Shown piece by piece: positions 1-58,658 of a stretch of 58,658 nt of DNA (its first letter is position 1; every line of letters begins with the position of its first letter). The stretch is from contig WFNH01000099.1 in assembly GCA_015488685.1 (NCBI GenBank), positions 1 to 58,658 of the forward strand, in the 5' to 3' direction. Source of the DNA: Marinosulfonomonas sp. (GTDB taxonomy: Bacteria > Pseudomonadota > Alphaproteobacteria > Rhodobacterales > Rhodobacteraceae). The notes below the pieces were generated by a model. It did not search any database and was not told the origin of the DNA. It worked only from the letters and a program-made list of their open reading frames with translations. A program made the position numbers and the translations under genes.

Positions 1-79
1 GATCGGACACCGGCACACCGCTTTCGGCCTGCTTCAAAATACCCATGATCTGCGCGTCACTGTATCGTTTGTTCTTCAT
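1..79 (-). CDS. IS3-family transposase OrfA, N-terminal part
   Basis: Reading leftward from ATG at 79, the translation begins MKNKRYSDAQIMGILKQAES and continues GVPVSD before the window ends. This is the typical start of IS3-family OrfA, whose N-terminal helix-turn-helix binds the element's terminal repeats; OrfB normally follows by programmed frameshift. A GAGGAGA ribosome site lies just upstream of the start. Only 26 residues are visible, so it is unknown whether the element is intact. The family assignment rests on the recognisable KRYSDAQI-type opening. Confidence 0.75.
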   Translation of the reverse strand, partial: MKNKRYSDAQIMGILKQAESGVPVSD

Positions 80-152
80 CAAAATCTCCTCAGATATTAT
101 GCCGAGAAAATTCTACTTGTGAACACCACTAATTTTCGGGGGGATTACCCCA
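1..152 (-). mobile_element. End of an IS3-family insertion sequence (cut by window edge)
   Basis: The first 79 bases encode, leftward, the N-terminus of an IS3-type OrfA. The rest is the untranslated end of the element. Read leftward, a plausible terminus starts at about 152 with TGGGGTAATCCCCCC; IS3 elements usually begin with TG. The outer boundary is inferred because the opposite terminal repeat lies outside the window and no target duplication can be checked. The element abuts an AT-rich gene. Confidence 0.6.
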
Positions 153-285
153 GACTGCCCCGCCCTCGAAGGTAAGTTGAATTTAGTATTGTCATTTGAC
201 GCCATGAGAGTTTAATTCACAGGGGATAATCATATCGCCATCATTTGATGAATGTTATTTTGGTAGTAATGGGTACAATGAAACT

Positions 286-1266
286 ATGAGTGATAGAATT
301 AAGCGTAGAGCTACAACTGGCGAACACGAAATGCTGTTCAGTGTGTTTCGAGGGAAATTAAAGTGCAGTTCATTAGTGATCGTGAACTATGATCGAAAAC
401 ACCCAGAAGAAACACGTTCATTCGCTCACCACAATCGGGTACATCTGCTAGGTGGCAAATATGCAGCGGACCTATCAACATGTGGTGATATGCATAAAAG
501 AAGCACGTTTATTCACGAATGCGCGCATGTATGGCAGTATCAAAACCACATTACAAGTGGCCAAGATGAGATGGATGGTTGGTTTAAATCGGGAGAGGTT
601 GCGGCGAAAAACCGCATAAAAGAAATTGAAGCCACTCTCTTTGAGGAAACCAGAAATGTAGAAAAAAGACATGGATATTCAGCTGCTACGAAATATTTAG
701 AGAAGAAAAAAACTGAAATTAGCTACTTGGAGACTAGAGCTTCGGAAAATGCAAAAAAAGTTGGGATGGATAAGCGGGCATTTATTGAGAATAAGCTTTA
801 CGATCCAATTTATAATGGTGGACCGGTTGATACATTCGTAAATTATAAGTGGGTCAGCGAAGTTGCACCCGCCAAACCTGACATTGGGAAAAGAATGTCT
901 GCGAACGAAAAACCACCGCATATGGGCGAACGCATGTCAGATTACATGTGGCGAGTTGGCATTCCAGAATTCAAGGCGTTATTTGGAACGCTGGAAAAGT
1001 TAAAAGCTATGATGAAGCGTATAGTGACCGGCGATGATGGGACACCAACTGCCACTATTAACTATAATTATATGATGCTACTTAGGTTAGGGTACTATAA
1101 ATTTCTTGACTTGCGCCACGAGGCACAAGCAGCTCTAATTGGAGAGTATTATTTAATCAAAAACGGCGTAGACCCACGGACTGTTATTGGTGGTGGGTAC
1201 AGTAGTTTTAAGCGTCGGCCAGAATTGAAGTTTTATGAAGAAATGCTCAAAGGAATTCTTCTGTGA
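286..1266 (+). CDS. Putative HExxH zincin metallopeptidase-like protein
   Basis: This 326-residue protein has no signal peptide or membrane segment. It carries FIHECAHVWQYQ (HExxH at residues 77-81), a zinc-binding motif, and near the C-terminus a segment EAQAALIGEYYLI that resembles the EQQAxIxxDYY element following HExxH in the so-called vgr-related and Rhs-associated zincins. Residues 105-160 are charged, helical and possibly coiled. The gene is visibly AT-richer than the genes after 1350 and follows an IS3 end, suggesting horizontal acquisition. The ATG at 286 has no convincing ribosome site. A peptidase or effector role is inferred from the motif; no substrate, immunity gene or secretion partner is visible nearby. 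It could be a degenerate zincin without activity. Confidence 0.6.
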   Translation: MSDRIKRRATTGEHEMLFSVFRGKLKCSSLVIVNYDRKHPEETRSFAHHNRVHLLGGKYAADLSTCGDMHKRSTFIHECAHVWQYQNHITSGQDEMDGWFKSGEVAAKNRIKEIEATLFEETRNVEKRHGYSAATKYLEKKKTEISYLETRASENAKKVGMDKRAFIENKLYDPIYNGGPVDTFVNYKWVSEVAPAKPDIGKRMSANEKPPHMGERMSDYMWRVGIPEFKALFGTLEKLKAMMKRIVTGDDGTPTATINYNYMMLLRLGYYKFLDLRHEAQAALIGEYYLIKNGVDPRTVIGGGYSSFKRRPELKFYEEMLKGILL

Positions 1267-1312
1267 GGCTATTTTCTTTTGAAACTTGCAGATGCGCGTA
1301 TAGCAGCTAGGG

Positions 1313-1336
1313 TATTGGTTAACCACATAACCAATA
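1313..1336. promoter_or_regulatory. Inverted repeat before the M17 peptidase gene
   Basis: TATTGGTTA and TAACCAATA form a perfect 9-base inverted repeat around the spacer ACCACA, ending 13 bases before the ATG at 1350. It could be an operator or a short RNA hairpin overlapping the ribosome site region. It also contains TTAACCA, part of a CtrA-like half-site, but no second half-site at the expected spacing was seen. Its function is inferred only from symmetry and position. Confidence 0.4.
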
Positions 1337-1349
1337 AAGGCCGCAACAA

Positions 1350-2735
1350 ATGTCTGTTAAATTTGCCAAAGAAGAAACCCCATCGATCCCGCTTTGTATA
1401 ATCGAAGCCGGGGCGCTTGAAGATTGGGTGGCCAATCAATCTGCGCCGGTAGCGGCATGGTTGAAAACCAACGGGTTTGCAGCGGGTTTGGGCGAGGTTT
1501 GTCCGGTTCCTGATGAAACCGGTGCCGTTATGATGGTCGCGGTGGGCTATGGAAGACCTTCAACGCGGGCACGTGGACGGTTCCATCTGGCCAAGGCTGC
1601 GGCGGCCCTGCCTGCGGGGACGTATCACATTGATTCCGGTCTGGAGGGGGCCGCGCTGGAAGAGGCGGCGCTGGGCTGGTTGCTGTCCAGTTACCGGTTC
1701 AACCGCTATCGCCAGCAAAAGCCAAACGCAGTGCGTTTGAAGGTGCCGAAGAGTATTGACGCCGCACGGATCGAGGCGATTGCGGCAGGCGAAGTATTAA
1801 CCCGCGATCTGATCAATACGCCGGCTTCCGACATGGGACCACAGGAACTGGAAGATGCGTTTTTGGCGCTGGCAGCAGAACACGGGGCCATGACGCAGGT
1901 AATCATAGGGGATGATTTGCTCACGCAAAACCTGCCGATGATCCATGCCGTTGGCCGCGCGTCCGACCGTGCCCCGCGTCTACTGGATATGCGCTGGGGC
2001 GATACGGGGCCAACGCTGACGCTGGTGGGCAAGGGTGTGTGTTTTGACACCGGCGGGCTGAATATCAAGCCGGGCAGTTCGATGGGGCTGATGAAAAAGG
2101 ATATGGGCGGGGCAGCCACGGTGATGGGGCTGGCGCATATGATCATGACACTGGGTCTGAAACTGCGCCTGCGGGTGTTGGTGCCTGCGGTAGAAAACGC
2201 CATCAATGGTTCGGCATTCCGACCGCAAGACATCCTGACCTCGCGCAAGGGGCTGACTGTCGAAGTAAACAACACCGACGCCGAAGGGCGGCTGGTGCTG
2301 GCCGATGCACTGGCACTGGCAGACGAAGAAACACCGGACTGCCTGATCTCGATGGCCACATTGACCGGTGCGGCACGGGTGGCCGTGGGACCGGACCTTG
2401 CCCCCTATTACACCGATGATGACAGCATGGCTGCGACGCTGGCCGACAGTGGTGCGGCGGTGGCCGATCCGCTGTGGCGGATGCCGTTCTGGACCCCATA
2501 CGAAGCCATGATCGAACCCGGTATCGCCGATCTGGACAACGCGCCCAGCGGGGGGTTCGCCGGATCCATTACCGCCGCGTTGTTCCTGCGCCGCTTTGTC
2601 GATCAAACCCCGCGTTATGTGCATTTCGATATTTACGGCTGGCAACCCAGCGCCGCCCCTGCCCGCCCCAAAGGGGGCACCGGACAGGGCGCGCGGGCGA
2701 TCCTTGAGGCCCTGCCAAGGGTGCTGAACCTATGA
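1350..2735 (+). CDS. Leucyl aminopeptidase family protein (peptidase M17)
   Basis: This 461-residue protein belongs to the M17 cytosolic aminopeptidases, which use two metal ions to remove N-terminal residues from peptides. The M17 signature NTDAEGRL is at 308-315. The metal-binding segment VCFDTGGLNIKPGSSMGLMK, followed by KDMGGAA, lies about 70 residues before it. The length fits the PepA/PepB range with a shortened N-terminal domain. The start is ATG at 1350. The stop overlaps the next gene by 4 bases (ATGA), so the two are very probably translated together. Both products act on peptides or murein fragments, suggesting a turnover role. The family is secure; the exact substrate preference is not. 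Confidence 0.93.
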   Translation: MSVKFAKEETPSIPLCIIEAGALEDWVANQSAPVAAWLKTNGFAAGLGEVCPVPDETGAVMMVAVGYGRPSTRARGRFHLAKAAAALPAGTYHIDSGLEGAALEEAALGWLLSSYRFNRYRQQKPNAVRLKVPKSIDAARIEAIAAGEVLTRDLINTPASDMGPQELEDAFLALAAEHGAMTQVIIGDDLLTQNLPMIHAVGRASDRAPRLLDMRWGDTGPTLTLVGKGVCFDTGGLNIKPGSSMGLMKKDMGGAATVMGLAHMIMTLGLKLRLRVLVPAVENAINGSAFRPQDILTSRKGLTVEVNNTDAEGRLVLADALALADEETPDCLISMATLTGAARVAVGPDLAPYYTDDDSMAATLADSGAAVADPLWRMPFWTPYEAMIEPGIADLDNAPSGGFAGSITAALFLRRFVDQTPRYVHFDIYGWQPSAAPARPKGGTGQGARAILEALPRVLNL

Positions 2736-3517
2736 GTGATCGACGGACCTTGCCAGAAGAATTGCGCGGCAGTGGCGAGGTGATGCGCGTAGCCAAATCC
2801 GTTGCCGATCTGCGGGCCGCGCCGGATGGGAAACGCGACCGCCAGATGATCTTTGGCGAAGATTTCCGCGTGGTCGAGGTGCGCGGGGACTGGGCATATG
2901 GCTGTGCGCAAAAAGACGGTTATGCGGGGTATCTGCGCCTTGCTGATCTGGAAACACGGCGCAAACCCACGCATTTCGTTTCCGCACGCAGCTCGCATAT
3001 CTACCCCGAACCCGGCTTCAAATCCGAAGCCATAACCGCCCTCAGCTTCGGCTCGCAGTTGGAGGTTGCGACCGAGGATGATCGCTTTGCCGAACTGGCC
3101 AGCGGCGGCTTTGTCCCGTGCCCGCATATCGCACCTATTGACCAGCTGTTTGACGACCCTATCGAGGTGGCCGAACGTTTCATGGGTGTGCCTTACCTAT
3201 GGGGCGGAAACAGCATCTGGGGGCTGGATTGTTCCGGTCTGGTGCAGGTGGCTTTGCTGGCCTGCGGGGTGGGTTGCCCGGGCGATGCCGACATGCAACA
3301 GGCCAGCGTTGGCGTGGCGATTGGCGACAATGTGAAACCGCAACGGGGTGATTTGTTTTTCTGGAAAGGGCATGTGGGCCTGATCCGTGATGAAAACACC
3401 CTGCTGCACGCCAACGCATATCATATGGCTGTGGTGGACGAGCCACTGGATCAGGCAATTGAGCGGATCATGGCACAAGGCGACGGGCCGGTGACAGGCC
3501 GGCGGCGTTTCAGGTAA
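2732..3517 (+). CDS. NlpC/P60 family cysteine peptidase with SH3-like N-terminus
   Basis: This 261-residue protein has an N-terminal half resembling tandem bacterial SH3 domains (about 15-125) and a C-terminal NlpC/P60 domain (about 140-258). The catalytic cysteine is Cys167 in GLDCSGLV and the probable catalytic histidine is His214 in KGHVGLI. Such enzymes cleave peptide stems of peptidoglycan, often D-Glu to diaminopimelate bonds. No signal peptide is evident, so it may act on recycled murein peptides in the cytoplasm, in keeping with its 4-base overlap with the M17 peptidase gene. The stop overlaps the convergent DUF2794 gene by 8 bases. Confidence 0.9.
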   Translation: MSDRRTLPEELRGSGEVMRVAKSVADLRAAPDGKRDRQMIFGEDFRVVEVRGDWAYGCAQKDGYAGYLRLADLETRRKPTHFVSARSSHIYPEPGFKSEAITALSFGSQLEVATEDDRFAELASGGFVPCPHIAPIDQLFDDPIEVAERFMGVPYLWGGNSIWGLDCSGLVQVALLACGVGCPGDADMQQASVGVAIGDNVKPQRGDLFFWKGHVGLIRDENTLLHANAYHMAVVDEPLDQAIERIMAQGDGPVTGRRRFR

Positions 3518-3842
3518 CCGCGCGGATCAGCTTCTTTTCCAGCACCGCCAAAACAGTTTTCAGATCAGCACCACGTTTCAGAATACGCCCGTCCATTCCG
3601 ACAACCGCATACATCCCTTGTTTGTGCCGCAGCTTTGGGCGCTTTTCGATCCGGTATAGCGGGTGTTCCGCCGTTCGCCGGAATACCGAGAACACCGCCA
3701 GTTCACGCAGACACGAAATGCCGTAATCGCGCCATTCCCCTGCGGCCACCATCCGTCCGTATAGCGACAGAATCACGCCCAGTTCCTTGCGGTCAAAAGC
3801 CACCTGTTGCGGGGCGCGGGAAAAAGGTGTCGGGGCGTCCAT
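3510..3842 (-). CDS. DUF2794 domain-containing protein
   Basis: This 110-residue protein is recognised as the alphaproteobacterial DUF2794 family from the core around DRKELGVILSLYGRMVAAGEW and RDYGIS, then VFRRTAEHPLYRIEKRP. The molecular function of the family is unknown. No membrane segment, signal peptide or cysteine pair is visible, so it is probably a small cytosolic protein. It is transcribed leftward from ATG at 3842 and overlaps the end of the NlpC/P60 gene tail to tail. The 320-base gap upstream of it contains a candidate small RNA read in the opposite direction. Confidence 0.85.
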   Translation of the reverse strand: MDAPTPFSRAPQQVAFDRKELGVILSLYGRMVAAGEWRDYGISCLRELAVFSVFRRTAEHPLYRIEKRPKLRHKQGMYAVVGMDGRILKRGADLKTVLAVLEKKLIRAVT

Positions 3843-3934
3843 AAGGAAACTTTGGCCCGTGAGCGCAGGAAAATCAAGCCTGCCCCACTATTGCCCAATC
3901 ATTTCCTTTGGGTTGCCTGATTTAAGGGTAATAA

Positions 3935-4050
3935 CAACTTTATAGCGAAATGCCGCGCCAGTGTTGCAGATTCATTGCCCCCATCAACTCGTGGTGCTGG
4001 CGCGGCTTTCGCAGTAAAACCCTGTCCTGAAAATGGGCGGGGTTTTTGCT
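3935..4050 (+). ncRNA. Candidate small structured RNA
   Basis: GCGAAA plus GCCGCGCCAG (3945-3961, one bulged T) pairs perfectly with CTGGCGCGGC plus TTTCGC (3997-4012), a 16-pair stem. Inside its loop, CATCA (3982-3986) pairs with TGGTG (3992-3996). A strong intrinsic terminator follows at 4017-4047. No open frame is convincing here. The arrangement, a long stem-loop then a terminator and T-run, is that of a free-standing sRNA about 110 bases long lying divergent from the DUF2794 gene. It does not match SRP RNA, tmRNA or a riboswitch that I recognise. The 5' end is a guess based on the AT-rich stretch before the stem. Confidence 0.6.
4017..4047 (+). terminator. Rho-independent terminator of the candidate small RNA
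   Basis: AAACCCTGTCC (4017-4027) pairs over 11 positions, two of them G-T, with GGGCGGGGTTT (4035-4045) around loop TGAAAAT. The T-run extends to 4047. The reverse strand also shows T residues after the stem, so it might work in both directions, but the rightward orientation is better. Confidence 0.8.
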
Positions 4051-4082
4051 TAAGCGCACATCCAATTTAATGGATTCGAATA

Positions 4083-4142
4083 TTCACCTGACAATCCGAG
4101 GCAACGTTTGCGACTGCAAATACGTTCGGATTGTCGGGTGAA
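4083..4142. repeat. Long imperfect inverted repeat after paaX
   Basis: TTCACCTGACAATCCGA (4083-4099) is matched by TCGGATTGTCGGGTGAA (4126-4142) with a single G-T position. The inner part, ACGTTTGC and GCAAATACGT, extends the hairpin. It lies 20 bases after the paaX stop. It has no T-run, so it is not a classical terminator; it could stabilise the paaX mRNA end or be a small dispersed palindrome. Confidence 0.6.
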
Positions 4143-4163
4143 CTCAACTGGATTGGATTTGCG

Positions 4164-4955
4164 TTATTGAAAGCGGCTGGAAAACCCGTAGCTATCGGGG
4201 GGCGTGGTTTCGTCCCCGCTCCCCAGCCAGTTTTCCGAGGCTGGAACCAATGCGCCGTAAGCATCCGCAACCATTTTGCGCGGGTTCGGGATTTCAGCAT
4301 CCGCAGGCATCAGTTCCGCTGGAACATCAGGATAGCGCAACACGATCCGGCGCCAGCGGTGGATCAGCAACATACGTGCGGCCATCGCATCCAACGGGGT
4401 CAGCATCACCCCTTTCAGCGCATTCACATCCGCCTCCAAAGCTTCCAACGCCGCACGGTGATCCGGTGTCAAAACCCGTTCCGCAGACGCTTGAGGAAAC
4501 GAGGTCAGCGCGCCCGCGAGGCAAATATGATCGGGCATTTCAGGCGCCCGATCAGCCGGTATTAGCCACAGATGGGGGGCGACAGAAATACCCTTGGCAG
4601 GTGCGGCCTTACCCCTAGCCATCACCCATTGTTCCACCTTGCCTTCCCGTGGGGCTGCGTAGATATCAATGGCGGCCTGTGTGATTTCCGCCTGACCGCT
4701 TTTGCTAAGCCGGTAAAAACTGTTGCGCCCCTCACGATCCCGCTGCACCCAGCCATCGCTGGTCAACCGCGACAGGGCCGTTCGCAGGGCACCCGCCTCG
4801 ATCCCCACCCGTTCCAGCAGTTCCTGCAATCGCAATGTCGCGATGCGCCCGCCACGGTGCAGCACCGCGTCACCGAATATGGTCACAACCAGCGACCAGA
4901 CGCGCGGGCGGCCCTCGGCATGAAAGGCGTTTATCAGGGGTTCAATCGGATCCAT
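4164..4955 (-). CDS. paaX: PaaX-family transcriptional regulator of phenylacetate catabolism
   Basis: This 263-residue protein fits PaaX. It has an N-terminal winged helix (about 15-95, with LRTALSRLTSDGWVQRDREG and NSFYRLS), a central domain and the PaaX C-terminal domain. In characterised bacteria PaaX represses paa operons and releases DNA when phenylacetyl-CoA binds. It starts at ATG 4955, only 10 bases after the paaZ stop, so paaZ-paaX is an operon and the regulator is co-expressed with an enzyme of its pathway. A second candidate regulator (TetR type, 10046-10633) lies in the opposite arm. Confidence 0.88.
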   Translation of the reverse strand: MDPIEPLINAFHAEGRPRVWSLVVTIFGDAVLHRGGRIATLRLQELLERVGIEAGALRTALSRLTSDGWVQRDREGRNSFYRLSKSGQAEITQAAIDIYAAPREGKVEQWVMARGKAAPAKGISVAPHLWLIPADRAPEMPDHICLAGALTSFPQASAERVLTPDHRAALEALEADVNALKGVMLTPLDAMAARMLLIHRWRRIVLRYPDVPAELMPADAEIPNPRKMVADAYGALVPASENWLGSGDETTPPDSYGFSSRFQ

Positions 4956-4965
4956 TCCCCGCTGT

Positions 4966-6993
4966 TTAGCGGGAATAGGCCACCATCGTCAAAAGCTCAT
5001 ATTCGGCAACCTGTTCACCGTGTTGATTATACAATGTCGCGTTCCAGCGCACTTCGCCGTATTCATCGGTGCGGCGGGTCTTGCGTTTGGCCGTCAGGCG
5101 AACGTGGATTTCATCATCAGGACTGACCGGTTGCTGGAATGTCAGCGCGTTCAGACCGGTATTGGCCAGCACCGGCCCCGGATCGGGCTGCACGAACAGA
5201 CCGGCGGCAAAGGACAACAGCAGATAGCCATGCGCGACACGTCCGGGGAAGAACGGGTTGGCCTTGGCGGCGTCCTCGTCCATGTGGGCATAGAATGTAT
5301 CGCCAGTGAAATGGGCGAAATGCTCGATATCCTCAAGCGTCACCTTGCGGGGGTCGGTTGTGATGGTTTCCCCGATTTCGATTTCATGGAAAGTGCGCTG
5401 GAACGGATGACACGGCCCTGCCTTTTCTTCCGCCCCCGGCACCCAGACCCCGCCAATCGCGGTCAGAATATCGGGGCTGCCCTGAATGGCGGTGCGCTGC
5501 ATGTAGTGTAGCACGCCGCGGATACCACCCATTTCCTCGCCCCCGCCCGCACGACCCGGCCCACCGTGGGTCATATGTGGCAAGGGTGAGCCGTGGCCGG
5601 TGGCCTCTTTCGCCGAAGTCCGGTTATTGAAATACAGCCGACCATGCCAATGCGCGCTGGCCAGCGTGATGTCGCGGGCGATTTGCGGATCATTGGTGAT
5701 AACCGACGCCACAAGGCTGCCCTGCCCGCGGTTCGCCAAAGCGGCCGCATGGGCGGTGTCGCGATAAGGCAGGATGGTGGACACGGGGCCAAAAGCCTCG
5801 GTCGCATGAACCTGTTTCGCTGCGTCAGGATCGTCGCAGCGAAACAGCATCGGCGGCAGAAATCCGTGAGTGGGGTCTGCCCCTTGGGTATCGAAATTGT
5901 CAGGGTCGCCATAAACCCGCGTGGATTCGGTGCCGATCAGCGCCGCCATCTCCAGCACGTCGGCCTTTTGCGTGGCCGACACCAGCGCGCCCATGCGCAC
6001 GCCCTCTGCTTCGGGGTCGCCAATGGTGGTTTTATCCAGCCGCGCCGATAGCGCCACGATCACCGGATCCATCATTGCATCCGGCACGATCATCCGGCGG
6101 ATGGCGGTGCATTTCTGGCCAGCCTTGGTGGTCAGTTCCGTGGTGACCTCGCGAATGAACAGATCGAATTCGGGGCTTTCCGGCGTCACATCCAGACCCA
6201 TGATCGAGGCATTCAGACTATCCTGTTCGGCAATGAACCGTGTGCCGTTTTCGATGATGTTAGGCATGGAGCGCAGCGCAAGCGCGGTGCGGGCGGACCC
6301 GGTAAAACTGACCACATCCTGCGGCCCCAGCCGCGAGAGCAGATCGCCGGTGCGCCCGACGATCAGTTGCACTGCCCCCTCGGGCAGCAGCCCGCTGTCC
6401 ATCATGATGCGCACGCAGGCTTCGGTCAGGAAACTGGTTTGGGTGGCGGGTTTGACGATGCAGGGCACACCGGCCAACAGGGCAGGCGCCAGTTTTTCCA
6501 GCATCCCCCAGACGGGGAAATTGAAGGCATTGATATGCACCGCAACCCCGTGCAGCGGCAGGGCGATGTGTTGGCCCAGAAAGGTGCCGCCCCGCGATAG
6601 CTGCTCGATCCCGCCATCCAGATAGACGTGGCCATCGGGCATTTCGCGCCGTCCTTTTGACGCAAAAACGAACAACGTGCCAATGCCGCCGTCAATGTCG
6701 ATCCAGCCGTCCTTGCGGGTGGCACCGGTCAGCGGGTTCAGGGCGTAGATCTCTTCCTTGCGGCCATCGATATACATCGCCAATGCCTTCAGCATCTTGG
6801 CGCGTTCATGGAAGGTCATTGCCCGCAGTGCAGGACCGCCCTTTGAGGTGGCCCAGTCGATCATCCCCTGAAAATCCAGCGCCGTGCCACCTGCCCGCGC
6901 AATGGCCGCACCCGTGACGGGGCTGTTCAGAATCGCGGCATCCTGTGCAGGGGCAACCCATTGACCGGCGGCATAGCTGTGTGGCTCTAGCAT
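4966..6993 (-). CDS. paaZ: Bifunctional oxepin-CoA hydrolase / semialdehyde dehydrogenase PaaZ
   Basis: This 675-residue protein combines an N-terminal aldehyde dehydrogenase (about 1-525) and a C-terminal MaoC-like hydratase. Glu256 in FIAEQDSLN and Cys295 in AGQKCTAIRR match the catalytic pair known in E. coli PaaZ. The C-terminal GDTFYAH supplies the hydratase Asp and His. It opens oxepin-CoA and oxidises the resulting aldehyde to 3-oxo-5,6-dehydrosuberyl-CoA. The longest open frame starts 117 codons earlier, but MLEPHSYAAG at 6993 follows AAGGAGAATTCG and matches the family start, so that start is used. The gene is leftward, divergent from paaI. Confidence 0.95.
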   Translation of the reverse strand: MLEPHSYAAGQWVAPAQDAAILNSPVTGAAIARAGGTALDFQGMIDWATSKGGPALRAMTFHERAKMLKALAMYIDGRKEEIYALNPLTGATRKDGWIDIDGGIGTLFVFASKGRREMPDGHVYLDGGIEQLSRGGTFLGQHIALPLHGVAVHINAFNFPVWGMLEKLAPALLAGVPCIVKPATQTSFLTEACVRIMMDSGLLPEGAVQLIVGRTGDLLSRLGPQDVVSFTGSARTALALRSMPNIIENGTRFIAEQDSLNASIMGLDVTPESPEFDLFIREVTTELTTKAGQKCTAIRRMIVPDAMMDPVIVALSARLDKTTIGDPEAEGVRMGALVSATQKADVLEMAALIGTESTRVYGDPDNFDTQGADPTHGFLPPMLFRCDDPDAAKQVHATEAFGPVSTILPYRDTAHAAALANRGQGSLVASVITNDPQIARDITLASAHWHGRLYFNNRTSAKEATGHGSPLPHMTHGGPGRAGGGEEMGGIRGVLHYMQRTAIQGSPDILTAIGGVWVPGAEEKAGPCHPFQRTFHEIEIGETITTDPRKVTLEDIEHFAHFTGDTFYAHMDEDAAKANPFFPGRVAHGYLLLSFAAGLFVQPDPGPVLANTGLNALTFQQPVSPDDEIHVRLTAKRKTRRTDEYGEVRWNATLYNQHGEQVAEYELLTMVAYSR

Positions 6994-7054
6994 CGAATTC
7001 TCCTTGTCCAACGCGGACCAACTTACAGATTCGCCCGCGCAATACAACACTATT

Positions 7055-7066
7055 GACCGCACGGTC
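7055..7066. promoter_or_regulatory. TetR-type palindrome in the paaZ-paaI divergent promoter region
   Basis: GACCGCACGGTC is a palindrome (GACCG, CA, CGGTC) in the 111-base gap between paaZ and paaI, inside TTGACCGCACGGTCGGTT. It resembles operators of TetR-family PaaR regulators, built on CCGACCG/CGGTCGG halves. TTGACC at 7053 could also serve as a -35 element, so binding would block transcription. Assignment to the TetR gene at 10046 is inferred from operon context. Confidence 0.6.
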
Positions 7067-7104
7067 GGTTTTATGCAAGTTGACAGGCAGGGAGGACGCG
7101 CAAC

Positions 7105-7536
7105 ATGACACCACAGGAACGCGCCGAGAAAAGCGCCGCTGCGATGTGGGCCGATGACGGGGCATCGCAATGGCTGGGCATGTCGCTGGATCATGTGGCG
7201 CCGGGTGCGGCGGTGATGTCGCTGGAAATCGGGCCGCAGCATCTGAACGGCCACGGGATATGCCACGGCGGGATCATCTATGCGCTGGCTGACAGCGCCT
7301 TTGCCTTTGCCTGCAACAGTTATAACCGGCAGGTGGTGGCGCAACAGAATTCAATCACCTACCTGTCCCCCGGCCAGTTGGGCGAACGCCTGACTGCCAC
7401 GGCGCGCGAAGTGGCGTTAAGCGGGCGATCGGGTATCTATGACGTATCGGTCACCGCCCCCGACGGGCGTGTGGTAGCAGAATTTCGCGGCGGATCACGC
7501 CAGATCAAAGGCCAGCATTTCGAGGAGACAACATGA
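7105..7536 (+). CDS. paaI: Hydroxyphenylacetyl-CoA thioesterase PaaI
   Basis: This 143-residue single hotdog-fold protein contains the PaaI signature HGGIIYALADSAFAFACNS, with Asp63 in the position of the catalytic aspartate. PaaI hydrolyses ring-hydroxylated phenylacetyl-CoA and related dead-end thioesters, freeing CoA when the pathway stalls. The start ATG 7105 follows GGGAGGACGCGCAAC. The stop overlaps the thiolase gene by 4 bases (ATGA). It is the first gene of the rightward paa arm behind the palindrome at 7055. Confidence 0.93.
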   Translation: MTPQERAEKSAAAMWADDGASQWLGMSLDHVAPGAAVMSLEIGPQHLNGHGICHGGIIYALADSAFAFACNSYNRQVVAQQNSITYLSPGQLGERLTATAREVALSGRSGIYDVSVTAPDGRVVAEFRGGSRQIKGQHFEETT

Positions 7537-8723
7537 CCGAAGCCTATATTTGCGAAGGTATCCGCACCCCGATTGGCCGCTATGGCGGGGCGCTGTCATC
7601 CGTGCGGCCCGACGACATGTTGGCGCATGTGCTACGCCACATCACTGACGGCAAAGACATGGCGATAGACGAAGTGATTGCCGGTTGCGCCAATCAGGCA
7701 GGTGAGGATAACCGCAATGTAGCGCGCATGTCGGTGCTGTTGGCCGGGTTGCCGGTGGACGTACCTGCAGTGACGGTGAACCGGCTGTGCGGCTCGGGCC
7801 TTGATGCGGTCGGCATGGCCGCGCGGGCAGTGAAATGCGGCGAGGCCGAGGTGGTGATTGCAGGCGGTGTGGAAAGCATGAGCCGCGCCCCTTTGGTTCA
7901 GCCCAAACCCGACGCCGCCTTTTCAAGGCGGGCCGAGATTTACGACACCACCATCGGCTGGCGTTTCGTGAACAATGCACTGGCCGCACAATACGGCACG
8001 GATTCCATGCCGGAAACGGCGGAAAACGTGGCCGAAGAATTCAACATCTCGCGCGCCGATCAGGATGCCTTTGCCCTGCGCTCGCAGGAGCGGGCAGCGG
8101 CGGCGATTGCCTCGGGCCGTTTGGCACAGGAAATCGTACCGGTGACAATCCCGCAGCGGCGCGGCGATGATGTGGTGGTGGGTACGGATGAGCACCCCCG
8201 CGCCACCACGCTGGAAAAACTGGCCAGCCTGCGCACGCCGTTTCGCGACGGCGGCAGTGTGACGGCGGGCAATGCATCCGGCGTAAATGACGGCGCTTGC
8301 GCGATAATCATCGCGTCGGAAGCCGCCATTGCGAAATACGGTCTAACGCCCAAGGCGCGGATCATCGGCATGGCCACCGCAGGGGTGGAGCCGCGGATCA
8401 TGGGCATCGGCCCCGCACCGGCCAGTGAAAAGCTGCTGGCACGGCTGGGGCTGTCAATCACCGACATTGACCTGATCGAACTTAACGAGGCCTTTGCCGC
8501 CCAAGGGCTGGCCGTTCTGCGCCGCCTTGGCCTGCCGGATGATGCGGATCATGTGAACCCGAACGGCGGTGCAATTGCGCTGGGCCATCCGCTGGGCATG
8601 TCCGGCGCACGGCTGGCGCTGACAGCTGCAATCGAATTACAGAACCAAGGTTTGACCCGCGCCCTGTGCACCATGTGCATCGGTGTTGGCCAAGGCATAT
8701 CGCTGGTCATGGAACGGGTCTGA
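7533..8723 (+). CDS. paaJ: 3-oxoadipyl-CoA / 3-oxo-5,6-dehydrosuberyl-CoA thiolase
   Basis: This 396-residue protein is a type II thiolase with the acyl-accepting cysteine Cys86 in NRLCGSGLD, the histidine motif GHPLGMSGAR and the second cysteine in CIGVGQG. In the phenylacetyl-CoA pathway it cleaves 3-oxo-5,6-dehydrosuberyl-CoA and later 3-oxoadipyl-CoA to succinyl-CoA and acetyl-CoA. Sequence alone does not separate it from PcaF of the beta-ketoadipate route, but its position between paaI and paaK, with a translational overlap, favours the phenylacetate role. Confidence 0.9.
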   Translation: MTEAYICEGIRTPIGRYGGALSSVRPDDMLAHVLRHITDGKDMAIDEVIAGCANQAGEDNRNVARMSVLLAGLPVDVPAVTVNRLCGSGLDAVGMAARAVKCGEAEVVIAGGVESMSRAPLVQPKPDAAFSRRAEIYDTTIGWRFVNNALAAQYGTDSMPETAENVAEEFNISRADQDAFALRSQERAAAAIASGRLAQEIVPVTIPQRRGDDVVVGTDEHPRATTLEKLASLRTPFRDGGSVTAGNASGVNDGACAIIIASEAAIAKYGLTPKARIIGMATAGVEPRIMGIGPAPASEKLLARLGLSITDIDLIELNEAFAAQGLAVLRRLGLPDDADHVNPNGGAIALGHPLGMSGARLALTAAIELQNQGLTRALCTMCIGVGQGISLVMERV

Positions 8724-8740
8724 AAACAGGGAGCGAACAG

Positions 8741-10042
8741 ATGAAAGATTTGACACCACGGCGCGAGGATCTGGAACCGATCGAGATCGCTTCGCGCGAT
8801 GAAATCGCCGCGTTGCAACTGGAGCGGATGAAATGGTCGCTTCGTCATGCCTATGACAACGTACCGTTTTACCGCAAATCGTTTGATGATGCCGGCGTGC
8901 ATCCCGATGATCTGAAAACCCTGTCCGATCTGGCGAAATTTCCTTTCACCCTGAAACAGGACTTGCGCGACAATTACCCCTTCGGGATGTTTGCCGTGCC
9001 GCGTGAACAGATCAACCGTTTGCATGCTTCATCCGGCACCACCGGCCAGCCGACGGTGGTTGGCTACACAAAACGCGACATTGACACGTGGGCAACCGTC
9101 GTTGCGCGCTCGCTTCGGGCCAGCGGCACGCGACCCGGGGACGTGGTGCATGTATCCTATGGTTACGGGCTGTTCACCGGTGGGCTGGGCGCACATTACG
9201 GGGCGGAAAAACTGGGCTGCACCGTGGTGCCCGTATCCGGCGGCATGACCGAACGGCAGGTGAAACTGATCGAGGATTTCGGCGCCTCGACCATCATGGT
9301 CACACCGTCTTACATGCTGTCCATTCTGGACGAGTATAACCGTCAGGGCCGCGACCCGCGCGAAAGTTCGCTGGATGTCGGCATCTTCGGGGCCGAACCC
9401 TGGACCAATTCCATGCGCGAGGAAATCGAACAGGCGTTCGATATGCACGCGGTCGATATTTACGGGCTGTCCGAGGTGATGGGGCCGGGTGTGGCCAATG
9501 AATGTGTGGAAACCAAAGACGGGCTGCACATTTGGGAGGATCATTTCTACCCCGAGATCATCAACCCCGACACCGGTGAAGTGGTCGAGGATGGCGAGTT
9601 GGGCGAATTGGTGTTCACATCCCTTACCAAAGAGGGCTTCCCGATCATCCGCTACCGCACCCGCGATCTGACCCGCTTGCTGCCGGGCACCGCGCGGTCT
9701 ATGCGGCGGATGGAAAAGATCACGGGGCGCACCGATGACATGATCATTCTGCGCGGCGTCAATATCTTCCCGACCCAGATCGAGGAACAGCTGATGACCG
9801 TCACCGCCCTGTCCCCACATTTCCAAATTGAACTGATCCGCGAGGGGCGGATGGACCAGATGATCGTGCATGTCGAAGCTGCCGAAGGGGCCGGCGATTG
9901 TGACGCCGCCTGCGCCGAATTGCAGAAAAAGATCAAGCGCAACGTCGGGGTATCCACACGGGTAACACTGGCCGAAATCGGCGGGGTGGCCCGCAGTCAG
10001 GGCAAGGCGGTGCGCACAATCGACAACCGGCCCAAAGGATAA
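8741..10042 (+). CDS. paaK: Phenylacetate-CoA ligase
   Basis: This 433-residue protein is an adenylate-forming ligase of the PaaK type. It has the P-loop SSGTTGQPTVVGYT, the adenylation motif YGLSEVMGPG and the C-terminal TGRTDDMIILRGVNIFPTQI hinge region. It activates phenylacetate to phenylacetyl-CoA with ATP, the entry step of the pathway and the source of the PaaX inducer. The longest frame begins at 8666 inside the thiolase gene, but MKDLTPRRED at 8741 follows AGGGAGCGAACAG and fits the family length. It is third in paaI-paaJ-paaK-tetR. Confidence 0.95.
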   Translation: MKDLTPRREDLEPIEIASRDEIAALQLERMKWSLRHAYDNVPFYRKSFDDAGVHPDDLKTLSDLAKFPFTLKQDLRDNYPFGMFAVPREQINRLHASSGTTGQPTVVGYTKRDIDTWATVVARSLRASGTRPGDVVHVSYGYGLFTGGLGAHYGAEKLGCTVVPVSGGMTERQVKLIEDFGASTIMVTPSYMLSILDEYNRQGRDPRESSLDVGIFGAEPWTNSMREEIEQAFDMHAVDIYGLSEVMGPGVANECVETKDGLHIWEDHFYPEIINPDTGEVVEDGELGELVFTSLTKEGFPIIRYRTRDLTRLLPGTARSMRRMEKITGRTDDMIILRGVNIFPTQIEEQLMTVTALSPHFQIELIREGRMDQMIVHVEAAEGAGDCDAACAELQKKIKRNVGVSTRVTLAEIGGVARSQGKAVRTIDNRPKG

Positions 10043-10045
10043 GCG

Positions 10046-10633
10046 ATGCCACGCGGAATAGCACGCGATCACAGCGAAAAACGGACCGCCATCCGCAAAG
10101 GCGCAGCGGCCTATTTCGCCGCGCATGGCTATGATCGGGCGTCGATGACGGGGGCGGCAAAACACTGCGGCGTGTCCAAGGCGCTGATCTATCACTACTA
10201 CGACAGCAAAGAGGCGCTGTTGTTCGACATTCTGGACAGCCACCTGACCACGCTGGTGGAAACCGTCGAGGCGGTTGAAACGGGGCCGGATTACTTGCGT
10301 CGCCTGATCCACGCCATTTTGCAAAACTACCGCAACGCCGATGCCGAACATAAATTGCAGGGCGATGCGCTGGAAACCCTGCCCGACACTCTGCGCACCC
10401 CGTTGCTGGCGCTTCAGCGGCGGCTGGTCGAGATCATGGGCAAGGCGCTGCAACAGGCCTCGCCGGAAACCCTGACCAATTCAACCCGTCTGCGTCCCGT
10501 CACGATGACGGTCTTCGGTATGCTGAACTGGTTTTACATGTGGCACCGCCCCGGCAAGGGGCTTAGCCGCGAAGAATATGCCGATCTGGTAACGGATATG
10601 GTGCTGAACGGAGTTAAGGGGTTGCCCGATTAA
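10046..10633 (+). CDS. TetR/AcrR-family regulator, PaaR-like
   Basis: This 195-residue protein has a TetR N-terminal helix-turn-helix (about residues 28-50, GAAKHCGVSKALIYHYYDSK) and a variable ligand-binding C-terminal domain. It starts 3 bases after paaK, so it is the last gene of the paa operon. TetR regulators named PaaR control paa genes in several proteobacteria. The palindrome GACCGCACGGTC upstream of paaI is the obvious candidate operator. Its stop overlaps the convergent lipoprotein gene by 4 bases. The PaaR role is inferred from context. Confidence 0.8.
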   Translation: MPRGIARDHSEKRTAIRKGAAAYFAAHGYDRASMTGAAKHCGVSKALIYHYYDSKEALLFDILDSHLTTLVETVEAVETGPDYLRRLIHAILQNYRNADAEHKLQGDALETLPDTLRTPLLALQRRLVEIMGKALQQASPETLTNSTRLRPVTMTVFGMLNWFYMWHRPGKGLSREEYADLVTDMVLNGVKGLPD

Positions 10634-10908
10634 CCACACCAGACGCGGGTGATGATACCTTTGTGGTTCACATCCAGATTAAGGCGTTTGATGTTATATT
10701 CCTGCGTTATAAGCATACCCGGCCGGATTACCCGCATGGGTCCGGGGAATGTCATGGCCGCCAAAACGTCAACCGATTGCCCGACCAGATTGCTGTCAGG
10801 GCCAGCCCCGCAAGACGTTGTATCCTCGGCAGGCTGATCAAGTGGTGGAGCAGGCGGGATTTCGGTGCAGGCGGCAAGGGCAAGAAAGGCAGGAATGATA
10901 AAACGCAT
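10630..10908 (-). CDS. I78-type peptidase inhibitor-like lipoprotein
   Basis: This 92-residue protein starts MRFIIPAFLALAAC with a lipobox cysteine at residue 14. The mature part has Cys, LVGQSVDV, then IRPGMLITQEYNIKRLNLDV and a terminal VWCG, the arrangement of inhibitor family I78, whose members inhibit serine proteases. It would sit on the periplasmic face of a membrane. The longest frame adds 20 residues, but ATG at 10908 has GGAG upstream and gives the signal sequence. It overlaps the end of the TetR gene tail to tail. Confidence 0.8.
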   Translation of the reverse strand: MRFIIPAFLALAACTEIPPAPPLDQPAEDTTSCGAGPDSNLVGQSVDVLAAMTFPGPMRVIRPGMLITQEYNIKRLNLDVNHKGIITRVWCG

Positions 10909-11002
10909 TAAAGAATCTCCGGTATTGATACTGCCCTGATCATGCGGGTTTGTCGGCCTGTTTTGCAATAGCCCTTTGAAAAGCGCTGCAAAACCGGCGG
11001 AA

Positions 11003-11236
11003 TTACCCGTCGGCCTCGTCCATCAAACGGCGGACCCAGCGGGCAGCAAGCCATGTGACGGGGATGGCCAGTGGCAGGCTGATCAGCACCGACATGGCGG
11101 GCGACAGGGCCGGCAGGCCTATCCGTTGCCATGCCAGTGACAGCATGAACAGATTGACTGCCACCGCGGCCATCACGAACACATAGAGGTAAAGACCCAG
11201 TTTCAGCAGCGAGGGTTGCGGGGGCTTATTGCTCAT
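11003..11236 (-). CDS. Small two-helix membrane protein, NnrT-like
   Basis: This 77-residue protein has two hydrophobic helices (about 14-32 and 42-62), a basic segment ARWVRRLMDE after the second, and the opening PSLLKLGLYLYVF. I recall similar small proteins labelled NnrT next to nir genes in Rhodobacteraceae, but their role is not established. It begins 1 base after the cbiX stop and is the last gene of the leftward nir operon, so a link to nitrite or NO metabolism is likely from context only. Confidence 0.6.
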   Translation of the reverse strand: MSNKPPQPSLLKLGLYLYVFVMAAVAVNLFMLSLAWQRIGLPALSPAMSVLISLPLAIPVTWLAARWVRRLMDEADG

Positions 11237-11237
11237 T

Positions 11238-11957
11238 TCAAGCGGCGTCCTTTTGGCGGTGGCTCTGGCGCAGGGATTGCGCGATCAGGTCGGGGATTTG
11301 CGGGGCAATGCCCAGCGGCCCCAGAACGATACCCTCAAATCCGGCGCTGGTCAGGGCGGCAGGGATGTCTTTGCGCACATGGTGACCGTTGGCGGCAAAG
11401 AACGGCAGGCACAGAGTGTGTGGGCCAAGGTTCTGGGCTGCCTCGGTCAGCAGGGGTGTTTCTTCGACAAAGCCAAGGCGGATGTCGGTGAAATGCGTGA
11501 CCTTGCCCAGAACGGTGGCAAAGTGACGGGCAGCACGGGCGGGGTTGGGGCTGTGTTGGCCACCGTGGGCAGCAATCAGCAGGCGGGTTTCGCGCATGTC
11601 CCAGTCCAGATCATTTAATCGGTCGGTCAGGATGTCAGCCGCCAGCAGCGGCAGGTTTTTATCCAGCCCAAGCGGCGGCAGGACGGTGCGCCCATGCTGC
11701 AACAGACGGTCCGGCAGGGCGGTGCCGGTGAACCAGCCATCCGCCATGAACAAGGGGTAAATAGCGGCAGTCGGATGCTGTTCCAAGGCCTGTTCCAGCG
11801 CCCCTTTGGCCGCCATCGTGGCGCTGGTGATGGTCCAGCGGGGCAGATGTTGAGCTACCCGTGCCGCCACATCGCGTAGCGCCTGTTCGGCGGGGGCCGG
11901 GTCGGACGGCTGCCCGTGGGCAACGATGATCGCCGCCGGTTTAGTGGCTGGTGCCAT
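11238..11957 (-). CDS. CbiX-type sirohydrochlorin chelatase-like protein
   Basis: The 239-residue product has two CbiX-like halves, with histidine motifs IIVAHGQP (His14) and, in the second half, LIAAHGGQH. CbiX proteins insert cobalt or iron into sirohydrochlorin. The start chosen, [11 protein letters not shown] at 11957, lies inside the last codons of nirN in another frame (17-base overlap), implying coupled translation; the longest frame would begin earlier inside nirN. In a heme d1 operon with a uroporphyrinogen methyltransferase (nirE) but no separate cysG, an iron chelatase making siroheme would complete the route. That role is inferred; it could instead be a cobaltochelatase. Confidence 0.8.
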   Translation of the reverse strand: MAPATKPAAIIVAHGQPSDPAPAEQALRDVAARVAQHLPRWTITSATMAAKGALEQALEQHPTAAIYPLFMADGWFTGTALPDRLLQHGRTVLPPLGLDKNLPLLAADILTDRLNDLDWDMRETRLLIAAHGGQHSPNPARAARHFATVLGKVTHFTDIRLGFVEETPLLTEAAQNLGPHTLCLPFFAANGHHVRKDIPAALTSAGFEGIVLGPLGIAPQIPDLIAQSLRQSHRQKDAA

Positions 11958-13494
11958 CCGAAAAGCTGATTTTGTTCCAGACATTGTATTTCCCCGAGGG
12001 TTTGCGCATCGGCAATCGTTTGACCTCTTGCAATGTGGCGGCATCATAAACCACCACCGCGCCGTCATCTTCCCAGATCGACACAAGCGCGTATTTGCCA
12101 TCCTTTGTGAACTCGACATGCGCCACAGTTTTGCCCGGCGCGGGATTCAGGGTTTTGACGATTTCCAGCGTTTGCTTGTCGATCACATGGATTTCGTCCT
12201 TGTGAGGGCCAAAAAATACATCGGCCCAAACATAAGGCGTATTTTCATGGCTGCGCATGAAAAAGCCGGGGCCGTCGGTTTTGATGGTTTTGACCAGCTT
12301 CCATGTCTGCATGTCGATCACCGAAATGCTGGCGTCTTTCAGATGTGGGGTGGCCATCACGCGGCGACCATCGCGCATCCAAGATATACCCGACCCCAGA
12401 TGCGGCATCCCGCCCAGCGGTAGGGTGGCAATCACCTTCCCGACGGTCATATTAACCACCACACCCTTTTCACTGGCCCGCGCCGCACCGATCAGGAAGC
12501 GGTAATCGGGGCTGAAGAAAAAATCATCCAGCGGCTCGTCCAGCATGATCCGTTTGCGGGCGAACAACCCTTTTGATGAGGGCAGCGCCTCGACCATGCC
12601 TTTTTCGTGCGAATGGACGTAGCCCTCGTACACCGGCAGGGCGTTCGGGTCGGTCGCCACTTGCCATATTTCCGGCGTGTCCTTTAGTGCCAGAATAAAT
12701 GCATCATGTTTAGGGTCCTGATAGACAGCAGACACACGCGACGGCGTGCCGTCACGACCAACCACATCCATCACCTTTTCCACCGTCAGATCATCGGTGG
12801 ACAGGATAGTCAGCGTCATCGGCAGGTAATTGGCCACGGCAAGGTGCTTACCATCCTTGGACATGGCGATATTTCGGCTGTTCACACCGGCGCGCACGCG
12901 CCCCACTTCATGCAGCGCCCAGATGTCGTATTTCTGCACCCAGCCATCGCGCGACATGATGAACACATAGCGGCCATCGGGGCTGAATTTGGGTCCGCCA
13001 TGCACGGCAAAGGGGGTGGCAAAACGGTCCAGCACCGCGAAGGTATCCCCATCCAGCACGCTGACATGGTGATCGCCGGTTTCCACCACCAGCGTGATGT
13101 TCATCGGATCGGACGACCATTGCGGCGCATCCACGGGGGTATAATCGGCCCGCATCTGGCGGCTGGCGGTGATGTCATCCGGCCCCCAATCCGGCACTTC
13201 GGCCAGCGGGGTGTTCAGGTAATCGGCAATGGCAGCAATATCCGCGTCACTCAGCGTATCACCATAGCCCTTCATCTGGGTGGCAACGCGCCCGTTGGTG
13301 ATAACGTCGATCAGTTTGGGCCCATACATCCGGTGCAGGGTTTGCGGAATCAGCGCGGGGCCGGTGCCACCCAGGCGGGTTTCTGCGTGGCAAGCGGCGC
13401 AGTGTTCTTTGTAAAGCGCCACCGCATCGGGTGCGGCAGTCGCCGCATGGGCGGCGAACAACAGGCTACTGGCTAAAATCATGCGCCGGATCAT
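11941..13494 (-). CDS. nirN: NirN, c-type cytochrome / heme d1-binding protein
   Basis: This 517-residue protein has a signal peptide (about 1-20), one c-type heme site CAACH at 32-36 in a small cytochrome domain, then an eight-bladed propeller resembling the d1 domain of NirS. It is shorter than NirS in the linker. NirN is a periplasmic dihydro-heme d1 dehydrogenase that finishes the cofactor and passes it to NirS. It overlaps nirJ by 29 bases and cbiX by 17, so the genes are tightly coupled. The start ATG 13494 follows GGGGGAAAAGCC. It differs from nirF by having the cytochrome domain and from nirS by gene order. Confidence 0.88.
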
Positions 13495-14689
13495 GGCTTT
13501 TCCCCCGGAATGTTGTGACGGTTACGCGGTCGGCATCGGCCCCCGATACACCGATTTCTTCGGCCCCCAGATAACAGGCCGGATCCTCGGCCCATGGATC
13601 ACCGGTTAGTTGCAGCGCGCGGATGCGGGTGTTGCCGCCACAAACGTCCTTATAGGCGCAGGCCCCGCAACGCCCCTTTAACGGACGCGGGCGCTGGCGC
13701 AGGGTGGCCAGCATTTTATCATCGCCCTGCCATAGCTGCGAGAATGGTGCGTCCTTGACGCTGCCCACGGTGTAATCGGACCAATAGGTATCGGGGTGCA
13801 CATCACCCTGCGTGTCGATGTTGGCCACGCCGACACCGGAAGAATTACCGCCCCATGCCATTAGATGGCTGCGCAAATGCGCCACCTGATCGGCGCTAAA
13901 ACGTTCCTCGGCCCAGCGCAGGAAATAGACCGCATCGGCGTCATTGTTGCCGGTGACAATATCCAGCGGCGCCCCGCCATTCACCCCGTTCCAGGCGCGC
14001 TCAATCAGCATATCCATCGCCGCGCGGGTGCGCTTGTGGGCGGTGTCCTCGCCACGGTTCTTGTCGCCGCGGCCTGCGTAAACCAGATGCGACAGATAAA
14101 ACTTGTCCACCCCCTCGTCCTCGCAAAGCTGCAACAGTTGCGGCAATTGTTCGGCGTTATCCTCGGTGATGGTAAACCGCAGGCCCACCTTGATGCCGCG
14201 TTTCTTGCATTCACGCACACCAGTCAGCGCCTGATCAAACGCGCCGTCCAGCCCGCGAAACCAGTCGTTGGTTTTGCCAATGCCGTCGATCGAGATACCG
14301 ACGTAATCAAAGCCGATTTCGGCGACTTTATCCGCCGTTTCCCCGACAATTTGCGTGCCGTTGGTGGACAGCGCCAGATAGCGCACCAGCCCGCGCGCGC
14401 GTTTGGCCAGATCGAACAGATCACCGCGCAACAGCGGCTCGCCGCCCGAAAGGATCAGCGCGGGCAGTCCCATACTGCCCAGATCTTCCAGCACATCGCG
14501 GGCCTTATCGGCGGACAACTCGCCGGGGAAATCCACATCGGCAGACACGGTGTAACAATGGCGGCATTTCAGATTGCAACGGCGCGTCAGATTCCAGATC
14601 ACCACGGGTTTGACAGCACCAGTGCCGCGACGGCTGCGCACCGGCGTTGGCTCAACCAGCTCGCGCATATATTGGGACAGTCGGAACAT
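13466..14689 (-). CDS. nirJ: Radical SAM heme d1 biosynthesis protein NirJ
   Basis: This 407-residue protein has the radical SAM cluster motif [13 protein letters not shown] (Cys38, 42, 45) and the SGGEP motif. The C-terminal cysteine-rich region [15 protein letters not shown] then ACYLG fits a SPASM-type auxiliary cluster. NirJ removes two propionate side chains from didecarboxysiroheme and installs the carbonyl groups of heme d1. It lies between nirH and nirN, 3 bases from nirH and overlapping nirN. It is cytosolic and oxygen-sensitive by family. Confidence 0.95.
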
Positions 14690-14692
14690 CGT

Positions 14693-15175
14693 CTAACCTT
14701 TCCCCAGCCGCAGGCCGGTTTTTTTCAGAATTCGGGTGGAATAGAGAATGTCGTCAGAGCGCAACGCATCCCCCAAAATGGCGCGGATTTCGGCGCGCTT
14801 GGCGGCGACTTCATCGCGGGTTTTACCATGCACCATGGCAAACAGGTTATAAGGCCAGTCAGGCAGGACGCGGGGGCGCAGGTAGCAATGGCTGACAAAA
14901 TCCAGCGCGCCGATTTGCGCACCAAGGTCCAGCGCAGCGGGATCGTCAACGTCCCAGACCGTCATACCGTTGGCCGTCATGCCCAGCGCGTAATGGTTGG
15001 GGGCAACGGCAATACGGCGGATCACGCCGCTGTCTTGCATCGCTTGCAGGCGTTGCATTACCTCGGATTCGTCCAGCCCCAGACTGCCCGCAATTTCGGC
15101 ATATGGTGCAGGCACCAGAGGCAGGCCGGATTGGGTGGCTTTGATCAACCGGCGGTCTGTGGCATCAATGCTCAT
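14693..15175 (-). CDS. nirH: Siroheme decarboxylase subunit NirH
   Basis: This 160-residue protein of the Lrp/AsnC-like NirDLGH family has an N-terminal helix-turn-helix-like domain (about 5-55) and a C-terminal ferredoxin-like domain with SHCYLRPRVLPDWPYNLFAMVHGKT, close to the NirL/NirH consensus with a tryptophan-proline pair. These proteins decarboxylate siroheme to 12,18-didecarboxysiroheme and do not act as regulators. It overlaps nirG by 4 bases (ATGA). The H rather than L label rests on gene order (DL-G-H-J) and is the less certain part. Confidence 0.85.
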   Translation of the reverse strand: MSIDATDRRLIKATQSGLPLVPAPYAEIAGSLGLDESEVMQRLQAMQDSGVIRRIAVAPNHYALGMTANGMTVWDVDDPAALDLGAQIGALDFVSHCYLRPRVLPDWPYNLFAMVHGKTRDEVAAKRAEIRAILGDALRSDDILYSTRILKKTGLRLGKG

Positions 15176-15624
15176 GCTGCCACCCGAAAGCCGATGAAGA
15201 ATTCATGTTCTTTGGGAAATTGCAAAACCGTCAGGCCAGTCTCTGCCTCGATCCGTTTTGCCACCTCGCCAATCCCTGCCTCGGTTTCGGTAGCCAGCAC
15301 GAACCACATGTTCAGCGCGTGGTCGCGCTCGTAATTATGTGCAACCTCGGGGTGGGTGTTGACCAGATCGGCGACGCGGTCAAAATCTTCTTCCGGCACC
15401 TGCATCGCACACAGGCAGAACGCCCCGCCCATTGCGGCGGCATCATAAAAGGGGCCGAAACGGGTGATCAGGCGGGTTTCTTTCAGGCGGGCAATACGGG
15501 TGATCAGGTCGTCCTCCTCCAGCCCCAGTTCGGCGGCCACATCGGCAAATGGGCGCGGGGAAATCGGAAACCCCTCTTGCAACCGGTTCAGGATGCGGCG
15601 GTCGGTGTCGTCCAGAGCCGTCAT
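15172..15624 (-). CDS. nirG: Siroheme decarboxylase subunit NirG
   Basis: This 150-residue NirDLGH-family protein begins MTALDDTDRRILNRLQEGFP, followed by SPRPFADVAAELGLEEDDL and a C-terminal domain with VAHNYERDHALNMWFVLATET, the NirD/NirG-type signature. It pairs with NirH in the siroheme decarboxylase. A longer open frame reaches 15924, but the ATG at 15624 overlaps the nirDL stop (ATGA), aligns with its paralogues and is clearly the start. Confidence 0.88.
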   Translation of the reverse strand: MTALDDTDRRILNRLQEGFPISPRPFADVAAELGLEEDDLITRIARLKETRLITRFGPFYDAAAMGGAFCLCAMQVPEEDFDRVADLVNTHPEVAHNYERDHALNMWFVLATETEAGIGEVAKRIEAETGLTVLQFPKEHEFFIGFRVAA

Positions 15625-16613
15625 TGCGCCGCCTCCTTGCTGTGGGCGATCATTGCGCCGGTTTGCTTGAAGCAATGGGTGGAAAACAGAACTTCGTGCT
15701 TTACTCCTTGCAGTTCGGGCAGTGCGCTGGCGCGGGTCAGGGTCTCCATTGCCTCGCGCCGGCTGCGGGCGTGGATCATGCAGTAAAGCGTATAGGGCCA
15801 GACATCGGGCACGGTCTGGCGCTGGTAACACAGCGTCACGCCGGGCAGTGCGGCCAGGGCCTCGCCCGCAGGAATAATCCGCTCGACCGGTACCTGCCAG
15901 ACCACCATTGCGTTTGACCGCCAACCCAGCGCACGGTGCCGCAGGATCACGCCGACACGGGTCAGATATCCAGCATCCGACAGGCGACGAATACGGTTCA
16001 GCACCACGGTTTCGGACAGGCCCAGATCATCGGCCAGCATCGCAAAAGGATGCGACACCAGCAGCAAGCCCCGCGTCAGTGCCTGCATGATCAGCCGGTC
16101 AATGCCGTCGAGCGACAGGGTTTTGCGCAGGCCCCTGTCGGGTTTGTGTGCCTTGGGGTTTTCCAGACTGAACCCCAGATCAATGTTGAACGCCCGCAAC
16201 AAGGGGAAACTGTGCACCGGCAGGCCGCATTGTGCTTCGATCCGTTTCAGGGATGCCTTTAGCGCCTCGTCATCCGGCGCGGTGGCGACAAACCACAGGT
16301 TCAGCCGGTGTTCGCGCAGATAGGAATGGTTCACGCCCTCTTCGGCACCGACAATTGCCGCCACTTCGTCCAGCCGTTTTTCCGGCACCGCGATGGCGGC
16401 CAATGTGCTGGCGGCAATGGTGTTGGGGCGTATGGTGGCGCCAATGCGGCTGATCGCACCGGCAGCTTTCAACCGGTCAAGGCGTGTGATCACCTGATCC
16501 TCGGCCAGACCAAGCACCTGCCCGATGCTGGCAAAAGGGCGGGACACAAGTGGGAGGTCCCTTTGCCATTCATCAAGCAGGCGTTGGTCAACCGGATCGG
16601 GTGTGTGAGCCAT
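15621..16613 (-). CDS. nirDL: Fused siroheme decarboxylase NirD-NirL
   Basis: This 330-residue protein consists of two NirDLGH units in tandem. The first (about 1-155) has the D/G-type VNHSYLREHRLNLWFVATAP. The second (about 168-325) has the L/H-type TLCYQRQTVPDVWPYTLYCM. In many bacteria these are separate genes; in others, such as Paracoccus, nirDL fusions are known. It acts with NirG and NirH in the cytosol to make didecarboxysiroheme. It starts 2 bases after nirF and overlaps nirG by 4. Confidence 0.93.
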   Translation of the reverse strand: MAHTPDPVDQRLLDEWQRDLPLVSRPFASIGQVLGLAEDQVITRLDRLKAAGAISRIGATIRPNTIAASTLAAIAVPEKRLDEVAAIVGAEEGVNHSYLREHRLNLWFVATAPDDEALKASLKRIEAQCGLPVHSFPLLRAFNIDLGFSLENPKAHKPDRGLRKTLSLDGIDRLIMQALTRGLLLVSHPFAMLADDLGLSETVVLNRIRRLSDAGYLTRVGVILRHRALGWRSNAMVVWQVPVERIIPAGEALAALPGVTLCYQRQTVPDVWPYTLYCMIHARSRREAMETLTRASALPELQGVKHEVLFSTHCFKQTGAMIAHSKEAAQ

Positions 16614-16615
16614 AT

Positions 16616-17764
16616 CTATAGCCCCGTCCGGTGCGCGCGTGCGGTGAAAAAGATGCCCGAGGGGCTTTGGGCGTCAATCTCGCCAATCTGTTCATAGGTG
16701 CGGGTGTCGTATATTTTCACCTTGTTTTCATCCCGCACCGAAATCCATACCTCGTTGCCGCGCGGGGCGAATTCCATGTGCAGGGTGGCGGGACCGGTGG
16801 CAATTTCCTGCACCACCTTGCCGGTTAGCGTGTCGATCACCTGAACGCGGTCATTCAGCGGGTGGGCGAAATTCACCCAGACATAACGCCCATCCGGCCG
16901 CGCCACAGCGAACACCGGCTGGCCATAGGTCTGGGTGCGGCCGACTTCTTTCAATGTGCGGCTGTCAACCCACAGCACTTCGTGATGGCCCACAGCGGGC
17001 AGCACGAAACGGTCACCGGCCAGCGCCCAGCCCTCAAGGTGGGGCATCTTGTAAACCGGCAGTTTGGCTTCGCCTTTGCCGTAATGCGGCAGGATATGTT
17101 GCGGGACAGGCGGGTTTTGCCACAGGTCAATCGCGGTCATGCCGTCCTCGCCAAACAGGCCGGTGATATAGGTGCGCCCGTCCGGCGTGACCAGCCCGTC
17201 ATAGGGGTTTTTGCCGATGCCGGTCAGCTTGGTCAGCTTCAGATCGCCCGACAGATCGGCGATCCATGTTTCGCCCGTGTCCCACATGGTAAATACAAAC
17301 CGTCGACCCGGAATATCGACCAATCCAATGGTTTTGGCCCCTGTGGGAATATCGGCCACCATTTCCAGCGTATCGGCATCAAACACCCGCACGCCGCCGG
17401 GTTCGTAATTCGACACCGCCACCAGCGCACCATCATCCGAAATCGCGCCCCCGATCGAATTGCCGGCCTGCATCACCCGTTTGACGATCTTTTGCGTCAG
17501 AATATCGACCTTGGTCAGCCCGCCATCACGCCCGAACACATAAGCGAACCGTTCATCCGGCGAATAGACAAGGCTGGCATGACTAAGGTCGCCCAGCCCT
17601 TCGATATGACCGATGGCTGCATGTTCGGAGCGGTCAATCACCACCAAAGACCCCGTGGCGCGTTCCACAACCAGCCCCAGATCACCCGTGGCTTTGTAAA
17701 CCGTTTCGGCCTGCACAGGCAGGACAATGAACAAGGCAATCAGCAATGCAATCAGACGTTTCAT
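16616..17764 (-). CDS. nirF: Heme d1 biosynthesis protein NirF
   Basis: This 382-residue protein has a signal peptide (MKRLIALLIALFIVLPVQA) and then a d1-type propeller without a cytochrome c domain, the defining difference from NirS and NirN. There is no lipobox cysteine, so it should be soluble in the periplasm. NirF is needed for a late step of heme d1 formation; binding to a precursor has been proposed. The start overlaps the nirC stop by 4 bases. It is the third d1-propeller gene of the operon. Confidence 0.93.
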   Translation of the reverse strand: MKRLIALLIALFIVLPVQAETVYKATGDLGLVVERATGSLVVIDRSEHAAIGHIEGLGDLSHASLVYSPDERFAYVFGRDGGLTKVDILTQKIVKRVMQAGNSIGGAISDDGALVAVSNYEPGGVRVFDADTLEMVADIPTGAKTIGLVDIPGRRFVFTMWDTGETWIADLSGDLKLTKLTGIGKNPYDGLVTPDGRTYITGLFGEDGMTAIDLWQNPPVPQHILPHYGKGEAKLPVYKMPHLEGWALAGDRFVLPAVGHHEVLWVDSRTLKEVGRTQTYGQPVFAVARPDGRYVWVNFAHPLNDRVQVIDTLTGKVVQEIATGPATLHMEFAPRGNEVWISVRDENKVKIYDTRTYEQIGEIDAQSPSGIFFTARAHRTGL

Positions 17765-18069
17765 TCCTTAGTGTCCTCTAGCAGATATTCGGCAATCCAG
17801 TTGATGTCCTGATCGGCCAGCAACGGCCCCCACGGGGGCATGGCGGTATCGGGGATACCGTCCTTGATGATCTGCGCCAGCCCTTCGGCATCGCGCCCTT
17901 GCAGCGTTTGCGCGCGGATGTCGGGGCCAAGGCCACCCTTGCGGGTCATACCGTGGCAGGCACCGCAATCCTGCTCGACAAGATGGCGCAGTTCTGTGGC
18001 GCGGGTGGCCGAAACCTCGCCTGCGCTGGCGGGCGTGGCCAGTATCAGAAACAGCAGCAGGCTACGCAT
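17761..18069 (-). CDS. nirC: Cytochrome c55X-type protein NirC
   Basis: This 102-residue protein has a signal peptide (MRSLLLFLILATPASA) and one c-type heme site CGACH at 35-39, followed by GMTRKGGLGPDIR and the methionine-bearing IPDTAMPPWGPLL. NirC is a small periplasmic monoheme cytochrome that donates electrons to NirS or takes part in heme d1 maturation. The open frame extends upstream to 18228 without sense. ATG at 18069 overlaps the nirE stop by 8 bases and gives the correct signal sequence. Confidence 0.92.
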   Translation of the reverse strand: MRSLLLFLILATPASAGEVSATRATELRHLVEQDCGACHGMTRKGGLGPDIRAQTLQGRDAEGLAQIIKDGIPDTAMPPWGPLLADQDINWIAEYLLEDTKE

Positions 18070-18844
18070 GGGCGGCCTCGGCCGGTTGGTATTGCGTCGC
18101 CAGCGATACGGCCTGCGCGGGCCGAAGGGAAACAACCTGACCAATAACGAAAAGTACCGGCGCAGGCATATTTGCCTGTTTGATCTGCTGTTCAATCTGC
18201 CCCAGATCGGTGACAAGGCGGGTTTCATTCGGCGTGGTAGCCGATGAAATGGCCATCGCGGGGGTGTCGGGCGACAGGCCGAACAACATCAGATTATGGC
18301 TGATTTCGGCAATATTGGCAGCGCCCATGTAAACCACCAGTGTGCTGTCGGCATCGGCAAGGCTGGCCCAATCCAGATCAAGCGGTTTGTCTTTGGCGCG
18401 GTGACCGGTGACATATCGCACGCTGTCGGCCACACCGCGATGGGTCAGTGGAATGCCGGTGGTGGCGGATGCGCCCTGTGCCGCCGTGATGCCGGGTACA
18501 TATCCGACGGGGATGCCCTGGGCGCTCAGATAGGCGGCCTCCTCGGAGCCACGCCCGAATATCAGCGGATCGCCTCCTTTCAGGCGCAAGACCATACGGC
18601 CTGCGAGCGCCTGCTCGGCCAGAATTTCGTTAATGCGGTCTTGTGGAACGGTGTGGTGTTGCGGTGCTTTCCCGACCGAGATCAGCGAGGCCCTATCCGG
18701 CACCAGCGCCATGATTTCCTTTGACACCAGCCGGTCGTATACCACCACATCCGCCATGCGGATCAGGCGCAGTGCCTTGATGGTCAACAGGTCGGGATCC
18801 CCCGGCCCTGCGCCAACCAGATAGACAGTTGCAGGAAATGACAT
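18062..18844 (-). CDS. nirE: Uroporphyrinogen-III C-methyltransferase NirE
   Basis: This 260-residue SUMT has VYLVGAGPGDPDLLT at the N-terminus, LRLKGGDPLIFGRGSEE and VPGITAAQGASATTGIPLTHR, the standard SAM and substrate loops. It methylates uroporphyrinogen III twice to precorrin-2, the first committed step toward siroheme and heme d1. ATG 18844 has GGAG seven bases upstream; a TTG at 18865 is a weaker alternative. A stable hairpin separates it from nirS, which could lower expression of nirE and later genes relative to nirS. Confidence 0.95.
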   Translation of the reverse strand: MSFPATVYLVGAGPGDPDLLTIKALRLIRMADVVVYDRLVSKEIMALVPDRASLISVGKAPQHHTVPQDRINEILAEQALAGRMVLRLKGGDPLIFGRGSEEAAYLSAQGIPVGYVPGITAAQGASATTGIPLTHRGVADSVRYVTGHRAKDKPLDLDWASLADADSTLVVYMGAANIAEISHNLMLFGLSPDTPAMAISSATTPNETRLVTDLGQIEQQIKQANMPAPVLFVIGQVVSLRPAQAVSLATQYQPAEAAHA

Positions 18845-18887
18845 ACGCGCGCTCCGCTCTTGCAAGGCTGTGAAAAACCAAGAGGGG

Positions 18888-18912
18888 GAGAGGGCCGAAA
18901 ACCGGCCCCCTC
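18888..18912 (-). terminator. Hairpin between nirS and nirE, possible partial terminator
   Basis: Read leftward, GAGGGGGCCG (18912-18903) pairs with CGGCCCTCTC (18897-18888) over 10 positions with one G-T, closing a 5-base loop. A run of T follows about ten bases later (18877-18873). It lies just after the nirS stop. It may stabilise the nirS message or terminate most transcripts so that the cofactor genes are made in smaller amounts. Confidence 0.6.
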
Positions 18913-18921
18913 CGAAAGTGT

Positions 18922-20643
<1,722 letters not shown>

Positions 20644-20715
20644 CTAGTCCTCCATAGAGTCCGAAAATTCCGCTGGTGAGGCACTATTAAAGGTAACTGA
20701 TTCCAACTTTAATCG

Positions 20716-20733
20716 CCTTGACTTTTGTCAAGG
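20716..20733. promoter_or_regulatory. Dnr/NNR (FNR-type) box between nirS and norC
   Basis: CCTTGACTTTTGTCAAGG is a perfect palindrome whose core TTGAC-N4-GTCAA is the binding site type of Crp/Fnr regulators of the Dnr/NNR class. Its centre is about 84 bases from the nirS ATG and about 71 from the norC ATG, so one site could activate both operons. TTTAAT near 20690 (leftward) is a possible -10 for nirS. The regulator gene at 26216-26920 is the natural partner. Confidence 0.88.
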
Positions 20734-20795
20734 ACAGTTTTTTCAAACTCACTCACATTACCGTTACCCTCAACGACTCCGCAAAGGAGGACGCA

Positions 20796-21248
20796 ATGCG
20801 TGAAGTCATGACCAAGAGCATGGCCCGGAACATATTTTATGGCGGGTCCCTGTTTTTCCTAGTTATCTTTTTGCTGCTTACCTATCAAAGCCGTAGATAC
20901 ATCGTTACCAAATCAACCAATGCCGAAACGCTGACAGCCAGCGTGGTGGCGGGCAAACGTGTGTGGGAGCGTAAAGGCTGCATTGATTGCCATACAATTC
21001 TGGGAGAAGGTGCCTATTTCGCCCCGGAACTGGGCAATGTAATGACCCGATGGGGTGTTCAGGATAATCCTGATGATGCCTTCGACACTCTAAAAAGCTG
21101 GATGGAGGCCCAACCTTCGGGCATCGAAGGCCGCCGCCAGATGCCGCAATTCAACCTGACCGATGAAGAAATCCGCAACCTGAGTGATTTCCTGTTGTGG
21201 ACCAACACCATCGACACACAGGGCTGGCCGCCCACGGACGCAGGTTGA
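20796..21248 (+). CDS. norC: Nitric oxide reductase subunit C (cytochrome c)
   Basis: This 150-residue protein has one N-terminal transmembrane anchor (about 13-30) and a periplasmic cytochrome c domain with CIDCH at 62-66, followed by TILGEGAYFAPELGNV, the NorC signature. It passes electrons to NorB for reduction of two NO to N2O. The longest frame begins in the Dnr box region; ATG 20796 has AAGGAGGACGCA directly upstream and is used. It is first in norCBQDEF. Confidence 0.96.
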   Translation: MREVMTKSMARNIFYGGSLFFLVIFLLLTYQSRRYIVTKSTNAETLTASVVAGKRVWERKGCIDCHTILGEGAYFAPELGNVMTRWGVQDNPDDAFDTLKSWMEAQPSGIEGRRQMPQFNLTDEEIRNLSDFLLWTNTIDTQGWPPTDAG

Positions 21249-21263
21249 GGAAAGGATGAACCG

Positions 21264-22631
21264 ATGAAATATCAAACTCAAAAAATCGCTCTGATCTATT
21301 TCCTCGTCGCGATGGCGCTGTTTCTGGTGCAGGTCTCGATGGGGCTATTGGCAGGGTGGATCTATGTTTCGCCAAACACACTGTCGGAACTGATGCCGTT
21401 CAACATTATCCGTATGCTGCACACCAATTCGCTTGTGGTGTGGCTGCTGACCGGCTTTTTCGGCGCTGCCTACTTTATCATTCCGGAAGAAAGCGAAAAC
21501 GAAATCTATTCGCCAAAGCTGGCCTATTTGCAACTGCTTATTCTGGTGCTGGGTACAACCGGCGTTGTGCTGACTTACACCTTCAACCTGTTTGAAGGAA
21601 ACTGGCTGCTGGGCAAAGAGGGACGCGAGTTCCTTGAACAGCCGATATGGGTCAAAGCCGGTATCGTAGTTGCGGCACTTATCTTCTTGTTCAACGTCAC
21701 CATGACGGTGCTGAAGGGCAAAAAGACTGCGATCAGCAACATCCTGCTGCTGGGCCTCTGGGCGCTGGCACTGCTGTTCCTGTTTGCTTTCTATAACCCG
21801 GAAAACCTGGCGCTGGACAAAGAATACTGGTGGTATGTGATCCACCTGTGGGTTGAAGGTGTCTGGGAGTTGATCATGGCCTCGATTCTGGCCTTCCTGA
21901 TGCTGAAACTGACCGGCGTTGACCGCGAAGTGGTCGAAAAGTGGTTGTATATCATTGTTGCCACGGCTCTGTTTTCCGGCTTGCTGGGCACAGGGCACCA
22001 CTACTACTGGATCGGCACACCGGGATATTGGCAGTGGATCGGCTCGATCTTCTCGTCGCTGGAAGTCATCCCGTTCTTTGCCATGATGAGCTTTGCTTTC
22101 ATCATGGTCTGGAAAGGTCGCCGTGACCATCCGAACAAAGCTGCTTTACTGTGGTCATTGGGCTGTGCGGTGATGGCGTTCTTTGGTGCCGGTGTCTGGG
22201 GCTTCCTGCACACGTTGCACGGGGTAAACTACTATACCCACGGCACGCAAATCACAGCCGCGCATGGTCACCTTGCCTTCTTTGGGGCCTATGTATCGCT
22301 GAACCTTGCGATGTTCACCTATGCTATGCCGATCCTGCTAAAACGCGATCCGTATAATCAGGTGCTGAACATGGCGTCGTTCTGGCTGATGTCGGGCGGC
22401 ATGGTGTTCATGACATTCTCGTTAACCTTCGCAGGCACTGTGCAGGCGCACATGCAACGGGTCATTGGCGACTATTACATGGACGTTCAGGATACGCTGG
22501 CCGTGTTCTACTGGATGCGGTTCGGTGCCGGTGTCGCCGTGGTTCTGGGCGTGTTGTTGTACCTTTACGCGGTTCTTGTGCCGCGCAAGGAACTGATCAG
22601 CCGTGGCGCCGACGCCACTCCGGCCGAGTAG
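21264..22631 (+). CDS. norB: Nitric oxide reductase subunit B
   Basis: This 455-residue integral membrane protein of the heme-copper oxidase superfamily has about 12 transmembrane helices. Conserved ligands appear in MLHTNSLVVWLL, HLWVEGVWEL, GTGHHYYWIG and HGHLAFFGAY, giving the low-spin heme b, heme b3 and non-heme iron histidines and the glutamates near FeB. It reduces NO to N2O at the cytoplasmic membrane. It starts 15 bases after norC with a GAGGAAAGGA ribosome site. Confidence 0.97.
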   Translation: MKYQTQKIALIYFLVAMALFLVQVSMGLLAGWIYVSPNTLSELMPFNIIRMLHTNSLVVWLLTGFFGAAYFIIPEESENEIYSPKLAYLQLLILVLGTTGVVLTYTFNLFEGNWLLGKEGREFLEQPIWVKAGIVVAALIFLFNVTMTVLKGKKTAISNILLLGLWALALLFLFAFYNPENLALDKEYWWYVIHLWVEGVWELIMASILAFLMLKLTGVDREVVEKWLYIIVATALFSGLLGTGHHYYWIGTPGYWQWIGSIFSSLEVIPFFAMMSFAFIMVWKGRRDHPNKAALLWSLGCAVMAFFGAGVWGFLHTLHGVNYYTHGTQITAAHGHLAFFGAYVSLNLAMFTYAMPILLKRDPYNQVLNMASFWLMSGGMVFMTFSLTFAGTVQAHMQRVIGDYYMDVQDTLAVFYWMRFGAGVAVVLGVLLYLYAVLVPRKELISRGADATPAE

Positions 22632-23444
22632 ATGCCAATGGATGGCACAAAAAACCTGAAGGGGGCGGCAGATGCCCCCTTCTACCTGCCTCAAGGGGAC
22701 GAGTGCGAGATTTTCCGCGCCGCCCACGCAAACAGCCTGCCCCTCTTGCTGAAAGGGCCGACCGGCTGTGGCAAAACCCGTTTCGTGGCCCATATGGCCG
22801 CTGAACTGAACCGGCCACTATATACCGTGGCCTGTCACGATGATCTTTCCGCCGCCGACCTGATTGGCCGCTACCTGCTAAAGGGTGGCGAAACCGTCTG
22901 GGTCGATGGCCCTCTGACCCGCGCCGTGCGCGAAGGGGCGATTTGTTACCTCGACGAAGTGGTCGAGGCCCGCAAGGACGTCACCGTGGTGTTGCACCCG
23001 CTGACCGACGATCGGCGCATCCTGCCGATAGACCGCACCAGCGAGGAGATCGAGGCCGCCGACGGCTTTATGCTGGTGGCGTCCTATAACCCCGGTTACC
23101 AGAATATCCTGAAAACCCTGAAACCCTCGACCCGACAGCGGTTCCTGTCGCTGGAATTCGATTTCCCCACACCCGAATTGGAAGCCGAAGTGGTGATGCG
23201 CGAAAGCGGTCTGGACAAGGAGCGCGTGCAAGGGCTGGTGCGTCTGGCCGGCAAGCTGCGCGCACTAAAGGGACAGGATCTGGAAGAAGGCGTTTCAACC
23301 CGCCTGATCGTTTACGCCGCCACGCTGGTGCAGCAGGGCATGTCGCTGGAACGCGCCGTTCTGGCGGCAATGATAGAACCTTTGACAGATGAAGAGGATG
23401 TGAAACGTGGGCTCCTAGACCTTGTAACTGCCGTCTTTGGGTGA
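22632..23444 (+). CDS. norQ: MoxR-type ATPase NorQ, nitric oxide reductase activation
   Basis: This 270-residue AAA+ ATPase of the MoxR/CbbQ type has Walker A GPTGCGKT at 43-50 and Walker B ICYLDE near 104-109. With NorD it helps insert the non-heme iron in NorB. The ATG at 22632 directly follows the norB stop; a second ATG at 22638 is equally possible because neither has a clear ribosome site. It overlaps the region of the norD start. Confidence 0.93.
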   Translation: MPMDGTKNLKGAADAPFYLPQGDECEIFRAAHANSLPLLLKGPTGCGKTRFVAHMAAELNRPLYTVACHDDLSAADLIGRYLLKGGETVWVDGPLTRAVREGAICYLDEVVEARKDVTVVLHPLTDDRRILPIDRTSEEIEAADGFMLVASYNPGYQNILKTLKPSTRQRFLSLEFDFPTPELEAEVVMRESGLDKERVQGLVRLAGKLRALKGQDLEEGVSTRLIVYAATLVQQGMSLERAVLAAMIEPLTDEEDVKRGLLDLVTAVFG

Positions 23445-23452
23445 GGCATGGC

Positions 23453-25372
23453 ATGACCAAGGTTGAACTGGATCCATGGGAACCCGAAGAAACTGTCGGG
23501 AAACTATGGCATTCCTTCGCCAGCCGTCTTGATGCGCCAATTCAGCATCAGGGGGCCACGGTCAACCTCTCCGAGGTTGAGGGGCGGCTGGCAATATTTT
23601 TCCGCGGGCTGGGGGGCGATCCTTCGGTTGAAATCAGGCCGGTGCCGGTTGAAATCAGCCGCCATCGCCTGTCGTTCCGCCGCCGTCTGGGCACCGATGT
23701 GGAACGCATCGCCCACGCCACATTTGATGGCGAGGCCCTGCGCCTGCCCGACAGCATTGCCCATTTCCCCAACCGCGAAGCCAACGCCGCATTGTATCTG
23801 TGGTTGACGGCTTGCGCCGCCCACGCTCCGGCGCGGCGCGACGATCCCGATCCTTTGCGCGCCGATCTGCTGGCCATTGCCGCCGCGCGCCAGATGACAC
23901 AATCCACGCTGGAACAGGCCCCCGGCCTGCGCCCGCTTTATTCCGCACTGTGCCAGTTTGCCCTGCGTAGCCGCAACCGCCCCAACCTGCCCGCCCGAGA
24001 GGCCGAGATCGAAGCGCTGATCCGCCATATGCTGGGCGAAGATAACGCGCCCACCTTGCTATCGGCACTGGACGATCCCGCAACCATTGCCGCCCCGCGC
24101 GGTTACCGCCCGTTCCATCCCGTGCCCCTGTGGCCCGCCCTGCGCGCCGTCGAATTCAGCGCCCCGAGCGAGGCCGAAACCCGCGCCACCGATGGCCGCC
24201 CGCCTGAAGAAGGCAGCGAGGTGGTGAAAAAGGCCAAGCGCCACAAGGCCGATCAGGCCGAACGCAAAGACAGCCTGACCCTGTTCAATTTTGAAACCAT
24301 CCTGTCATGGGCCGAATTCCTGAATCTGAACCGCAAGGTCGAGGACGACGAATACGACAACGCCAAAAAGGCCGCCGATGATCAGGACGAAATCGGGCTG
24401 GGGCAAATATCCAAAGCCCCCGCAACCCGTCTGAAACTGCACCTTGATCTGGCACCCGAGGACGTGGACCGCGAACGGCTGTCCGGCGTGTTCACCTACC
24501 CCGAATGGGAAACGCGCAGCAAATCATACCTGCCTGATCACACCCGCGTTCTGGCCAGTCGCGCCGACATAACCGAGGAAATCCCCTCCTTTCGCGCCGA
24601 CCCACAGGCCATGCGCCGCATCCGCGCCGTCAAACGCCAGTTCGAGGCATTGCAGCCGGGCCGGATATATCTGCACGGCCAGCCGGATGGCGAAGAACTG
24701 GATATGGACGCCGCCGTGCGCTCCTATTCTGACCTGCACGCCTATGGCGAAGGCACCGACCGCATCTGGCGCCAGTCCCGCCCGCAGAGGCGGGACCTCG
24801 CGGTGTCTATCCTGCTTGATATTTCCCGCTCGACCGAAAGTGCCGTCACGGGCCGCGCAGTGATTGACATTGAACGCGAGGCATTGGCCGCGCTGGCATG
24901 GGGGCTGGACGCCTGCGGCGATGATTTCGCCATCCACGCTTTTTCGTCCTTGAAACGCGATCGCGTCTATATGCTGTCCTGCAAGGAATTCGGCGAACCG
25001 ATGAACGGGGATGTCGAGGCGCGGATCGGCAGCCTGAAACCCGGCTTTTACACCCGCATGGGGGCTGCCATTCGCCACACATCGGCCGCTCTGGCCAAAC
25101 AGGCCAAAAAGAAACGGCTGCTGCTGGTGATTACAGACGGCAAACCCAACGATCTGGACCATTACGAGGGACGCCACGGGATCGAAGACACCGCCATGGC
25201 CATCCGCGAAGCCCGTCGCGCGGGGCATTCGGTTTACGGCATCACGGTCGAGGCCCGCGACAAGGCATGGTTCAACCGGATGTTCGGGCAAGGGGGATAT
25301 GCGACCATTGCGCACCCTGACAAGCTGACGCTTGCGCTGCCGGAAATATACCGCCATCTGGTGGGTGCATGA
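23453..25372 (+). CDS. norD: VWA-domain protein NorD, nitric oxide reductase activation
   Basis: This 639-residue cytosolic protein has a C-terminal von Willebrand A domain. The MIDAS motif DISRS is at about 456-460 and the later VITDGKPND is also visible. A charged segment (about 245-310) links it to a long N-terminal domain typical of NorD/CbbO. It partners NorQ. A GTG at 23441 overlaps the norQ stop, but ATG 23453 (MTKVELDPW) fits the family start. The stop overlaps norE by 4 bases. Confidence 0.93.
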   Translation: MTKVELDPWEPEETVGKLWHSFASRLDAPIQHQGATVNLSEVEGRLAIFFRGLGGDPSVEIRPVPVEISRHRLSFRRRLGTDVERIAHATFDGEALRLPDSIAHFPNREANAALYLWLTACAAHAPARRDDPDPLRADLLAIAAARQMTQSTLEQAPGLRPLYSALCQFALRSRNRPNLPAREAEIEALIRHMLGEDNAPTLLSALDDPATIAAPRGYRPFHPVPLWPALRAVEFSAPSEAETRATDGRPPEEGSEVVKKAKRHKADQAERKDSLTLFNFETILSWAEFLNLNRKVEDDEYDNAKKAADDQDEIGLGQISKAPATRLKLHLDLAPEDVDRERLSGVFTYPEWETRSKSYLPDHTRVLASRADITEEIPSFRADPQAMRRIRAVKRQFEALQPGRIYLHGQPDGEELDMDAAVRSYSDLHAYGEGTDRIWRQSRPQRRDLAVSILLDISRSTESAVTGRAVIDIEREALAALAWGLDACGDDFAIHAFSSLKRDRVYMLSCKEFGEPMNGDVEARIGSLKPGFYTRMGAAIRHTSAALAKQAKKKRLLLVITDGKPNDLDHYEGRHGIEDTAMAIREARRAGHSVYGITVEARDKAWFNRMFGQGGYATIAHPDKLTLALPEIYRHLVGA

Positions 25373-25926
25373 GCGATATTGAGCAACACAGCGTCTTGGA
25401 CGAATTGCCCGGTGATCTGATGATCTGGGTGCTGATTGTCAGTGAACTGTTGGTATTCGGCGCCGGACTGGCGGCGTTTATGGCTGTGCGGATCACTGAC
25501 CCTGCAATGTTTGCCGAATCCCAGGATCACCTGAACCGCGCCGCGGCCGGGGCCAATACCGCCATTCTGGTCACCAGTGGATTTTTGGCGGCCAAAGCCC
25601 TGCGTCTGCGCGAAGCGACGCAGCGGGCAAAGGCGCGGCTGATGTTGGTGATTGCTGCCGTTCTGGGCATGGCATTCCTGTGGATCAAAACGATCGAATA
25701 CCGCGCCGATGCCGCTGCCGGTATCAACATCGACACCAACGCGTTCTTCACCTTCTACTATCTGCTGACCGGCTTTCACGCCGCGCATGTGGTGGCGGGC
25801 ATCCTGATCCTGCTGCTGGTCGCATGGCGCGACGCCCCTCGTAATATCGAGGTGGGGGCCGCGTTTTGGCATATGGTCGATCTGGTCTGGGTGCTGCTAT
25901 TCCCCGTCATTTATTTGTTAAGGTAA
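25369..25926 (+). CDS. norE: NorE, cytochrome c oxidase subunit III-like protein
   Basis: This 185-residue membrane protein has about five helices and resembles cytochrome oxidase subunit III (FYYLLTGFHAAHVVAGILIL and FWHMVDLVWVLLFPVIYLL). NorE is an accessory protein that improves NO reductase activity; its precise role is unsettled. It begins with a 4-base overlap with norD and ends 5 bases before norF. Confidence 0.93.
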   Translation: MSDIEQHSVLDELPGDLMIWVLIVSELLVFGAGLAAFMAVRITDPAMFAESQDHLNRAAAGANTAILVTSGFLAAKALRLREATQRAKARLMLVIAAVLGMAFLWIKTIEYRADAAAGINIDTNAFFTFYYLLTGFHAAHVVAGILILLLVAWRDAPRNIEVGAAFWHMVDLVWVLLFPVIYLLR

Positions 25927-25931
25927 ATGGT

Positions 25932-26219
25932 ATGCTGAAGGATAAACTGATACGCGCATGGGTTGCTTTGCTGGTGTTAAGTGCCACCAGCACCGCCGTT
26001 GCCATTTTTATTGATCGCGGGAAAACTGCCAGCGGTGCAAACTGGGTTCCGGTTGCGGCAGGCATGGTGATCTTGTTGCTGGCGCTGATCAAGGGGCGGA
26101 TCATCCTGTCGCGCTATCTGGGGCTGGAAACCACACGGTTTTTGCGGCGCGGATTTAACACGGCCCTGACGCTATACGCACTGGTTCTGCTAGGGCTTTA
26201 TCTGGCACCGATGCTCTAG
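25932..26219 (+). CDS. norF: NorF, small membrane accessory protein
   Basis: This 95-residue protein has three hydrophobic helices, resembling cytochrome c oxidase subunit IV-like NorF of Paracoccus, with GRIILSRYLGLE between helices. It is the last gene of norCBQDEF. The longer frame starting at 25866 lies within norE; ATG 25932 is the sensible start. The stop overlaps the convergent regulator gene by 4 bases. Confidence 0.85.
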   Translation: MLKDKLIRAWVALLVLSATSTAVAIFIDRGKTASGANWVPVAAGMVILLLALIKGRIILSRYLGLETTRFLRRGFNTALTLYALVLLGLYLAPML

Positions 26220-26920
26220 ATTGTCTTACGCAGGCGCAATTCCTCGTCGCCCATAGCATATGCGTGCAACCCTTCGACATCGGAAATCGCGGCGTGGTTC
26301 TGGCGCACTGTTACCCCCAGTTTGCGCAGCTTGGCAAAGGCGCGCGATAGGCTTTCGGGTTTCATTCCCAACCGCCCGGCAATTAGGGATTTGTCATAGG
26401 GCAGGGTGACTGTGCAGGCCCCCTCATGAACCGGGCACAGCCCGACCAGAAATTCGGCAACGCGTTGCGCACCGGAAAAGGCCTTGATCTGCTCCAGTTG
26501 CAACACAATCGAATGCAGGTGATGGAATGTCGATGCCAACATGGAAATAGCAATCTCGGGGTCGCTTTCAATCAGGCCGGTTAAAACCGACGTTGGCAGG
26601 CTGATAACATGGCTGTCTGTCACGGCTTCTGCGGCCACCGGATATACCTCGTGGCGCAGGGCCAATGCCTCGCCAAAACTGTGACCGGCGGTGAACACCC
26701 CGACAACCGCTTCGGCCCCGTTGGGCGCAATCCGGTACAGCTTTACCCAGCCTTCGATCACAATATAAATATTATCGGCAGGATCCCCCTGAAGGAAAAT
26801 GGTTTCCCCCTGTTTGAAACACTGGTCGGTCGTGTTGGACAAAATCATGCTGACCGAGGTTTCCGGCAGACTCGACAGAAACAAGGATTCCCGTGCGATT
26901 GCTTCTGTTTTCTTATCCAT
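26216..26920 (-). CDS. Crp/Fnr-family regulator, Dnr/NnrR type
   Basis: This 234-residue protein has a cyclic-nucleotide-like sensor domain (about 15-130), a long dimer helix and a winged helix (about 165-215). The recognition helix contains PESLSRAF with Glu189, Ser192 and Arg193 placed as in FNR (E-xx-SR), predicting TTGA-type half-sites. The N-terminal cysteine cluster of FNR is absent, as in the heme-based NO sensors Dnr/NnrR. It is therefore the likely activator of nirS and norC through the box at 20716. No such box was seen before its own gene. Confidence 0.88.
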   Translation of the reverse strand: MDKKTEAIARESLFLSSLPETSVSMILSNTTDQCFKQGETIFLQGDPADNIYIVIEGWVKLYRIAPNGAEAVVGVFTAGHSFGEALALRHEVYPVAAEAVTDSHVISLPTSVLTGLIESDPEIAISMLASTFHHLHSIVLQLEQIKAFSGAQRVAEFLVGLCPVHEGACTVTLPYDKSLIAGRLGMKPESLSRAFAKLRKLGVTVRQNHAAISDVEGLHAYAMGDEELRLRKTI

Positions 26921-27023
26921 TTTGCCATCCGACTCCGGCTGAAGCTGCGCGTTTCACCCTACCCTGTATAATAACCGAGTCATCGGGGGTTCACTAGACT
27001 GAAAACGCATTTTAAGGGTCGGG

Positions 27024-27641
27024 TTACGCCCCGTATCGCGCCATGAACGTTTCAACCGCGCCATTCAAAACCCGTTCGATTTCCGATTTGTCAAAGCTGC
27101 TTCCCATGCCGCACAACAAGCGGGGAAAAAACGAAGCCTTGCACAATTCGGCAAACTGGTCTGCGGCCAAGTCAAGATCATCAATTTTCAACTGGCCTTT
27201 GTCAATGGCCTCATGGAAGTACTCGACCAGTCGTTCGCGCACCAGTTGTGGGCCGGATTCGTAAAAATGCTTGCCTAATTCGGGGAAACGACCGGATTCA
27301 GCGGTGCATATGCGAAACATGCTCAGACCAAAATCCGAAATGAAAAACTCGATCATCCGCAAGCCTGCTTCGCGAAGAACCTCGTCTGGCATTGAATCGC
27401 TTGTTACCACCTCAAGTGCTGTGTCGGCCTGCCGGTGGCATTCGCATTTGGCGACCTCGGCGAACAACAGACGTTTGTCGGGGAAATAGCTGTATAGCGT
27501 TGCTTTGGATACGCCTGCTGTTTTGGCAATGTCGTCGACACTGGCCCCTTCGAACCCGTCTTTCATAAAAACCACACGCGCGCCTTCCAGAACCTGGTCG
27601 AATTTGCGGCCCTTTCTGATTTTATGTGCTGTGGCTGTCAT
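27024..27641 (-). CDS. TetR/AcrR-family regulator
   Basis: This 205-residue protein has a TetR helix-turn-helix at about 30-55 (DDIAKTAGVSKATLYSYFPDKRLLF) and a C-terminal domain of the AcrR-like type. ATG 27641 has CGGAGAACCAA upstream and is preferred to a TTG 24 bases earlier. It is divergent from mbfA, and a near-palindrome AACTGATCGGTT lies in the shared promoter region, so it probably regulates itself and perhaps mbfA. The ligand cannot be told from sequence. Confidence 0.88.
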   Translation of the reverse strand: MTATAHKIRKGRKFDQVLEGARVVFMKDGFEGASVDDIAKTAGVSKATLYSYFPDKRLLFAEVAKCECHRQADTALEVVTSDSMPDEVLREAGLRMIEFFISDFGLSMFRICTAESGRFPELGKHFYESGPQLVRERLVEYFHEAIDKGQLKIDDLDLAADQFAELCKASFFPRLLCGMGSSFDKSEIERVLNGAVETFMARYGA

Positions 27642-27675
27642 TTGGTTCTCCGTTGCTAGGGGCAACTATAAACTG

Positions 27676-27687
27676 AACTGATCGGTT
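27676..27687. promoter_or_regulatory. Candidate TetR operator
   Basis: AACTGATCGGTT is a near-palindrome around GATC with one mismatched pair, 35 bases before the TetR gene start and within the divergent region shared with mbfA. The repeated AACTGA at 27671 slightly extends it. It is the most likely autoregulatory site by position. Confidence 0.45.
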
Positions 27688-27738
27688 TACGCAATAAAAA
27701 GAACATTTTCGGCTTGCCTGAGTGCGCCAGCCTGCTAT

Positions 27739-27755
27739 TTTGGAATAATTCTAAA
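27739..27755. promoter_or_regulatory. Irr-type iron control element before mbfA
   Basis: TTTGGAATAATTCTAAA matches the palindromic Irr-box pattern TTTAGAA-N3-TTCTAAA with one change. It ends 15 bases before the mbfA ATG and just before its AAGGAG site, so bound Irr would repress. mbfA is a known Irr target in other alphaproteobacteria. Confidence 0.8.
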
Positions 27756-27770
27756 TTAAGGAGCCACCCA

Positions 27771-28748
27771 ATGATCCCCGGTGTCAGCAACCGCCGCCGA
27801 TTTTCCGACCTGAACGAACAGGAAATTTTAGCGCTCGCCATTTCGTCGGAAGAAGATGACGCACAAATCTATCGTGGTTATGCCGAACGCCTGCGGGCGG
27901 ATTTTCCCAATTCCGCCAAGGTGTTTGACGCCATGGCCGCCGAAGAGGACGAACACCGCCGCCGGTTGATCGAACTGCACAAGGAACGGTTTGGCGATGT
28001 TATTCCCCTGATCCGCCGCGAGCATGTCGCCGGATTTTATGCCCGCCGCCCGATCTGGTTGGTTGAAAATCTGGGGCTGGAGCGCATCCGCGAGGAAGTA
28101 GCGAAAATGGAGCAGGATGCCGAGGCATTCTATACCCGCGCCGCACAGCAAACCAAGGACGCCGCCACCCGCAAACTGTTGGGCGATCTGGCGGCGGATG
28201 AGGCAGGGCACAACGCCAAGGCCGCAACCCTGCAAGAGGAATTGCTGGGGGGGGACGAAAAGGAAAAAGAAAACTTCACTGCCCATCGCCAATTTGTGCT
28301 GACCTGGGTTCAACCGGGTCTTGCCGGTCTGATGGATGGCTCGGTTTCGACCCTTGCGCCAATCTTTGCCACCGCCTTTGCCACACATAATACCTGGACC
28401 ACCTTTCTGGTTGGCACCGCGGCATCAATCGGTGCCGGCATTTCGATGGGCTTTACCGAGGCCGCCTCGGATGACGGGGTTCTGTCGGGTCGTGGCTCGC
28501 CATTCAAACGGGGGGTTGCTTCGGGACTGATGACCACACTTGGCGGTTTGGGTCACGCCCTGCCCTATCTGATCGCCGATTTCTGGACCGCCACCCTCAT
28601 CGCCTTTGTCGTGGTGTTCTTTGAACTGTGGGCGATTGCCTGGATTCAGAACCGTTTTATGGACACCCCGTTCATGCGGGCCGCGTTTCAGGTTGTTCTG
28701 GGCGGCGCGCTGGTGTTTGCCACAGGCGTATTGATCGGCGCGGGTTAG
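27771..28748 (+). CDS. mbfA: Membrane-bound ferritin-like iron exporter MbfA
   Basis: This 325-residue protein has an N-terminal erythrin/ferritin-like diiron domain (about 12-160, with SSEEDD, AAEEDEH at 56-62 and AADEAGH at 141-147) and a C-terminal VIT1/CCC1-like membrane domain (about 178-325). MbfA exports iron and protects against iron and peroxide stress. ATG 27771 follows AAGGAG and sits just behind an Irr-type box. A run of eight G in the codons for LLGGDE is in frame. It starts a co-directional run of genes up to zapE. Confidence 0.93.
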
Positions 28749-28752
28749 CGGC

Positions 28753-29223
28753 ATGTCAGCCATTTACATTGACGCCGACGCCTGCCCCGTCAAGGACGAG
28801 GCCGAACGTGTGGCAACCCGCCGTGGTCTGAAAATGTATGTCGTCTGTAACGGGGGGCTACGCCCCTCGGCCAATCCGCTGGTGGAAATGGTGTTCGTGC
28901 CGGACGGGCCGGATGTGGCCGATATGTGGATTGCCGAACGCGCCGGTCGCGGGGATGTTGTGGTGACGGGTGACATCCCGCTGGCCGCAAAATGCCTTGA
29001 AGCTGGTGCCCGCGTGATCCGCCATAATGGCGAGGTATTCACCCCCGCCAACATCGGCAACATTTTGGCCACCCGCGATCTGATGAGCGACCTTCGCGCC
29101 GCTGATCCGTTTCGTCAGGGTGGCGGCAAGCCCTTTACAAAGGCCGACCGGTCGCGTTTCCTTTCCTCGCTGGATACCGAATTGCAAAAAGCGATGAAAG
29201 AGGGTGCGGATGGGGCAGGTTAA
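28753..29223 (+). CDS. YaiI/YqxD family protein (UPF0178)
   Basis: This 156-residue protein starts [18 protein letters not shown] and contains [19 protein letters not shown], the hallmarks of UPF0178, a PIN-like fold family with acidic residues at the likely metal site. Its biological role is unknown; a nuclease activity is possible from the fold. It begins 4 bases after mbfA and overlaps the following HAD gene by 14 bases. Confidence 0.92.
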
Positions 29224-29836
29224 GGCTGTAATCTACGACATTGGTCAGGTGCTGATCGAATGGAACCCCGAACGGTTTTACGATGCTGCCATCGGGGCAG
29301 ACCGTCGCAAGGCGCTGTTTGCAGCGGTCGACCTATATGGGGTGAATGATCAGGTTGATCGTGGTGCGCCGTTTCGTGATTCCTTTTATGCGCTGGCCGA
29401 CAGGCACCCCGAATTTGGCGATGAAATCCGCATGTGGCATGACCGCTGGCTGGATATGGCCAGCCCCGAAATCCCGTGGTCCGTGGTCCTGATGCGCACC
29501 ATTCGGGCCAAAGGCATACCGGTGTTTGCCTTGTCGAATTTTGGTATCGAGCCATTCAAAACCGCGATGCAGCACTATTCGTTTTTCAATGAATTCGACC
29601 AGAAGTATGTGTCGGGGTATCTGCATATGATGAAGCCCGATAACGACATTTATGCGGCATTAGAGACGGGTTGCGGCCTGCCCCCCGAAGCCCTGCTGTT
29701 CACTGATGACCGTCCCGAAAACATCGATACCGCCGCAAAACGCGGCTGGGGTGCGCATCTGTTTGAAGGACCGGAAGGCTGGGCGCGGGCGCTGGTTGAA
29801 CACGGGGTATTATCAGAGCAAGAGGCCGGGTTATGA
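29210..29836 (+). CDS. HAD-family hydrolase
   Basis: This 208-residue protein fits HAD subfamily IA with a helical cap. Motif I is [12 protein letters not shown], in which the usual second Asp is Gly, as in YihX-like proteins. Motif II is ALSNF, the Lys is in MMKPD and motif IV is [10 protein letters not shown]. It probably dephosphorylates a small metabolite, unidentified. A GTG six bases earlier is an alternative start. The stop overlaps the next gene by 4 bases. Confidence 0.88.
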
Positions 29837-30753
29837 CATTTGAAATTATCGGATTTGACGAAGGGCAGGCGCTGCTGGACTGGAACGATCTGGGCGCGGC
29901 TTTGGTCAAGGCGCACAGTCTGCCAAAGGCCGAAATCGCCGATACGCTGCTCTATCGTGGAAAAGATACACTGCTATCACGGGCAGCGTGGATCGATGGG
30001 CTGGGGCTGGCGACCAAGGCGGCGACGATCTTTCCCGACAATCCGGCACAGGACAAACCGGTAGTCAACGGGGCTGTGAACTTGTTTTCCGACGACACCG
30101 GCGAATTGGAAGCCCTGATTGATTTTCATCTGGTGACCAAATGGAAAACGGCGGGCGACAGCCTGCTTGCCGCCAAACATCTGGCCCGCCCCGACAGCCG
30201 CAATATCCTGATTATAGGGGCCGGCACCGTAGGCCGCTCCTTGCGCGAAGCCTATGGCGCAGGTTTCCCCGATGCCGGTTTTACCGTCTGGAACCGCACC
30301 CCTGAAAATGCACAAAAACTGGCGGCAGAATATCCCGATACCCGCGCCGTGGAAGACCTTGAGGCAGCGGTCAGGGCTGCGGATATTGTCACCTCGGCCA
30401 CGATGGCAACCGAACCGCTGATTATGGGCGACTGGCTGCAGGCGGGGCAGCACATCGACCTGATCGGCGCCTATCGCCCCGACATGCGCGAGGCTGATGA
30501 TAATGCCATCCGGCGGGCGCGGCTGTTTGTGGACAGCCGCGACACAACGATAGATCATATTGGCGAATTGATGATGCCGATTGCCAGCGGCGCGATATCA
30601 CACAGTGATGTGATTGCAGATTTCTATGACTTGGCAACGGGCGCATTTGCGCGCAATGATGATAGCGAGATTACATTGTTCAAAAACGGCGGCGGGGCAC
30701 ATCTGGATTTGATGGTCAGCCGTTATATTCTGGATGCCTGGAGGGGCCTGTGA
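29833..30753 (+). CDS. Ornithine cyclodeaminase / mu-crystallin family protein
   Basis: This 306-residue protein has the family N-terminal dimerisation part (about 1-115, including KAATIFPDNP and VNLF) and a Rossmann NAD(P)-binding site GAGTVG at 129-134. Members include ornithine cyclodeaminase, alanine dehydrogenase and imine reductases, so the reaction is not determined. It overlaps the HAD gene by 4 bases and is 82 bases before the alpha/beta hydrolase gene. Confidence 0.88.
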   Translation: MTFEIIGFDEGQALLDWNDLGAALVKAHSLPKAEIADTLLYRGKDTLLSRAAWIDGLGLATKAATIFPDNPAQDKPVVNGAVNLFSDDTGELEALIDFHLVTKWKTAGDSLLAAKHLARPDSRNILIIGAGTVGRSLREAYGAGFPDAGFTVWNRTPENAQKLAAEYPDTRAVEDLEAAVRAADIVTSATMATEPLIMGDWLQAGQHIDLIGAYRPDMREADDNAIRRARLFVDSRDTTIDHIGELMMPIASGAISHSDVIADFYDLATGAFARNDDSEITLFKNGGGAHLDLMVSRYILDAWRGL

Positions 30754-30835
30754 ATACAGACAAACAGATTGCCAATTTTCAGATCAAAAAGCAACGCCTG
30801 CGCGAATACTGGTTTCCGGTAATTTGGGGGCAATC

Positions 30836-31765
30836 ATGATACTGTGGTGGATACTGTTAGCTATCTTGGCGGTTTATTTTGTACCTCTGGCGATTGCACG
30901 CCACCGCAGGCGCCCGATGAACAAAGCAGCACGGGCCGAGGCACCGGGCAAGTTTGCCAATTTGCCAAGCGGCAGAACCTACTATGAATGGCATGGCCCG
31001 CTGAAGGGCCCGATCGCCGTTTGCATCCACGGGCTGACAACCCCCAGCTATGTCTGGCGCGCTGTGGAAAACGGGTTGAATATGATGGATTACCGTGTGC
31101 TGACTTATGACCTGTATGGACGCGGCTTTTCCGGGTGCGCGCTGGGGCGTCAGAATGCAAAATTCTTTGTGACCCAGCTGGAAGAGCTGTTGGAAGATCA
31201 GGGCATTGATGGCGGCATCATGTTGCTGGGGTATTCGATGGGCGGCGCAATTGCGACCTGTTACGCTGCAAAACACCCCGACATGCTGGAACGGCTAATC
31301 CTGATTGCACCGTCTGGGTTAGGTATCAATTCGAACAAGCTTCAGGATTTCATTATCAAAACCCCCGTGATCGGTGACTGGATTATGCGGGTGTATGGTG
31401 GCCATATGATCCGCAAGGCGGTTAAGGCGGAATCATCCATCCCCTCGGAAGTTCCCGATATTTACGCCCGCCAGATTGCCGAAACCCGTGTGCGGGGTTT
31501 CCTGCCGGCGGTGCTGTCCAGCCTACGCAATATCCTGTCAAAACCGCTTGATGAAGAGCACCGCAAGATTGCAAAAACCGGCCTGCCCGTTGCCGCCATC
31601 TGGGGCGAAGAGGACAAGGTTATCCCGCTAAGCGGCCTTGGAAAACTGACAAAGCTAAATCGCAATGTGCGTCAAACAATGGTCAAGGGGGCGACGCATT
31701 CTTTGACTTACACTTATCCGAAAGATGTGATCAAAGCGATTCAGGAATTCCTGCGCGAAGTTTAG
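30836..31765 (+). CDS. Membrane-anchored alpha/beta hydrolase
   Basis: This 309-residue protein has an N-terminal transmembrane helix (about 2-20) and an alpha/beta hydrolase fold with oxyanion region CIHGLTTPS and nucleophile elbow GYSMGG (Ser134). The likely acid lies in WGEEDKVIP and the histidine in GATHSLT. It is an esterase, lipase or peptidase of unknown substrate. The longest frame begins 34 codons earlier, overlapping the previous gene; MILWWILLAIL gives a clean start after GGGGGCAATC. Confidence 0.88.
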   Translation: MILWWILLAILAVYFVPLAIARHRRRPMNKAARAEAPGKFANLPSGRTYYEWHGPLKGPIAVCIHGLTTPSYVWRAVENGLNMMDYRVLTYDLYGRGFSGCALGRQNAKFFVTQLEELLEDQGIDGGIMLLGYSMGGAIATCYAAKHPDMLERLILIAPSGLGINSNKLQDFIIKTPVIGDWIMRVYGGHMIRKAVKAESSIPSEVPDIYARQIAETRVRGFLPAVLSSLRNILSKPLDEEHRKIAKTGLPVAAIWGEEDKVIPLSGLGKLTKLNRNVRQTMVKGATHSLTYTYPKDVIKAIQEFLREV

Positions 31766-31768
31766 TCT

Positions 31769-32854
31769 ATGTCCGAAACCCTGCAACAGATATACGCCCG
31801 ATTGGTGGCTGAAGGAAAGTTGACGGCCGATCCGGCGCAACAGGCTGTATTGCCGGTGCTGCAAGATATTCGCAACCATCTTGAACGCACCACGATCCAA
31901 AAACGCGGTATTCTGGGGGGGCTGTTTCACAAACCGGATGAGGTGCCTCAGGGCCTGTATATGTGGGGTGGCGTCGGGCGTGGAAAATCCATGCTGATGG
32001 ATTTGTTTGTCGATAATTTGGCCATCACAGAAAAACGCCGCGTGCATTTCCATGCGTTCATGCAGGAAATTCACGAGGGTATGAATGCCGCCCGAAAACG
32101 CGGGGTGGACGATGCGATTGCGCCTGTGGCCGAAGGAATTGCCAAACAGGTGCGCCTGCTGGCCTTTGACGAAATGCAGATCAGCGACATTGCCGATGCG
32201 ATGATTGTTGGCCGCCTGTTTGAAGCGTTGTTTGTCGCAGGCGTGGTGGTGGTCACCACGTCAAACCGCCCGCCCGACGATCTGTACAAAGACGGGTTGA
32301 ACCGGCAGCTATTCATACCCTTCATCGAGCTGATCAAAAAGCAAATGGTGGTGCATGAACTGGCCAGCCCCGTGGATTACCGGCAGGACCGTCTGGGCGG
32401 GGTGCGCAGCTATTTCGTGCTGCGCGGACCCAAGGCGCGCTCGGCGCTGGATACGGTCTGGAAAGAATTGACCGGCGGGGCCAAAGGCGAACCGCTGACC
32501 CTGCGGGTAAAAGGGCGCGATGTGGTGTTGCCGAGGTTTCACAACGGGGTGGCGCGGGCAACGTTCTTTGATCTGTGCGGCACCCCCTTGGGTGCGGTGG
32601 ATTATCTGGCGATATGCGATGTGGCGCGGGTGCTGTTACTGGATGGTATCCCGTTGTTGTCGCGCAGCAATTTCAACGAGGCAAAGCGGTTTGTCACCCT
32701 GATCGACACGTTATACGAAGCCCATGTGAGACTGATCTGCACAGCGGCAGCCCTGCCGGAAATGCTGTATGTGGAAGGCGACGGCGCGTTCGAGTTTGAA
32801 CGCACGGCCAGCCGTTTGCGTGAAATGATGGGGGCTGAGTGGGCCGAAGGCTAA
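31769..32854 (+). CDS. zapE: Cell division protein ZapE (AFG1-family ATPase)
   Basis: This 361-residue P-loop ATPase has Walker A GGVGRGKS at 67-74, Walker B LLAFDEMQ, and the AFG1 features FHAFMQEIHEGM and VVVTTSNRPPDDLYKDGLNR. In E. coli ZapE acts at the constricting Z-ring; the eukaryotic relative LACE1 works in mitochondrial protein turnover. It starts 3 bases after the hydrolase gene. The gene is followed by hairpins and a roseobacter-type intergenic repeat. Confidence 0.93.
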   Translation: MSETLQQIYARLVAEGKLTADPAQQAVLPVLQDIRNHLERTTIQKRGILGGLFHKPDEVPQGLYMWGGVGRGKSMLMDLFVDNLAITEKRRVHFHAFMQEIHEGMNAARKRGVDDAIAPVAEGIAKQVRLLAFDEMQISDIADAMIVGRLFEALFVAGVVVVTTSNRPPDDLYKDGLNRQLFIPFIELIKKQMVVHELASPVDYRQDRLGGVRSYFVLRGPKARSALDTVWKELTGGAKGEPLTLRVKGRDVVLPRFHNGVARATFFDLCGTPLGAVDYLAICDVARVLLLDGIPLLSRSNFNEAKRFVTLIDTLYEAHVRLICTAAALPEMLYVEGDGAFEFERTASRLREMMGAEWAEG

Positions 32855-32900
32855 GCGTGGTTTAACAAAATGGAGGCCCTGCGGGCCGCTCTTTTGGGTT

Positions 32901-32952
32901 GCGCCCTAACGGGCGCGATGCCTCCGGCGGAGGTATTTGTGGAAAGAAGAAG
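32901..32952 (+). repeat. Intergenic hairpins plus dispersed repeat, copy 1
   Basis: A hairpin GCGCCC-TAAC-GGGCGC (32901-32916) is followed by ATGCCTCCGGCGGAGGTATT (from 32918) and TGTGGAAAGAAGAAG, which itself folds as CCTCC-GGC-GGAGG. The 35-base second part matches 48237-48271 in 30 positions. It sits between convergent zapE and folC and may act as a transcription end for zapE. Confidence 0.75.
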
Positions 32953-32955
32953 AGG

Positions 32956-34230
32956 CTAGCCGTTTTCCCGCAGAACAACCCCCGCCAGATAGAGCGACCC
33001 GCAGATCAGGATACGGGCGTTCGGGTCTGTCTGGATGATGTCGGCAATGGCGGATTGCACGTTGTCAGCAATATGCGTTTCCATACCCACCTGCTTTGCC
33101 GCTTTGGCGGTTTCGGCGGCGGGCAGGGTTGCGGCCTCGCCGGGGATAGAGACTGCGTGCAGGGATTTGGCATGTTGTGCCAGCGGGTGCAAATACTCGG
33201 TGATGTCTTTGGTGTTCAGCATACCGCAGATCAGGTGCAGCGGGCGGGTTGGCAGGCGGGTCAGGGCCTCGGACAGGGCATGTCCGGCGGCGGGGTTGTG
33301 GCCGCCATCCAGCCAGAGTTCGGCTGTGTCAGCGGCGCCCACCAGCGGGCCGTGATGCAGGCGTTGCAGGCGGGCGGGCCATTTGGCGTTCGTCACGGCG
33401 GCCTCGCAGGCCGTTTCGTCAAAACCCAACTGGCGTAGGGCGGCGATGGCGATACCGGCGTTCTGGATCTGGTGCGCGCCGATCAGGGCGGGAAGGGGCA
33501 GGTCCAGCAGGCCGGTTTCATCCTGATAGATCAAACGACCGCGTTCTTCCCAGACGTGCCAGTGCTGGCCATGCACCACCAGCGGCGCGCCAAGGCGGTT
33601 GGCGGTGGCCTCGATCACCTCTAATGCCTCGTCCGGTTGCGGTCCGACAATGCAGGGCACACTGCGTTTTATGATGCCCGCCTTTTCACCCGCAATTTGG
33701 GCAAGGGTATCGCCCAGAAACTGGGTGTGGTCGATGGACACCGGTGTGATCACCGTCAACGCGGGTTTATCCACCACGTTGGTTGCGTCCATCTTGCCGC
33801 CAAGACCGACTTCGAGCAGGGTATAATCGGCAGATGTTTCGGCAAAAGCCAGCAGGGCAGCGGCGGTGGTGATTTCGAAATAAGTGATCGTGTTGCCGTT
33901 GTTGGCTGTGTAACAACGGTCCAGCAGATCGGTCAGCGCCGGTTCGGATATATGCTCCCCCGCCAGCGTGATGCGTTCATGGAACCGTGCCAGATGCGGC
34001 GAGATGTAAGCGTGAACCGATTTCCCCGCGCCTTCCAGACCGGCCCGGATCATCGCTTGTGTTGACCCTTTGCCATTGGTGCCAGCGATATGGATCACGG
34101 GGGGCAATTTGCGTTCGGGGTGGCCAAGGGTGGCCAGCAGCGGGTCAATACGGTCAAAGGTCAGGTCGATGACCTTGGGGTGCAGCGTCATCATCCGCTC
34201 AAGGATGATGTCCGAGGCCGGCGTGCTCAC
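32956..34230 (-). CDS. folC: Dihydrofolate synthase / folylpolyglutamate synthase
   Basis: This 424-residue Mur-ligase-family protein has the P-loop [11 protein letters not shown] (50-56 core), the folate-binding [13 protein letters not shown] and the [12 protein letters not shown] segment. It adds glutamate to dihydropteroate and then to tetrahydrofolate. The start overlaps the accD stop by 4 bases (ATGA), a common accD-folC arrangement in bacteria. Confidence 0.96.
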
Positions 34231-35150
34231 TTTTCTTCCGCAGGTTGGTCGGGGGTTTCGGCGGCTTCCTTGGGAGCGGGCAGATCGCCCATCACTGGCG
34301 GGCTCATCCCCATCAGCATCCGCACGATGGTGACCAGTTCGTCGCGCATATCCTTGCGGTGGGTCACGCGGTCCAGCATGCCGTGGTCCAGCAGGTATTC
34401 CGACCGCTGGAACCCTTCGGGCAGTTTTTCACCGATGGTCTGTTCAATCACCCGCGCACCGGCAAAACCGATCAGGGCGTTTGGCTCGGCAATCTGCACA
34501 TCGCCCAGCATCGCGTAGGACGCGGTAACCCCGCCGGTGGTCGGATGGGTCAGCACGACGATATAGGGCAGGCCGGCCTCGCGCAGCATTTGCACGGCAA
34601 CCGTGGTGCGGGGCATTTGCATCAGGGAAAGGATACCCTCTTGCATCCGCGCGCCGCCAGCAGCGGAAAACAGGATAAAGGGGCGCTTGGTGGCCACGGC
34701 ACGTTCGGCGGCGGCGATGATGGCGTTGCCGACATACATGCCCATCGAGCCACCCATAAAGCTGAAATCCTGTGCTGCGGCGATGATCGGGGTGCGGCCG
34801 ATCTCGCCTTCGACCACTAGAATTGCGTCCTTTTCGCCGGTCTTTTTCTGCGCGGCCTTGATGCGTTCGGGATATTTCTTTTGATCCTTGAACGTCAGCG
34901 GGTCCAGCGGCACATCCGGCACTTCGATTTCGGTAAAAATTCCGCCGTCAAACAGATGCTCGAACCGTTCACGCGGCGTGATCAGCATATGATGGCCACA
35001 TTCGCCACATACCTGCTGGTTTTCCTTCAGTTCGCGGTGAAATAGCATGGTGCCGCACTCGGGGCATTTGGTCCACAGGTTGTCCGGCGTTTCGCGACGC
35101 GAAAACAGCGAGTTGATCGTGGGGCGAACGTAGTTGTTGATCCAGTTCAT
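34227..35150 (-). CDS. accD: Acetyl-CoA carboxylase carboxyltransferase subunit beta
   Basis: This 307-residue protein has an N-terminal zinc ribbon (Cys29, Cys32, Cys48, Cys51 in CPECG and CGECG) and the carboxyltransferase crotonase-like core with [14 protein letters not shown] and [11 protein letters not shown]. With AccA it transfers the carboxyl group from biotin to acetyl-CoA, the first step of fatty acid synthesis. It lies between the CPBP gene and folC on the same strand. Confidence 0.97.
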
Positions 35151-35215
35151 CGGGTCGGCACCTATGCAGTGTTTTTGTTAACTTCCGAGATAAGCTGCGT
35201 TTGGGGAAATTGCAA

Positions 35216-36097
35216 TCAACGGTCAAGTGCAATGCGCAAAATCCGCCAGATAACCAGCAACAAAAGCAGATCCATGCCCAGCGCCAAAGGCAGTTCTGCC
35301 GTATCTGCCTTGTCAAACGGTGTCACATACAGGGCCAGCCCCGTGATGGTATCCTGCACCGATACAAACAGTATCGCAAAGATGTTGTTGGCGAAATGCA
35401 GGCCAATCGCGGCCCCCAAACTGCCGGTTCGTTGCACCAGATCCGAAGCAATCAGAGCCATAGTAAAGGTCACCCCGATCACCAGCCATTTATTGCTGCC
35501 CATCGCCGGATCCCAATGCAGCGCGGCGAACAGGGCGGCGGGCAGGATCATCCAGACAATTGGCGATTTGAACCGCGCGGCCAGTTGTTGTTGCAGATAG
35601 CCGCGAAAGATCAGCTCCTCGGCGCTGGTCTGGATCAGGATCAGCGGGATGGCATAGGGTAGATAGCCCAGCCATTCCTCCAGCGGCAGGTTAGGCTGCA
35701 CGGGCTGGAACCACAGCATAACCGCGCTATAGACGGCCATGATCAGCAGCACCGTGATGGTCGCCGTCAGAAAGCCGCGGATGGTTACATCCAATGGTCC
35801 GAACAAAGTGCCCGGCCCGCGCATGTGGCAGGCAGGTGCAGCGATGATCGGGCCCAGCGCCATGCCGGTAAAGGTAAACAGCATGATCAGGGTCGGCACC
35901 GCGCCTTGCACCGTCAGCACCGCGTTGGCCCAGCGCAAAGACCCCATCGGAAAGGTGGCGATAACCCCTGCCCATAACACCAGCGCGATGAACCCGAAGT
36001 AAACAAACAGGATCAGCAGGATGCCAAGCCCCAGCCGCCAGATTTGCGGATACAGGCGGGCGGGGGCGATGTAGGCGTTGAATTCGGGTGTGCGCAT
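35216..36097 (-). CDS. CPBP-family intramembrane metalloprotease
   Basis: This 293-residue protein has about eight hydrophobic helices. The CPBP (CAAX protease and bacteriocin-processing) motifs are EELIFRG (Glu160, Glu161, Arg165), His194 in AALHWD and His234 in GLHFANN. The family cleaves or processes membrane substrates; the target here is unknown. The longest frame adds about 74 residues without hydrophobic sense; the ATG at 36097 is used although its ribosome site is weak. Likely co-transcribed with accD-folC, 65 bases away. Confidence 0.88.
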   Translation of the reverse strand: MRTPEFNAYIAPARLYPQIWRLGLGILLILFVYFGFIALVLWAGVIATFPMGSLRWANAVLTVQGAVPTLIMLFTFTGMALGPIIAAPACHMRGPGTLFGPLDVTIRGFLTATITVLLIMAVYSAVMLWFQPVQPNLPLEEWLGYLPYAIPLILIQTSAEELIFRGYLQQQLAARFKSPIVWMILPAALFAALHWDPAMGSNKWLVIGVTFTMALIASDLVQRTGSLGAAIGLHFANNIFAILFVSVQDTITGLALYVTPFDKADTAELPLALGMDLLLLLVIWRILRIALDR

Positions 36098-36173
36098 GAG
36101 GGAACAGCATTCAGCAATGTTTGGGGTTGTGCAAGGTGGAAATGTGGTCAAACTGCGTTTCAGGAGGCCCCAT

Positions 36174-36422
36174 ATGTTAGTAAAAGAACTCTTCCCCGTT
36201 GCCCAAATCCGCGTGCCGGTCAAACGCGCCAAAACGCTTGATGCCGCCAAGGTGCAGGAAATCGCCGAAAGCATGTTGGAAGAGGGGCAGACCACACCCA
36301 TTCGGGTGCGCAAATCCAAGGACGGCTATGTGCTGATCGAAGGGCTGCACCGGCTGGAGGCGCTAAAGGCGCTGGGAGAGGAAACGGTCGAGGGGTATCT
36401 GGTGAGGGCGGTGCTGCATTGA
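36174..36422 (+). CDS. Small ParB N-terminal domain-like protein
   Basis: The 82-residue product matches only the ParB/sulfiredoxin-type N-terminal fold: VAQIRVPVKRAKTLDAAKVQ, SMLEEGQTTPIRVRKS, then YVLIEGLHRLEALKALGEE, where GLHRLEA corresponds to the ParB nucleotide-binding GxxRxxA segment. No helix-turn-helix or dimer domain follows, so it is not a partition protein. ATG 36174 follows AGGAGGCCCCAT and is clearly better than an in-frame ATG at 36078. Such stand-alone domains may bind or hydrolyse CTP, which is inferred. Its final 105 bases are repeated at 36882. Confidence 0.8.
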   Translation: MLVKELFPVAQIRVPVKRAKTLDAAKVQEIAESMLEEGQTTPIRVRKSKDGYVLIEGLHRLEALKALGEETVEGYLVRAVLH

Positions 36423-36428
36423 GGGAGG
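36324..36428 (+). repeat. Direct repeat, copy 1 (3' end of the ParB-like gene)
   Basis: This 105-base segment contains the last 33 codons and the stop of the ParB-like gene plus GGGAGG. It recurs at 36882-36986 with seven substitutions by eye (about 93 percent identity). The unit spacing is 558 bases. Confidence 0.9.
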
Positions 36429-36435
36429 GGAATTG

Positions 36436-36852
36436 ATGTCATTAACGCAACGTGTGCTTATATGGCCGCTTATTGCACTTGTTACCGTCTTTAGCCCGAA
36501 AGATGCGCAAGCGGTTATCGTGTTTGATTGCATCCTTACAAGCGACACTGGCGATTCTGCAGTGGTGAAAATGACCACAATGCCTGACAATAAAGTCCGG
36601 TTCGAGCTTAATGGCGTCACAGTAATTGGTATTATTGTCCCGCCATTTACTGATCACGGCAGAAACCTTGCAGTGGCCGCTACTCAGCGCGACGGGCGCA
36701 TTTATACTATCGCAATGCACCGGAAATTTTACCGGCCTGATCCGAGTGGGCATGATCCTTCACGGCTACCGACAACTATGACGGTTCAATTTGCGAATGA
36801 TGATATTGTCCCACTTGTGGAAATATATACTGGTAGATGCACATATAAATAG
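36436..36852 (+). CDS. Secreted protein of unknown function
   Basis: This 138-residue protein has a signal peptide (SLTQRVLIWPLIALVTVFSP, cleavage after about AQA at 26) and a mature domain of beta-rich appearance with two cysteines (FDC near the start and GRC near the end), perhaps disulfide-bonded. I recognise no family. GGGAGGGG, the sequence right after the ParB-like stop, serves as its ribosome site. Its base composition is visibly less GC-rich than the neighbours, and it is enclosed by the 105-base direct repeats, which suggests insertion. Periplasmic location is inferred. Confidence 0.7.
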   Translation: MSLTQRVLIWPLIALVTVFSPKDAQAVIVFDCILTSDTGDSAVVKMTTMPDNKVRFELNGVTVIGIIVPPFTDHGRNLAVAATQRDGRIYTIAMHRKFYRPDPSGHDPSRLPTTMTVQFANDDIVPLVEIYTGRCTYK

Positions 36853-36878
36853 CTCCCTCATTCGGGCTTTAAAAGCGC

Positions 36879-36980
36879 GTGGGCTATGTGCTGATCGAGG
36901 GTCTGCACCGGCTAGAGGCGCTAAAGGCGCTGGGCGAGGAAATGGTTGAGGGGTATCTGGTGCGGGCGGTGCTGCATTGA
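36879..36980 (+). pseudogene. Fragment duplicating the C-terminus of the ParB-like gene
   Basis: The frame GYVLIEGLHRLEALKALGEE then MVEGYLVRAVLH and stop repeats the end of the gene at 36174-36422 with only Thr to Met changed in the protein. The upstream two thirds of the gene is missing and what precedes it is unrelated, so this is a gene remnant, even though GTG at 36879 could in principle start a 33-residue peptide. The DNA copy spans 36882-36986. Confidence 0.85.
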
Positions 36981-37030
36981 GGGAGGCTATTTGCAGGTCT
37001 ATACAGATTTTTAGCATCGGCCATACAGCC

Positions 37031-37491
37031 TGCATTACTGGCAAAAGATGCCCGTTTCTATTGTATGCTGCACCGACCCAAATAATCTCAGGATTGGCCC
37101 GGTAGATGATCTAAGGCAAACAGAACTCCCGACAACGATGCGACCAAAGGGATCTTTGGCCGGTAACGAAAGGATACCGTTATTCGTATCAACTATAAGC
37201 ACGACATCAAAACCTCTTGTTTCTGTCATCGGCTTTATTTCGCGAACAAGGACTCTTTGGAAACTTACATCTCGGGCGGGGCCAAAGAAAAGTAACCCGA
37301 CAATTCCGGCAAGAACGACTACAAATAGAACTGCCAACCGAAATTGTGGGTCACGCTGGCGGTTTTTCCTGATCAAACGATCAAGTTCTTTGTTTTTATG
37401 GTTGTTCAAATTTAGTTCCCTAATGCACAAAAACCTATTGCAAGCTATAGCAACCCAATAATTCCAGATGAAAGTATAATGCATTACTGGC
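37031..37491. repeat. Segment bounded by a 12-base direct repeat
   Basis: TGCATTACTGGC occurs at 37031-37042 and again at 37480-37491. The segment between them coincides with the leftward membrane-protein gene, whose stop lies in the first copy and whose start lies in the second. This may be the footprint of an insertion event or a chance match. Confidence 0.5.
37035..37484 (-). CDS. Hypothetical single-span membrane protein
   Basis: This 149-residue frame has a basic, asparagine-rich N-terminal part ([20 protein letters not shown]), one transmembrane helix (about 50-68, [19 protein letters not shown]) and a hydrophilic C-terminal domain with [19 protein letters not shown]. No family was recognised. 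The first 24 residues, including two cysteines and [10 protein letters not shown], may be untranslated; a later start is possible. Base composition is AT-richer than the adjacent ilvD gene. It is bounded by a 12-base direct repeat. Confidence 0.6.
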
Positions 37492-37565
37492 CTTCACTGC
37501 AAACTCACTTGATGAACCCGCCCCCATCCCCTATTCAAATTCCAAGCTTTATTCAGGGGTCCATC

Positions 37566-39299
37566 ATGAAAAACACCAAGTTCGACAAATCAAACCTTCC
37601 CAGCCGTCATGTCACCGAAGGGCCCGAACGGGCACCGCATCGCTCTTACCTTTATGCGATGGGCCTGTCCGAGGATGAAATCCACCAGCCGCTGGTCGGT
37701 GTGGCCACCTGCTGGAACGAGGCCGCGCCCTGTAACATCGCCCTGAACCGTCAGGCGCAGGTGGTCAAGATGGGTGTGAAAGCCGCCGAAGGCACCCCGC
37801 GTGAATTTACCACCATCACCGTCACCGACGGCATCGCGATGGGGCATGAGGGGATGCGTTCCTCCCTTGCCAGCCGCGAGGCGATTGCGGATTCGGTTGA
37901 ACTGACCATGCGCGGCCATTGCTATGACGCGCTGGTGGGGCTGGCCGGTTGTGACAAATCCCTGCCCGGCATGATGATGGCGATGGTGCGTCTGAACGTG
38001 CCCTCTGTGTTCATCTATGGCGGCTCGATCCTGCCCGGTCGTCTGGATGGCCGCGACGTGACCGTTCAGGACGTGTTCGAGGCCGTGGGCCAGCATCAGG
38101 CGGGCAACATGACAGATGCCGAGCTGGAAATGCTGGAATCGGTTGCCTGTCCGTCCGCCGGTGCCTGTGGTGGCCAGTTCACCGCCAACACGATGGCATG
38201 TGTGAGCGAGGCGATCGGCCTTGCCCTGCCCAATTCCGCCGGTGCCCCCGCCCCCTACGAAAGCCGCGATCAGTATGCCGAGGCGTCCGGCGTGGCGGTG
38301 ATGAACCTGCTTGAAAAGAACATCCGCGCGCGCGACATCGTCACCCGCGAGGCGCTGATCAATGCAGCGCGTGTGGTGGCCTGCACCGGTGGCAGCACCA
38401 ACGCCGGTCTGCACCTGCCCGCGATTGCGCACGAGGCAGGCATTGATTTCGACCTGACCGACGTTTGCGACATCTTCCGCGAGACCCCCTATTTCGTCGA
38501 TCTGAAACCGGGCGGGCAATATGTGGCCAAGGATTTGTACGAAGCCGGCGGCGTGCCGGTGATCATGAAAGAACTGGACAAGGCCGGTCTGATCCATCGC
38601 GATGTGATGACATCCACCGGCCGCAGCATGGGCGAGGAAATCGACATCGTCACCCGTCAGGCAGACGGCAAGGTAATCTATCCGGTGGAAACCCCGTTGT
38701 CGCCAACCGGCGGTGTGGTTGGCCTGAAGGGCAATCTGGCCCCCGATGGCGCGATTGTAAAAGTCGCCGGTATGGAAGAGGACCAACGTGTATTCAGCGG
38801 CCCTGCCCGCGTGTTTGAATGCGAAGAAGACGCGTTTGATGCAGTGCAAAAGCGGGAATACAAGGAAGGCGAGGTTCTGGTCATCCGCAATGAAGGCCCC
38901 GCAGGCGGCCCCGGTATGCGCGAAATGCTGGCGACCACGGCGGCGCTGTCGGGTCAGGGCATGGGCAAGAAGGTGGCGCTGATTACGGATGGCCGCTTTT
39001 CCGGTGCGACCCGCGGGTTCTGCGTCGGCCACGTCGGCCCCGAGGCCGCGCATGGCGGTCCGATTGCAATGGTTCAGGATGGCGACATCATCACGCTGGA
39101 CGCGATCAAGGGCGAAATCTCGGTTAATGTCAGCGATGAAGAAATGGCCAAACGCAAGGAAGCATGGGGCGGAGCGCGCAAGACAATCTATGCTTCGGGT
39201 GCCTTGTGGAAATACGCCCAGCAGGTTGGTCCAACCAGACTCGGGGCTGTTACCCATCCCGGCGCCAAGGCCGAAGGCCATATATATATGGATCTTTGA
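37566..39299 (+). CDS. ilvD: Dihydroxy-acid dehydratase
   Basis: This 577-residue protein has the IlvD/Edd features: [28 protein letters not shown] and [16 protein letters not shown], which supply iron-sulfur cysteines. Near the C-terminus is [15 protein letters not shown] followed by [19 protein letters not shown]. It converts 2,3-dihydroxy-3-methylbutanoate or -pentanoate to the keto acids of valine and isoleucine synthesis. The frame is open back to 37479, but ATG 37566 ([20 protein letters not shown]) matches the family start. The next gene begins on its stop codon (TGATG). Confidence 0.97.
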
Positions 39300-40000
39300 T
39301 GCTGCGGTATATCGGGTTCGCGCTGGCGACCCTGACGATTTTATCCGGTTGTACGGGAGCGGGCGGCGGCTTTGCCCTGCCCAAACCCGCACCCGCACAA
39401 ATCAGGGTCGCAAATAAGGAAGTTCTGATTGCAGGACCAAAGGGGTTCTGCATTGACCCGACCGAAACGCGGGATGAAGGCGACAGCGCCTTTGTTCTGC
39501 TGGGCAGCTGTGCGGCGATTGCAAACTCGCGCAGCAAACCACACCCCAAAGTGCCGGCAATCCTGACCGCTACAGTGTCCCGAAAAACCGCAAATCCGCC
39601 AATCACCAATTCAATGCCCGCCCTGACAGATTTCTTTACCACAAAGGCAGGCCGTGCGGCGCTGAGTCGGAACGGCAACGCGGATACTGTCGAGGTGGTC
39701 AAAACACTGGATCGGGACGGTGTATTCTATATCCGCGCGCGGGACAGCAGTTCGGACACATTGGCAGGGGCTGCAGATGAATACTGGCGGGCCTTGTTCG
39801 ATGTGAATGGCAGGATTGTTTCGGCATCCGTTTTCGGACTTAGGGAACATCCGATTCCATCTGAAAAGGGCTTTGATGTCTTGCAGGGGTTCACCAGCCG
39901 GATCAGAACCCGAAACACTTCCGGACCCGATCAAGTTGCCCTGGAAAACAAGCCGCGTATCCCCTTTTTCAAGCGGGTGTTTAAAAGGAAGCCCGAATAG
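39299..40000 (+). CDS. Putative lipoprotein of unknown function
   Basis: This 233-residue protein begins [18 protein letters not shown], with a lipobox LSGC and lipid-modified Cys18, then a proline-rich linker and a domain with GFCIDPTETRDEGDSAFVLLG. The C-terminal tail is basic (FFKRVFKRKPE). I recall similar hypothetical lipoproteins in Rhodobacteraceae without assigned function. It overlaps the ilvD stop by one base (TGATG), so translation is coupled although no metabolic link is apparent. Confidence 0.82.
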   Translation: MLRYIGFALATLTILSGCTGAGGGFALPKPAPAQIRVANKEVLIAGPKGFCIDPTETRDEGDSAFVLLGSCAAIANSRSKPHPKVPAILTATVSRKTANPPITNSMPALTDFFTTKAGRAALSRNGNADTVEVVKTLDRDGVFYIRARDSSSDTLAGAADEYWRALFDVNGRIVSASVFGLREHPIPSEKGFDVLQGFTSRIRTRNTSGPDQVALENKPRIPFFKRVFKRKPE

Positions 40001-40033
40001 GGTTACATTGCGACAACAATCTTCAGGGCAGAC

Positions 40034-40807
40034 ATGGCAAACCGATTTAACACTTTGATCCACAAACTGGCACAGCGCAGGGCATTGCGCCGCTGGACGG
40101 CTCTGGCAAAAGCGGCCCGTAATATGGATCTGGCCAGTTTGCGCGCAATCCGCGCGGACGCCCGTGCCCTGAACCGCCCCTTGCGCGATGTGATGCATCT
40201 GGCCGACAGCCGGTTGATGCTGCCCCTGATCGGATCAAACGCCATTCAGCCACCCGCCAATTCCGACTGGTCCTATCGGCCGGAACTATGGCGGGGTCCG
40301 ATTGATCCGCGCGGAATCGCGGCCGTGCGCAACAAGGCCAAGCTGGGGGCCGAGGCAATGGTATTCCACGATTGCAAGATCAGTGAACTGACCCTGCGCC
40401 AGATCCGAAATACCCATGAACGCGATCTGGCCCCGTTTGGCCTGACGATGGATGTGTTCAAATTTGACGGCACTTATTTATCACTGGTGCTGAACCTGCC
40501 CGAAACGGCAGTGCAGGGCCTTAAGAAAAAACACCTGCTTCGCATGGACGCTATTGTCGAAATGGAAAAGCCGCTGGAGATTTTCGCCCGCCTGAACATC
40601 AAACACGGCCCGAACACCGAACAGATCGTGCGTGAGTTGCCGCTAGACAGGGACGAAGTGATGGTGGAATTCGATCTGGCCTACACCCGTCTGAATGAAA
40701 AGCGGGCCGAACGCATGTGGATCGAGCTGATCTTTGAAGGCCCGCAAATGAACCAGATTACCTTGCGCGACATCACCTTCAGCCGCCGCCCCCGCGCCGA
40801 ACTGTAA
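40034..40807 (+). CDS. DUF6478 family protein
   Basis: This 257-residue protein is recognised as DUF6478, conserved in Rhodobacteraceae, from RRALRRWTALAKAARN, SRLMLPLIGSNAI, MVFHDCKISELTLRQIRNT and the strongly conserved KPLEIFARLNIKHGPNTEQI. No signal peptide, membrane helix or known catalytic motif is visible. Function is unknown. It sits between a lipoprotein gene and a small hypothetical gene, all rightward with short gaps. Confidence 0.85.
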   Translation: MANRFNTLIHKLAQRRALRRWTALAKAARNMDLASLRAIRADARALNRPLRDVMHLADSRLMLPLIGSNAIQPPANSDWSYRPELWRGPIDPRGIAAVRNKAKLGAEAMVFHDCKISELTLRQIRNTHERDLAPFGLTMDVFKFDGTYLSLVLNLPETAVQGLKKKHLLRMDAIVEMEKPLEIFARLNIKHGPNTEQIVRELPLDRDEVMVEFDLAYTRLNEKRAERMWIELIFEGPQMNQITLRDITFSRRPRAEL

Positions 40808-40825
40808 ACAGAAGGGACCCGACCC

Positions 40826-41194
40826 ATGAGCGAGCCAACACTGACCGTAACCCGCCTGTTCGAAGGCGTCTGGGAAGGCGTTTTGACCGGTTACAGCGAA
40901 ACGCCCCAAGTCGCGGCGACCCATCTGGGTGCCTCGCTGGATGGTGTGACCGTCACACAGGATGGCGAAAATGCCTGCTGGCTGGTGCAAGTGCCCGTGC
41001 CCGTCTCGGCCCTGTCGGATGGGTTGCAGACGATTGTCATTTCCGACACGCGCACAGGTGCCACGCTGAACAGTTTTACCATTCTGGCCGGTGGCGATCT
41101 GGATAACGACATCCGCAGCGAAGTTGCCCTTTTGCGCGCCGAACTGGATATGTTGAAAAAGGCGTTCCGGCGTCATTGCGTCGAAACCATGTGA
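40826..41194 (+). CDS. Conserved hypothetical protein
   Basis: This 122-residue protein has a beta-rich N-terminal part (residues 1-90, with VWEGVLTGYSETPQ and LVQVPVPVSALSDGLQTIVI) and a C-terminal helix (about 93-115, NDIRSEVALLRAELDMLKKA) likely to form a coiled coil. It begins 18 bases after the DUF6478 gene with an AGAAGGGACCCGACCC leader and is probably its partner. No family with known function was recognised. Confidence 0.75.
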   Translation: MSEPTLTVTRLFEGVWEGVLTGYSETPQVAATHLGASLDGVTVTQDGENACWLVQVPVPVSALSDGLQTIVISDTRTGATLNSFTILAGGDLDNDIRSEVALLRAELDMLKKAFRRHCVETM

Positions 41195-41211
41195 CGCCGC
41201 GTTTTGGATGA

Positions 41212-43293
<2,082 letters not shown>

Positions 43294-43539
43294 AACCTGA
43301 TCCCGAACTAATCCGCCACTGACAGGCTGGATTGTTCGTCATCAAACGATAAATTGTGGCACGACATGGAATTGCCTTGATTTGTTCTTGGTAAAATTCC
43401 TGTAAAACAAGGATGTTCCCCTGTTTCCGCATCAGGGACGATCCCAAACAAACCCAAGTATTGTCCGGCCTTCACCCCATTCTTGCCTGATTTAGCGGCG
43501 ATATATTTATCACTGCCACATAACACTACAGGAACAAAG

Positions 43540-44445
43540 ATGGATAGATTAACTGAGATGGAGGCCTTCGCCACTGTTGTGGATCAAGGCGGCTTCACAG
43601 ATGCCGCCCGCAAGATGGGCATCTCCAAATCAGCCGTATCAAAACATGTCTCATCGCTTGAGGCGCGTCTGGGGGCGCGGCTGCTAAACAGAACAACCCG
43701 GCGGGTTAGCCCGACGGAAATAGGACTGGCATATTACGACCGCGCACGCCGCGTTCTGAACGATGCCGGAGAAGCGGATGCACTGGTAACCTCTATGCAA
43801 ACAGCACCTTCTGGACTATTGCGAATTTCGGTTGCAACGGATTTCGGCGTGAACCATTTATCGCCGATACTGGGCGAATTCCTACAGGAATTTCCCGATA
43901 TCACCGTCAATATGGTGCTGAATAACCGCTACGTCGAACTGATTTCGGAAGGGTTTGACCTTGCCGTGCGGATCGGAGAGCTGGAGGATAGCACGCTACG
44001 TGCCCGAAAGCTGACCGAAACCACCAAACGCATGGTGGGATCACCCGCCTATTTTGAAAAATATGGCCGTCCGCAGAAGATCGATGATCTAAACGAACAC
44101 AAGCTTTTGCACTATTCAAACCAGTCCAACGGCAGCGTTTGGAAAATAACCGCCCCGTCCGGGGAAAAACGGCAGGTGCGCACGGCTGGCTGGCTGTCAG
44201 TGAATGACGGGCAATCGCTGTTGAATGCGGCTGTTTCCGGTCTTGGCATCGCCTATTTGCCCAGCTTCCTTTATGCGGATGCACTGGCCAAGGGTCTGGT
44301 GGAAGAGGCCATTCCAGACCTGCCCAATGAAATGCAGGGGATTTATGCGGTCTATCCACCCGGCCGGTTCACCCAGCCAAAGGTGCGGGCCTTTATTGAC
44401 TTCCTTGTGCAGTCATTTGCCAGCAAGGGGCCGGATGCGTGGTAG
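43540..44445 (+). CDS. LysR-family transcriptional regulator
   Basis: This 301-residue protein has the LysR winged helix (about 1-60, GGFTDAARKMGISKSAVSKH) and a substrate-binding effector domain starting near residue 90 (GLLRISVATDFGVNHLSPIL). It resembles the LysR group near DsdC/AaeR-like regulators with RTTRRVSPTEIG. ATG 43540 has AGGAACAAAG upstream; the frame extends to 43483. The 246-base upstream gap contains a TTAT-N9-ATAA dyad (43507-43523) that may be its own site. Target genes are unknown. Confidence 0.9.
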   Translation: MDRLTEMEAFATVVDQGGFTDAARKMGISKSAVSKHVSSLEARLGARLLNRTTRRVSPTEIGLAYYDRARRVLNDAGEADALVTSMQTAPSGLLRISVATDFGVNHLSPILGEFLQEFPDITVNMVLNNRYVELISEGFDLAVRIGELEDSTLRARKLTETTKRMVGSPAYFEKYGRPQKIDDLNEHKLLHYSNQSNGSVWKITAPSGEKRQVRTAGWLSVNDGQSLLNAAVSGLGIAYLPSFLYADALAKGLVEEAIPDLPNEMQGIYAVYPPGRFTQPKVRAFIDFLVQSFASKGPDAW

Positions 44446-44485
44446 CAAACCTGTAACAGGTCTGTGAGCGTAAATGGTGATCAAG

Positions 44486-45448
44486 TTAGCGGGTCGAGGT
44501 GTCAATCACTTCGACCCGTCTGTTTTGGGCACGGCCGTCTTCGGTCATGTTGGTGGCGCGGGGGGATAGAAACCCGTTACCTTCGGCGCTGATCTGTTTT
44601 TTGTCCACGCTATAATCATTGATCAGGCGGCGCACCACGGATGCCGCACGTTTCTTGGACAGAGCGATATTGCCAGCCAGTGACCCTTCGGCATCGGTAT
44701 GACCGACCAGCGCAAACGTACGATCCGGATGCGCCTTTATGTAATCGGCAAGTGTAGCGAGCGAAGCAAAGTCACCATCCCCCAGATCGGACGATCCGGT
44801 CTGAAACACCAGATCTTCCAGAATGAAATGTCCTTTTTCCTGCAACGCCCGCTCCAGCGGCAACGCGGGTTGGTCCGTGGGCGCAGGTTCGGAAATGTTG
44901 GCTAGGGCGGGGCTTGTGGTCGAGGTTATCAATTCGGCCTTATCTGCCGGCACCCCGACGCGAACTATTTGAACATAACCCGCATTCTGGCTGCGGCTGA
45001 CCAGCAGGGTGACATATTCGGGGGTATCGCCCGTTTTGCGTTCAGCCGAAAGAAACCGGAAATCGCCCAGATCAACATGCATCACGGGTTCTGGCATTAC
45101 ATCGGTTTCAAACCGGAAATCAAACCCGCCACAGGCGTCGGTTTCACATTCAAAAACCACATCGAACCCTTTGTCCGTCAGTTGTTTTTTCAGCGGATCA
45201 AGGATTTGCAAGGATGTCAGGCCGGTTGCCGTGATCTTCCAAGCTTGTTGCATCACTTCGCCTTCGGCTATGACCGACGGCAGTTCACCGTTTTGCCACG
45301 CCCCAACCGGCACCTTGTAACTGCCGCGCTCATTCAGCTTTTCACCTGCAAGTATCGCATTTCCCGGAAAATCCAGCATTGCGGCCATCGCGGCCATCGG
45401 CATCAATGCGGCATATGCACCAGCCATTATGAAGGTTCGGATACTCAT
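44486..45448 (-). CDS. OmpA-family outer membrane/peptidoglycan-binding protein
   Basis: This 320-residue protein has a signal peptide (about 1-22, MAGAYAALMPMAAMA) and a C-terminal OmpA domain (about 205-318) with GSSDLGDGDFASLATLADYI, LVGHTDAEGSLAGN, LSKKRAASVVRRLI and the ending AQNRRVEVI. The central part (80-190) is unassigned. It would anchor to peptidoglycan from the periplasm. It overlaps the AhpD-like gene by 4 bases and ends the leftward cinA-GNAT-AhpD-ompA run. Confidence 0.9.
   Translation of the reverse strand: MSIRTFIMAGAYAALMPMAAMAAMLDFPGNAILAGEKLNERGSYKVPVGAWQNGELPSVIAEGEVMQQAWKITATGLTSLQILDPLKKQLTDKGFDVVFECETDACGGFDFRFETDVMPEPVMHVDLGDFRFLSAERKTGDTPEYVTLLVSRSQNAGYVQIVRVGVPADKAELITSTTSPALANISEPAPTDQPALPLERALQEKGHFILEDLVFQTGSSDLGDGDFASLATLADYIKAHPDRTFALVGHTDAEGSLAGNIALSKKRAASVVRRLINDYSVDKKQISAEGNGFLSPRATNMTEDGRAQNRRVEVIDTSTR
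44491..44517 (-). repeat. Hairpin inside the last codons of the OmpA-like gene
   Basis: GGGTCGAGGTG and CACTTCGACCC form an 11-pair stem (one G-T) around TCAAT, spanning the codons just before the stop. No T-run follows, so a role in message stability is as likely as termination. A second small palindrome, ACCTGT-A-ACAGGT (44449-44461), lies between this gene and the convergent LysR gene. Confidence 0.5.
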
Positions 45449-46020
45449 CGGCTTTGTGAATGATACTCGTCATTAGGGCGCATGTCGGATGCCGAAGCCA
45501 CGCGGTTCGTCATGTTAAAGAACGCAGCCACCGCACCGATATCCCATATATCGCGGTCACTGAACCCGACGTCGCGCAGTGCCTGACGGTCGGGTTCTTC
45601 AATCTTGGCGCTATCCTCGGTCAGTTTGGCGGCGAAATCCAGCATGGCCTTTTGGCGGGTATCCAGATCGGCGGCGCGATAGTTCATCACCATCATTTCC
45701 CCGAGGATCGGGTCGCCCGACAGTTCCCGCACCGCCGCGCCATGCGCCACAAGGCAGTAGAAACATTTGTTGATCGACGAAACCACAACCGCGATCATCT
45801 CGCGTTCCAGTTTGGTCAGCCCGCTGTCGCCCAGCATCAGGTCGTTATACAGCGCTGCAAATGTGTTCAGCTTGTCGATGTCAAAGGCATAAGCCTGCAA
45901 AACATTCGGGATCAGGCCAAGTTTATCGGTACAAAGGTCGAAATACTTCTGTGTGCCCTCGGGTAATGGCTCGACCATGGGTAGGTCGAGGGCGATTGGT
46001 CTTTTGGTATCTTTTGTCAA
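45445..46020 (-). CDS. AhpD-like carboxymuconolactone decarboxylase family protein (peroxidase-related)
   Basis: This 191-residue protein has the redox motif CFYCLVAHG (Cys86, Cys89, His93) preceded by LEREMIAVVVSSIN, typical of the peroxidase-related AhpD-like enzymes. It likely reduces peroxides or acts as a disulfide reductase. The family pattern ALDLPMVEPLP needs the upstream TTG start at 46020, since the next ATG at 45978 would remove it. The TTG has only a poor AGG upstream. It begins 13 bases after the GNAT gene. Confidence 0.85.
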   Translation of the reverse strand: MTKDTKRPIALDLPMVEPLPEGTQKYFDLCTDKLGLIPNVLQAYAFDIDKLNTFAALYNDLMLGDSGLTKLEREMIAVVVSSINKCFYCLVAHGAAVRELSGDPILGEMMVMNYRAADLDTRQKAMLDFAAKLTEDSAKIEEPDRQALRDVGFSDRDIWDIGAVAAFFNMTNRVASASDMRPNDEYHSQSR

Positions 46021-46033
46021 ACCTGCTAAGCCC

Positions 46034-46756
46034 TTATTTTTGATCTTTTATTCTGTAATGATAGTATCCCACATTTTCCATGTTCAGGGAAGCATACAGC
46101 CGGTTTGCGGGCAGGTTATCGCGCACGCAAATCACACTGAAATCGGTGGCGCCATTATCTTGTGCCCAATTCGCCGCGACCCCCATGATATTGACAGCCA
46201 CCCCCTGCCTGCGCTGCTCAGGCACGACTTCCAGCGCGTGTAGCATGGCGGTGGTGCCATGAATGGCCACATAGGCCACACCGGCGGCGCGGTCATTCTG
46301 GCGGGCAAGGATCGCGGCCTTTGGCCCCTTGGCGCGGGCCATCACGGCCTGACGCCCCGCACCGATCCCCTGTTCGGTCCAGATTTCGTTGATAATGGCC
46401 AACGGCGGCCAGACCGGAAAGGCGGCAAGCCGTTCGGGGGCGATTTTAGTCAGGGTTTCAACGGGGCAATGATACATCACAACAGGGTCATGCTCGCGAT
46501 AGCCCCGTTCAGCCAGCATCCTGTCCAGCTCTTTTTCATCTTCGCGCACCATGAACAAAAGCCCTTGGTTCAGGGCCAGCATAGCATCTTCGGCTTGCGA
46601 AATATCTTCCGCGCTAACAGGGCCGTTGACAGTGCAGGCCGAAACCCTCTGCCCGCCGCCCGCGCCATTACGGATTGTCCAGTTTCCAACCGCAGCAACT
46701 TCGGCGGCAGGCCAGGTTGCTTCGATGGTATCGTAAAGAGTTTGTTTCAGGTTCAT
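46034..46756 (-). CDS. GNAT-family N-acetyltransferase
   Basis: This 240-residue protein has a C-terminal GNAT fold. The acetyl-CoA site is VVPEQRRQGVAVNIMGVAANWA, preceded by a strand AAGVAYVAIHGTTAMLHAL and followed by FSVICVRDNLPANRLYASLNM, the usual motif A and B. The N-terminal 110 residues are less conserved. The acceptor is unknown. It overlaps the cinA-like gene by 4 bases. Confidence 0.88.
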   Translation of the reverse strand: MNLKQTLYDTIEATWPAAEVAAVGNWTIRNGAGGGQRVSACTVNGPVSAEDISQAEDAMLALNQGLLFMVREDEKELDRMLAERGYREHDPVVMYHCPVETLTKIAPERLAAFPVWPPLAIINEIWTEQGIGAGRQAVMARAKGPKAAILARQNDRAAGVAYVAIHGTTAMLHALEVVPEQRRQGVAVNIMGVAANWAQDNGATDFSVICVRDNLPANRLYASLNMENVGYYHYRIKDQK

Positions 46757-47484
46757 TTTGCGGCCTGTTGGAAAAGGGTAGCCAGACGCGCCATTGCGGC
46801 GTCCAGTTCAACGGCTTCGGTGCCGCGCCCGACGATGTTGGTGCCATAGGTGCCGTTGCTGTAAAACGGATAGGATCCAAACGACAGATCGGGAAATTCC
46901 GCCGCCAGATCGGCCAGCGGTTTGGCGATCACCCCTTCGGGCTGCATCAAGCGCAGGGTTCTGGACAGCAATGGTTTACCGCCCGACAGGGTGGGCAGCA
47001 ATGACGCCACCATCGCCTGAAAGATCATCGGCACACCGGCCATCACATGCACATTCTTCAGGGTGAAACCGGGGGCGGCGGAAATCGGGTTTTCGATCAG
47101 CTCGGCCCCGTCAGGGATACGGGCCATGCGCAGGCGGGCTTCGTTCACTTCAACATCCGCCTGTTCATAATGCGCCATCAACAGGGCGCGGGCATCGTCG
47201 CGCACATCAATCGGTGTGCCAAAGGCTGCGGCAACGGCATCGGCGGTGATGTCGTCATGCGTCGGCCCGATCCCGCCCGAGGTGAACACATGGTCGTAAT
47301 GTTCCGACAGATACTGCACAGCGGCGATGATTGCGCCGGTATCATCGGCCACCACGCGCACCTCTTTCAGATCAATCCCGCGGCCTGCCAGTTCCCCCGC
47401 CAGATAGTGCGTGTTGGTGTCTTGCGTGCGCCCCGAAAGGATTTCGTCGCCGATCACCAGCATGGCGGCAGTTGGGTTCATCAT
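46753..47484 (-). CDS. CinA-like molybdopterin-binding domain protein
   Basis: This 243-residue protein contains only the MoaB/MogA-like domain of CinA: MLVIGDEILSGRTQDTNTHY, then FTSGGIGPTHDDITADAVA. It lacks the C-terminal deamidase domain of full CinA. Such short proteins are annotated as competence/damage-inducible protein A or as FAD/ADP-ribose pyrophosphatase-like, and the true role is uncertain. The frame is open far upstream across sfsA, but ATG 47484, after GGAAAGCACG, is the correct start. Divergent from sfsA. Confidence 0.88.
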   Translation of the reverse strand: MMNPTAAMLVIGDEILSGRTQDTNTHYLAGELAGRGIDLKEVRVVADDTGAIIAAVQYLSEHYDHVFTSGGIGPTHDDITADAVAAAFGTPIDVRDDARALLMAHYEQADVEVNEARLRMARIPDGAELIENPISAAPGFTLKNVHVMAGVPMIFQAMVASLLPTLSGGKPLLSRTLRLMQPEGVIAKPLADLAAEFPDLSFGSYPFYSNGTYGTNIVGRGTEAVELDAAMARLATLFQQAAK

Positions 47485-47529
47485 CGTGCTTTCCTTGTGC
47501 GTTTCTGTGATCAGATATATGCCTAAGCC

Positions 47530-48237
47530 ATGCGCTTTCAAACCCCCCTTGTCCCCGCCACCCTGATCCGCCGCTACAAACGGTTTCTGGCCGATGTGCG
47601 GCTTGCGGACGGGCAGGTGGTGGTGGCCCATTGCCCCAACCCCGGTTCGATGATGGGGATGAAGAACGAAGGGCTGAAGGTGTGGCTGGAGCCGAATGAT
47701 GATCCGAAGAAAAAGCTGAAATACGGCTGGCGGCTGGTTGAGTTTCCCGATGGCGCCTTTGTCTGTGTCGATACCGGCGTGCCCAACCGTGCGGTGCGGG
47801 CGACACTGCAAGAAAAGGCACTGCCGGAACTGGCCGCCTATGATGTGGTGCGGCCCGAGGTGAAATATGGTGAAAACAGCCGCATTGATTTCCTGCTGCA
47901 AGGGGACGGGTTGCCGGACGCCTATGTCGAGGTGAAAAGCGTGACATTGATGCGGCAAACTGGTCTGGCCGAATTTCCTGATGCAGTGACGGCGCGCGGG
48001 GCGAAACATCTGGCAGAGCTGGCGCGGATGGTGCAGGCGGGGCATCGGGCGGTGATGCTGTATCTGGTGCAGCGCACAGATTGCGACCGGTTTACCTTGG
48101 CCGGTGATATTGATCCGGCCTATGCGCGGGCCTATGCAGAGGCGCGGGCGGCGGGTGTCGAGGTGATTTGCTATGGCACACGGATTTCGCCCGAGGGGGT
48201 TTGGGTGGCAGACCCTGTGCAGGTGATCGAGGGCTGA
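47530..48237 (+). CDS. sfsA: SfsA family protein (DNA/RNA nuclease-like)
   Basis: This 235-residue protein shows the SfsA features: RRYKRFLADV, HCPNPGSMMG, PEVKYGENSRIDFLLQ then YVEVKSVTL, a PD-(D/E)xK-like nuclease core. In E. coli SfsA was first described as a stimulator of maltose use and is now regarded as a nuclease. The divergent gap to the cinA-like gene is 45 bases. A roseobacter-type intergenic repeat begins on its stop codon. Confidence 0.95.
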   Translation: MRFQTPLVPATLIRRYKRFLADVRLADGQVVVAHCPNPGSMMGMKNEGLKVWLEPNDDPKKKLKYGWRLVEFPDGAFVCVDTGVPNRAVRATLQEKALPELAAYDVVRPEVKYGENSRIDFLLQGDGLPDAYVEVKSVTLMRQTGLAEFPDAVTARGAKHLAELARMVQAGHRAVMLYLVQRTDCDRFTLAGDIDPAYARAYAEARAAGVEVICYGTRISPEGVWVADPVQVIEG

Positions 48238-48271
48238 TGCCTCCGGCGGGGATATTTGTGGAACAAAGATG
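48237..48271 (+). repeat. Dispersed intergenic repeat, copy 2
   Basis: ATGCCTCCGGCGGGGATATT followed by TGTGGAACAAAGATG matches the repeat at 32918-32952 in 30 of 35 positions. It starts on the last base of the sfsA stop, in the same orientation relative to the upstream gene as copy 1 is to zapE. Confidence 0.8.
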
Positions 48272-48328
48272 TAGGGCGTCTGGATGTTTGGCTTTGGCTG
48301 TATTATCTAGGGCAAAACAAGCAGGAGA

Positions 48329-49189
48329 ATGGCTGTGACAGACAACGGCGGGCGCGTCACCAAAGACGGTATTCGGATTTACCAACAGAGCGATTTTGCT
48401 GGGATGCATGCGGCGGGTAAACTGGCAGCGGAAATTCTGGACGAGGTGGCCGCGCTGGTGGTGCCCGGTGTAACAACCGGCGAGCTGGACAAGTTCATCG
48501 AGGATTATGTGAACACTGCGGGCGCGGTTTCGGCGACGATTGGCTATAAGGGCTATAAACACGCCAGCTGTATTTCGGTAAATCATGTGGTGTGCCACGG
48601 CATTCCCGGCAGCAACATTCCGCAGAGCAAACACGAGAAGAAGCCCCGCAAGAGTGGTATCCTTCAAGATGGCGATATTTTGAATATTGATGTCACCGTG
48701 ATTGTCGATGGCTGGTTTGGTGATACATCCCGTATGTATATCGTTGGCAAACAGAAAAAATATGCCGAGCGGCTGATTCAGGTCACCCATGACGCATTGA
48801 TGAAGGGGATCGAGGCGGTCAAGCCCGGTAATACCTTTGGCGACATCGGCCACGCGATCCAGAGCTATGTAGAAAGCAACCGCATGTCGGTGGTGCGCGA
48901 TTTTTGCGGCCACGGGTTGGGGCGGGTGTTTCATGCGCCACCCAACGTGCTGCATTATGGCCGTGCAGGCACCGGTCCTGTACTGGAAGAAGGGATGTTT
49001 TTCACCATTGAACCAATGGTCAATCTGGGCCGCCCCGAAACCAAGGTTCTAAAGGACGACTGGACCGCCGTGACACGCGACAAATCATTGTCGGCACAGT
49101 TTGAACATTCGATCGGGGTAACAGCCGACGGGTACGAGATTTTCACCCTGTCACCAGCAGGAAAATTCTACCCGACATGGGGCGGGTAA
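48329..49189 (+). CDS. map: Type I methionine aminopeptidase
   Basis: This 286-residue protein has the metal ligands of Map: Asp in NIDVTVIVDGWFGDTS (two Asp), His in GHGLGRVFHAPP, Glu in FFTIEPMV and Glu in FEHSIGV. It removes the initiator methionine from nascent proteins. The ATG at 48329 is only two bases from AGGAGA; a GTG at 48335 has better spacing and may be the true start. It stands alone, after the sfsA-linked repeat. Confidence 0.95.
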   Translation: MAVTDNGGRVTKDGIRIYQQSDFAGMHAAGKLAAEILDEVAALVVPGVTTGELDKFIEDYVNTAGAVSATIGYKGYKHASCISVNHVVCHGIPGSNIPQSKHEKKPRKSGILQDGDILNIDVTVIVDGWFGDTSRMYIVGKQKKYAERLIQVTHDALMKGIEAVKPGNTFGDIGHAIQSYVESNRMSVVRDFCGHGLGRVFHAPPNVLHYGRAGTGPVLEEGMFFTIEPMVNLGRPETKVLKDDWTAVTRDKSLSAQFEHSIGVTADGYEIFTLSPAGKFYPTWGG

Positions 49190-49262
49190 AGACCGGATTG
49201 GACCATCCGAAACGGCGGGACATTCTCTGATTTACGAATTGTTAATCAGTTTACCATTTATA

Positions 49263-49283
49263 GTTGATTAACCATTAATCAAC
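49263..49283. promoter_or_regulatory. Perfect 9-base inverted repeat upstream of manC
   Basis: GTTGATTAA and TTAATCAAC surround CCA, 13 bases before the manC ATG, in a very AT-rich leader. The motif TTAACCAT inside is a CtrA-type half-site, and TTAATCAG occurs 30 bases earlier, but the TTAA spacing does not fit a full CtrA site. It may be an operator overlapping the ribosome site region, or an RNA hairpin. Confidence 0.45.
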
Positions 49284-49296
49284 CAAGAGTCCCGCC

Positions 49297-50730
49297 ATGC
49301 CCCATCCAGCGATACACCCTGTTATCCTGTGCGGCGGCAATGGCACGCGGCTGTGGCCACTTTCGCGTAAAAGCTATCCCAAACAGTTTGCCCGTTTGAT
49401 GGGCGATGAAAGCCTGTTCCAGTCGACCCTTCGGCGGGTGATGACGCCGGGTTATGCCTTGCCCATGATTGTGACCAGCGCGCCGTCTCGGTTCATTGTG
49501 GCCGAACAACTGGCCGCAATCGAAACGGTGGCGCAGGATGTGTTGATCGAGCCTGCGGGGCGCAACACGGCACCGGCGGTTCTGGCGGCAGCCTTGCGGT
49601 TGGCGAAACGGGATGAAAATGCGCTGATGCTGGTGCTGCCCTCGGACCATATGATCCCTGATGCAGAGGCATTCCGGCAGGCGGTGGCAGCGGCGGTGCC
49701 ACGCGCATTGGCGGGGGATCTGGTGACATTCGGCATTGCCCCGACACGGGCGGAAACGGGGTATGGCTGGCTGGAACTGGCAGCGGGCGGCAAGGCGGAC
49801 GGGGATCAACCACAAGCCTTGGCGCGATTTATTGAAAAGCCGGATCAGGCGCGGGCGGAACAGATGCTGGCCAATAACAAATTCCTGTGGAATGCGGGAA
49901 TATTCCTGTTCACGGCCAAAGCCATTCTGGCGGCCTATCGCGCCCTTGCGCTGCAAATGTTTGACTGCGTTCAGGATGCGGTGGCCAAGGCGCAGGTGGC
50001 GGCGGGGTTTACCACTTTGGCCGAAGGGCCTTGGAGCGAGGTCGAGGATGTCTCGATCGATTATGCGATCATGGAGCGGGCCAATAATCTGGCCGTGATG
50101 CCCTATACCGGCGGCTGGTCCGATCTGGGCGGCTGGCACGCAGTATGGCAAGAAAGCGGGCCGGACATGGCGGGGAATGTCACCTCGAAGCGGGCCACAG
50201 CGATTGATTGTCATGATACTTTGCTGCGCTCGGAAACCGGCGGGGTGGAGCTGGTGGGGATCGGGCTGGATGACATTGTCGCGGTGGCGATGAATGACGC
50301 GGTGCTGGTGGCGCGCAAATCCGACAGCCAGCGGGTGAAAGAAGCGGTTACCATACTGCAAGCACAGGCAACGAAACAGGCGCGGGATTTCACCGGCGAT
50401 GTGCGCCCGTGGGGGCGGTTTGACAGCCTAACGCGGGGCAGACGGTATCAGGTAAAACAGATCGTGGTGAACCCCGGTGCGGCGTTAAGTTTGCAAAGCC
50501 ACAGGCACCGCGCGGAACACTGGATCGTGGTAGAGGGCACGGCGCGGGTAACCGTGGATGGCAGGGTGCGCCGGGTGCGCACAAACGGGGCGGTTTACAT
50601 CCCCAAGGGCGCACATCACCGGCTGGAAAACCCCGGCAAACAGCCGCTGGTTTTGATCGAGGTGCAGACCGGTGGCTATCTGGGGGAAGATGACATTGTA
50701 CGTTACAGCGATGTCTATGAGCGGGTTTAG
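49297..50730 (+). CDS. manC: Mannose-1-phosphate guanylyltransferase / mannose-6-phosphate isomerase
   Basis: This 477-residue bifunctional protein has an N-terminal nucleotidyltransferase (VILCGGNGTRLWPLSRKSYP then KQF, and VEDVSIDYAIMER) and a C-terminal cupin phosphomannose isomerase domain (HRAEHWIVVEGTARV and VYIPKGAHHRLENPG). It makes GDP-mannose for exopolysaccharide or lipopolysaccharide. It is not within a visible polysaccharide cluster. The stop directly abuts the end of the convergent MBL gene. Confidence 0.95.
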   Translation: MPHPAIHPVILCGGNGTRLWPLSRKSYPKQFARLMGDESLFQSTLRRVMTPGYALPMIVTSAPSRFIVAEQLAAIETVAQDVLIEPAGRNTAPAVLAAALRLAKRDENALMLVLPSDHMIPDAEAFRQAVAAAVPRALAGDLVTFGIAPTRAETGYGWLELAAGGKADGDQPQALARFIEKPDQARAEQMLANNKFLWNAGIFLFTAKAILAAYRALALQMFDCVQDAVAKAQVAAGFTTLAEGPWSEVEDVSIDYAIMERANNLAVMPYTGGWSDLGGWHAVWQESGPDMAGNVTSKRATAIDCHDTLLRSETGGVELVGIGLDDIVAVAMNDAVLVARKSDSQRVKEAVTILQAQATKQARDFTGDVRPWGRFDSLTRGRRYQVKQIVVNPGAALSLQSHRHRAEHWIVVEGTARVTVDGRVRRVRTNGAVYIPKGAHHRLENPGKQPLVLIEVQTGGYLGEDDIVRYSDVYERV

Positions 50731-51504
50731 CTACAGTTCAATCACATCCCCCGCCGCGTATTTGGTTGATCCGAATTCATTGTGAAACGCCACAAGTGCG
50801 GGGAAATCGACGCAGTGCATCGGCAGCAGGATTTCAGGCGCTTCGGCTTTGAAATAGGCAATGGTTTCGGCCAGCGGCGGGTTGTCCTCGGCCAGCAGAT
50901 GAAAGCCGCCGATCACGGCGTATAGGGGTTGGCCGGTGACCTGTTTGGCATAGTCGCTGATGTTGCAGATACCGGCGTGGGAACAGCCCGTCACCACCAC
51001 TGCGCCCTTGTCGGTGCGAAACGCCAGCGCGGTGTCGTCGGGCATGGCGTCGCCGTCAAATTCGCCTGCCTCGAAATCATTGCTGCGCGGGATTTCACCC
51101 AGAAAGAACGCGCCTTTGGCAAATTCGGTGGCGCCTTTGGCCGGCACCACGTCGAAGTCTTTCGTCAGGATACGGTGAATTTCGCGATAGCCCTTGGCAA
51201 AACTTTTGCTTTTCGGATTGGCCAGTTCCTCCAGCACCCGCGGGTGCATCAGGATTTTCTTGCGGCCCGTGAATCCGTGATGACGCAAGCCGCCGGTGTG
51301 GTCATTGTGGAAATGCGACAGCGCCACGAAATCGGCGGTGTCCAGATCAACTCCGGCCCGTTTGGCATTGTGGCGGTATACATCGGAAAAGCCGGTGTCG
51401 AACAGGATCTTCTGCCCGTCATATTCGATAAACGCCGAAAAGCCCCATTCGGCCAACCAGTGCATATCGCAGACTTCGTTTTCGCACAGCAGGGTGATTT
51501 TCAT
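50731..51504 (-). CDS. MBL-fold metallo-hydrolase
   Basis: This 257-residue protein has the metallo-beta-lactamase motif SHFHNDHTGG (His64, His66, Asp68, His69), then CSHAGI and GGFHLL for later ligands. It resembles the group annotated as 7,8-dihydropterin-6-methyl-4-(beta-D-ribofuranosyl)aminobenzene-5'-phosphate synthase-like, which does not define function. ATG 51504 follows GGAGGCCAAACCA. It is divergent from the next gene by 88 bases. Confidence 0.88.
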   Translation of the reverse strand: MKITLLCENEVCDMHWLAEWGFSAFIEYDGQKILFDTGFSDVYRHNAKRAGVDLDTADFVALSHFHNDHTGGLRHHGFTGRKKILMHPRVLEELANPKSKSFAKGYREIHRILTKDFDVVPAKGATEFAKGAFFLGEIPRSNDFEAGEFDGDAMPDDTALAFRTDKGAVVVTGCSHAGICNISDYAKQVTGQPLYAVIGGFHLLAEDNPPLAETIAYFKAEAPEILLPMHCVDFPALVAFHNEFGSTKYAAGDVIEL

Positions 51505-51592
51505 TGGTTTGGCCTCCTGCCCCCAACATCGCAAACCTGCCGCCGAAAAACCAGCCCCTTGACCCGGCGGATGGATGCGCCACAGTACCCCC

Positions 51593-52735
51593 ATGCCCGA
51601 ACAAATCGAAATCCGCATCCTGAACAGCCTTGCCGACATCCCCGCCAGTGATTGGGATGCCTGCGCGGATGTGGGTGATCCGTTCACATCCTACAGGTTT
51701 CTGCGGGCGATTGAGGACAGCGGATCGGTGGGTGCGGGCACCGGTTGGCAACCGCGCCACCTGACCGCCTATCTGGAGAGCAAACTGATTGCCGCCGCGC
51801 CCTGCTATGCGAAATCCCACAGTCAGGGCGAATATGTGTTCGACCACAGTTGGGCCGACGCCTATATGCGGGCAGGCGGGCACTATTACCCGAAACTGCA
51901 AATCGCGGTGCCGTTTACGCCGGTCACGGGGCACCGGTTGCTGGTGCGCGACGGGTTCACAAACGTGGGACAGGCGGCGCTGATACAGGGGGCGGTGCAA
52001 CTGGCAGCGGAAAACGGGCTGTCATCGCTGCACGTTACCTTCTGCACCGAAGCCGAGGCCGAAGCGGGCAAGGCGATGGGGTTGATGCACCGCACAGGTT
52101 CGCAATTCCACTGGGTCAACGAGGGCTATCACAGCTTTGACGATTTCCTTGCCAGCCTGTCATCGCGCAAACGCAAGAACATCCGCCGCGAACGGCGACA
52201 GGCACAGGATTTTGGCGGCACGATCCATATGCTGACGGGGGATCAGATCACGCCCGAGCATATGGCCGCCTTTTGGGAATTCTATCAGGACACCGGCGCG
52301 CGCAAATGGGGCACGCCCTATCTGACCCGCGCATTTTTCGACATTGCCCATGAAACCCTGCGCGACGACATCCTGCTGGTGATGGCCAAACGGAACGGGC
52401 GCTGGGTGGCCGGGGCGCTGAATTTCATCGGTGCGGATACGCTCTATGGCCGTTACTGGGGCTGCACCGAGCATCACCCCGCCCTGCATTTCGAGCTGTG
52501 CTATTACCGCGCCATTGATTTTGCGATTGAGCAGGGATTGGCGCGCGTCGAAGCCGGCGCACAGGGCGAACACAAACTGGCGCGGGGGTACCTGCCGGTC
52601 GCCACCCATTCGCTACACTGGATCGCGGATGAGGGATTCCGTGGCGCGGTGGCGCAGTTTCTGGAACACGAACGCGAGGCCGTTGACGAGGATATCGAGA
52701 TAATGACGTCTTATGGTCCGTTCAAACGGGGGTAG
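51593..52735 (+). CDS. GNAT-fold peptidogalycan biosynthesis-like protein (COG3146 type)
   Basis: This 380-residue protein resembles the COG3146/DUF482 family. An N-terminal part reads SLADIPASDWDACADVGDPF, a central basic stretch is SSRKRKNIRRERRQAQ, and a C-terminal GNAT-like domain has FHWVNEG, GCTEHHPALHFELCYYRAID and RVEAGAQGEHKLARGY. The family has two FemAB/GNAT-like lobes and unknown acceptors, possibly in envelope or peptide modification. A start at 51575 is possible but MPEQIEIRIL at 51593 is preferred. Confidence 0.85.
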   Translation: MPEQIEIRILNSLADIPASDWDACADVGDPFTSYRFLRAIEDSGSVGAGTGWQPRHLTAYLESKLIAAAPCYAKSHSQGEYVFDHSWADAYMRAGGHYYPKLQIAVPFTPVTGHRLLVRDGFTNVGQAALIQGAVQLAAENGLSSLHVTFCTEAEAEAGKAMGLMHRTGSQFHWVNEGYHSFDDFLASLSSRKRKNIRRERRQAQDFGGTIHMLTGDQITPEHMAAFWEFYQDTGARKWGTPYLTRAFFDIAHETLRDDILLVMAKRNGRWVAGALNFIGADTLYGRYWGCTEHHPALHFELCYYRAIDFAIEQGLARVEAGAQGEHKLARGYLPVATHSLHWIADEGFRGAVAQFLEHEREAVDEDIEIMTSYGPFKRG

Positions 52736-52739
52736 TAAC

Positions 52740-53255
52740 CTACCCCAGCGGATCAACATCCGTCATGAACCGTTTCGCGATATAGCCTTCAACACCATCG
52801 CCTTCGATGCGGATTTTCACCCAGTCGGCATCGGGGTCGGAAATGATCTCGGCGGCATCGCCATACAGAACCTTGCCCAGAACGGTGTAATTGGTTGATG
52901 GCCCTTCGCGAACATTCACGCGTGAACCGGTGACATACCAGATGATGCGCTCGGGTTCCGGTGCGGGTTCGGGGGTGGCCTCTGCTTCAACTTCGGCCAT
53001 AACCTCGGCCACGGCTTCGGCGACAGCAGGTTCCGCGGTGGATTCCGGCGAAGCCACGGGCGTCATAACCGCAACCGGTGTGACCATGGCAACGGGTGTG
53101 ACTTCTGGCGCGGGCGCCGATACGGGCTGATCCGCGGCCACCACGACGGGTGCGGTTTCAGGTGTGACTTCGGTAAAAACCGGTTCGTCCAGTTCAGGCG
53201 CAAAGGCCATGACGGCCCATATAGAGCCACCTAAAAATAAAGTTAAGCGTATCAT
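52740..53255 (-). CDS. SH3 domain protein, envelope-associated
   Basis: This 171-residue protein has an N-terminal hydrophobic segment (1-20, MIRLTLFLGGSIWAVMAFAP), a long low-complexity region rich in Pro, Val, Ala and Glu (about 25-100), and a C-terminal bacterial SH3 domain (about 107-165, VTGSRVNVREGPSTNYTVLG and DWVKI). It probably lies in the periplasm and binds the cell wall. The frame is open 18 codons earlier, but ATG 53255 gives a proper signal-like start. It converges on the COG3146-type gene and diverges from parC. Confidence 0.85.
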   Translation of the reverse strand: MIRLTLFLGGSIWAVMAFAPELDEPVFTEVTPETAPVVVAADQPVSAPAPEVTPVAMVTPVAVMTPVASPESTAEPAVAEAVAEVMAEVEAEATPEPAPEPERIIWYVTGSRVNVREGPSTNYTVLGKVLYGDAAEIISDPDADWVKIRIEGDGVEGYIAKRFMTDVDPLG

Positions 53256-53389
53256 TTTTCCACCCCAAGGGCTGGCAGGCCCCGAAAACTTGTTACTTGT
53301 GCGACTCACTATCTACAAGATTCGGGGCCGTCGCGTAAAGTTGCCATTGTTTCTTGTCCTTGACCTGTGGCGCGGTTATCACGGGCGGT

Positions 53390-55717
53390 ATGAGTGACAC
53401 GAGTTCAAATAACAAAGAAAAAACAGGCGAAATCACCGAACCCCTGCGCCACGCGCTGGGTGACCGGTATCTGACCTATGCCCTGTCCACCATCATGCAC
53501 CGCGCGCTGCCGGATGCCCGCGACGGGTTGAAGCCTGTGCACCGGCGTATCCTGTATGCCATGCGCGAATTGAAACTGAACCCCACAGGCGGTTTTCGTA
53601 AATCCGCCAAGATTTCCGGCGACGTGATGGGCAACTACCACCCGCACGGAGACGCTGCGATTTATGATGCGATGGCGCGTTTGGCGCAGGATTTCAACGT
53701 GCGCTATCCGCTGGTCGACGGGCAGGGCAATTTCGGCAATATCGACGGCGACAACCCCGCCGCCAGCCGTTACACCGAGGCCCGTATGACCGCCGCCGCC
53801 GAGGCGTTGCTGGAAGGGTTGAACGAAAACGCCGTTGATTACCGCGAGAATTACGATGGCACCCTGACCGAACCCGTGGTTCTGCCGGCATCCTTCCCGA
53901 ACCTGCTGGCCAATGGCTCCAGCGGCATTGCCGTGGGCATGGCCACCAACATTCCGCCGCATAATATCGAGGAACTGTGCAACGCTTGTCTGCACATGAT
54001 CAAAGCCCCGAACGTGCGCGACGAAACCCTGCTGGAATACATCCCCGGCCCCGATTTTCCCACTGGCGGCACGATTGTCGAGCCAAAGGAGAACATCCTT
54101 CAGGCCTATCGCACCGGACGCGGGTCATTCCGGTTGCGCAGTAATTATGTGGTCGAGGATCTGGGCCGTGGCCAGTGGCAGGTGGTTGTCACCGAAATTC
54201 CCTATCAGGTGCAGAAATCGAAACTGATCGAAAAGCTGGCCGAGCTGATCCAGCTGAAAAAACTGCCCATTCTGGCCGATGTGCGCGACGAAAGCGCCGA
54301 TGATATCCGTCTGGTACTGGAGCCACGCAGCAAAAATGTCGATCCCGATGTGATGATGGGAATGCTGTTCAAAACGTCCGATCTGGAAGTGCGTTTCAGC
54401 ATGAACATGAACGTGCTGATTGACGGTCTGACGCCCAAGGTTTGCAGCCTGAAAGAAGTGCTGCGCGCCTTTCTGGACCACCGCCGCGACGTGTTACAAC
54501 GGCGCAGCCAGCACCGGCTGGATAAAATCGACCACCGGCTGGAAGTGCTGGAAGGGTTCATCGTTGCCTTCCTCAATCTGGACCGTGTGATCGACATCAT
54601 CCGCTATGATGACGATCCCAAAAAGGCCCTGATGTTCGAGGATTGGTCGCGTGATCACCCCCGCGCCACGTCGGAAAAGGATTACGTTTCACCCTTTGCC
54701 AGTCGGGCGCCGATTGGCGAGGACGAGGAGCCATCCCTGACCGAGGTGCAGGCCGACGCGATCCTGAACATGCGCCTGCGGTCCCTGCGGCGGCTGGAAG
54801 AAATCGAACTGGTCCGCGAGCGTGATGCGCTGATGATCGAACGCGCCGAACTTGAGGATTTACTGGAAGACGAGGGCCTGCAATGGGCCAAAATTTCCGA
54901 ACAATTACGCGAGACCCGCAAGAAATTCGGCAAGGATTATGAGGGCGGCGCGCGACGCACCCTGTTTGCCGAGGCTGGTGAAGTTGAAGATGTGCCGATC
55001 GAGGCGATGATCGAGCGCGAACCGATCACCGTGGTTTGCTCGCAAATGGGCTGGATCAGGGCGATGTCGGGCCATATCGACCTAAGCCGTGAATTGAAAT
55101 TCAAGGATGGTGACGGGCCGCGCTTTATCTTCCACGCCGAAACCACCGACCGTTTGCTGGTGTTTGGCAGCAACGGGCGGTTTTACACCCTGTCCGCCGC
55201 CAACCTGCCCGGCGGGCGCGGCATGGGCGAACCTCTGCGCCTGATGGTGGACCTGCCCAACGAGGCCGAGATTGTCGATCTGTTCATCCATAAACCGGGC
55301 CGCAAGTTGCTGGTTGCCTCGACCGCGGGCGACGGCTTTGTCGCCGCCGAAGACGATGTTCTGGCCCAGACCCGCACCGGCAAACAGGTGCTGAACGTGC
55401 GTGGCGATGTGCGGGCGCAGGTTTGCAGAGTGGTCGAAGGCGACCACATCGCCTGTGTTGGCGAAAACCGCAAGGTTCTGGTATTCCCGATTGCCGAATT
55501 GCCCGAAATGGGACGCGGCAAGGGCGTGCGTTTGCAGAAATACAAGGACGGCGGGCTTAGCGACGCAACCACCTTTGATCTGGCGAACGGGCTGTCATGG
55601 CTTGACCCGGCGGGGCGCACGCGGACCGAAACCGAACTGGCGGAATGGACTGGAAAACGGGCCAGCGCCGGTCGAATGGCCCCGCGTGGTTTCCCGAGGG
55701 ATAACAAATTCACCTAA
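53390..55717 (+). CDS. parC: DNA topoisomerase IV subunit A
   Basis: This 775-residue protein has the breakage-reunion domain with the catalytic tyrosine in [24 protein letters not shown] near the N-terminus, a coiled-coil region and C-terminal beta-pinwheel repeats ([16 protein letters not shown]). It decatenates daughter chromosomes with ParE. The fluoroquinolone region reads [12 protein letters not shown], with Ala where E. coli ParC has Ser80. ATG 53390 is used although a frame is open to 53354. Alone on this strand; parE is not in the window. Confidence 0.96.
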
Positions 55718-55733
55718 CCCAATCGGAGGGCTT

Positions 55734-56273
55734 GTGAAGCTATTGGCAATCTCTGGCAGCGCCCGCGCGGCATCGACCAACACTGCATTGTTGCAAGCCT
55801 TGGGAAAGGTCAGCCCGCAAGATGTGGATATCGAGGTGGTTCACGACCTGCATCTTTTGCCTGTGTTTTCGCCTGATCTGGAAGGGGTCAAAACCCCGCC
55901 AAAGGTTCGGGATTTCATCGCCAAGATTGAACAGGCCGACGGGGTGATCATTTCCAGCCCCGAATATGTGCACGCCATTCCGGGCGGCTTGAAAAACGCG
56001 ATTGACTGGCTGGTTTCGGGCGAGGCGATTATTGATAAACCGGTGGCGCTGATCCATGGATCGCACCGCGGCGACGATATGCTGGCGTCATTGCGGTTGG
56101 TGCTGGGAACGGTAACGTCAGGATTTCATCAGCAGATATTTCAGCAGTTTCCCTTGATTTCCATGTCGCCGGAAGAGGTGCGGGAAACCTTGGGGCAGCC
56201 CGAAAACACCGACCTGATGCGCGCTTTTATTGCCGAATTCACGGCTGCAATATCAAAGCCTCTCAGCCAATAA
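55734..56273 (+). CDS. NADPH-dependent FMN reductase family protein
   Basis: This 179-residue flavodoxin-like protein starts at GTG 55734 after CGGAGGGCTT. The FMN phosphate loop is SGSARAASTNTALLQAL, and SPEYVHAIPGGLKNAIDWL is the family active-site loop. It reduces flavins, quinones or azo compounds. The longer frame starting inside parC is not real. The stop overlaps the convergent P450 gene by 21 bases. Confidence 0.9.
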   Translation: MKLLAISGSARAASTNTALLQALGKVSPQDVDIEVVHDLHLLPVFSPDLEGVKTPPKVRDFIAKIEQADGVIISSPEYVHAIPGGLKNAIDWLVSGEAIIDKPVALIHGSHRGDDMLASLRLVLGTVTSGFHQQIFQQFPLISMSPEEVRETLGQPENTDLMRAFIAEFTAAISKPLSQ

Positions 56274-57611
56274 CCACACCCCGCCTTCGGGTCGCAATGT
56301 CAGGATCATCACCGGTTTCGGGTCACGCCCCGCGATGGCCGTGAAGCGGAACCGCGACAGCAGGGTGGCCAGAATAATCACTGCCTCCTGTATCGCGAAG
56401 CCCGCACCGATGCACACCCGTGGTCCGGCCCCAAAGGGCAGATAGGCAAAGCGGTCAATCTGGCTTGGATTGGCAAAACGGTCAGGGTCAAAGGCATCGG
56501 GGTTGTTCCACAACAGGTGATTGCGGTGCAGCGCATAGATCGGTAGCATCACAGTGTCCTTAGGGCGGATTTCGCGATCACATAATGTATCAGCCGCCTG
56601 TGCCGTGCGCGACAGCATGGCGGCGGGGGGATACAGGCGCAGGGCCTCGTCGATGATCTGGCGGATATAGGGAAGTGCTGACAGGTCATCCGCCGTTGCG
56701 GTACGGCCGTTCAGAACCGATTGCGCTTCATCCCTTGCGCGGGTCTGCACGGATTGGTCAAAGGCGCAAAGGTACAGCGCCCACGCCAGCGTCAGCGCCG
56801 TGGTTTCGTGCCCCGCAACGATGAACGTCAGCAGGTTGTCACGCAATTCGGCGGTGTTCATCCGGCGTTTTGTTTCGGGGTCTTCGCCGGATAGCAACAG
56901 ATCCAACAAATCGGGGATGTCGTGTTTGTCCGCATGTGCGCGGTTTTCAATCGCCCGATCCGCCACCCGCTTCATCTGCTTTAGCGCCCCCGAGGACATC
57001 AGCCGTGTCGGGCGTGGCACCCATGATGGCACGCCCAGAATGTCCAGCAGCGAAATCTTGGCGGTCTGGTCAATGTAACTGTCGATGGCCTTGTGAATCG
57101 CCGCGCGGTCAAATCCTTCGTCGCCGGAAAAGGTTACGTCGGAAATCACCTCGAAGGTGGTCAGCGTCATTTCGTCGAACATATCGACAGCGCTGCCTTG
57201 GGCCTTGTCCAGCCGTTCGCAAGCGCGGTCGGCGGCAAGGCTCATCACGGGGGCCAGATTGCCGATGTTGCGGGGCGAAAACGCAGGGGCGGCGGCGCGG
57301 CGTTGCCAATGCCAATGCGCCCCTTCGGCAATGAACAGGCTATCGCCAATCGCCGGACGCAGGATGTTTTTGGTCACATCCGATTTCGGATAATTCCGCA
57401 GCCCGTCCTTAAGGATATGCCTGAGCGCATCTGGGTCCATCACCATATGCCAGCGCTTGCCGGTCTTGCCCGATACCATCGGCTGGCGGGTGGCAAGATC
57501 GGGCAGAATTTCCAGCACATTGCGCCGTGCGGCAGCAAGGGATCGGAAAATCCCCCAGGGTTCGGTCACCAAAGGAACCTTGACGGGAATAGGGGGGGCA
57601 GGTTGGGGCAT
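56253..57611 (-). CDS. Cytochrome P450
   Basis: This 452-residue protein has the P450 landmarks: I-helix AGHETT (266-271), ExxR in EALRLYPP (322-325) and heme-binding FGAGPRVCIG with Cys400. No membrane anchor is evident, so it is a soluble bacterial enzyme needing a ferredoxin or similar donor. No ferredoxin gene is adjacent. It resembles CYP102-like or fatty-acid hydroxylase P450s in layout, but the substrate is unknown. The frame reaches 57638 with a GTG, but MPQPAPPIPV at 57611 is a sounder start. Confidence 0.92.
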   Translation of the reverse strand: MPQPAPPIPVKVPLVTEPWGIFRSLAAARRNVLEILPDLATRQPMVSGKTGKRWHMVMDPDALRHILKDGLRNYPKSDVTKNILRPAIGDSLFIAEGAHWHWQRRAAAPAFSPRNIGNLAPVMSLAADRACERLDKAQGSAVDMFDEMTLTTFEVISDVTFSGDEGFDRAAIHKAIDSYIDQTAKISLLDILGVPSWVPRPTRLMSSGALKQMKRVADRAIENRAHADKHDIPDLLDLLLSGEDPETKRRMNTAELRDNLLTFIVAGHETTALTLAWALYLCAFDQSVQTRARDEAQSVLNGRTATADDLSALPYIRQIIDEALRLYPPAAMLSRTAQAADTLCDREIRPKDTVMLPIYALHRNHLLWNNPDAFDPDRFANPSQIDRFAYLPFGAGPRVCIGAGFAIQEAVIILATLLSRFRFTAIAGRDPKPVMILTLRPEGGVWLLAERL

Positions 57612-57716
57612 GATAGCCACAAGTATAGTGCGATGCACGGGTTTGGCAATTCGCCAAGATTGCGCAATGCAGTTTGCTGATGTATCCCGAACAGGTTGCT
57701 GGAAGGGATTCTTTGA

Positions 57717-58313
57717 ATGACGTTTGTTTCTACGATGCGAATTACAGTTCTAACATTTATTCTGGGGTTGCTGGCCGCTTGTGCCACACCGAATAATGAA
57801 AAAGAACCGCTCCTGCCGATGGGGGATTTCCTGCTGGGGCATAACATTGTTATTGCCGATGACGCACAGGCTGGCCCCTTGTCCCGCAAGGCCGATCCGG
57901 ACGACTGGGAAGCCGCGTTGAAAGAGGCCATCAACGACCGTCTGGGCAGCTATGACGGCGATCACTATTTCCACATAGGCACCCATGTAGATGCCTATGT
58001 CCTGGCCGTTCCCGGCATTCCGCTGGTCGCTACACCAAAATCCGTGCTGATTATCAGCGTAACTGTTTTCGATGACCGGACCCGCCGTAAACTTACAGAA
58101 GAGCCCAAACAGTTAACGGTTTTTGAACGCTCTGAAAAAAGCACCTTTATCATTGGCTCGGGTATACGGAACTCAAAGGCTGCGCAAATGCGTAACCTGT
58201 CGCGCAATGCTGCACGGTTGATCCAGAAATATCTACTGGAAAACCCCGAATGGTTTGGCTTGCCACCCCTTCCGGTTCGTGAACCTGACGATCCGGCAGA
58301 CAACCGGAATTAA
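57717..58313 (+). CDS. Putative lipoprotein of unknown function
   Basis: The 198-residue product has a type II signal sequence MTFVSTMRITVLTFILGLLA ending in the lipobox LAAC (Cys22). The mature domain (about 35-190) includes GDHYFHIGTHVDAYVLAVPG and LIISVTVFDDRTRRKL, beta-rich in appearance. An internal ATG gives MRITVLTFIL, an equally valid start seven codons later. I do not recognise the family. It probably sits in the inner or outer membrane facing the periplasm. A 105-base gap divides it from the divergent P450 gene, and the tuf leader follows. Confidence 0.82.
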   Translation: MTFVSTMRITVLTFILGLLAACATPNNEKEPLLPMGDFLLGHNIVIADDAQAGPLSRKADPDDWEAALKEAINDRLGSYDGDHYFHIGTHVDAYVLAVPGIPLVATPKSVLIISVTVFDDRTRRKLTEEPKQLTVFERSEKSTFIIGSGIRNSKAAQMRNLSRNAARLIQKYLLENPEWFGLPPLPVREPDDPADNRN

Positions 58314-58426
58314 CCAGGCTCCGAATTTTTTATAGATTTTCAATGTTTGTGAGGCTTTGCCCATTTATTTGTCACGAGCATAAAAATGCCATGTGGGGCA
58401 AGCCCATCTATCATGCAACGAAGCAC

Positions 58427-58486
58427 TTGATTTCGACACACAAACTCAATAAATCCCCGCTTTATATGAACTGGGCCACCTGGCCC
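58427..58486 (+). promoter_or_regulatory. Putative tuf promoter and leader hairpin
   Basis: TTGATT (58427-58432), a 17-base spacer and TAAATC (58450-58455) form a plausible -35/-10 pair 55 bases before the tuf ATG. Downstream, GGGCCA-CC-TGGCCC (58473-58486) can fold as a small hairpin in the leader. The 196-base gap before tuf otherwise contains no recognisable tRNA or gene. Confidence 0.5.
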
Positions 58487-58509
58487 CCCAATTACGAGGC
58501 GCCAAACCC

Positions 58510-58658
58510 ATGGCTAAGGAAAAGTTTGAACGTACGAAACCGCACGTTAACATCGGCACGATCGGCCACGTTGACCACGGTAAAACGACATTGACGGCAG
58601 CGATCACCAAATATTTTGGTGATTTTCAGGCCTATGACGACATTGACGGCGCACCCGA
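58510..58658 (+). CDS. tuf: Elongation factor Tu, N-terminal part
   Basis: From ATG 58510 the translation is [20 protein letters not shown] then [15 protein letters not shown], the start of EF-Tu, including the P-loop GHVDHGKT. It delivers aminoacyl-tRNA to the ribosome with GTP. The gene is cut off after about 49 codons. The absence of rpsL, rpsG and fusA upstream shows that this is a stand-alone tuf copy rather than the one in the str operon. It has its own promoter-like leader. Confidence 0.95.

Follow-up and report, generated by a model that had tools for sequence, protein, structure and literature searches.

A diverged repeat of a parB-like gene end flanks a passenger gene in a variable locus of Marinosulfonomonas: a candidate scar of gene exchange

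Site-specific integration in the 3′ ends of genes is a known type of system. The locus described here, between a parB-like gene and ilvD of a Marinosulfonomonas genome, resembles such systems in that an intact gene and a repeat of its 3′ end enclose an insert. In contrast to them, no integrase was found, the repeat is 7% diverged, the insert measures about 450 bp, and such a repeat was not seen in relatives (0 of 80 loci above background). Transposition with target-site duplication was also considered and rejected, as it would be expected to leave short identical repeats, whereas we found 105 bp at 93% identity with six of the seven coding differences being synonymous.

Gene-turnover hotspots without recognisable mobile elements are described in a portion of PMC5635113. 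Set beside the hotspots as portrayed in that portion, the locus is alike in its conserved flanks, in a content that varies among relatives, and in that no recombinase gene was seen by Pfam in the versions of the window and of the relatives G001 and G002. It is unlike them in carrying IS pieces in a third relative, G003, and in that part of a flanking gene is retained as a second copy in the window; the genus sample compared is small. Integration by homologous plus illegitimate recombination (homology-facilitated illegitimate recombination) is described in excerpts of PMC3240628. Recombination as outlined in these excerpts would likewise yield one homologous and one non-homologous joint together with a partial allele copy, but here it is deduced from one fossil junction, without a donor. 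The locus resembles an ordinary scar left by gene exchange, not a new kind of mobile element, and does not change the general understanding. It does offer a readable example of accessory genes settling between conserved genes without a visible recombinase while the upstream gene stays intact, with a passenger that possibly borrows the ribosome-binding sequence of that upstream gene.

A repeated parB end around a passenger gene

The window, that is the whole stretch of DNA analysed (58,658 nucleotides), is one entire contig of a Marinosulfonomonas draft genome of 3.39 Mb in 133 contigs. The following features are referred to below.

36174-36422, plus strand: complete parB-like gene, 82 aa, stand-alone ParB_N-type domain (Pfam and NCBIfam near misses; orthologues 53-99% identical)
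36324-36435, plus strand: copy 1 of the parB end, the 3′ end of the complete parB-like gene (alignment, BLAST, repeat search)
36423-36430, plus strand: GGGAGGGG, which probably serves the passenger gene as ribosome-binding site
36436-36852, plus strand: passenger gene, 138 aa, predicted to be secreted; no family, two Cys in the mature part, predicted to be mostly beta
36847-36992, no strand: imperfect inverted repeat around copy 2 (arms about 36847-36860 and 36978-36992), suggestive only
36882-36986, plus strand: copy 2, a partial parB end (33 codons with the stop, followed by 6 nt) that has kept its frame and lacks the N-terminal part
37035-37484, minus strand: second accessory gene, 133-149 aa depending on the start codon, with a relative beside ilvD in G006
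37566-39299, plus strand: ilvD, which forms the conserved right border (the window is homologous to G001 again from 37506)

A preliminary description of this DNA had reported that the last 105 bases of the parB gene, including the stop codon and the following GGGAGG, are repeated downstream at about 93% identity. BLAST and alignment bore this out. The last 105 bases of the 82-aa ParB_N-like gene recur at 36882-36986 (93% identity, E = 5.2e-40), and a longer alignment of 36324-36435 with 36882-36993 retained 91% identity over 112 nt. The repeated stretch takes in both the parB stop and GGGAGG, and the two copies are spaced 558 bp apart. As a repeat search (seed 12) of the 58.7-kb window reported no direct repeat of 40 nt or longer other than the parB end, we do not attribute it to chance; a third place for it was not found in the own genome by BLAST at E ≤ 0.001. 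Copy 2 comprises the last 33 parB codons with the stop and nothing else that is clearly kept, and is not a complete gene. Around copy 2, an inverted repeat of 14-15 bp forms a stem with one bulge, the left arm of which contains the passenger stop codon. This structure was found after looking, with 67 of 20,000 shuffles scoring equally locally and 39 of 2,000 over the whole passenger; the single-strand DNA fold of the region, likewise found after looking, has a z of -2.57.

The 82-aa protein scored below the curated thresholds of both ParB_N (PF02195; 25.5 bits versus a Pfam cut-off of 26.3) and TIGR00180 (30 bits versus 58.45). Since both profiles are near misses, we name it ParB_N-like only. 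It contains an EGLHR motif, which we take to be reminiscent of ParB/sulfiredoxin-type domains, and is distributed across Rhodobacteraceae and some Hyphomicrobiales. In a parB search of 394 genomes of the family, 190 gave a match, mostly to other ParB proteins; clear orthologues, defined by E ≤ 6.8e-21, amounted to 53 rows in 52 genomes (window included) among the matches listed, which reach to about E 9e-5. None of the 51 further family genomes with such an orthologue had a second C-terminal parB piece among these matches; partial ends of lower similarity in distant genomes may fall below the range listed. The same search returned a second, N-terminal partial parB match in G385 and two equal parB copies, on two contigs, in G273. 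Each of the 80 loci of another collection gave one parB match at E ≤ 1e-3 and no second. The best second match to the parB end in these loci reached 24 of 40 bases, compared to 36 of 40 in the window, and the 15 top rows of the scan reached 23-24 of 40, while reverse-strand matches in those rows came to 21-25. With no second parB end above background in any of the 80, the neighbour genes of these relatives were therefore not carried there via such repeats.

The parB-ilvD interval in related genomes

The genus set consisted of eight genomes with a completeness of 66-100%, four of which (window included) have a parB orthologue; L040 was added from another collection, and G002 and G003, present in both collections (there as L041 and L042), were counted once. 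In the window, G001, G002 and L040, accD is followed by a CPBP-protease-like gene, parB, the variable part and ilvD. G003 has the same order, but across two contigs with the same IS3-type end, which we compared and did not join. The comparison of this interval in related strains, already proposed in the preliminary description, revealed sites with a single parB and other content in G001, G002, G003 and L040, and no relative with both copies. Neither of the two findings that the preliminary description had named as speaking against its reading turned up, as relatives with both copies were not seen and copy 2 is not a whole gene.

The distance from the parB stop to ilvD is 1143 bp in the window, 986 bp in G001, 498 bp in L040 and 2121 bp in G002. 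In G001 the interval encodes one 261-aa minus-strand protein. A 58% relative of that protein is found in G002, together with a PNPOx-like and a glyoxalase-like gene; G003 has an unrelated ORF beside IS3-type transposase pieces, and the 498 bp of L040 hold no ORF above 74 aa. The content differs in each of these four congeners, in all of which both flanks were seen; one related gene is common to two of them. Homology to the parB region of the window stops at 36432 in G001, 36425 in G002 and 36429 in G003, which is 3 to 10 bases past the parB stop, and resumes at 37506 in both G001 and G002. Between its conserved flanking genes, the parB-ilvD interval forms a small locus of variable content, or accessory-gene hotspot. 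The IS3-type transposase pieces of G003 lie at 3074-4178 of L010 and 2600-2726 of L140, and the same IS end terminates both contigs.

In 200-nt windows, GC is 0.45-0.51 in the passenger and 0.40-0.47 in the downstream minus-strand ORF, while flanking windows from 34000 to 40000 range from 0.50 to 0.69, mostly near 0.6. The low-GC tract extends past the passenger to just before ilvD because of the second accessory gene on the minus strand. This gene had no relative in plasmids, and a search of the 394 family genomes gave its own match, two at E 0.009 and no others. Neither interval gene had any Pfam match at E ≤ 1, a recombinase family included. The G006 contig ends inside a relative of the minus-strand gene (55% over 62 residues), directly upstream of ilvD, and neither parB nor a left-flank match was found in that assembly. 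This adjacency suggests that parB-minus-strand gene-ilvD may be the older order. The locus is not kept in G004 and G005, where no parB orthologue is present and CPBP and ilvD lie on separate contigs with other neighbours; the G007 contig ends a few hundred bases past CPBP, and a parB was not found anywhere in G007. When 22 Ruegeria loci were set against L089, five of them (L094, L103, L106, L111 and L117, near 5249-5268) lost homology within some 20 bases of the parB stop, so the parB end borders variable DNA elsewhere too.

The passenger gene and its probable ribosome site

The preliminary description had placed a lower-GC gene for a secreted protein between the copies, and a 138-aa ORF of lowered GC is indeed found there. 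Its start is a hydrophobic, signal-peptide-like stretch as read by eye, and the protein is probably secreted. It matched nothing in Pfam at E ≤ 1, and no NCBIfam profile reached its cut-off. A single-sequence AlphaFold model shows eight strands at low confidence (mean pLDDT 64.4), and Foldseek of this model against the PDB gave no match with E ≤ 0.001; therefore, we claim no fold.

The passenger is absent at E ≤ 0.01 from the seven other genomes of the genus (completeness 66-100%). Across 393 other family genomes it has one strong relative, in G391 (33% identity, E 1e-23), and weak matches in six further genomes (E 0.005-0.008). A plasmid search matched one record, from Leisingera, and no relatives were found in phages or viral contigs. 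This patchy spread fits an accessory gene. The neighbours of the G391 relative were read by eye as nucleoside diphosphate kinase and peroxiredoxin; distant relatives thus lie between housekeeping genes of another genus (L121, 1402-1863) and on the Leisingera plasmid (L134, 4001-4371; 30% identity), where no gene is listed.

The ribosome site of the passenger had been proposed to come from the repeat. GGGAGGGG lies 5 nt before the passenger ATG, with 13 nt between the parB stop and that ATG, and the proposed role is probable as judged from position and sequence. GGGAG also follows the parB stop in L040, and the motif therefore probably predates the passenger, which would mean that the passenger probably uses a ribosome-site sequence already present before its arrival. 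We infer that the passenger is co-transcribed with parB. A terminator scan found none, and a promoter scan gave one promoter-like match versus 2.1 expected by chance.

Divergence of the copies and origin of the junction

Copies 1 and 2 differ at 7 of 99 coding positions, six of the differences being synonymous. A recent target duplication would have left identical copies and is therefore not indicated; with no recombinase family among the interval genes either, a simple insertion with duplication of the target end, as the preliminary description had it, was not supported. Cargo swapping by recombination between the repeats, which it also named, fared no better, as no relative with both copies was seen. 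What stands of this proposal is the variable locus with different genes in relatives, but neither mechanism.

Over the 99 positions, copy 1 differs from G001 at 5 and copy 2 differs from G001 at 10, and the distance between the copies is about that of a sister-species allele. At one codon, AGG is found in copy 1 and G001, and a CGN codon in copy 2 as in L040, G003 and G002; at other codons the two copies are alike, against G001. By eye, outgroups assign four or five changes to copy 2, one of them nonsynonymous, and the neutrality P from this very small count is about 0.05 (one of five) or about 0.12 (one of four). This leans towards copy 2 having diverged for the most part within a functional gene of another lineage before it was joined here. 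In a tree of the 99-bp end, in which the row of L049 (gene three bases longer) is misaligned, copy 1 grouped with G001 at a bootstrap of 29. None of four topologies was rejected on the 99 sites, and the two with copy 1 next to G001 scored best.

We regard it as roughly an even call that the locus is a scar in which two diverged parB-end alleles were joined head-to-tail by partly illegitimate recombination within the variable locus. The event would have relied on homology at no more than one of its two sides, the other being joined illegitimately, with (accD-CPBP-)parB-passenger as the left part of the junction and partial parB′-minus-strand gene-ilvD as the right part. One allele would stem from a close congener and may have arrived via transformation, a gene transfer agent or similar. 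As an outcome, parB would remain intact with the passenger 13 nt behind its stop codon, where the parB promoter could serve the passenger and the GGGAGG already in place could act as its ribosome site, and a parB tail without N-terminal part would be left downstream as residue. Both the recombination route and the donor are our inference from the junction. No donor with a copy-2-like allele was found among the genomes searched, and the right flank shows no obvious identity shift to G001 or G006 beside the interval. The own genome has a ComEC match (a family also matched in 10 of 14 control genomes) and a match to TIGR02218, which is presumably linked to GTAs; DNA uptake or GTA transfer as the allele source is conceivable on these matches.

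Tandem duplication followed by replacement, also raised in the preliminary description, remains a rival, which we consider possible though distinctly the less probable account. Here, an old duplication of all or part of parB, in the common ancestor or early in the lineage, would have been followed by divergence, with the second copy losing its N-terminal part and the passenger being placed between the copies. The copies as sisters were not rejected (p-AU 0.18, with the L049 row misaligned and too few AU replicates according to a program warning). Weak similarity also runs about 20 bases to the left of copy 2 (CATTCGGG), where 249 of 5000 shuffles scored equally against copy 1 and 140 of 5000 against G001, whereas the same test gave 535 against L040, 1717 against G003 and 1688 against G002. 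Against a duplication speak that no relative was seen with a second copy, and that the changes in copy 2 are, on a very small count, mostly synonymous, unlike those of a free-running fragment.

It is unlikely that the passenger is a mobile unit which recombines through the repeated parB end, by att-like sites or RecA cassette swapping, with precise deletion or exchange. The passenger is flanked by direct repeats, other genes sit at the same point in relatives, and recombination between the copies would presumably give back one intact parB; yet the loci of 80 relatives have no att-like second parB end, neither interval gene matches a recombinase family in Pfam, and the copies are 7% diverged. 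Very unlikely, too, is that the end of the ParB_N-like gene with GGGAGG is a recurrent landing edge, at which the diverged repeat permits loss of the passenger and restores parB; if true, this would be a recombinase-free cassette site whose incoming genes become next in the operon. A strain chimera or assembly artefact, to which a draft of 133 contigs with the window as a whole contig might lend itself, is the faintest prospect, since a merger of strains at a repeat of 105 bp should collapse the copies rather than give two diverged ones.

Apart from the parB end, the window contains a 45-nt inverted repeat (6726-6770 and 22963-23007), 71% complementary, with its arms 16 kb apart.
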